A stretch of DNA of 32,458 nt from assembly GCA_903861145.1 (NCBI GenBank), contig CAIOTH010000105.1, positions 1 to 32,458 of the forward strand, given 5' to 3'. The stretch is from an uncultured Bacteroidota bacterium (GTDB lineage Bacteria > Bacteroidota > Bacteroidia > Chitinophagales > LD1). The first letter of the stretch is position 1, and every line of letters starts with the position of its first letter. Both the position numbers and the translations under genes were made by a program. Under the pieces are notes generated by a model that saw only the letters and a program-made list of their open reading frames with translations, was not told the DNA's origin and did no database searches. Below are positions 1-32,458 of this stretch, piece after piece.

Positions 1-301
1 TAATAGAAAATCCATCGCCTGGCCCGACCCTTTACAAGTCCCAATGCGAAGATTATCTTTGCGACGCAGCTGGGCTTGCAGGCGTGGATATGACCTCAAC
101 TGTTTTAAAGAATATGTCCAATCAATAAGGGGCTAAGACACCGATGGCTTTGCAGGACGAGCGATTATTGTTAAATGTGCGCCACGAAAATACGAAACTT
201 TAATGGTAGAAATACCAACAAACAATGTATAAGGTGAGCTATGATAATTCTTAGAAGTTGGCCTTTAGGGCATCAACACATAAAATAAAAACAGCTTTAT
301 T
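1..301. other. Left window edge, no assignable gene
   Basis: Two overlapping short open stretches reach the left edge and cannot be told apart. On the plus strand frame 3 is open from base 3 to a TAA at 126-128 (41 codons, ending ...KNMSNQ) and could be the 3' end of a gene. On the minus strand a frame is open from about base 127 to the edge, with an ATG at 13-11. Neither translation is a family I recognise. Bases 129-301 show no gene. An AT-rich inverted repeat (AAAATAAA at 282-289, TTTATTTT at 296-303) overlaps the end of the next gene and might help terminate it. Confidence 0.3.
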
Positions 302-1534
302 TTAAGCAGCCAAAGTTTTAGCGGACTTGGCATATTTCAATAAGCCAAGGAAAATAACTATACCAGCTAAAGCGCATGAGGCTTCGGTGTTTAGTAAACC
401 GATTGTGCCCCATTTATCGCTGGCCCAGCCCTCAACACGCGTCATATAATAAATGGGGGCGTTGGATAGTGAAGCATAAACGGTGTATTTAGTTGCTGCT
501 GCACCCTTACCGATTGCTTCAAATACAAATGCACTGAATCCTGCATAACACAAACCTGATGTAACTGCATAAATGGAGGTCCAGATTATGTACATCACTT
601 CAGTGTGAGGTGAGTAAGCCATTGCAACGGCGCAAATAGCCTGTGATAAGCCAAAAGCCACATAAGCAATTTGCCTGTTGCCCTTGTCGCATATCCAACC
701 ACCCAATAAGCAACCTGCGGCGGTAATAAAACCACTCATTATACCGGTGGCAAAAGCTACCGTATCGGCGCTGGCGTGCCAATCGCCGGAAACGGCCGCC
801 CATAAGTTGGATGCCGCCCCCGTGCCTAAGGGTAAAAAGCAAAGCACCATGGCCAATACACCTATCCTTGCTTTTAGCGTGTCCCAAATATCTTTGAAAA
901 GGTGTTCTAAGGTTTTTGTCACCTTTTCATGACGTACGGTTGAAGGATATTCGGTTACATAAAACAGGCCGAAACAGCAAAGTAGGCATGCAACTGCTAA
1001 AGCCAGGCCTGATATTTGCGTATATTGGCAATGCTCAGCCAGCCAAAGGCCTGCACCGCCCCCCAGGCCGGTACCACCTAAATTGCCCGCCTGCATAAAT
1101 CCGCTCATCCGGCCCTTTAACTCCTCATGTGTATCATGTGCCGCAAGGCCATTAATTGCAATACTTAAAAATGAAACTGCCACATTAGTTATTACAACCA
1201 AGGTAGTTAAAACCGGCAAGCTTGATTCTTTAACGGGCATAACGGCCATAGCTAAAATACCAAGTGCCGTAACCACACCGGATAATACATACCATTTTTT
1301 TAAAGTAAGAGAGGTATCTACTAACGGCGCCCACAAAAACTTAAAAACCTGTGGTAACAGGCTTGCTCCTACCAATGCAGCAACTGCTTCAACCGATATG
1401 CCGGCTTTAGAGTAAAGATACGCAAGTGTAACAGTCACATATCCGTTGCTGATTCCGAAAGGCAAAAACAGAAACAGGAAAACCGAGGGATGCGCATATT
1501 TGCCCGATTTAGGATCAGCAACTGTGTTATTCAT
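302..1534 (-). CDS. MFS transporter, AmpG/PAT-like
   Basis: A 410-residue inner-membrane permease of the major facilitator superfamily with about 12 hydrophobic segments. The segment KFLWAPLVD (residues 65-73), after the second membrane helix, resembles the KFLW(A/S)PL(V/M)D signature of AmpG muropeptide permeases and the related peptide/acetyl-CoA transporter (PAT) family. That places the protein near AmpG but does not prove a muropeptide substrate; no peptidoglycan-recycling gene lies beside it. The start codon is the first Met of the frame, followed by a short polar leader and helix 1. It is divergent from the MbfA-like gene across 217 bases. Family membership is solid; the substrate is not. 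Confidence 0.85.
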   Translation of the reverse strand: MNNTVADPKSGKYAHPSVFLFLFLPFGISNGYVTVTLAYLYSKAGISVEAVAALVGASLLPQVFKFLWAPLVDTSLTLKKWYVLSGVVTALGILAMAVMPVKESSLPVLTTLVVITNVAVSFLSIAINGLAAHDTHEELKGRMSGFMQAGNLGGTGLGGGAGLWLAEHCQYTQISGLALAVACLLCCFGLFYVTEYPSTVRHEKVTKTLEHLFKDIWDTLKARIGVLAMVLCFLPLGTGAASNLWAAVSGDWHASADTVAFATGIMSGFITAAGCLLGGWICDKGNRQIAYVAFGLSQAICAVAMAYSPHTEVMYIIWTSIYAVTSGLCYAGFSAFVFEAIGKGAAATKYTVYASLSNAPIYYMTRVEGWASDKWGTIGLLNTEASCALAGIVIFLGLLKYAKSAKTLAA

Positions 1535-1659
1535 TTGCGCAATATATGGATATGGTTTGAAGTTTGATAATTGGCTTTTTGATGAAACATTTGGTACGAT
1601 AAACTTCCGTTAGCACTACGCCAAAAAATTGATGTGGTATGATAGACATCAGGCGTTTT

Positions 1660-1667
1660 TAGTTTTG
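1660..1667 (+). promoter_or_regulatory. Possible -7 element for the MbfA-like gene
   Basis: TAGTTTTG fits the Bacteroidota -7 consensus TAnnTTTG, 85 bases ahead of the ATG at 1752. The nearest upstream TTG (1629-1631) is farther away than the usual spacing, so the call is weak. Confidence 0.3.
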
Positions 1668-1751
1668 GTCTGATATTTTTCATTTTATCAAGTTAAAAAA
1701 ATGACGCAATTTTAAGGAACGAATAGTCGTAATGATTTTAAACTTAAAGCG

Positions 1752-2705
1752 ATGCAATTTGATGATTTGACAGAGGCGCAAATTTTGGCTGTTGCCGTTA
1801 CAGCAGAGGAAGAGGACGCGCATATTTACCGCGATTTTGCAGATTCACTACGAAACGAATTTCCATCGACTGCTGAGTTGTTTACCAAAATGGCTGAAGA
1901 AGAGGATGGCCACCGGCACCGGTTAATTGACGTTTACAGGCAAAGATTCGGTGAGCATATTCCACTTATCAGAAGACAGGACGTCAGGGGTTTTTCGGTA
2001 AGGCGCCCCTCGTGGTTTAAACGTACGTTGCAACCCGAGCACGCGCGCGAAGAAGCAGCATTGATGGAGATTGAGTCGCGACGTTTTTACGAAGCTGCAA
2101 TGAAACGAACCGGCGATGCGGGGATTCGTCAATTGCTGGGTGACCTTGCACAAGAAGAGGGGAAGCATGAAGCTACTGCCAACGAAATTACCAGTAAGCA
2201 GGTTGAAGCAGGTGAGGTAAGCCATGAGCATGAAGCTGCACGGCGTTTGTTTGTATTACGATTTGTGCAGCCCGGCCTTGCCGGTTTAATGGATGGTTCA
2301 GTCTCGACGTTAGCGCCATTATTTGCTGCTGCTTTTGCTACAACAAATACCATAGCAACATTTAAAGTTGGCCTTGCGGCATCAATAGGTGCAGGTATAA
2401 GCATGGGGTTTGCCGAAGCTTTAAGCGATGATGGTAAATTAAGTGGGCGGGGTTCGCCATGGCTGCGCGGTGCTGTGTGCGGGCTTATGACTACTATTGG
2501 CGGGCTTGGCCACACCATGCCTTTTTTAATTCGTAATTTTCATACTGCCACCGGTATAGCAATTGGCGTTGTAGCTATTGAGTTGGCTGTTATTGCCTGG
2601 ATACGCAAGCGCTACATGGATACACCTTTGCTTGCGGCGGTGTTTCAGGTGGTGGTTGGCGGTGTACTGGTTTTCCTGGTGGGATGGTTGATTGGAGCCG
2701 GCTGA
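1752..2705 (+). CDS. mbfA: MbfA-like ferritin-like/VIT1 fusion (iron exporter)
   Basis: A 317-residue fusion. Residues 1-150 form a ferritin-like/rubrerythrin four-helix domain with di-iron motifs: Glu-rich stretch at 19-24, E51xxH54, Glu-rich helix 99-114 and E136xxH139. Residues 165-317 form a VIT1/CCC1-type domain starting [19 protein letters not shown], with membrane helices to the C-terminus. This order and length match MbfA (membrane-bound ferritin A), described in alphaproteobacteria as exporting ferrous iron and protecting against iron/peroxide stress. Function here is inferred from architecture. No Fur or Irr box was identified upstream. It converges on the P-type ATPase gene, with a hairpin between them. 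Confidence 0.88.
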
Positions 2706-2713
2706 TTTTTTGA

Positions 2714-2751
2714 AAATAATTGAGGTTTCGAAAACCCCGGTTCCATTATTT
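2714..2751. terminator. Possible shared terminator between convergent genes
   Basis: AAATAAT (2714-2720) pairs with ATTATTT (2745-2751) around an inner GGTTT/AAACC hairpin (2724-2728, 2732-2736). It lies between the ends of the MbfA-like and P-type ATPase genes and overlaps the end of the latter. The outer stem is AT-rich and the U-tract poor. Confidence 0.4.
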
Positions 2752-5256
2752 CGTTCTACGTTTTATCAACTTGTAAAGCTCGAACCAAATTACCGAAGCA
2801 AAACCAATGAGTGATGCTATGCCGACCTGTATTAGATTGGGTTGTGAAAACCTGAAAAAGCGGCTCATAAAAGGTATATACAGCAAAGCGGCTAACAATA
2901 AAACTGTTCCCGCTAATGCAATCCACATCAAATTGTTTTTATACCGTAACGAAACAATTACCGAATAATAAAACGACCGGTTTACGAGAGTTAGAAAAAT
3001 ATTAGCCACTACCAAAGTTGTAAAAACCATAGTGCGCGTCAAATTTTCGTTATAGCCTTTAATAACAGCGAACTGATAAATGCCCATTGTGCCACACGCG
3101 ATTATCAGGCCCTGCAATACACTTATCCATATTTCGCGCCATTGTAAAAACGTTGTGGTTATTAGCCGCGGAGGTTGATTCATGCTGTTTTTTTCGAGGG
3201 GTTCGTTTTCGTACACCAGGCTACATGTGGGCCCCATTATCAGCTCGAGAAAAATTACGTGAACCGGTGTAAAAATATTGGGGTAAATCCAGCCCAACAT
3301 TAATGGCAATGCAACTGTAATTATTATAGGAACATGTATTGAAATAATGTATTGTATGGCTTTTTTGAGGTTGCTGTAGATTTTACGGCCCATTGCAATT
3401 GCATCCACAACTCTGCCCAGGTCGTCATCGGTAAGAATAAGAGAGGCTGCCTGCTTTGCAATTTCGCTGCCACGTTTGCCCATGGCTATACCAATGTGTG
3501 CCGCTTTTAATGCCGGGGCATCGTTTACGCCATCACCTGTCATGGCCACGATTTGATGTTGCTCTTTTAATGCGTGTATGATTTTAAGTTTGGCCTCGGG
3601 AAACATGCGAGTAAAAACTTTTGTTTCTTTCACCACTGCGTTCAATTCGGCATCGTTCAGTTTTGAAAGTTCATCACCGGTTAAGGTTTTGTCGGCTCCA
3701 ATAAAACCTGCCTGCTTTGCAATTGCAGCGGTGGTAACTGCGTTATCGCCGGTTATTATTTTTACATCAATACCGGCATTGTAAAACTGTTGCAGCACTT
3801 GTTTAATGTTTGTCTTCGGAGGGTCGTAAAAGGCCACAAATCCAAGAAATTTGAAAACATATTCTTGCTGATCCTGCTTAAAATCGGTACCACTAAAAGT
3901 GGTTTCGCCAACTGCTAAAACCCTGTAGCCCTGAGCGGATAATTTCTTTGCACACTCCAGAGCGTGAAGCTGATCTTCCTTGTTTAAATCAGAATGGAGT
4001 AATACGCTTTCAGTTGCTCCTTTGCACGCAATGATTCGATTTCCTTTATCGTCTTCAAAAAAATGCGTCATCATGGGTGGCTTTCCAGATAACGGGTACT
4101 CATGTATAAGTTTGTAATCGGGCCTTTTATCAATTTGGGCAAAAGCCTGGTATGCGTTGTGTAAAGCGATCTCCATCGGGTCGAATGGTACCGGTTCGCT
4201 GGCCCACATGGCTATGGTAAGCAGGTTTTGCACTTCCGGTGTTTTCCAGGGAGGAGATGTAAGTATCTCTTTTGTAGCTTGTACATAAATCGCTGCCAGC
4301 TCCATTTTGTTTTCAGTAATGGTGCCCGTTTTGTCTGTACATAATACGCTTGCCGAGCCGAGGGTTTCAACCGTACGCGTTTGCTTAACAATAATGCCCA
4401 GTTTCATTAAACGCCACGCACCCAGGGCCATAAAGGATGTAAATGCCACGGGAATCTCTTCGGGAAGAATGCTCATGGCTAAAGTCAATCCTTTCAAGAG
4501 GCTATCAAGAATTTTTCGGGTTTGATAGTAATTAATACCCCATATTAACAGGAAGACCAAAACGCCGGCAATGGCCATGTTGCGTACAAACTTGCCTATT
4601 TGTATTTGCAAGGGTGTTTTTTCTTCGTTGATGCTCTCAAGCGATTTGCCTATTTTACCAAGTTGGGTTAACCGTCCTACGGCGGTTACCTTAAACACTG
4701 CCAAACCCGATACAGCGAGGGTTCCTTGAAATACCTTCCGATTGTCGGGATCGTTTTCATCTTTGCTTACCGAAAATGATTCACCGGTAAGGATAGATTC
4801 ATTCACCGCAAAATCGTGTGCCTGTACTATTTCACCGTCGGCAGCAAGTAGTGTCCCTTCTTCGGTTACCACGTAATCGCCTTGAACGACGTCTTCCATA
4901 GGCATGTTGCACACCTGATTATTACGAATTACTTTGGTTTTAGACCGGGTAAAAGTTTTTAACGCTTCAAGCGCTTTGCGGCTACGCGAATCCTGGTAAA
5001 AGGAAATTGCTGATACGAGTATTATTGCGGCCAACATAAAACCACCTTCAGCGAATTGGCCCATTGAAAAATAAATTACCGTTGCCGCAAGAAGTATCAG
5101 GAACATGGGTTCGGTGACGGTATCCTTAAGGGCTATCCAAAAAGTATTTTTTTCCTTTCCGGCAGTTGAGTTCGCGCCAAATTTTAAGCGCATGGCGCTA
5201 GCCTCATCATCGGATAAACCCTTAAAAGGAAATGGGTTTTGATTGGTTTCCACCAT
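2746..5256 (-). CDS. P2-like cation-translocating P-type ATPase
   Basis: An 836-residue ATP-driven ion pump of the inner membrane. Domains in order: short N-terminus, first membrane pair (50-85), actuator with TGES (157-160), membrane pair with PEEIP (265-269), phosphorylation site DKTGT with Asp308, nucleotide-binding KGAT (412-415), hinge TGDGVNDAP (573-581), and six C-terminal helices. All catalytic motifs are intact. Layout and length resemble Ca2+-type P2 ATPases, but M4 reads PEEIP rather than the SERCA-type PEGLP, and M6 reads ELIMGPTCS (671-679) with Gly675 where I recall Asp in relatives. The ion is therefore uncertain; Ca2+, Mn2+ or another divalent cation is possible. No N-terminal heavy-metal-binding CxxC is present, which argues against a Cu/Zn pump. 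Confidence 0.9.
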   Translation of the reverse strand: MVETNQNPFPFKGLSDDEASAMRLKFGANSTAGKEKNTFWIALKDTVTEPMFLILLAATVIYFSMGQFAEGGFMLAAIILVSAISFYQDSRSRKALEALKTFTRSKTKVIRNNQVCNMPMEDVVQGDYVVTEEGTLLAADGEIVQAHDFAVNESILTGESFSVSKDENDPDNRKVFQGTLAVSGLAVFKVTAVGRLTQLGKIGKSLESINEEKTPLQIQIGKFVRNMAIAGVLVFLLIWGINYYQTRKILDSLLKGLTLAMSILPEEIPVAFTSFMALGAWRLMKLGIIVKQTRTVETLGSASVLCTDKTGTITENKMELAAIYVQATKEILTSPPWKTPEVQNLLTIAMWASEPVPFDPMEIALHNAYQAFAQIDKRPDYKLIHEYPLSGKPPMMTHFFEDDKGNRIIACKGATESVLLHSDLNKEDQLHALECAKKLSAQGYRVLAVGETTFSGTDFKQDQQEYVFKFLGFVAFYDPPKTNIKQVLQQFYNAGIDVKIITGDNAVTTAAIAKQAGFIGADKTLTGDELSKLNDAELNAVVKETKVFTRMFPEAKLKIIHALKEQHQIVAMTGDGVNDAPALKAAHIGIAMGKRGSEIAKQAASLILTDDDLGRVVDAIAMGRKIYSNLKKAIQYIISIHVPIIITVALPLMLGWIYPNIFTPVHVIFLELIMGPTCSLVYENEPLEKNSMNQPPRLITTTFLQWREIWISVLQGLIIACGTMGIYQFAVIKGYNENLTRTMVFTTLVVANIFLTLVNRSFYYSVIVSLRYKNNLMWIALAGTVLLLAALLYIPFMSRFFRFSQPNLIQVGIASLIGFASVIWFELYKLIKRRTK

Positions 5257-5388
5257 ACAAGTATAACTTATAAAAAGGTGGATTGTTTAAGTAACCCGAC
5301 GGTAATTTGCGGTGGCGTTGCAATTATGTAAAACAATACAACGCTACTGAGAATTAAATTCGAATGTGGTAATAACGTACCCTGAATG

Positions 5389-7983
5389 CTATTCAATAAT
5401 AATACTCTTATTAACTGAATGCCCAATAGAGCCGATGTTGGCCAGGTAAACCCCTTTAGCCAATTTACCAAGGTTGATGGAGGTACTAACAGACGTTATC
5501 TCGCACGTAAACACCGTTCTGCCCAGGGCGTCAAACACTTTTAATGTTTTACCTACTAATTCGTTATTGATGAAAAGCTGGAAAACTCCGTTAGCGGATG
5601 GGTTGGGGTAGAAAATTACTTTGCTTTCATCGGCTATATTATTAACCGAAAGATAAATGTAGTTGTATGCTATTGATGTGCCGGTGCAGCCCGCAGCATT
5701 GGTTACTGCCACCGAATAATAACCGTTTTGAGTGGTAACATAATTTTGGGCGGTTGCACCATTAATGGCGGCCCCATTTAAATACCATTGATATGCGGCG
5801 CCGGTAAGGGTTGAAAGTGTATCGTGCTGTTGTGTAATAACCGGTTGCGGGGTATCAATAACGTTTACGTTAAGTGGTGTAGCGCCTGCTGCGCCGCAGG
5901 TGTTGTGAACGCCGGCATTTATAGTGCCACCCAGTTGGTTATCGTTTATTGTAATATTAGCAGTGCCCTGGCCGGAAATGAGACTCCAACTGTTGGGTAT
6001 CGACCAATAGATACTATCGGCACCCGATATATTGCTTAAACTATAGGATAAGTTTCCGCTTGCGTTTATACAAACTGAATCAATACCGGTAATGGCACCA
6101 AGAGAAGGTGCGGTTTTGGAACGAACATTTAACGAAGTAGGCGAACCCTGTCCACAGGAGTTAGTTGCTTGTATGGTAACAATGCCAGCAGCGTTGCCGG
6201 CGATAAGGTTTAATGTATCAGAATTGCTGCCCGAAACTACAGTCCATCCCGAAGGGTAAGTCCAGTTGTAAGTATTTGCACTACCGGTGATACCGGCTAT
6301 ATACTGAACCGGTTGGCCAACGCATGCAACGGTATCGCCGATAATTGTATTTGCAATAGGCGCTGCAAGGCCCGTAACACCAATTACTGATGGTATACCC
6401 TGGCCGCAGCCGTTAACTGCTTGTACAGTAATACTGCCTTGACCGGTACCGGCGGTGAGATTAAGAGTATCGGTAGTGTTGCCTGAAACCAAGGGCCAAC
6501 CAACCGGGTAGTTCCATACGTAAGAATTAGCACCGGTTACGGCATCAATAACATATTGTACAGGCTGGCCGGCGCAAGGTACTGAATCCCCCCGGATTGC
6601 GCCAGGCGCGGCCAGGCCTGATAAGGTTACAATAATGCTTTTTTGAACTGAAGAACTTGTGCCGCAACTATTTTGTGCAGTTACTGAAATAGTGCCACCG
6701 GTGGCACCCGAAGTAGCGGTAATGGCATGCGTAGTATTGCCTGCATTTACATTCCAACCGGTTGGTAGAGTCCAATTATAAGAAGTTGCAGAAGGGTCGT
6801 TTGAAACAGAAAGGCCAATGTTGGCAATGCTTGAACAAACTGTATCAGGAGCGGTAATGGCCGAGGGTGTTGCCGGCGGAAAGTTTTGGGTGATGGTAAT
6901 TGGCGCAGCTGTAACCGAGCATGTGCCATTACTAACTGTAAGTGAGTATGTGCCTGCATTAGATACGCTAATTGTATTACCGGTGGCGTTGTTGCTCCAT
7001 GTGTAATTAAAACCTGCGGGATTAGCGGTTAAAGTATCCTGGCTTCCGCTACAAAATGTGGTAGAACCCGTTATGGCCTGGTTAGTGGGTATTACGTTAT
7101 GGCAATTTTGCATAGTTGTGTCGGCTACATCGGCGGTGTAACGGCTTTCGAAAAGCGTCCAGGCGGCGCAGTTACCGTTTAGGTAATAATCGAGGTAAGG
7201 AAGCAGGAAGTTAAGCACGGCGTTGGTTTGCGCGGTTCTGCTTAGGGGTGTTGAAGCGCAACCAGATACGCCCTCGCCAAAGTTACATGCCACATTACTG
7301 TTAGCAAATTGGCAGTGGGTGGCATTCTTAATCTCAATCAGCGTTTTGCAAATTGAGCCGCATGAATCATAGGTTGGCTTTTGATTGGTTGAAGCCGGAG
7401 CAATGCAATCATTACCACCGGCAAAGCTTAAATATGGCTTGTGCATAAAAGGCGCAGCGGTAACGGACGAAGGATTGGTGGTTGCTTCGGCTAATGTCCA
7501 ATAGCAAGTGGCTACATCGCTATACTGGCAAGATAAAACCGTGCACCCCCCGCCCATAGAGTGGCCCGCAATAGAGCCCCTGGCTTTTACGTGATGATAG
7601 AGTAGCGATGAAGAGTTGGTGTTACTCTGGCTAATCATGTTGTTATAGATGTAAATAAGATCTTGCGCCAAATTGGCGTGCACCGGAGAGAGGCCACCTT
7701 CGTTGGATGTGAGAGCGACAATGTATCCGTGCGAAGCCAACGAATCGGCGTAATTGTAATAGGCATCAATTGTCATATCGAACCCATGGCCGAAAACCAC
7801 GAAGCCAAATGAGTCGGCGGCAATTGTGGAGTTAGTGCCGGGGTAGTGAAACTCAACCGGTACTGAGCGGTTACTGCGCGATGCATCTGTCCAGGTTACA
7901 GATTGGACACCGACTGTATAATTTTGAGCGTAAGCACCAAACAACACCAGCGAGAATAGAATAAACAGTGCATGTTTTTTCAT
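5389..7983 (-). CDS. Secreted alpha/beta hydrolase (polyester hydrolase-like), T9SS-sorted
   Basis: An 864-residue exported enzyme. Residues 1-19 are a signal peptide (cleavage near AYA-Q). Residues 20-290 are an alpha/beta hydrolase with nucleophile elbow GHSMGGG (Ser142), acid GGNDCIAP (Asp192) and NATH (His223). These motifs and spacing resemble the cutinase/PETase-type dienelactone hydrolase fold: leaf-branch compost cutinase also has GHSMGGG, a DTVAP acid loop and NASH. The aromatic clamp Trp of PETases is not evident. Residues 290-770 hold about five PKD/Ig-like repeats with GDSV(P/A)C and NGCGQG-type ends. The last 75 residues (IFYPNPSANGVFQLF onward) are a type A Por sorting domain for type IX secretion to the cell surface. 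The substrate is inferred only. Confidence 0.82.
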   Translation of the reverse strand: MKKHALFILFSLVLFGAYAQNYTVGVQSVTWTDASRSNRSVPVEFHYPGTNSTIAADSFGFVVFGHGFDMTIDAYYNYADSLASHGYIVALTSNEGGLSPVHANLAQDLIYIYNNMISQSNTNSSSLLYHHVKARGSIAGHSMGGGCTVLSCQYSDVATCYWTLAEATTNPSSVTAAPFMHKPYLSFAGGNDCIAPASTNQKPTYDSCGSICKTLIEIKNATHCQFANSNVACNFGEGVSGCASTPLSRTAQTNAVLNFLLPYLDYYLNGNCAAWTLFESRYTADVADTTMQNCHNVIPTNQAITGSTTFCSGSQDTLTANPAGFNYTWSNNATGNTISVSNAGTYSLTVSNGTCSVTAAPITITQNFPPATPSAITAPDTVCSSIANIGLSVSNDPSATSYNWTLPTGWNVNAGNTTHAITATSGATGGTISVTAQNSCGTSSSVQKSIIVTLSGLAAPGAIRGDSVPCAGQPVQYVIDAVTGANSYVWNYPVGWPLVSGNTTDTLNLTAGTGQGSITVQAVNGCGQGIPSVIGVTGLAAPIANTIIGDTVACVGQPVQYIAGITGSANTYNWTYPSGWTVVSGSNSDTLNLIAGNAAGIVTIQATNSCGQGSPTSLNVRSKTAPSLGAITGIDSVCINASGNLSYSLSNISGADSIYWSIPNSWSLISGQGTANITINDNQLGGTINAGVHNTCGAAGATPLNVNVIDTPQPVITQQHDTLSTLTGAAYQWYLNGAAINGATAQNYVTTQNGYYSVAVTNAAGCTGTSIAYNYIYLSVNNIADESKVIFYPNPSANGVFQLFINNELVGKTLKVFDALGRTVFTCEITSVSTSINLGKLAKGVYLANIGSIGHSVNKSIIIE

Positions 7984-8021
7984 GGGTAATCGGTTTAGGG
8001 TTTTATACTTTTAAGCTTTGT

Positions 8022-8720
8022 TTATCTTCCTTCACCCAAATGCAAGGCACGCATTACCGATGCTGTTTTGGCGTAATGGTCTATTGTTTCTAATCCATCT
8101 GTGTTTACTAACTCGTGATGAAACCGGTCGAGCTTTGTAAGCAGCCGTATCAGTTCCAGTTGTTCGTTATCATCCAGGCTACCGGTTACTATTTCGGAGG
8201 TCTTGGCCATTTCGGCAAAAATGATGTTGAGCTCTTTTTTTCCCTTTTCGGTAATGGCTATTTCTTTGCTGCGTTTATCGTGGGTGCTATCGGCCTGTTT
8301 GGCAAGGCCATTGCGTATAAGTCGATTTACGATTTCAATGCCCGTCGTTTTTTCAAGTACGAACATTTTAATCAATTCGCCTTTTGCAATGCTTTTGTAG
8401 GTGCGCAGGGTAACCAGTAGCGCAAAATCATCAAGGCTGTTTATTTCGGAGTTAACCATCGCCTTTTTGGTATAAAAGCGGGCATAGCGATACATTATGT
8501 ACACCATTTTGCTAATGGTTGTCCTTATGTCTTCGCTGCGGCGCGTGCTATCAATATTTTCAGTTCCGGCGCGCGTATCTTTAATTCTTACTTCATGGGC
8601 CATTTGGTTTTGAAGCCAGGTTGAAAAGTCTGCTACCGGAGTTAGAACCGTTGGTCGTTCATGAGATTCATACTTCTCAATATAGGGGAGCAATTCTTTA
8701 AGAAGATTGTAGTTTTTCAT
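8022..8720 (-). CDS. MarR-family transcriptional regulator
   Basis: A 232-residue regulator with a long helical N-terminus and a MarR winged helix: recognition helix around 122-138 and a wing with DKRSKEIAITEKG (148-160), close to the family's D(R/K)RSK...LTEKG. It is larger than a typical MarR (about 150 residues) because of an extra 70-80 residue N-terminal segment. It is divergent from the TonB receptor gene (149-base gap) and lies 38 bases upstream of the secreted hydrolase gene on the same strand, so it could control either or both. The palindrome at 8811-8826 is a likely operator. The ligand is unknown. Confidence 0.85.
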   Translation of the reverse strand: MKNYNLLKELLPYIEKYESHERPTVLTPVADFSTWLQNQMAHEVRIKDTRAGTENIDSTRRSEDIRTTISKMVYIMYRYARFYTKKAMVNSEINSLDDFALLVTLRTYKSIAKGELIKMFVLEKTTGIEIVNRLIRNGLAKQADSTHDKRSKEIAITEKGKKELNIIFAEMAKTSEIVTGSLDDNEQLELIRLLTKLDRFHHELVNTDGLETIDHYAKTASVMRALHLGEGR

Positions 8721-8810
8721 AGTGGAAGAAGCGTAAGTTTTTCTTAAATGTTCTCATTGCCTTTTTCATTCCATTTTCGAAATTAATACTTTTTTGGACT
8801 TAATTAGCTT

Positions 8811-8826
8811 AAAAATGAACATTTTT
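8811..8826. promoter_or_regulatory. Candidate MarR operator palindrome
   Basis: AAAAATG-AA-CATTTTT is a perfect inverted repeat with 7-base arms, in the intergenic region between the MarR gene and the TonB receptor, 44 bases before the receptor ATG. Size and symmetry fit a MarR-dimer operator. A weaker relative, AATG-TTCT-CATT, lies at 8747-8758 near the MarR start. Regulator assignment is by location only. Confidence 0.5.
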
Positions 8827-8869
8827 GTACTAAAGCTATTTTGAAGCTTATTGCCATTATAAAACAGAT

Positions 8870-11245
8870 ATGATTATGAGGTCAAAATTACTTGCAGCCA
8901 TAGCACTTTTGGTTTTTCCTTTTTTGGTTAGCGCTCAGTCGGGCATTGTAAGGGGGAAAATAAATGAAACTCTTTCGGGCAAACCTTTGGATGTGGTTTC
9001 AGTGCAAATTGAAGGCACCACTTTAGGGGCGGTTACCGATTCGACAGGGGCTTTTACCATTACGGGCATTCAACCGGGGTTGTATAACCTTAAGGTCTCG
9101 AGCATTGGTTATAAAAGTAAAGGAGTGGCTGAAATCGAAATTACTAATTCGAGACCGGCGATTTTGAGTATTGAGTTAGAGCCCGATGCTAACCAGTTGC
9201 AGGAAGTAGATATTAAGGCCAATCCTTTTACACAAAAAGAGGAAAGCCCCATTTCGATACGCACTATTGGGGTGAACGAAATACAACGTAACCCCGGTGG
9301 TAACCGCGATATATCGCGGGTAATACAATCCTTACCCGGTGTTGGTTTCAGTAATGGGTTTCGGAACGATTTAATTATACGTGGCGGTTCGCCGGCAGAG
9401 AATAAATTTTACCTGGATGATATTGAAATACCTAACATCAACCACTTCTCAACGCAGGGAGGATCGGGAGGGCCGGTGGGTTTGATTAATGTTGATTTTA
9501 TAAGGGAGGTAAACTTTTATTCGTCGGCTTTTCCTGCCGACCGTGGAAATATGCTCAGTTCGTTGATGGATGTTCGTTTGCGAGATGGCCGTGATGACCG
9601 ATTTGGACTTGCCGCTACCCTGGGCGTTACCGATGCGGCGCTGAGCCTTGAAGGGCCTTTAAATAAATCAAAATCGGTAACGGTGCTGGCCTCGGTACGC
9701 TCATCGTTTTACAATTGGTTTTTTAAACTGATACAAGTACCCATTTTCCCTAATTATAATGATGCGCAGGTAAAGATTAAGTGGAAAATTGACCGAAAAA
9801 ACGAGTTTGAGTTTTTAAGCTTAACGGCCTGCGATATTTTTAAGCTGAACCTATCGGCTAACAAAACCGAACTACAGCAGTACGACCTACGTAGCATACC
9901 CGAAAACAACCAATGGAGTTATACCAATGGTTTTAAGTTTACCCATTTTTATAACAATAGCTATTTACAAGCGGTGCTTAGCAGCAACGAACTGGTAAAC
10001 GACATTGCCAAATACGCTAACAATAACCACGACTCGCTTAAAACACAAGATTATAAAAGTATTGAGAGCGAAAGTAAATTGCGGGTGGAATATATTGCCC
10101 GGAAAAACGGATGGAAATACTACGTTGGGGCTAATTACGAATTGGACTATTATTACAACCACTCGAATTTTGAAGGCCCGTTTTTTAAGTACGATTACCT
10201 GACTAAACTTTACATGCACCGGTACGGGGCGTTTACATCTGTAAGTAAAAGTGTGGCTAATAACCGGCTCCAGCTTTCGCTTGGCCTGAGGCTTGACGGT
10301 AATAGCTATAATAAGAGTATGGCCAATTTGTTTAACCAGCTATCACCGCGTTTTTCTATGTCGTATAACATTACCGATGCTGTGAGATGGAATTTTAATA
10401 CCGGTTATTATCATGAGTTGCCTGCTTACACGGTTTTGGGTTATCGTGACACTACCGGTGCGCTGGTCAATCAAAATCGTATAACCTACATGCGCTGCCT
10501 GCATTTGGTAACGGGGTTTGAGTATAATACCCGTTTTAGCAGCCGCGTTTCCTTAGAGGGTTTCTTTAAGCAGTATTTTCAAACCCCTTACCTGCTTGAT
10601 GATTCGATTGCATTGGCTAACCTTGGCGGGAATTTTGGGGTTGTGGGCAACTCGCCTGCGGCCAGCACAAGTAGAGGCAGAACTTATGGTGTGGAAGCTT
10701 TATATGAGCAGAAGCTTTTTAAGGGATGGTATGCTATTGTTTCGTATACCTTGTTTTGGAGTAAGTTTCAGAACACTGCGGGTCAATATGTTTCAAGCAG
10801 TTGGGACACGCGCAACATTATTAGCTTAACCCTTGGTAAAAAGTTTAGGCATAATTGGGAGTTGGGTGCACGTTTCCGTGCGCAGGGAGGCACGCCTTAT
10901 ACGCCCATTAATGTGGCATATTCGTCGCTGGTGCCGGTGTTTAATGCGAATCCTTCGGGCGTATTAAATTTTGGTGAGTTAAATACTTTGCGCCTTCCGT
11001 GGTTTACGCAATTAGATATGCGGATTACCAAAAAATGGTATTTCAGCAAATGGGCTTTTGAAGTTTACCTGGATATACAGAATGTTTACTACAACAAGCA
11101 ACCCGATGTGCCGGTACTAACCTATTTAACCGACGCCAATGGCAACCCACTTTACACGCCCGACCATATGAGTTATCAAACAAAGTTGTTACCAAATAGT
11201 GTTGGGGTATTGACGCCGGGATTAGGGATTGTTATTACCTATTAG
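8870..11245 (+). CDS. TonB-dependent outer-membrane receptor
   Basis: A 791-residue outer-membrane receptor. A signal peptide (1-23, ending VSAQ) is followed by a carboxypeptidase-regulatory-like domain (about 25-110), a plug domain (about 125-235, with RVIQSLPGV and NDLIIRGGSPAENKFYLDD) and a 22-stranded-type beta-barrel ending in ...GIVITY with a C-terminal aromatic. Two Met codons are possible (8870 and 8876); both leave the signal peptide intact. There is no SusD-like partner or glycan-degrading enzyme beside it, so it is not evidently a polysaccharide-utilisation receptor; the substrate could be a siderophore, peptide or other ligand. Divergence from the MarR gene suggests local regulation. 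Confidence 0.9.
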   Translation: MIMRSKLLAAIALLVFPFLVSAQSGIVRGKINETLSGKPLDVVSVQIEGTTLGAVTDSTGAFTITGIQPGLYNLKVSSIGYKSKGVAEIEITNSRPAILSIELEPDANQLQEVDIKANPFTQKEESPISIRTIGVNEIQRNPGGNRDISRVIQSLPGVGFSNGFRNDLIIRGGSPAENKFYLDDIEIPNINHFSTQGGSGGPVGLINVDFIREVNFYSSAFPADRGNMLSSLMDVRLRDGRDDRFGLAATLGVTDAALSLEGPLNKSKSVTVLASVRSSFYNWFFKLIQVPIFPNYNDAQVKIKWKIDRKNEFEFLSLTACDIFKLNLSANKTELQQYDLRSIPENNQWSYTNGFKFTHFYNNSYLQAVLSSNELVNDIAKYANNNHDSLKTQDYKSIESESKLRVEYIARKNGWKYYVGANYELDYYYNHSNFEGPFFKYDYLTKLYMHRYGAFTSVSKSVANNRLQLSLGLRLDGNSYNKSMANLFNQLSPRFSMSYNITDAVRWNFNTGYYHELPAYTVLGYRDTTGALVNQNRITYMRCLHLVTGFEYNTRFSSRVSLEGFFKQYFQTPYLLDDSIALANLGGNFGVVGNSPAASTSRGRTYGVEALYEQKLFKGWYAIVSYTLFWSKFQNTAGQYVSSSWDTRNIISLTLGKKFRHNWELGARFRAQGGTPYTPINVAYSSLVPVFNANPSGVLNFGELNTLRLPWFTQLDMRITKKWYFSKWAFEVYLDIQNVYYNKQPDVPVLTYLTDANGNPLYTPDHMSYQTKLLPNSVGVLTPGLGIVITY

Positions 11246-11340
11246 GCAGATAATGTCAAACCTTTTTTGGCGAGCTAATCGGCACGAAGTATGAATTTTG
11301 CGCAAAGGCGAGAGGGAGGATTAATATATATTTGTTGTTG

Positions 11341-11423
11341 CGCCAAATTGTTGAAGTCGGGAGACTTCAACGGCCATTAAAAGTTCTAAGTGATCGGAGG
11401 CCGAACACTTAGAACAATTGGCG
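11341..11423. repeat. Multi-hairpin intergenic repeat (three-way junction)
   Basis: An outer stem CGCCAAATT (11341-11349) pairs with AATTGGCG (11416-11423, one bulge). It encloses two perfect hairpins: GTTGAAGTC-GGGA-GACTTCAAC (11350-11371), and GTTCTAAGTG / CACTTAGAAC (11383-11392, 11406-11415) with an inner TCGG-AGG-CCGA. The whole unit could fold into a three-way junction in DNA or RNA. It abuts the solo RAYT-end copy, so the two may be one composite element. No coding capacity was seen here. Confidence 0.7.
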
Positions 11424-11521
11424 GACATGTACTATTGTTTATAAGCGCAAATAACAAAATAATACACGCATTACAAATGCGAAGGCCGTGGAATCCTCGT
11501 TTTGGAAACGAGGACTAGTTG
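11424..11521 (+). repeat. Solo copy of the RAYT right end
   Basis: These 98 bases match 15012-15109 with about half a dozen differences. They hold the RAYT leader up to and including its start codon (CAT at 11426-11428 on this strand) and the same two hairpins: CGCATT-ACA-AATGCG (11467-11481) and TCCTCGTTT-TGG-AAACGAGGA (11494-11514). The transposase body is missing, so this is a non-autonomous REP-like derivative. It is in the same orientation as the RAYT copy. The remainder of the gap to the next gene (11522-11611) shows nothing else clear. Confidence 0.85.
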
Positions 11522-11611
11522 AGCGCAATGGGGCGGCTTCAACGCCAATGCCCTTGACACCACAAGGATTTTTTGCTTTTGTCAATTCAGATGATTAGGT
11601 AATTTGCACTC

Positions 11612-12475
11612 ATGCAAACCACGACAGAATTATTGGGATTGATAGAACTGAAAAAACATTCCGAAACTATCTTCGAAGGGGCCAGCAACTTTATGGGTAG
11701 CCCGAATGTTTTTGGCGGGCAGGTGGTGGCACAGGCACTGAATGCTGCTACACGTACAGTGCCTGCAGAGCGGATATGCCATTCACTTCATTGCTATTTC
11801 ATTCTGCCGGGAAACCTGAACCTGCCCATTATGTATCATGTAATGGAAATACGTGATGGAGGAAGTTTTACTACACGGTTTATACAGGCCAAGCAAAACG
11901 ATGTGCCCATCTTTGTAATGGCTGCATCATTTCAGAAAGTGGAAGAAGGATACTTTCATCAGGCACCGATGCCGAAGGTACCGATGCCGGAAGAACTATC
12001 GCAATGGATAAATATAGATGAAGAAACGCATCCGCATATAGCCACCATGATGAAAGCCTACCTTGAAATCCCCAGACCGCTTGAAATGCGCTCCTGCCAG
12101 CCCGATATCAGGCCGGGTGAAGAGGCCAGCCCCGAAAATCGGGTGTGGTTTAAATTTAAGGAAGCACCGGACAACCTGGATTGGAAGACTGTTCAGCAGC
12201 TGATAGCTTATGCCTCAGATTACAATGTGCTGAGTACTGCGCTTCACCCACATACACGGGAGGCTAACTTTCTCAATACGCAGCTCGCAAGTCTCGATCA
12301 TGCGATATGGTTTCACCAAAAGACCGACCTCAGCGACTGGCTGCTGTTTGACCTCATATCTCCCATAGCCTCCGGCGCAAGGGGGCTCACTACCGGGCAC
12401 ATCTTCGACCGCTCAGGGCGCCTGATCGCCAGTGTGTCTCAAGAGGGTTTGATGCGGCCGCGGTCGGTCAAGTGA
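11612..12475 (+). CDS. tesB: Acyl-CoA thioesterase II (TesB)
   Basis: A 287-residue cytoplasmic double hot-dog enzyme that hydrolyses acyl-CoA to free fatty acid and CoA. Length equals the family standard (about 286). The first hot-dog carries FGGQVVAQAL (34-43). The second has SLDHAIWFH (227-235, Asp229), ASGARG and the terminal VSQEG (Gln277), all TesB signatures. The start follows the solo REP copy by about 90 bases. Base composition is like the rest of the chromosome, in contrast to the AT-rich pair downstream. Confidence 0.93.
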   Translation: MQTTTELLGLIELKKHSETIFEGASNFMGSPNVFGGQVVAQALNAATRTVPAERICHSLHCYFILPGNLNLPIMYHVMEIRDGGSFTTRFIQAKQNDVPIFVMAASFQKVEEGYFHQAPMPKVPMPEELSQWINIDEETHPHIATMMKAYLEIPRPLEMRSCQPDIRPGEEASPENRVWFKFKEAPDNLDWKTVQQLIAYASDYNVLSTALHPHTREANFLNTQLASLDHAIWFHQKTDLSDWLLFDLISPIASGARGLTTGHIFDRSGRLIASVSQEGLMRPRSVK

Positions 12476-12570
12476 GATAGTATAGTAGACATGAATTTCC
12501 TGAAAAAAAATTATCCGCTCCTTTAAGCGAAGCACATTTTTATTTATTAGGGATTTAAGGCTTAAAACGG

Positions 12571-12578
12571 TAATTTTG
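12571..12578 (+). promoter_or_regulatory. Possible -7 element for the AraC gene
   Basis: TAATTTTG matches TAnnTTTG. It overlaps the area of the possible TTG start at 12580, which would lie at or before the transcript start. This supports the ATG at 12610. No clear -33 TTTG is present. Confidence 0.4.
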
Positions 12579-12609
12579 ATTGGCTCGAAAAGAAGGGAAG
12601 CCTACAGAT

Positions 12610-13473
12610 ATGCAAGAAACAAATGGAAAATCCGGGAACTTGCAGAACGACAAATTGAGCATAAAGATTAACTCAAACGATAATCCTTATCATTCATCTG
12701 ATATTCAGCAAAAGCGCCTGCAACCTCGTAGGCTAACTTCTTATTTTATTGTATTAATTGACAGCGGCTCTATTACATACAAATTAGACTTACAAGACAT
12801 TACTGTTACTGACGGACAGTTGCTTTTTGCAATGCCCAATCAAATTTTTGCACCACCCGCTAAAACAGACAATCTTAAATATTTCAAGGTGCTATTTGAT
12901 GAAAATACACTGGCATTGCTTCCTCAACAATTTCCTTTTTTAGTTAATCCTTTAAAGTCACAAACTATAATTTTTGACGATGCTGCAAGAAAGAGAGTAA
13001 GAAAAGTTTTTGAAATTTTAAATCAGATACTTCACTTAGATAAGCATCCAACTGATACAGAAATAACATTAGCTTACCTGAACTCACTATTATCAGAATT
13101 GAACAGTGCTTATTTCAAAACCAAAGAACCAATTAATATTTTAAACACTAACCTGTCAAAGTTTATTGAGTTTAAATTAGTGGTGGAAACACACCTTACC
13201 GAGCAACCGTCTATAAATACAATTGCTAAAAAATTGGATTTAACTACAAATGGCTTATATCGGCTTGTAAAAGAATGTTCAGGCACATCGCCAAAGGAGT
13301 TTTTCACTAACCGCCTGATGATGGAAGCACAGCGGAAACTGCGCTATTCTAATCTTTCTGTAAAAGAATTAGCGTATGAATTAGGATTTAATGACCCGGA
13401 TTATTTTTCAAGGCTTTTCAAAAAAAGCACAGGAAAAAATGTAAGCGACTTTTTACAAAGTCAAGATTTGTAG
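12610..13473 (+). CDS. AraC-family transcriptional regulator
   Basis: A 287-residue DNA-binding regulator. The N-terminal half is a divergent cupin-like sensing region. The C-terminal 100 residues are two AraC/XylS helix-turn-helix units: one around SINTIAKKLDLTTNGLYRLVK, then the conserved second motif with LSVKELAYELGFNDPDYFSR and LFKKSTG. I chose ATG 12610 over an upstream TTG (12580) because of the promoter-like TAATTTTG just before it. The gene is AT-rich with A/T-ending codons, as is the following dehydrogenase, unlike tesB. It probably controls that dehydrogenase 78 bases downstream, a common arrangement. Confidence 0.9.
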   Translation: MQETNGKSGNLQNDKLSIKINSNDNPYHSSDIQQKRLQPRRLTSYFIVLIDSGSITYKLDLQDITVTDGQLLFAMPNQIFAPPAKTDNLKYFKVLFDENTLALLPQQFPFLVNPLKSQTIIFDDAARKRVRKVFEILNQILHLDKHPTDTEITLAYLNSLLSELNSAYFKTKEPINILNTNLSKFIEFKLVVETHLTEQPSINTIAKKLDLTTNGLYRLVKECSGTSPKEFFTNRLMMEAQRKLRYSNLSVKELAYELGFNDPDYFSRLFKKSTGKNVSDFLQSQDL

Positions 13474-13494
13474 GGCAAATAAAACGATTTGTCC
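13473..13494. promoter_or_regulatory. Inverted repeat between araC-type and SDR genes
   Basis: GGGCAAAT (13473-13480) pairs with ATTTGTCC (13487-13494) over a 6-base loop, with one G-T pair. It could be a weak terminator of the regulator gene (a run of T follows at 13504) or an operator upstream of the dehydrogenase promoter. Confidence 0.35.
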
Positions 13495-13517
13495 ATTCCA
13501 GCTGTTTTTTTGCTCTC

Positions 13518-13525
13518 TACTTTTG
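13518..13525 (+). promoter_or_regulatory. Possible -7 element for the SDR gene
   Basis: TACTTTTG matches TAnnTTTG, 27 bases ahead of the ATG at 13552. A TTTG at 13488-13491 is a few bases farther upstream than the usual -33 spacing. Confidence 0.4.
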
Positions 13526-13551
13526 CTTCATTAATTTAAAATATTAAAGAA

Positions 13552-14289
13552 ATGAAAACAGCATTAGTAACAGGAGCAAATAAGAGCATTGGCTTTGAAG
13601 TAACAAAGCAACTTGCCCAAAAAGGAATTTATGTTTATCTCGGCAGTCGCAATTTAGAAAACGGCATAGAAGCCTTGAATAAATTAAAAACTGAAGGAAT
13701 AAATAATGTAGAAGCCATTCAACTTGATGTAACAAATGATGAATCGGTAAAGCAAGCCCGTGTAATAATAGGTGAGAAAACAAAATCATTAGATATTCTC
13801 ATCAACAATGCAGGAGTTTACGGTGGTTATCCGCAATCTGCATTTGACGCAACTGTAGAACAATTCAAAGCAGCATACGATACAAATGTTTATGGAGTAG
13901 TACGAGTAACACAGGCATTTATTGATTTATTGAAAAAATCCTCTGAACCTCGTATTGTAAATGTAAGTTCAAGTCAAGGGTCAATTACTTTGCACAGCGA
14001 CCCTTCATACAAATATTACGACTACAAAGGAGCTGTTTATCTTTCTTCAAAATCAGCCATGAATATGTACACAGTTGTTTTGGCATACGAACTGAAGGGT
14101 ACCAACTTCAAAATAAATGCCGTTTGTCCCGGATACACAAAGACAGATTTCAATGGTCATCGTGGACCCGGGACTATTGAAGATGCCGGAAAACGAATAG
14201 TGAAATATGCACTGATTGACAAAGATGGTCCGACCGGAAAATTTTTTAGCGAAGAAAACAATCCTGAAACAGGAGAGATAGCGTGGTGA
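13552..14289 (+). CDS. Short-chain dehydrogenase/reductase
   Basis: A 245-residue classical SDR with a Rossmann fold that transfers hydride from NAD(P)H to a carbonyl or alcohol substrate. Visible motifs are TGANKSIG (7-14; the usual glycine before IG is Ser), NNAG (85-88), the catalytic Ser in NVSSSQG (about 140) and Y163-LSS-K167. The PG motif follows in CPGYTKTD. The order resembles carbonyl-reductase-like SDRs with an insert before the catalytic Tyr. It forms an AT-rich pair with the AraC-type regulator, suggesting joint acquisition. The substrate cannot be told. Confidence 0.9.
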   Translation: MKTALVTGANKSIGFEVTKQLAQKGIYVYLGSRNLENGIEALNKLKTEGINNVEAIQLDVTNDESVKQARVIIGEKTKSLDILINNAGVYGGYPQSAFDATVEQFKAAYDTNVYGVVRVTQAFIDLLKKSSEPRIVNVSSSQGSITLHSDPSYKYYDYKGAVYLSSKSAMNMYTVVLAYELKGTNFKINAVCPGYTKTDFNGHRGPGTIEDAGKRIVKYALIDKDGPTGKFFSEENNPETGEIAW

Positions 14290-14395
14290 CAAAGTTCAAA
14301 CAAGTACGAAGCGAAACATCGAACCGCTAACAGTTGGCACAATTTGACTGAGCAACAGTACTGCAAGGAAGCTTGAAATTTCCGTCCCCTATTGG

Positions 14396-14444
14396 TCCTC
14401 GTTTATTTAACGAGGATTAATAGGCTTACGCATTTGTAATGCGT
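14396..14444 (-). repeat. Left-end REP hairpins
   Basis: TCCTCGTT-TATTT-AACGAGGA (14396-14416) is followed by ACGCATT-TGT-AATGCGT (14428-14444), the reverse-complement order of the right-end pair. The right-end outer hairpin has a different loop (TGG), so the stems are conserved more than the loops. Confidence 0.8.
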
Positions 14445-14458
14445 GTATTTCTTTCCAT

Positions 14459-15016
14459 TTAAATCCACAAATTAACCTTTACCAATCCCGTTTTACCGCT
14501 ATAGTCGCGTGCCGAACTATAGCGGTAATCTTCAGCAACTTCAACAATGCCGGCCCGCACCGGATTATCATGTATGTATTTTATTTTTTGCTGAGCCACT
14601 GCCGGAAAATGCGGATTTAGCAAAATAGCATGGTTACTTTCCTGCCAAAATTTGTAATTGGTAATACGCTTATCTGACTTTCCGGCCCATTCAAAACGGT
14701 GTAGCATCCATTCGCGTCTACTTTCAGGCTCGGTTTGCATGGCATTTACTATTGCTTTTGATGTATGCTTTTTAAAATCACGAATTATGCCCGACAACTC
14801 ATGTCCTTCGCTTGCCTGTAATACTGCGTGCAAGTGATTACTCATTAAACACCATGCCCACACCACTAACCCTTTCTTTTCGATGCAATGTGTCAAGCTA
14901 TCGGTAATTATTTCTTTGTAACGAAGCCTGGTAAATACATCTACCCAATCTACTACCGTAAATGTAATGAAGTATGGAGCGTTTTGTTCTGCGATGAGAT
15001 ATTTGTCGCCCGACAT
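14459..15016 (-). CDS. REP-associated tyrosine transposase (Y1, IS200-like)
   Basis: A 185-residue Y1 transposase from the preferred start at 15016. The HUH metal-binding motif is NHLHAV (His61, His63) and the catalytic Tyr is Y147 in KYIHDNPVRAG, both intact; FWQ and the TFTVVDW beta-strand are also typical. An upstream in-frame start at 15055 would add 13 residues, but that stretch is part of the repeated leader copied at 11424-11466, and family members usually begin MS.KY...PYFITF. The enzyme is expected to bind and cleave REP hairpins. All key residues are present, so it looks functional. Confidence 0.9.
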   Translation of the reverse strand: MSGDKYLIAEQNAPYFITFTVVDWVDVFTRLRYKEIITDSLTHCIEKKGLVVWAWCLMSNHLHAVLQASEGHELSGIIRDFKKHTSKAIVNAMQTEPESRREWMLHRFEWAGKSDKRITNYKFWQESNHAILLNPHFPAVAQQKIKYIHDNPVRAGIVEVAEDYRYSSARDYSGKTGLVKVNLWI

Positions 15017-15109
15017 GTACCATTGTTTAGCTGCGCAAATAACAAAATAATACACGCATTACAAATGCGAAGGCCATGGAATCCTCGTTTTGGAAACGAG
15101 GACTAGTTG
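15012..15109 (-). repeat. Right-end REP hairpins and RAYT leader
   Basis: This holds the RAYT start codon, a 5' leader, CGCATT-ACA-AATGCG (15055-15069) and TCCTCGTTT-TGG-AAACGAGGA (15082-15102). It is near-identical to 11424-11521 in the same orientation. Confidence 0.85.
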
Positions 15110-15641
15110 CGACTAGTTGTATTGTGTGGGTGTGCATAAATCCAAACAAGTTATCCTCACCCCTTGCGCTGTATTAAGAAGCTACTTACATTCGTAATAT
15201 AATACGAAATGTGATTATTGGTTTTATAGTTTCGAGTTGAGAGACAAGTAGCCAGCCCCTTCCGTCCCCTAAAGGGGAAACCAAGGCAGAAAGGCAAACA
15301 GCCGAAAATTGTTGAATTTGGATTTATGACAGTTTTCGGTTTTCAGTTTACAGTTGAAGATTTTCAGGTTTCAAGTTTCTGATTTCGAGTTTAAATGCGG
15401 AGGGACAAAAAAATTGGCAAGACCCGAGGAATTACTGAGGAGGGAAGTAGGTAAAATAGTTATAGGATTTGTGGCCACGATTAAGCGGCAATACATAATG
15501 AAAAAGAAAAAAGTTTACACTTTATGAAAACCTAAAAAAAAAGACAAAAAGCGCAAAATACAATATTGATAATGTGATAGATACATATTACAATAAACAA
15601 AAAAGTTTACAAAAGTTTACACGCATTTTAAAACCAATTTT
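15110..15641. other. Non-coding stretch before the small HTH gene
   Basis: No gene is evident in about 530 bases. Visible features are a CCCCTAAAGGGG hairpin near 15263, a degenerate TTTTCAGTTT-like low-complexity tract around 15330-15395, and AAAAGTTTAC boxes towards the gene at the right end. The last 150 bases are strongly AT-rich. Confidence 0.6.
15509..15620 (+). promoter_or_regulatory. AAAAGTTTAC box array upstream of the HTH gene
   Basis: One AAAAGTTTAC box (15509-15518) and a perfect tandem pair (15601-15620) lie in the same orientation. The single box starts 92 bases before the pair. The pair ends 21 bases ahead of the ATG. The same arrangement with the same 92-base offset occurs inverted at 22042-22153. 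Tandem 10-base boxes put binding sites on one helical face, so an operator for the adjacent HTH protein is plausible; iteron-like function is an alternative. Confidence 0.6.
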
Positions 15642-16013
15642 ATGATGACTGAAGAGACAAGAAACAAGTTGTACGGGACTGAAAACAAAGAAACCAGCAC
15701 GCCGGACAGAAACGCAACCTGGGAGGCTAACCATGTATTAATTGCCAAGGCCATGGACAAATTGATACGGGACAATGAAAGATGGCCCACTAAAACCGAA
15801 ATATGTGAGGCATGCGGCTTAAGCCGGCCAACAGTTTACAAGCACCTGGCCCAAATGAATTTAGCTGAGTTGCTAGGCGAAGCGCTTGGTGAATTGAAAT
15901 TTATGAGTGGGAAGGTATTGGCCAAATTATGTGAGAATGCCATGAACGGTGACATAAGGGCTACGCGGCTTACGTTTGAATTGATGGGAGCACTTAAAAA
16001 GGGAAGGGCCTAG
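15642..16013 (+). CDS. Small HTH DNA-binding protein
   Basis: A 123-residue protein with a clear helix-turn-helix at about 50-71 (TKTEICEACGLSRPTVYKHL). The polar N-terminus (1-28) is probably disordered. The helical C-terminus (about 85-120) includes NGDIRATRLTFELMGAL, which resembles the tails of phage small-terminase or transposase-type HTH proteins. I do not recognise a named family. Two adjacent ATGs (15642, 15645) are possible starts. No partner gene follows; the next feature is the tRNA-Glu terminator on the other strand. The repeated AAAAGTTTAC boxes directly upstream suggest autoregulation. Confidence 0.75.
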   Translation: MMTEETRNKLYGTENKETSTPDRNATWEANHVLIAKAMDKLIRDNERWPTKTEICEACGLSRPTVYKHLAQMNLAELLGEALGELKFMSGKVLAKLCENAMNGDIRATRLTFELMGALKKGRA

Positions 16014-16033
16014 ATAGGAGGGATGTAAGGGGC

Positions 16034-16066
16034 ATAAAAAAACCGCCAACTTTAGGTTGGCGGTTT
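16034..16066 (-). terminator. Rho-independent terminator of tRNA-Glu
   Basis: AAACCGCCAAC-TTTAG-GTTGGCGGTTT (16040-16066) is an 11-bp stem. Read on the minus strand it runs directly into seven Ts, right after tRNA-Glu. The plus-strand side lacks a T-run, so it serves the HTH gene less well. Confidence 0.85.
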
Positions 16067-16072
16067 ATAAAG

Positions 16073-16144
16073 TAGCTCGTAGGGGAGTCGAACCCCTCTT
16101 CCCTCCGTGAAAGGGAGATGTCCTAGCCGATAGACGAACGAGCC
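16073..16144 (-). tRNA. tRNA-Glu (anticodon TTC)
   Basis: The minus strand folds into a cloverleaf beginning GGCTCGT and ending ACGAGCT-A. The anticodon loop CTTTCAC gives TTC, and the T-arm is GGGGTTCGACTCCCC. CCA is not encoded. Promoter-like and terminator sequences flank it, so it is a single-gene unit. Confidence 0.97.
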
Positions 16145-16164
16145 ATTTTTTGTAAAACGGACTG

Positions 16165-16172
16165 CAAAAGTA
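16165..16172 (-). promoter_or_regulatory. -7 promoter element of tRNA-Glu
   Basis: On the minus strand TACTTTTG matches TAnnTTTG, 20 bases before the tRNA 5' end. A TTTA at 16193-16190 could be a weak -33 with 17-base spacing. Confidence 0.55.
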
Positions 16173-16293
16173 GAATTTTTTCGGAACCGTAAAAGTCCTG
16201 AGCGCTTTTTTATTCAAAACTTATTATTGTCATCGTAAATTGAGGCTATAATGCATAGTTTGCGCGCTGTTTTACTGAAATAAATAACCTGTT

Positions 16294-17532
16294 ATGAGTT
16301 TAAAGACCGTTGAGAACTTCGATTTTAAAGGAAAAAGGGCCTTAATACGTGTTGATTTTAATGTGCCGCTTGATAAGCAATTTAATATTACCGACGATAG
16401 CCGCATAAAAGGCGCTCTGCCCACCATTCGCAAAATTTTGAAAGATGGAGGCAGCGTGGTGCTAATGAGCCACCTGGGTAGGCCCCTGAAAAAATTGAAA
16501 GAAGACGGAACTGTTGACTATAACAAGCACTCATTAAAGCACCTCGTTCAAAGAACATCTGATTTATTGGGGGTGCCTGTTCAATTTGCAGATGACTGTA
16601 TTAGCGATAAAGCTTTCGCCATGTCCTCGGCTTTGAAGCCCGGAGAAGTTTTGTTACTCGAAAACCTCCGCTTTTATAAAGAAGAAGAAAAGGGGGATGC
16701 GGCCTTTGCGGAAAAACTAAGCAAGCACGGCGATGTATATGTTAATGATGCTTTCGGCACTGCACATCGAGCGCATGCCTCAACAACCATAGTAGCCAAT
16801 TATTATACTGAGGCCAACAAAATGTTTGGTTACCTGATGGCTGATGAAGTTCGTAACGCCGATAAGGTATTAAGGAGCGCCGAGAAACCCTTTACCGCCA
16901 TTTTAGGCGGGGCCAAGGTTTCGGATAAGATATTGATTATTGAAAACCTGCTTGATCGTGCCAATAACATTTTAATAGGCGGAGGCATGGCTTATACTTT
17001 TTTTAAAGCAATGGGTGGCAAAATAGGCAATTCGCTAGTTGAAGATGATAAACTTGAATTGGCCCTGCAATTAATTGAAAAGGCGCAGCAGAAAGGCGTG
17101 CAACTATTGCTGCCAATTGATAGCATTATAGCCGATAAATTTGATGCAGCCGCTAACACAGCAACTTCCGATTCAAACCATATACCCGATGGTTGGATGG
17201 GCCTTGATATAGCCAACAATGCCATTTACGATTTCTCGCAGGTAATACTCAACTCAAAAACCATTTTATGGAACGGCCCCATGGGTGTATTCGAAATGGA
17301 TAAGTTTCAGCAAGGCACTAAGGCTATTGCGGAGGCCGTGGCCAACGCTACTCAAAAAGGGGCCTTCAGTTTAGTAGGTGGTGGCGACTCAGTAGCCGCG
17401 GTCCACAAATTCAACCTGGCCGATAAAGTAAGTTACGTATCAACCGGTGGTGGCGCTATGCTGGAGTATTTTGAAGGTAAAGAGTTGCCGGGTATTAAGG
17501 CCATTATGTCGCCGGCACAGCCAAAGGCTTAG
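16294..17532 (+). CDS. pgk: Phosphoglycerate kinase
   Basis: A 412-residue cytoplasmic glycolytic enzyme that moves the phosphate of 1,3-bisphosphoglycerate to ADP. Family motifs appear in order: [66 protein letters not shown] and the nucleotide-binding GGGDSVAA. It is slightly longer than the common 390-400 residues because of a short Lys-rich insert after SHLGRP. The start gives the canonical N-terminus before the first beta-strand. It stands alone; the next gene is convergent and ends 3 bases away. Confidence 0.98.
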
Positions 17533-17535
17533 GTT

Positions 17536-18408
17536 TTACGCTGTAACCGGTCGCTTGTGTTTCCAGCGCCTGTGGCTCCATAACCAATCCGAAGGATTCT
17601 CTCGTATTTGCTGTTCGAGTATGCGCACGAACTTCTCGGTGACGCCAAACTCGGGCAGACTATTAGGGTCGTCGGTTATCTTAATAATTTCGGCATTAAA
17701 GTAACCATGTTTACGCTCGGTAATTTTGGGGTAAATAACTGCCGCGTTGTGCATGCGGGCATAGCGCTCGGCACCGGTAAAAAAGGCGCTATCCTGGTTT
17801 AAGAAGGTCGTCCAGTAACAGGTCTTCATGTTGGATGGCGACTGATCGCTGATGAATATGCCTGCAGTAGGTTTGGCTAAGGGCTGGGCAAAAAATGCCT
17901 TGCTCTCGTTCATCATTATCAGGTTCATGCCCATTTTGCCACGAGTGCGCTGTATCAGTTGATTAAAGCGCTTGTTGTTTACCGGTGCTACTATGGCAAA
18001 GTTATCGTGTGCGCTGGCGGTAACGGCGCGGTAGCCTCCAAACTCCCAGGTAGCAATGTGGCCTACCATCATAACCAAATGCTGACCGCGGTTGTAGACC
18101 TCGTGTAGCATTTCGGGGTTGGTAATTATAACGCGTTCTTCAACCTCGCGCATAGTAATGGTCATGCATTTGAGGTTCTCAACCACGCGGTCGGCAAGGT
18201 GGCGGTAGCTCTCAGTGGCTATTTCCTGTATTTCCGTTTCCGATTTTTCAGGGAAGGAATTGCGGATGTTGGTTAGCACTACCTTCTTTCTATACCCAAT
18301 GACATCGCGCAATACAAAAGCAATGGCGTACGATAACTTATACAATAAGTTAGTTGGCAGGTAGGCAAAAAAGTAAAGTATTGGTACTAACAGGTAGTAA
18401 AGCAGCAT
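17536..18408 (-). CDS. Lipid A biosynthesis-type (LpxL-like) acyltransferase
   Basis: A 290-residue inner-membrane acyltransferase of the lysophospholipid/LpxL superfamily. It has an N-terminal hydrophobic anchor (about 3-33), the catalytic HxxxxE motif as H117-IATW-E122, a DQSP segment, FFTGAERYA and the C-terminal WLWSHRRWKHKRP typical of LpxL/HtrB proteins. It probably adds a secondary acyl chain to lipid A; ornithine-lipid or other acylation cannot be excluded. It starts 3 bases after the PhoD-like gene ends, so the two are likely cotranscribed. Confidence 0.9.
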   Translation of the reverse strand: MLLYYLLVPILYFFAYLPTNLLYKLSYAIAFVLRDVIGYRKKVVLTNIRNSFPEKSETEIQEIATESYRHLADRVVENLKCMTITMREVEERVIITNPEMLHEVYNRGQHLVMMVGHIATWEFGGYRAVTASAHDNFAIVAPVNNKRFNQLIQRTRGKMGMNLIMMNESKAFFAQPLAKPTAGIFISDQSPSNMKTCYWTTFLNQDSAFFTGAERYARMHNAAVIYPKITERKHGYFNAEIIKITDDPNSLPEFGVTEKFVRILEQQIRENPSDWLWSHRRWKHKRPVTA

Positions 18409-18411
18409 AAC

Positions 18412-19737
18412 TTATTTCTTACTCAACTCATTTTGATTAATGCTCAATTCACGCTTTTTATAACCTCCGCGGCCATAAATGACAAGTTTAGCGGTCCGGT
18501 TACCGGCGGGGCCGCTTATCCATATTTTGCCAAAGTTTTTGAGCGGGTAATCGGTTCCTTTAATGCGCCATTGATTGTGGTATGCATGAAATATGCGCCT
18601 TGGCAGCGGCGGACTTGTTAGTGGTGACGAAGTAAAGTCATACAGCGGGTAACCATGCCAATCGCGCTTGCAAACCTCGGCATAGTGTTTGTCACCGGTA
18701 AGGAAAATCACACCCTTAATATTGTTATTAGCAATAAAATCAAACAGCTCATTTCGCTCTCGCCGGTATTGAGCGTATGACTCACCAAAGTTATTATCGT
18801 TCAACACCTGCGAACCAATACAGATAAACTTAAATGATGCGTCGCTCATTAGCAACTTGTTCTTAAGCCATACCAGTTGCGTTTCTCCTAAAAACGACGA
18901 GTTGGTATCTTTTGGCGAGCCGCGGTATAACCGGTCATCAGTCATAAAAAACTCGGCGTCGTACTGCTTAAAGTCAAAGTAAGTGCCGCGGAATTTATTC
19001 TGGTCGGGGTAGTTATTCGGCCAAAAACCCTGAAACACTTTTAATGAAGTATCCTTCAAAACAAACGAACTGTCGCTATCATTCGGCCCAAAGTCATGGT
19101 CATCCCAAATAGAATAGTTGGGTTGAGCGGCTAAAAAATCGCGATAGAACTTGCGGTAGTATTTTCTAATGTCCAGCTGGCGCTTAAACATGCCCTCGTA
19201 GCTGCTCCAGTGCCTGGGGTAGAGATAGTAAATATTATCGCCCAGCCAAACCATAAAATCGCCCTTCTGCTTTTTCATCCGATAGAATATCCAGTTAGAG
19301 CCTGCAGGGAAGAACACCCGCGTAGGGTCAATATTCATTAAAGCGCACGAGCCCAACAGAAAATTGAAGTCCTTCACCACGCTATCAACCGGTGTTTTAA
19401 AAGCGTATTTGGCATTGGCACCCCAGCCATCAATACTTATAATAACATTGTAGGTATGGCCCGGCTTTAAGCCCGTAAAATCCATCGTTAAAGCCACTTC
19501 ACCTTTAGCATTGCTTATGTAACTGTAATTAGTCGGGTAATAAACACGCTTTTCAGACGTATCGCCCAGTATAAGCATGTTGCGCCCTTTGCCTCTATAT
19601 GCAATCCATATTTTGGCGGTGTTTTTGGTTACGGCGCCTATTACGGGGCCGGCTATCAGTTTCGGCTTTTCTTCTTTTTGGGCTGAAAGAATAAATACCG
19701 AGGCTAAAATGAACAGCAGCAGGGTTGTTTTTTTCAC
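18412..19737 (-). CDS. PhoD-like metallophosphatase (exported)
   Basis: A 441-residue exported phosphatase of the PhoD/alkaline phosphatase D-like family. After a signal peptide (1-20) comes a fibronectin-like N-terminal strand domain (about 27-115), then the metallophosphoesterase core. The family motifs are intact: GSC (129-131), LGDNIY (Asp167), WDDHD (211-215) and TGDKH (Asp349, His351). PhoD-type enzymes use calcium and iron and act on phosphodiesters and monoesters. There is no T9SS tail, so the protein is probably periplasmic. It leads an operon-like pair with the LpxL-like gene, which may hint at a role in envelope lipid or surface polymer turnover (inference). Confidence 0.9.
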   Translation of the reverse strand: MKKTTLLLFILASVFILSAQKEEKPKLIAGPVIGAVTKNTAKIWIAYRGKGRNMLILGDTSEKRVYYPTNYSYISNAKGEVALTMDFTGLKPGHTYNVIISIDGWGANAKYAFKTPVDSVVKDFNFLLGSCALMNIDPTRVFFPAGSNWIFYRMKKQKGDFMVWLGDNIYYLYPRHWSSYEGMFKRQLDIRKYYRKFYRDFLAAQPNYSIWDDHDFGPNDSDSSFVLKDTSLKVFQGFWPNNYPDQNKFRGTYFDFKQYDAEFFMTDDRLYRGSPKDTNSSFLGETQLVWLKNKLLMSDASFKFICIGSQVLNDNNFGESYAQYRRERNELFDFIANNNIKGVIFLTGDKHYAEVCKRDWHGYPLYDFTSSPLTSPPLPRRIFHAYHNQWRIKGTDYPLKNFGKIWISGPAGNRTAKLVIYGRGGYKKRELSINQNELSKK

Positions 19738-19940
19738 AAGGACGAAAGTAATAAGTTATTGGAAAAAGCCGACCCTGGTTTCCCTTTAGGATACGGATGG
19801 GGTAAAGAACCGCGACTAAAGCAAACTTATATTTTCAACCCCATACCCGGCATTTACAACCCCCATACTGTGCAATACAAACACTTGTTTAAAACCTACA
19901 CTTGCGCTTTTTCCAAACCCGGCTTATTTTGTATGAAGGC

Positions 19941-21698
19941 ATGGAGTCTAATCACAACATATTATTACTGGATGGCGATGAACAGAGCGCGTTAGATATA
20001 CAACGCTTTCTTAAAGTCAGCGCCTATACCTTTAGTGTTAGCCATGCCACCGAAGTGCAGGAAGGCCTTAACTACCTGCGCACCCGCAAGCCCGATTTAA
20101 TACTGCTCGATGCGCAACTGGCCAAGGCCAGCGATTTCGGCGCATTTAAACAGGCCCTTGCTAAAGATAAAATACCCGTTATCCTGCTCTCGCAACATAG
20201 CGGCAGCGAAACCCGTAATGAAGCCGAAGCCGCAGGTGCACAGGATTATATTGTAAAGAATAAAATCAACCTGTTTCACTTACAAAAAACCATTTTAAAC
20301 ACCCTCAAAATTGCCGAGGCCGAAAGCAAACTGGGCAACTCGTTTAACCAAAGCGCCCAGCAACAAGCCGGGCTTTATAAGCTGTTAGATAAAACCAGCT
20401 CATCGGTTATTGTTATTAACGCTGCCGATGTTTTGCTATATGCCAACGATCGCGCCTATACGCTTTTAAGCGAAGAAGGCATTCGCAACCAACTAGCCAA
20501 CCTGCTCACTTATCGCAGGGTGGAGGCCGAAGATTTTATTGAGTTGCGCCCCACTAACGTAGTGCTAAAAATACGCGTTAGCGAAATTGACTGGACCGGC
20601 GCGGAAGCCAATTTGTTTATCATCGACCGGAACCAAAGCAACGACGATAAAACCGGTTTACTGGCTAACGAATCTTTTACCTCGCTGCTCAACTCGCTTA
20701 CAGCTAACATCATATTGCTGCGCGCCGAACGCGTTGCCTTTGCTAATAAGGCGGCGCTAAAAGCTTTTAACCTTAGCGCCGAAGAAGTTAAGGGCCGTCA
20801 GCCTGCTGATTTTTTTGATGGCTACCTAACTACTACATCGGGCGTCACCGTAAAATCATTTGTTGCCGAAAAGGTAACCAAGGGCACCATTAAACTGGCC
20901 GATGGTACCAAACACAGCATGAAATTACTGAGCAAACCGGTTACCCTCTCCGGCGAGTTTTACGAGTTACTTACTTTCGAAATGGAGAGCAGCATAACCG
21001 GTTACCTCGCACCGCAGGGCCGTAGTGATGACGACCGGTTCACCACCGATAGCGTATTGCACCTGGCCAGCCACGATTTGCGCGAACCGGTACGCACCAT
21101 ATTAAATTACGTGCAACTTATATCCGAAAACCTGCACAAAAAGAAGTATGATGCCGCCACTGAGTACGCCGATTTTGCCAAAGTAGCCGCCGATGGCATG
21201 GAAAAATTGTTGAGCGATTTTAAAGTATATATAGCCCTCAACGATTACACCCCAACACCAACCAAAGTCTCTATGAAAATGGCTGTGGCCGATGTTTTAA
21301 AACAACTTAAAACAGCCATTACCACTGTCGGTGCAGAAGTTAATGTGGCCGAATTACCCGATGTAACCGCCGACCGCGACCTTGTTGAAAAACTGCTGGT
21401 GCAACTGCTTGATAACGCACTTAAGTTTGGCAAAAAAGGAAAGAAACTGGTTATCGATATTGGCTTCGATAAGTTTGAAGGCAACATCCTTTTCTGCGTG
21501 CGCGATAACGGTATGGGCATTGCCAAAAAATACCAGGATAAAATCTTCGAACCGTTCGAGCGCCTTAACCGCGTTGACGAATATCCCGGCAACGGTCTTG
21601 GCCTTGCCATCAGCAAAAAAATTATCGACCTCCACAAAGGCAAAATCTGGGTAGAAAGCCTACCGGGCTTTGGTAGTAGTTTCTATTTTACCCTATAA
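19941..21698 (+). CDS. Receiver-PAS-histidine kinase hybrid protein
   Basis: A 585-residue soluble signalling protein. An N-terminal receiver domain (about 5-118) has LDGDE, phosphoacceptor Asp57 and Lys106. A middle region (about 145-350) looks like two PAS domains. The C-terminal kinase has H-box HDLREPVR (His378), N-box DNALKFG (Asn492), DNGMG and GNGLGLA. I chose Met at 19941 over 19902 because it places the acceptor Asp at the canonical position 57. No membrane segment is present, so it probably relays a cytoplasmic signal or phosphate from another kinase. No response-regulator gene is adjacent. The 203 bases upstream show no clear promoter. Confidence 0.92.
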   Translation: MESNHNILLLDGDEQSALDIQRFLKVSAYTFSVSHATEVQEGLNYLRTRKPDLILLDAQLAKASDFGAFKQALAKDKIPVILLSQHSGSETRNEAEAAGAQDYIVKNKINLFHLQKTILNTLKIAEAESKLGNSFNQSAQQQAGLYKLLDKTSSSVIVINAADVLLYANDRAYTLLSEEGIRNQLANLLTYRRVEAEDFIELRPTNVVLKIRVSEIDWTGAEANLFIIDRNQSNDDKTGLLANESFTSLLNSLTANIILLRAERVAFANKAALKAFNLSAEEVKGRQPADFFDGYLTTTSGVTVKSFVAEKVTKGTIKLADGTKHSMKLLSKPVTLSGEFYELLTFEMESSITGYLAPQGRSDDDRFTTDSVLHLASHDLREPVRTILNYVQLISENLHKKKYDAATEYADFAKVAADGMEKLLSDFKVYIALNDYTPTPTKVSMKMAVADVLKQLKTAITTVGAEVNVAELPDVTADRDLVEKLLVQLLDNALKFGKKGKKLVIDIGFDKFEGNILFCVRDNGMGIAKKYQDKIFEPFERLNRVDEYPGNGLGLAISKKIIDLHKGKIWVESLPGFGSSFYFTL

Positions 21699-21700
21699 TC

Positions 21701-21723
21701 CAATTTTCGCACCGCGAAAATTG
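21701..21723 (+). terminator. Hairpin after the histidine kinase gene
   Basis: CAATTTTCGC-ACC-GCGAAAATTG is a perfect 10-bp stem starting two bases after the stop codon. No long T-run follows, so termination efficiency is uncertain. Confidence 0.5.
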
Positions 21724-22601
21724 CCAATGTCCCCCGCTGGCGGGGGTGTAGGGGGTGGTGACACTTTCACCGAAACAAATAACTAAACCAAGTAAGGTCG
21801 CCCCTACTGAGAGACTCAGTGCTATACTCAAATAGGGGTTTCCTCCGCTACCGTTACAAGTCCTCCTTCGCAAAGCCTCAGCCCGGGCTTTCCGCTACAA
21901 CCGCTTACCCGAAACAAACCGACCAATCTTCCATTTGTCATCTCGACCGAAGGGAGAGATCTTAACTTCTGCGTGCGCCCAACTCTTAATTTTTAAAAGC
22001 TTATCTCCACCTGGCAATCTAAACCTCAAAACAAAAACTATGTAAACTTTTGTAAACTTTTCTATAAATCGCTATATATAAAGCACTGATTTTAAATAAA
22101 CTGAAGAATCAAAAATGCTCAAAAATCACTCATTTTTTACAGTGTAAACTTTTTTAAAAATCACTATTTATAAGTAACTGATTATAAATACTTACAGTCC
22201 TAAAATAACGGTCCTATGCAATTAAAAACATACATCCATTTTCATTCATCCATCCGCTACAAATTAACCGCCATCATGTCAAACAACATATCCCACTTAA
22301 CACTACAAACAAAGTTAAATGTTTGTGATATCTCCCGCACCAAAAGATATCGGCAGGGTGATGATAAACCATGCAATTTTCGAGGTAAATAATCGAGCTG
22401 TTCATCCTAAAATCCCTCAAATCCTGATTCAGACAATTTTGTATTTAAATCTCCTCCCCGAAGTGTGAATTATGTAAATCAATATTAAAATTATGTAAAG
22501 TTTTATGCTATGATGGCACCACCTTTGTAGCCATATAACATGCCTTTGGTTTCCTAATGCCTATGGTATAAATTATTAATAACAATTGTAAAAAGCAAAA
22601 A
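21724..22601. other. Long non-coding region with several repeats
   Basis: Nearly 900 bases hold no convincing gene. Seen here are a CCCCCG-CTGG-CGGGGG hairpin (21731-21746) followed by GGGGG-rich sequence; a GTCATCTCGACCGAAGGG-type motif (21937-21962), which I recall as a recurrent intergenic repeat in this phylum; the AAAAGTTTAC box array (inverted); and an AT-rich stretch up to the DUF4142 gene. One 58-codon open frame (22216-22392) has unremarkable codon use and no recognisable product. A one-mismatch box (GTAAAGTTTT, 22495-22504) sits about 100 bases before the DUF4142 start. Confidence 0.65.
22042..22153 (-). promoter_or_regulatory. Second AAAAGTTTAC box array, inverted
   Basis: On the minus strand a single AAAAGTTTAC (22153-22144) precedes a perfect tandem pair (22061-22042), with a 92-base offset exactly as upstream of the small HTH gene. 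Each part is preceded by a related AT-rich segment of about 35 bases (aatcagt...ttata type), giving a degenerate direct repeat of about 102 bases. No HTH gene follows on the minus strand. Confidence 0.6.
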
Positions 22602-23192
22602 ATGAAAAAGCATATAAAAGTTAGAGCAACGTTCTTCATCACAACTTTGATAATGGCAACTTTAATTACCACATCGTGTAGCGACAAACCCAAAACTGAT
22701 GACGCCACCAAAGTTGCCGCAGATGAGAACAACGCAAAATTTGATAATAAAAAACTGGAAAAGGATGCCCAGTTTCTTGTCGACGCTACTGAAATTAATT
22801 TAGAGGAAATTCAGTTAGGACAATTAGCGCAGGAAAAGAGCAGCAATGCCGATGTAAAACAATTGGCTAAAATGATGGTAACGGCCCACAGCAGCTCTCT
22901 TAAATCGGTAACCGCACTTGCAAAAAAGAAACTGGTAACCATACCGGATTCAACAAGCGCGAAGGCTCAAAGTGCTTATACGGAGTTAAGCGCAAAAACA
23001 GGTAATGATTTTGATAAATCATATTGCGCTATGATGGTAGATGGTCATAAAAATGCTATTGCCAGGTTCGAAAAAGAATCTACGGAATCCAGGGATATGG
23101 ATATTAAAGATTGGTCAACAACCATGCTTCCCGATTTGCGCAAACATCTTGATCATGTATTTGCCTGCCAGAAGAAGTGCGAAAAAATGTAA
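22602..23192 (+). CDS. DUF4142 lipoprotein
   Basis: A 196-residue predicted lipoprotein. A hydrophobic signal (about 9-25) ends in TTS-Cys26, a plausible lipobox, followed by an acidic/lysine linker. Residues 50-190 are a DUF4142 helical bundle (AQFLVDATEINLEEIQLGQL at the start, and a later HKNAIARFEKE), a ferritin-like-fold family often seen in stress-related loci; its biochemical role is unknown. It is the first gene of a four-gene same-strand cluster, with 31 bases to the next preferred start. A one-mismatch AAAAGTTTAC-type box lies upstream. Confidence 0.85.
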   Translation: MKKHIKVRATFFITTLIMATLITTSCSDKPKTDDATKVAADENNAKFDNKKLEKDAQFLVDATEINLEEIQLGQLAQEKSSNADVKQLAKMMVTAHSSSLKSVTALAKKKLVTIPDSTSAKAQSAYTELSAKTGNDFDKSYCAMMVDGHKNAIARFEKESTESRDMDIKDWSTTMLPDLRKHLDHVFACQKKCEKM

Positions 23193-23223
23193 TTGAAATC
23201 GCTTGTATTTAAAAGCAAAAAAA

Positions 23224-24489
23224 ATGAATAAGGGTCAAGGCAGGTTTAAGAAATTCGGAATATTGATGGGAAAGTGGTGGGTAATAACCATCCTGGTAAT
23301 CGCTCTGCTGCTTATTGCCATACGCCTCGCACTTTCACCGGTGGCCACTAAGTTTGCCAACGATTTTCTGGGTAATAAAATGCCGGGTTATCAGGGTCAT
23401 GTTGATTGCATCCACTTCGCGCTTTACAGGGGGGCTTACCAGGTTGAAGGTTTCTACTTAGACAAGCTGGATTCTGCTACTAAAAAGCAAACGCCGTTCG
23501 CATCGGTAAATATGATAGACCTTTCATTGGAATGGAGCGCCCTTTTTCACGGTAAGATTGTGGGCAAGCTGTTTTTCGATTCGCCTATTATAAATTTTAC
23601 TAAAGATAAAGTAACACCTACACAGGTAATAAAAGATACCACCACCTTTAAGCAACTGTTGGATGTAGGTATGCCCATTGATGTTGACAGGGTAGAAATT
23701 GAGAACGGGCAGGTACATTATAAAGATTTAAACTCTTCGCCCTTAGTAGATATTTCTATGAATAGCATTTATGTGTTAGCCGAAAATCTGCGCAATACCG
23801 TTGACCCGTTACAAGAATTGCCAAGCAGCATAGAAGCCGATGCTATCGTTTACGGTGGTAAAGTTAACGCGAAAGTGAACCTGAATTTATTGGCAGCCGA
23901 TCCAACGTTTATGTTAAAAGCAGAATGTAAACACCTTAACCTGCCCGATCTGAACAATTTTTTCAAAGCCTATGGAAAATTTACAATTGACCGGGGCGAT
24001 TTCAGTGTTTACTCCGAAGTAGCAGCTAAGGACGGGGGGGTTAAAGGCTACGTAAAACCACTGATAAAAGATTTGAAAATTCTGGGGCCTGATAACAAAA
24101 ATGAAAGTGTGCTTACAAGATTATGGGAAGGAATTTTAGATGCCGTGGCCTGGATTTTTAAAAACAAAAAAGAGGACCAACTGGCAACCAAAATACCATT
24201 GGAGGGCAAGTTCAACGACCCTAAACCTAATATAGGCTTTATCATTTATGCGCTGATACGTAATGGCTGGATACAAGCGCTTAACCCTGCATTAGATTAT
24301 GAAATAAACATAAACTCGGTGGGCGCGAAAGACACACGAACGCCTTTGGAGAAGTTTAACGGTAAAATGAACGGAAGAAAAGAGAACAGCACCATTGCTA
24401 AGGATGAAAAGAAAAAGGATAGGGGTAAAAAAAGGGACAAACTAAAAAAAGAGAAGGAAGCGGAAAAAGATAAAGGTAAGAGTAAATAA
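23224..24489 (+). CDS. DUF748/AsmA-like envelope protein
   Basis: A 421-residue protein with a basic N-terminus, one membrane helix (about 14-36) and a long beta-rich periplasmic region. The pattern (FANDFLGNKMPGYQGHVDC, LFHGKIVGKLFFDSP, DVDRVEIENGQVHYKD) matches DUF748 proteins, related to the AsmA/TamB repeating-beta-groove group implicated in lipid transport across the envelope. The ATG at 23224 is preferred over a TTG at 23203. The last 29 residues are almost all Lys, Glu and Asp (starting KDEKKK), a tail not typical of the family. It is shared in style with the next gene's product. Confidence 0.75.
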   Translation: MNKGQGRFKKFGILMGKWWVITILVIALLLIAIRLALSPVATKFANDFLGNKMPGYQGHVDCIHFALYRGAYQVEGFYLDKLDSATKKQTPFASVNMIDLSLEWSALFHGKIVGKLFFDSPIINFTKDKVTPTQVIKDTTTFKQLLDVGMPIDVDRVEIENGQVHYKDLNSSPLVDISMNSIYVLAENLRNTVDPLQELPSSIEADAIVYGGKVNAKVNLNLLAADPTFMLKAECKHLNLPDLNNFFKAYGKFTIDRGDFSVYSEVAAKDGGVKGYVKPLIKDLKILGPDNKNESVLTRLWEGILDAVAWIFKNKKEDQLATKIPLEGKFNDPKPNIGFIIYALIRNGWIQALNPALDYEININSVGAKDTRTPLEKFNGKMNGRKENSTIAKDEKKKDRGKKRDKLKKEKEAEKDKGKSK

Positions 24490-24618
24490 AGGTCAAAAAA
24501 TGGTATACTATTTGAAGTTTGCATAAAGCGGTACAGAAAGAGATATGAAACGCATAGCTCCAATTTGCAGCCCAATAGCCAAAAGGGTTAAGAATAACAC
24601 AGTTTAAACAAAATTATT

Positions 24619-25650
24619 ATGAAGGCGCTGAGAATAACACTTATCATTTTGGCAATTATTTTAGTACCCCTTATCGTGTTTTTTGGCATTGACCTCTACC
24701 ATTATTCAAAAGATAAAAGCCCTTACCGCACCCTTTTTATTCCGCGGTTAGAGGTAAGCTTGTTTGAAGTAACCGATTTGAGCGCCGATAGAACCGATAT
24801 GCTGGGAAAAATGCTAATTCACAGTCCATTGCCTTTTAACCTGGCTGCCGATAGCTTACAATACAAAATCTATATCAGCGATGTAGAGGTAATAAAAAGC
24901 ACCTACACAAAATCGCTCAACATAAAAAAGTGGGACAGCACCTGGATAGAGTTACCGGTTACTATTTACCAGGATAAATTGCTCACCACACTTGATAATG
25001 CCGATAAGGAGGGAAAAGACAGCGTGATATATCGGATTCAAACCACTTTTTATACGCACATACCTTTCAAAAAAACTTTTACTATAGATATAGAGACATT
25101 GCAGCCGCTGTTTTATATCCCTACGGCACGTTTAGAAAAAGTAGATTATGATTCGCTGAGCGGCAAGGGGGTTACCCTTTATATAAAACTAATGATAGGA
25201 AACCGAAATAAAATGGATTTTCAGTTTAAAGATTTGAAATACAAATTCTCACTGGCAAATAGTCCGTGGGTATATGGTGCCAAGTGGGGTGTTATTGACA
25301 TCAAAAAGCAGGACAGTACCGAACTTATTTTGCCCGTGCGAGTATCGTTTACGGACGTTTTCAAAAGCATCGGCCCGCTAATTCGCAAAGGAGGAAAAAC
25401 CGATTATAAAGTGGGATTGGATTTAAAATTAGTGTCATCAAGTAACTCATTAAAGAATAGTAAAGTGATTGTGAAAGACGAAGGCACCGTGCATGAAATC
25501 GTCAAGCTTGCCAAAGATGAGAAGAAGAAGGGGGACGAAAAGAAGAATGGAGCGGAAAAGAAGAACGGGAAAGAAAAGAAGAAAGAGAAACAGAAAGAAA
25601 AGAAGAAAGAGAGAGAAGAGAAGAAAGCAGAGAGGCATAAAAGTGAGTAA
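24619..25650 (+). CDS. LEA-2/WHy-domain membrane-anchored protein with Lys/Glu tail
   Basis: A 343-residue protein with an N-terminal membrane helix (about 5-27) and two repeats (about 45-155 and 165-275) that read like late-embryogenesis-abundant type 2 (WHy) immunoglobulin-like domains: long beta-strands, a hydrophobic (P/M)xFN or MDFxF turn, and WxxLPV-type ends. WHy proteins are linked to desiccation and stress protection in plants and bacteria; the role here is inferred. Residues 299-343 are a 45-residue Lys/Glu-rich tail beginning KDEKKK, encoded by a purine-only-like tract. It lies 129 bases after the DUF748 gene and 9 bases before the YihY gene. Confidence 0.72.
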   Translation: MKALRITLIILAIILVPLIVFFGIDLYHYSKDKSPYRTLFIPRLEVSLFEVTDLSADRTDMLGKMLIHSPLPFNLAADSLQYKIYISDVEVIKSTYTKSLNIKKWDSTWIELPVTIYQDKLLTTLDNADKEGKDSVIYRIQTTFYTHIPFKKTFTIDIETLQPLFYIPTARLEKVDYDSLSGKGVTLYIKLMIGNRNKMDFQFKDLKYKFSLANSPWVYGAKWGVIDIKKQDSTELILPVRVSFTDVFKSIGPLIRKGGKTDYKVGLDLKLVSSSNSLKNSKVIVKDEGTVHEIVKLAKDEKKKGDEKKNGAEKKNGKEKKKEKQKEKKKEREEKKAERHKSE

Positions 25651-25659
25651 GGAAGAAAT

Positions 25660-26655
25660 ATGGAAGAGAAAATCTCAGTGCGCAACCGTTTCAAAAACCT
25701 CATTACCTGGTTTTCTGTATTACCAGGCAAGGTAACAGATAAGCTTCTGCTGCTCCAATCAAAACTGCCCAAACCGTTGCAGGCAGTGGTAACGGTTTCA
25801 AAAAATACCATAGTTTTTTTCCGGTCACATTCCACCGGCACCTTGGGTGCCAGCCTTAGCTATTACATGATATTTTCTATAGCCCCCATCATGGTTATCA
25901 TTGTTTCGGTAGGTGGCGCCATATTAGGCCCCGATGCAGTAAGCGGTAGCCTTAAACATCAGATAGAAAGTGTGCTTGGCTCAAGTGCAGCTAAAGAATT
26001 TCAGGATATGGTGAAGGGTGCTTACCAACCTGGCAAAAACTGGATTGCTACTACCTTATCAATAATTTTACTCTTGTTTGGCGCCATTGGTGTTTTTGAT
26101 GAGTTGCGTAATTCACTCAATATTATTTGGGATGTGCCACCTACTGAAAAGAAAAAATTCATTACCTATTTGGTCAATCGCTCGTTTTCGTTCGGTATGC
26201 TGGCTTGTATAGCCTTCTTATTATTGGTGTCCTTGGTTATACAAACGGGGCTGGCCGCCTTTTCAGATTATCTCAGCAACGTGTTGTCAGCTGTTTCTAA
26301 AATTATATTCACCGGCTTAGCATTTATTCTTTCGTTTGGCTTAAGCACCCTCCTGTTTGCATTTATATACAAGTTTATGTCCGATGCAAAAATTAAATTT
26401 AGTGTTGTATGGCCTGGCGCTGTATTCACAGCCGGCCTGTTTGATTTAGGAAAGTTTTTGATTGGTTTGTACATCAGCAAAAGCCACCTTGCCAGTACCT
26501 ACGGCGCGGCAAGTTCAATGATTGTATTGTTGCTGTGGATTTTCTACTCGTCGCAAATAGTATTTTTCGGCGCAGAATTTACCCGCGCATTGGCACTACA
26601 ACGGGGTATAAAGTTAACGCCGGAAGTAAAGAAGGAAGAAAGCAAAAGTTTGTAA
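25660..26655 (+). CDS. YihY/BrkB-family membrane protein
   Basis: A 331-residue inner-membrane protein with about six hydrophobic helices. It has the family segments LGASLSYYMIFSIAPIM, LFGAIGVFDELRNSLNIIW and YGAASSMIVLLLWIFYSSQI. The family was once mislabelled ribonuclease BN; its actual role is unsettled, possibly transport. Length fits the family (about 290-330). It is the last gene of the envelope cluster, starting 9 bases after the LEA-2 gene, and converges on the TMEM175-type gene with 25 bases between them. Confidence 0.9.
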   Translation: MEEKISVRNRFKNLITWFSVLPGKVTDKLLLLQSKLPKPLQAVVTVSKNTIVFFRSHSTGTLGASLSYYMIFSIAPIMVIIVSVGGAILGPDAVSGSLKHQIESVLGSSAAKEFQDMVKGAYQPGKNWIATTLSIILLLFGAIGVFDELRNSLNIIWDVPPTEKKKFITYLVNRSFSFGMLACIAFLLLVSLVIQTGLAAFSDYLSNVLSAVSKIIFTGLAFILSFGLSTLLFAFIYKFMSDAKIKFSVVWPGAVFTAGLFDLGKFLIGLYISKSHLASTYGAASSMIVLLLWIFYSSQIVFFGAEFTRALALQRGIKLTPEVKKEESKSL

Positions 26656-26680
26656 GAGGAGGGCGGCCAGGTCGCTTCGC

Positions 26681-27346
26681 TCATCTGGGATGTATATTGC
26701 TAGTGGATTGTTTTCTGCTTAATTTAATAATAAGATTGATGTACCAAACAGGAAACAAAAACATACTGAAAAGAAAAACATAAAGAACCAAACTTGCCGG
26801 TACGCTCCAAAACGAAACAAAGAAGGTGAATACAGTATGTAACACACCAAAGTCATACATCCTTAATGTTGCTTTTTTATATTTCTCATCGGTATCGGGG
26901 GCGGTTAGTTTATTATGATAAGCATATCCCCAAAGAAAACGATACGCCAAAGCCATAAAGATATAAGTAAGGCCAAATAACTGAACTGCTGTTTGAGCTT
27001 CGCTGGTGTTTACAAATACAGCTAAAACGGCTGTGGGATATGGAACAAAACCAACCACAAAAAGCACTAAAGCATTTACAATACAAAATGTTTGTGTGCA
27101 TTTTACAATATGCGAAAATGCATGGTGGTGGTTTATCCAGCAAACCAATACGGTGAAAAAGCCAATAAAGAAGGCAAGATAATTTGGCCATTTATCAAGC
27201 AATGCATAAAACAAACCCCGGTGAAGTTCATCGCCGGTGGGCACTTTAATTTCCATAATAAGCAGGGTGATAGCAATTGCAAAAACTCCATCGCTGAAGG
27301 CTTCGGTTCGGGCTGTTTCTTTTTCTGATTTTCTTTTATCGAACAT
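26681..27346 (-). CDS. TMEM175-family potassium channel (DUF1211)
   Basis: A 221-residue protein with six predicted membrane helices. The first helix has the family signature R13TEAFSDGVFAIAITLL (FSD at 17-19), which forms the pore-lining region in TMEM175 channels, followed by LIMEIKVP. Bacterial members have one six-helix repeat and assemble as tetramers conducting potassium. The length fits. It stands alone on the minus strand between two plus-strand groups. No clear promoter was seen upstream. Confidence 0.92.
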   Translation of the reverse strand: MFDKRKSEKETARTEAFSDGVFAIAITLLIMEIKVPTGDELHRGLFYALLDKWPNYLAFFIGFFTVLVCWINHHHAFSHIVKCTQTFCIVNALVLFVVGFVPYPTAVLAVFVNTSEAQTAVQLFGLTYIFMALAYRFLWGYAYHNKLTAPDTDEKYKKATLRMYDFGVLHTVFTFFVSFWSVPASLVLYVFLFSMFLFPVWYINLIIKLSRKQSTSNIHPR

Positions 27347-28014
27347 AGTTTAATCTACTTTGGTTTGATAACTGCCGGTATTGTCAAATACTTCGGTCGT
27401 GCAACCAACAATTGCGCAGGAGCGGGCACCTGTCCACACGAAATATTTTTTCCGTGATTTTATTTTGTAAAATAGTTTCAATTATAACGTTTTTACACGA
27501 TTAAATAAAAAGGATGGATATACGGTAGCCTTGAGGGTAGCGGGGACACTACGCTTAAATGGTTCCCTCCGCTATCGCTCTGGTCGCGTCTTCCGTTGCA
27601 ACTCCTCGCCCATTCCGCAGTAGCCTAAATCCTTGACCGCAGCGCCCATTTCCGCGTAGCCTAAACCTTGAGCGAAGCGTCCCCGCTTCGCTCTATTATG
27701 CCCGTAGCCTCCTGGCTACGAGTAGCTAGTCCTAATTTGAGTGTCCTTTAAATTCCATATACCGCCCCTCCAGGGCTTAAACAACTTTATCCGGCGTACC
27801 ACAGGGCTAAACACCCTGTGCTAACACATTACAGCCTTTCAGGCCTTAATACAAACGCTGTTAATATTATTGTATTCAATCATAATCATCATAATAAATC
27901 AGCGTCCCATATTGTATTGTATTTGCTCTGGTCTCCCCTTCGGGGATGGAAAGGGCCGCCTGTCCTAATTTTCTTATTTTCGCCCCCTCAAACACACTGT
28001 TTTAAGCAAGCAAC
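27347..28014. repeat. Repeat-rich intergenic region
   Basis: No gene is seen in 668 bases. It contains a 36-base degenerate direct repeat (27607-27642, 27643-27678, each with CGCCCATT...TAGCCTAAA...CTTGA), a 10-bp hairpin GAGCGAAGCG-TCCC-CGCTTCGCTC (27670-27693), CGTAGCC-TCCT-GGCTACG (27703-27720), CACAGGG-CTAAACA-CCCTGTG (27800-27820), and a nearby GCCTTTCAGGCC-type palindrome (27834-27845). These look like several REP-type intergenic repeats stacked together. Confidence 0.65.
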
Positions 28015-29613
28015 ATGGCATTTATAGACGATTTAAATAAACGCAGAACCTTTGGTATCATCAGTCACCCCGATGCAGGTAAAACCACATTAACCGAAAA
28101 GCTATTGCTTTTTGGCGGTGCCATACAAACTGCCGGCGCGGTTAAAAGCAATAAAATAAAGAAAACGGCCACCAGCGATTTTATGGAAATAGAAAAGCAA
28201 CGGGGTATATCGGTGGCCACCTCGGTTATGAGCTTTGAGTACAAAGGCAAACTCATCAACATTTTAGATACCCCTGGCCACAAAGACTTTGCCGAAGATA
28301 CCTACCGCACCCTTACCGCCGTCGATTCGGTAATCATGGTGGTCGACTCGGTAAAAGGTGTAGAAGCCCAAACCCGCCGCTTAATGGAAGTGTGCGCCAT
28401 GCGCAAAACACCGGTCATCGTTTTTATAAACAAGCTTGACCGCGAAGGCCGCGACCCTTTTGATTTGTTAGATGAAATTGAAAAGGAGTTGAAAATACGC
28501 GTGCGCCCCCTAAGCTGGCCCATTAACCGCGGAACGCTTTTTAAAGGCGTTTATAACGTGCACAAAAAATACCTTAACCTGTTTAAACCCAGCACCACCA
28601 AAATGGCCGATGAGGTAATGCAAATTACTGACCTGAACGACCCCGAACTGGATAAACAAGTAGGAGAGAGGGACGCCGCCCAACTACGCGAGGATGCCGA
28701 AACCGTGGAGATAGTATACGATACTTTTAGTGTAGACGAATATTTAAAAGGCAACCTGGCACCGGTGTTCTTCGGTTCGGCAGTAAACAACTTTGGTATA
28801 CAAGAGTTGCTCGATACCTTTATTGAAATTTCGCCAACCCCGCGCGGCCGCGAAACCGATAAGCGCTTTGTTGAGCCTACCGAGCAAAAAATGACCGGCT
28901 TCATTTTTAAAATCCACGCCAACCTCGACCCCAAACACCGCGACCGTATTGCCTTTATGCGCATAGTAAGCGGAAAGTTTGAGCGTCACACTTATTACCA
29001 CCACGTACGCCTCAACAAAAATTTCAGGTTCAGTACACCGGTTAGCTTTATGGCGCAGGAAAAGAGCATTGTTGACGAAGCCTTCCCCGGCGATGTGGTA
29101 GGTTTATACGATACCGGTAACTTTAAAATTGGCGATGTATTAACCGAGGGAGAAGATTTCCAAATACGTGGCATACCATCCTTCTCACCCGAAATATTTA
29201 AGGAGTTGATTAACACCGACCCGATGAAGAGCAAGCAGCTTGAAAAGGGTATTACCCAATTAACCGACGAAGGTGTTGCCCAGTTGTTCACTCAACAACC
29301 CGGTAACCGCCGCTTTGTAGGCGCTGTAGGCGAGTTGCAGTTTGAAGTAATTCAATACCGCCTGCTACACGAGTACGCCGCCAGTTGCCGCTTTGAACCC
29401 ATCAGTATGACCCGTGCTTGCTGGTTGCGCAGCGATAACCCCCAAAAGCTTGAAGACTTTATCCGCTTTAAACACAGCAATGTTGTGTACGATAAAGACG
29501 GCCACCTTGTTTACCTCGCCCCTTCAGACTGGTTCCTTAAAATGGAGCGCGAAAACAATCCTGAAATAGAATTCCACTTTAATAGCGAATTCAAAACCGA
29601 AATATTGGTTTAA
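28015..29613 (+). CDS. prfC: Peptide chain release factor 3
   Basis: A 532-residue cytoplasmic translational GTPase that removes RF1/RF2 from the ribosome after peptide release. G1 is SHPDAGKTT (16-24), followed by RGISVATS (switch I), DTPGHKDF (G3) and NKLD (G4). The RF3-specific C-terminal region includes [18 protein letters not shown] and a WLRSDN segment. Length matches E. coli RF3 (529). The ATG at 28015 gives the canonical [19 protein letters not shown] start. The next gene begins 10 bases after its stop, so they may share a transcript despite unrelated roles. Confidence 0.97.
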
Positions 29614-29623
29614 ACAGAAAACT

Positions 29624-31744
29624 ATGAAACACACCCTCCTCGGTTTGATTTGTTTTGCAGCGCTTTTTAGTTCGGCGCAAACACTAACGCACGGCCCAAT
29701 TGTTGGCGGAGTAACCGATACTTCCTGCAACATTTTTGTAAGAACTTCTGCAGCAACTTCGTTTTCTATTTTGTTCAGCAATACAGTACCCTTTACCACT
29801 ATTGTGGGCTCGGCTGTTGGAGCAACCGATGTCAATGCCGATAACACAACCATTCTGCACGTTGGCGGGCTAACACCTAATACGCGCTACAGTATGCGCT
29901 TAACTATTAACGGCATACCGGTACCCGTACCAACAACATTCTCTACTTTTTATTCGCCAAATTCTGTAGGGCCGCAGGTATTTTTAACCGGTGCCTGCAT
30001 TAAAGGCCTTACCGACATCGATTCAGCCATTTTTACACAAGCTGCTACCGAAAACGCAAAAGCATTTATTAACCTGGGCAACTGGGGCTATCCCGATTCT
30101 AACGCCTGTGCTGAACTATACCTGGGCGCACAACCTGCAAGCTGGGCCTATGTTTACGGCAACGTTCAAAACCTTTACAAGCAACGTTACACCAGTAGTA
30201 ATTCAGCCAGCTTTATGCAATCGCTTGCGCTTGATTATGTATACGACGACCACGATTACATGAACGAAAGAGCCGGCCGCAGCCTAACTCTTGGTTATAT
30301 CATTAACCCCTTCAACGGCCCACTGGGCAAGCCTTACGCCTATAATCAACCGGCACAGGCCAGGTTCAATTCTTTGCAGGGCTATAAAACATATTTCCCC
30401 GGTTATAATTTGCCCGATACGGCAAACGGTATTTACCACAGCTTCCGCTCAGGCAACGCCGAATTTTTTGTGTTAGATACGCGCAGTGACCGCGGTTTCC
30501 ACTTAAGCTTTGTCGATACATTGGGCACAACCTCGCACTGGGCTTACAAGCCCGATACGGCCAGCCATCTTTTAGGAAACGAGCAAATGCGCTGGCTTCA
30601 AAATGCATTAACCCAAAGCACCGCCACCTGGAAGTTTATAGTAAGCAGCGTACCATTTAACATGGGCATGCGCTTTGGCTTAGATACCTTGATTAAAACC
30701 GGTAACGGCAACGTGCCGGTTTGGAACCCTAATTTATCGTGCTATTCAATACTTGGCACCAAAGCCTATTCATCTACCAATCATTTTCAGGATATGTGGG
30801 CCGGCTTTAAGGCCGATGGAGATACTTTACTCAACTTTGTTTTGTCGAACAACATACCTAACGTATTTGTAGTAAGCGGTAATACCGGTACCGTTGGTTT
30901 AGATGATGGAGCCAACTCTGGCCTGCCCGAGCTGATGAGCGCAAACATGAAAGTTACCAATACCGATGATGCACTTATTTACCAGAATTTTATGGGTTAT
31001 AATATTTGGGATTTGGGCGGAAGCGGTTTGTGTCAGCAACAAAACCTGAATTCAACCTACGGTAAAATCGCAATTTACAATAACGACTCCATCAGGCTAA
31101 GCGCCATAGATCAAACCGGAGCCGAAGTAACCGGAGCCAACTTTTACGCAGGCGCAGCATACAAATACCACCCCAATTATAACCCTTTGCGAATACCCCT
31201 TGCACTAAGCGATAATGTTACCATTAACGAAAACAGTTCGATAATCATTAATATTTTAGCTAACGATTCGGATTTAAACGGATACGCCCTGTTTGCCAAC
31301 CTGTTCACTAACCCTGCGCACGGCGCAGCCATATTGAACGGCAACAACACCGTTACTTATACTCCCGATACCACCTATACCGGTATCGATACCTTCCACT
31401 ACCTGGCTTGCGACCACAGCAACCCTGCATGTGCAAATTGTGCAGAAGCGCTGGTAATAGTTAACATTAACCCGGTAAACGGCGTTAGCGATTTGCAGAA
31501 CGACATCCATATTAATGTTTACCCTAACCCCGCCGATGATTTAGTATTTGTAAACGCAGGCAACAACACCGAGCCTCTTAAATTGGAGCTGCTCAGTCCT
31601 ATTGGTCAGCACCTGACTGCACTTAATTTCACCGGCAATACCACAGTCGATGTCTCGAAATATGCACCCGGCAATTACTTTTATCATATACTAGGTAAAA
31701 CTAATCAATTGCTTAAAGTGGGTAAGATTATAGTGTTTCGATAA
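29624..31744 (+). CDS. Secreted PhoD-like protein with degenerate active site, T9SS-sorted
   Basis: A 706-residue exported protein. A signal peptide (1-18) precedes a PhoD N-terminal strand domain (about 22-108), a PhoD-like metallophosphoesterase core (about 115-515), an Ig/cadherin-like Big_9-type domain (about 527-616) and a C-terminal Por sorting domain (VYPNPADDLVFV onward, to 706). Compared with the exported PhoD at 18412-19737, the core keeps DDHD (208-211) and a Cys (GAC, 123-125). However, GDNIY is GNWGY (152-156) and GDKH is GNTG (419-422), so ligands Asp, Asp and His appear lost. It may be a binding or structural protein rather than an active phosphatase. Confidence 0.82.
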   Translation: MKHTLLGLICFAALFSSAQTLTHGPIVGGVTDTSCNIFVRTSAATSFSILFSNTVPFTTIVGSAVGATDVNADNTTILHVGGLTPNTRYSMRLTINGIPVPVPTTFSTFYSPNSVGPQVFLTGACIKGLTDIDSAIFTQAATENAKAFINLGNWGYPDSNACAELYLGAQPASWAYVYGNVQNLYKQRYTSSNSASFMQSLALDYVYDDHDYMNERAGRSLTLGYIINPFNGPLGKPYAYNQPAQARFNSLQGYKTYFPGYNLPDTANGIYHSFRSGNAEFFVLDTRSDRGFHLSFVDTLGTTSHWAYKPDTASHLLGNEQMRWLQNALTQSTATWKFIVSSVPFNMGMRFGLDTLIKTGNGNVPVWNPNLSCYSILGTKAYSSTNHFQDMWAGFKADGDTLLNFVLSNNIPNVFVVSGNTGTVGLDDGANSGLPELMSANMKVTNTDDALIYQNFMGYNIWDLGGSGLCQQQNLNSTYGKIAIYNNDSIRLSAIDQTGAEVTGANFYAGAAYKYHPNYNPLRIPLALSDNVTINENSSIIINILANDSDLNGYALFANLFTNPAHGAAILNGNNTVTYTPDTTYTGIDTFHYLACDHSNPACANCAEALVIVNINPVNGVSDLQNDIHINVYPNPADDLVFVNAGNNTEPLKLELLSPIGQHLTALNFTGNTTVDVSKYAPGNYFYHILGKTNQLLKVGKIIVFR

Positions 31745-31760
31745 AAAAAGTGGCTTAAGG

Positions 31761-31791
31761 TTTGAAAAATTAGCCAAGTCTTATACATTTG
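31761..31791 (+). promoter_or_regulatory. Promoter of tRNA-Val
   Basis: TTTG (31761-31764), 19 bases, then TACATTTG (31784-31791): a full match to the Bacteroidota -33/-7 consensus at the expected spacing. It places the transcript start about 14 bases before the tRNA. Confidence 0.8.
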
Positions 31792-31811
31792 CGCTCCGCT
31801 TTGCGGGAAAT

Positions 31812-31886
31812 GGGAGCTTAGCTCAGCTGGTTCAGAGCATCTGCCTTACAAGCAGAGGGTCACAGGTTCGAACCCTGTAGCTCCCA
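31812..31886 (+). tRNA. tRNA-Val (anticodon TAC)
   Basis: The cloverleaf starts GGGAGCT and ends AGCTCCC-A. The anticodon stem TCTGC/GCAGA encloses CTTACAA, giving TAC for valine, and the T-arm is CAGGTTCGAACCCTG. CCA is not encoded. It has its own promoter and terminator. Confidence 0.97.
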
Positions 31887-31899
31887 CTAATTGATAATC

Positions 31900-31934
31900 A
31901 AGGTGTTATAGTAACTCTATAGCACCTTTTTTAT
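31900..31934 (+). terminator. Rho-independent terminator of tRNA-Val
   Basis: AAGGTGTTATAG (31900-31911) pairs with CTATAGCACCTT (31917-31928) with one G-T pair, followed by TTTTTTATTTT. Confidence 0.85.
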
Positions 31935-31938
31935 TTTG

Positions 31939-31962
31939 CGGTTGACGCTTCGGTTGACGCTC
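31939..31962. repeat. Tandem 12-base repeat after tRNA-Val
   Basis: CGGTTGACGCT occurs at 31939-31949 and 31951-31961, a 12-base period, just after the tRNA terminator. It is short; it could be chance or part of a recombination junction. Otherwise nothing recognisable lies between the terminator and 32112. Confidence 0.4.
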
Positions 31963-32112
31963 GTCCAGATTCCCGCGTAACGCTTGAGAGGATTGTAAAT
32001 GCAGAAAAAGGTGAATCAAACCTATTCTATCCTTGACCTGAAATATTTTTCAGTCTCCTTATCCTCAAAATAAACGTAAGTATCCGGTGAAGTGCATACG
32101 ATCAATACACAC

Positions 32113-32458
32113 TTAGGAAAGGAGGCGCTTGACTTTAATAGCTGTATTCCGGGATACGTCATGTAATTTCTGGCACTGGCTAAGTGATAACCCCTTTTTC
32201 AGGTCGGCAGCAAGGCGGGAATATTTTTTCAATAGGACTTCATCTTCCTGCTTGCCTTCAGGCCTTCCTATCTGCTTGCCTTTGTGTTTGGCGTTAACCA
32301 AGCCGCTTTTAATGCGTTCAGAAAGGATTCGTTTCTCTTCCTGTGCAAGTTCAGAGTATATGGCGATGATAATGTTGGTCACAAAACTTTCGTTGCCATG
32401 GTCGTCAAGGCTTTCCAAACCACCCAAATTTCGGAACACGATTGCAATCTTCTTTGAA
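32113..32458 (-). CDS. Serine recombinase (resolvase/invertase), 3' part
   Basis: The frame stays open to the right edge, so the N-terminal catalytic serine region lies outside the window. The visible 115 residues have the end of the resolvase domain (IIIAIYSELAQEEKRILSER), the long helix leading to KGKQIGRPEGKQ, and a C-terminal HTH (LSLSQCQKLHDVSRNTAIKV), all typical of small serine recombinases of the Tn3 resolvase/invertase type. The GTG at 32439 is internal, not the start. Location about 230 bases from tRNA-Val suggests an integrated element beginning at the right edge. Confidence 0.85.
   Translation of the reverse strand, partial: SKKIAIVFRNLGGLESLDDHGNESFVTNIIIAIYSELAQEEKRILSERIKSGLVNAKHKGKQIGRPEGKQEDEVLLKKYSRLAADLKKGLSLSQCQKLHDVSRNTAIKVKRLLS

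Follow-up and report, generated by a model that had tools for sequence, protein, structure and literature searches.

Organization of the RAYT locus

The window, i.e. the whole stretch of 32,458 nt that was analysed, contains a RAYT element of ~721 nt on its minus strand (14389–15109), in which a transposase gene lies between two inverted two-hairpin end units. The gene (14459–15016, minus strand) encodes a protein of 185 aa (MSGDKYL...) from an ATG start codon at 15016–15014, and its frame is open, with no internal stop. Read as a 198-aa frame from 15055, it scores 92.4 bits against the NCBIfam model NF047646 (REP_Tyr_transpos; cut-off 80) and 31.2 bits against Pfam Y1_Tnp (cut-off 23), and carries the HuH motif NHLH at residue 73 and the Y motif YIHDNP at residue 160, a distance of 87 aa. 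No PDB chain matched its sequence at E-values up to 1. The genome holds a single RAYT of this family, the two other RAYTs being only 26–30% identical to it.

On the 5′ side of the gene, the end unit (15049–15109, plus strand) consists of an inner hairpin, CGCATT-ACA-AATGCG, and an outer hairpin, TCCTCGTTT...AAACGAGGA. The unit on the 3′ side (14389–14449, minus strand) is an inverted copy, 80% complementary over 60 nt, within a region (14370–14458) whose predicted DNA fold has a z-score of -7.2; this third copy is absent from the initial annotation. The outer edges of the element were set by alignment of 24 units, position 14389 being reached by extension of the 14395–14449 match.

The start-codon end of the intact gene (15012–15109) recurs at 11424–11521. 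Comparison of the window with itself bore out the direct repeat that had been reported at these positions: the two 98-nt copies align in the same orientation and ungapped, with a start-to-start distance of 3588 nt, and the first retrieves the second from its own genome at an E-value of 1e-38, above chance. The number of mismatches had been put at about six; they are indeed few, but the exact count is five substitutions (repeat positions 10, 19, 20, 21 and 65), giving ~95% identity. The comparison and the predicted fold agree with the earlier description that the repeat takes in the leader, the start codon and both hairpins; its share of the RAYT frame is 5 nt, made up of the ATG and 2 nt more.

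End units and their copies elsewhere in the genome

A search of the genome for further copies of the 98-nt end, which had been suggested as a check, retrieved two solos (contigs C133 and C9) and one inverted pair with a short spacer (G000:C101:40136-40260), all transposase-less. Copy number is thus low, with 7 end units in total at E ≤ 0.01. Bare units are usually ~61 nt long and correspond to repeat positions ~38–98, with the two hairpins. A second inverted pair with a short spacer was found in a related genome (G011:C215). Direct solos at G010:C4 and G011:C149 might pass for independent insertions in the same orientation but were not counted, homology beyond the unit pointing to tandem duplication. 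Nearby units at G011:C24 have no such extended homology, but one of the two is partial.

Across the 24 aligned units, 97.3% of the cells in the hairpin stems are paired, compared with 94.1% after shuffling, and the covariation score (0.101, versus 0.036 for shuffled alignments) was reached by none of 500 shuffles and exceeds all six slid versions of the structure. Two secondary counts were matched by the slid controls, namely the pairs with changes on both sides, of which there were 3 (equalled by the version slid by +3), and the types of pair, of which there were 9 (equalled by the version slid by -2). Judged from this alignment, the end-unit hairpins appear to be kept by compensatory change. 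The letters GT[AG]G occur in 7 of the 24 units on one strand and in 7 on the other, at scattered positions, and do not form a conserved foot.

A probable truncated element beside a second hairpin repeat

The first copy of the repeat (11424–11521, plus strand) comprises an end unit, the leader, the start codon and 2 nt of codon 2. That it has no transposase body, as previously stated, is upheld by a search of 11201–11423 for the RAYT gene and its far end, which gave only matches of up to 13 nt (E 0.06 or worse). Its inner edge (11423/11424) coincides with the edge of a unit of a second two-hairpin repeat family (11340–11423, plus strand; predicted DNA fold of -25.4 kcal/mol, z-score -7.9), a neighbour that the initial annotation does not mention. 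Copies of this second family are found elsewhere in the same genome (G000:C68:12871-12945) and twice in a related one (G011:C113:278-350 and G011:C265:89-152).

Among the five non-RAYT units of the genome, only the copy at 11424–11521 possesses the RAYT leader and start codon, and it is therefore better regarded as a truncated element than as an ordinary solo. The initial annotation had seen in it a non-autonomous product of the same RAYT. This stands insofar as it is a transposase-less derivative of the same family and other such units exist, but as a truncated element it differs from the ordinary ~61-nt solos. Alternatively, the 98-nt end alone might have been inserted beside another hairpin repeat by abortive or one-ended transposition; the coincidence of its inner edge with the edge of the second family would fit such an event, as would the lack of any trace of the body or of the other end. 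We nevertheless consider this unlikely, since the leader is absent from the other four non-RAYT units and truncation of a full copy requires no new mechanism.

Our preferred reading, to which we assign a probability of roughly three in four, is that 14389–15109 is a Bacteroidota-type RAYT/TnpA_REP element and that 11424–11521 is what truncation left of a second such element. An HuH-Y1 transposase would recognise the hairpin units in single-stranded DNA and move the piece between them, as a whole element when the gene is included and otherwise as bare units in the form of solos or inverted pairs. The same lineage would have inserted twice, at sites 3.6 kb apart, and the copy near tesB would then have lost its body and far end by a deletion, conjecturally with its left breakpoint at the edge of the neighbouring hairpin repeat of the other family.

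The genes between the two elements

The interval between the elements (11522–14388, plus strand) lies outside both and contains three genes, encoding a tesB-like thioesterase (11612–12475; 274 bits against TIGR00189, below the cut-off of 293), an AraC-type regulator (12580–13473) and an SDR (13552–14289). Same-family ends on both sides of these genes bring to mind a composite transposon, with the genes as RAYT-moved cargo, and the low GC content of araC (34%) and of the SDR gene (37%), compared with 43% for the window, could betray a foreign origin. The orientation is wrong for such an arrangement, however: the genes have an outer edge facing them on either side, that of the relic at 11521 and that of the RAYT element at 14389, and are therefore not transposon cargo. 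In addition, the stretches copied in eight related genomes (see below) measure only 0.7–1.05 kb, that is, the RAYT element alone or little more. A composite transposon is accordingly extremely unlikely; the three genes lie between the elements by position only and are bystanders.

The initial annotation further proposed that the repeats could recombine to delete or duplicate the 3.6-kb tesB-araC-SDR-RAYT interval, which would make it unstable in the population. Direct repeats of 98 nt at 95% identity are long enough for rare homologous recombination or slippage. A search for the tesB-like gene drew a blank in the 17 remaining genus genomes (1/18, own included; 5 of the 18 fail 90% completeness with at most 5% contamination), a pattern that loss could explain. 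The genome itself, however, has one tesB (E ≤ 1e-40), one such SDR (E ≤ 1e-30) and one RAYT of the family, which leaves the proposed deletable or duplicable unit unsupported. Moreover, the locus has no counterpart in the relatives: pgk is present in 18/18 genus genomes, but other window ORFs gave no match within up to 1.5 kb on either side of it, so that the lack of tesB need not reflect a repeat-mediated deletion. The SDR was found in 3/18 genomes, and in one relative (G012) the 3.6-kb locus covered has SDR and AraC relatives together, without tesB. None of the findings supports deletion or duplication by recombination between the repeats, which we regard as possible but very unlikely.

Inverted ends and whole-element copies in related genomes

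Inverted ends are a common trait among the relatives of this RAYT. Of 170 distinct RAYT places (identical cores counted once), 156 had at least 200 nt on both sides and 14 were dropped; inverted flanks scored above the 99% level of mismatched flank pairs at 109 of the 156 places and above the 95% level at 132.

An earlier version of the flank test, in which 37 of 91 loci exceeded the 99% level, used redundant loci and a null that contained relatives, and is superseded by the 156-place test.

Near-identical whole elements (85–99.9%) occupy different sites in 8 of the 57 multi-copy genomes. Pairs were accepted if they were at least 85% identical, ran past the gene on both sides and then gave way to unmatched flanking sequence of 150 nt or more; the remaining 49 genomes failed this strict test. 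The closest pairs are those of G031 (99.9% over 752 nt) and of Chryseosolibacter histidini PWU4 (G211; 97.9% over 777 nt). Three copies each are present in G010 (90–94%), in G052 (92%, with left boundaries varying between pairs) and in Mangrovivirga halotolerans M17 (G225; 86–90%), and pairs in G019 (92%), G047 (86.5%) and G113 (90%, over a shared stretch of ~1.05 kb). By eye, the terminal hairpins or their close surroundings mark the limit of identity in G031, G019, G010, G047, G211 and G225, and no target duplication was seen at the G031 and G211 copies. Left out of the strict count were a near-identical pair inside a longer tandem duplication (G166) and a pair at 84.9%, just under the threshold (G103).

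No full empty site was found: of 16 joined flanks compared with 27 genomes, none had a match elsewhere that crossed the joint. In three cases half-sites were found, the homologous flank of a relative starting 0–23 nt outside the element, which is absent there. All four same-contig strict pairs (G031, G052, G211 and G225) are in direct orientation, as is the pair in the window; five direct pairs would arise by chance with a probability of 0.03, which makes a lagging-strand bias no more than a lead. With one full RAYT of the family in the genome of the window, the case for mobility there depends on the relic and the relatives.

The units might instead serve the host as regulatory hairpins, acting as terminators, in mRNA stability or as nucleoid sites, with the RAYT association being secondary. 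They are intergenic and form strong hairpins in the window, and REPs of other bacteria are credited with cellular roles in the portions available of one account (PMC8266576). We judge this highly improbable, as the units lie inverted at both ends of the RAYT, the whole-element copies of relatives share these ends, and Rfam gave no match in 11200–15700 at E-values up to 0.1.

Possible mobility of RAYTs

In print, as far as the excerpts at hand go, RAYTs are single-copy and the gene itself is not mobile as a unit. Unexpectedly, this description fails in the relatives, given the whole copies in 8 of 57 multi-copy genomes. RAYTs at novel sites, via duplication or transfer, appear in the accessible part of a study of Pseudomonas (PMC3686654), and a RayT insertion near abeS has been proposed in Chryseobacterium (PMC11194056, in the section available); within the literature searched, itself available in part, no report of whole-unit RAYT mobility in Bacteroidota was found.

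Beyond the anatomy and the copies observed at the locus, and the inverted ends and near-identical whole elements observed in related genomes, we think that such Bacteroidota RAYTs are, on balance, probably transposons that are live, copy themselves and end in inverted two-hairpin units, and that they would shed bare units that give rise to REPIN-like repeats. They would stand, still functional, between IS200/IS605 insertion sequences and domesticated REPtrons, which goes against the view of a single-copy, domesticated gene. According to the sources as available, the gene itself is not mobile in the RAYTs studied so far. If gene and ends still copy together, they would offer a direct assay system for cleavage, excision and insertion, one named strain having copies that are 98% identical, and bare REP-like units would be seen beside the autonomous element that gave rise to them. 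As regards the window, the outcome is deflating, with an element and its relic accounting for the repeat pair and the bracketed genes being bystanders.

Comparison with known systems

The window element resembles IS200/IS605 in its HuH-Y1 transposase, its terminal hairpins, the whole-element copies in relatives and the absence of visible target duplication (G031, G211). Membership of TnpA_IS200 was nevertheless rejected: the IS200 model scores 20.6 bits, under the cut-off of 55 bits, the tyrosine motif is Y---NP rather than Y---Q, and the element has no second gene. The HuH and Y---NP motifs, the NF047646 score above cut-off and the flanking hairpin units copied elsewhere are those of RAYT/TnpA_REP (class 2).

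The inverted unit pairs with a short spacer, one in the own genome and one in G011, are reminiscent of REPINs and BIMEs, but the window family has two hairpins per unit, no conserved GT[AG]G foot and a low copy number. Measured against a REPIN, i.e. two inverted REPs with a short spacer in dispersed copies, the genome offers one pair, on C101, and only one end is present in the relic at 11424. REP singlets are mostly decaying REPIN remnants according to the available text of one report (PMC8049555), and the solos of this genome could be remnants of that type.

TIRYTs/TIRtrons, as presented in the extracts available (PMC3733652), consist of a Y1 transposase between inverted repeats, some of them partly self-complementary, with dispersed copies; the window element likewise has a Y1 transposase between inverted, self-complementary, dispersed repeats. 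The accessible part of a classification of TnpA_REP proteins (PMC6006769) places 20 of 26 TIRYTs in subclass 2.1, with a C-terminal HTH, and reports GGGGWSAS as common in their repeats. By contrast, Pfam detects Y1_Tnp alone in the window RAYT, and GGGGWSAS is absent from both window elements (both strands, 14360–15140 and 11320–11560).

A close likeness in that classification, in the part available, concerns subclass 2.6 (RAYT group 5), found mostly in Bacteroidetes, with NH[LIV]H and WQ motifs, a long HuH-Y spacing and atypical flanking secondary structures that have copies elsewhere in the genome (PMC6006769). The window RAYT has the NH[LIV]H and WQ motifs, a long spacing and copied flanking structures. 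Its spacing of 87 aa (median of 85 over places with both motifs, in a regex run with outliers to -54) does not separate subclass 2.6 from subclass 2.4, the published medians as available being 82 and 88 aa, respectively, with 58–67 in most subclasses. Its YIHDNP has D where the consensus given for subclass 2.6, YIH[QN]NP, has Q or N; among the 170 places, YIHQNP (34) and YIHNNP (33) are followed by YIHENP (14) and YIHDNP (11); a Y motif was not found at 9 places, nor an HuH motif at 18. Compared with the accessible description of subclass 2.6 (PMC6006769), the flanking structures of the window are here resolved into one two-hairpin unit at each end, the two being inverted relative to each other, and the relatives include near-identical whole elements.

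The 98-nt repeats are the end of a RAYT element

Comparison within the window confirmed the two direct repeats described in the initial annotation: 11424-11521 and 15012-15109 align without gaps over 98 nt, with 5 substitutions rather than about six. The second copy marks the 5' end of a minus-strand RAYT gene, which is intact (ATG start at 15016) and whose product scores 92.4 bits against the NCBIfam model REP_Tyr_transpos (cut-off 80), and a third, inverted copy of the end repeat lies beyond the RAYT stop codon (14389-14449). The 98-nt repeat is therefore the end of an element of ~0.72 kb, spanning positions 14389-15109.

Two hairpins make up each end unit: CGCATT/AATGCG, with a 3-nt loop, forms the inner one, and TCCTCGTT/AACGAGGA the outer one, which is located close to the outer edge of the element. 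In single-stranded DNA folding, each of the three copies in the window is stabler than shuffled sequences on both strands (z -3.1 to -7.2). Hairpin conservation was assessed on an alignment of 24 units from the genome carrying the window and two relatives (G006 and G011), in which 97.3% of cells are paired versus a shuffled mean of 94.1%. The covariation score is 0.101 versus 0.036 for shuffles (reached by 0 of 500; six slid controls, 0.006-0.046). Two-sided changes occur in 3 of 14 pairs, a count reached by 1 of 500 shuffles and also by the slid control at +3; the control at -2 equals the 9 further pair types. Scores of this kind are inflated by relatedness among the sequences.

To the right of the element, positions 15148-15212 hold a further intergenic motif (roughly AAGTTATCCNCACCCCTTG...TTCGTAATATAATACGAA) that is dispersed over the same genome, recurring six more times (contigs C36, C145, C20, C123, C39 and C24; 74-81% identity). 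Close to the C123 copy lies a relative (54% over 54 aa) of the window gene at 15642-16013, which encodes a 123-aa HTH protein matching HTH_Tnp_1_2 and other HTH models below cut-off.

A truncated, transposase-less derivative

The first repeat copy (11424-11521) carries the leader, the start codon and two more bases, after which a different hairpin repeat follows. It shows one difference from the RAYT element's own end across the 61-nt unit and four across the leader, and would therefore derive from the same recent lineage. The neighbouring repeat (11340-11423; DNA fold z -7.9) belongs to a second family of two-hairpin units, with further copies at G000:C68 (G000 being the window's genome), G011:C113 and G011:C265 (78-83% identity), and its right edge abuts the relic. 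Neither the RAYT body nor its far end was found in 11201-11423. The simplest reading is that a full RAYT inserted beside the second-family repeat, and that a deletion would then have run from the edge of this repeat to RAYT codon 2. By eye, the second-family hairpins look like the terminal hairpins of RAYT elements in the congener G010; because a DNA search of the window's genome with the G010 element end matched nothing, this connection is a lead only.

The view of the first copy as a non-autonomous RAYT product stands as that of a truncated derivative. For its companion proposal, a 3.6-kb unit of deletion or duplication, we found no evidence, although recombination between the 98-nt repeats is possible in principle. 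Neither element includes the tesB-like, AraC-type and SDR genes, which are flanked by the outer edges of the relic (position 11521) and the RAYT element (position 14389). SDR and AraC relatives adjoin each other without tesB at a locus of G012 and, in a more distant case, of G006; tesB was found in 1 of 18 genomes of the genus.

Units and RAYTs beyond the window

The window's genome (4.70 Mb, 174 contigs) contains seven end units at E <= 0.01: the two RAYT ends, the relic, two solo units (C133:864-926; C9:1879-1937) and the two members of an inverted pair (C101:40136-40260). Among the five non-RAYT units, only the relic retains the leader. One full RAYT of the window's family is present, together with two distant RAYTs (26-30% identity) on C53 and C69. 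Bare units are commoner in two congeners, G011 (15 unit matches) and G010, where a search with its own end gave 18 matches, 6 of them ends of its three RAYTs.

Across the order, 79 of 198 genomes have a RAYT match at E <= 1e-30. This order is probably Chitinophagales, since the match coordinates in its member G165 are identical to those in G234, the genome of Pseudoflavitalea rhizosphaerae, a species that NCBI assigns to Chitinophagales. A motif survey of 170 distinct RAYT places retrieved the HuH motif mainly as NHLH (77), NHIH (42) or NHVH (24), with none found in 18; the commonest Y motifs were YIHQNP (34) and YIHNNP (33), and the window's YIHDNP occurred in 11. Inverted flanking repeats exceeded the 99% level of mismatched pairs in 109 of the 156 places with enough flank.

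Copies of the whole element

Multi-copy genomes numbered 57 (92 + 75 loci, 207 pairs), 33 from the order survey and 24 from a strain-named set, the latter being the genomes of 31 of 79 loci, picked for records naming a strain, minus six with a single match and one (G234) repeating G165. Pairs were retained at >=85% identity over >=400 nt if the match overran both gene ends by >=20 nt in each copy and >=150 nt of unmatched sequence lay beyond it. Eight genomes passed (G010, G019, G031, G047, G052, G113, G211 and G225). G031 carries two 752-nt copies, 99.9% identical, at a distance of 4.8 kb on a single 464-kb contig, and Chryseosolibacter histidini PWU4 (G211) two 777-nt copies, 97.9% identical and 6.2 kb apart; among the three copies of G225, that at C2:244190 contains stops and is decayed. 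By eye, the terminal hairpins or their vicinity mark where identity stops in G010, G019, G031, G047, G211 and G225; this boundary is less clean in G052, and in each of G113 and G103 the stretch shared by the copies is ~1.05 kb. Pairs of >=85% identity failed in six further genomes (G011, G064, G128, G166, G189 and G223), in the first three at contig ends. At G166:C121:54077-55907 (L291, L292), a RAYT-containing stretch of at least 1.2 kb is tandemly duplicated (93% identical).

None of 16 joined flanks was spanned in another genome. Three half-sites lacking the element were recovered, with homology starting ~0 nt (G010:C180 flank, in G014), ~23 nt (G010:C6, in G004) and ~5 nt (G011:C203, in G006) from the element, and unit searches found no end unit at these places; they are not full empty sites, as the opposite flanks are not homologous. 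A tandem array (period near 88 nt) adjoins the G010:C180 element (L305) on the left, with four overlapping matches of one flank, and the left flank at G011:C203 (L170) includes a ~33-nt intergenic repeat of the genus (within GCGTCTCCGCAGGGTCGCCGCC...), also present in G001, G004, G010, G011 and G014. The ~31 nt preceding the G010:C6 element (L306) recur at G010:C38 and G012:C201, both diverging just past the point of the element's edge; the L306 element may have inserted into a gene that belongs to a repeated family.

Relation to described RAYTs

The wider interest lies in the mobility of Bacteroidota RAYTs as whole elements. An extract of PMC8266576 describes mobility of tnpAREP as being without evidence, a passage of PMC8049555 presents RAYTs as single-copy genes inherited vertically, and part of PMC3686654 already noted RAYTs at novel sites in Pseudomonas. 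Whole-element mobility is suggested here by sequence comparison of mostly draft genomes, and the near-identical whole copies do not agree, for RAYTs of the window's type, with the picture of a single-copy, immobile gene.
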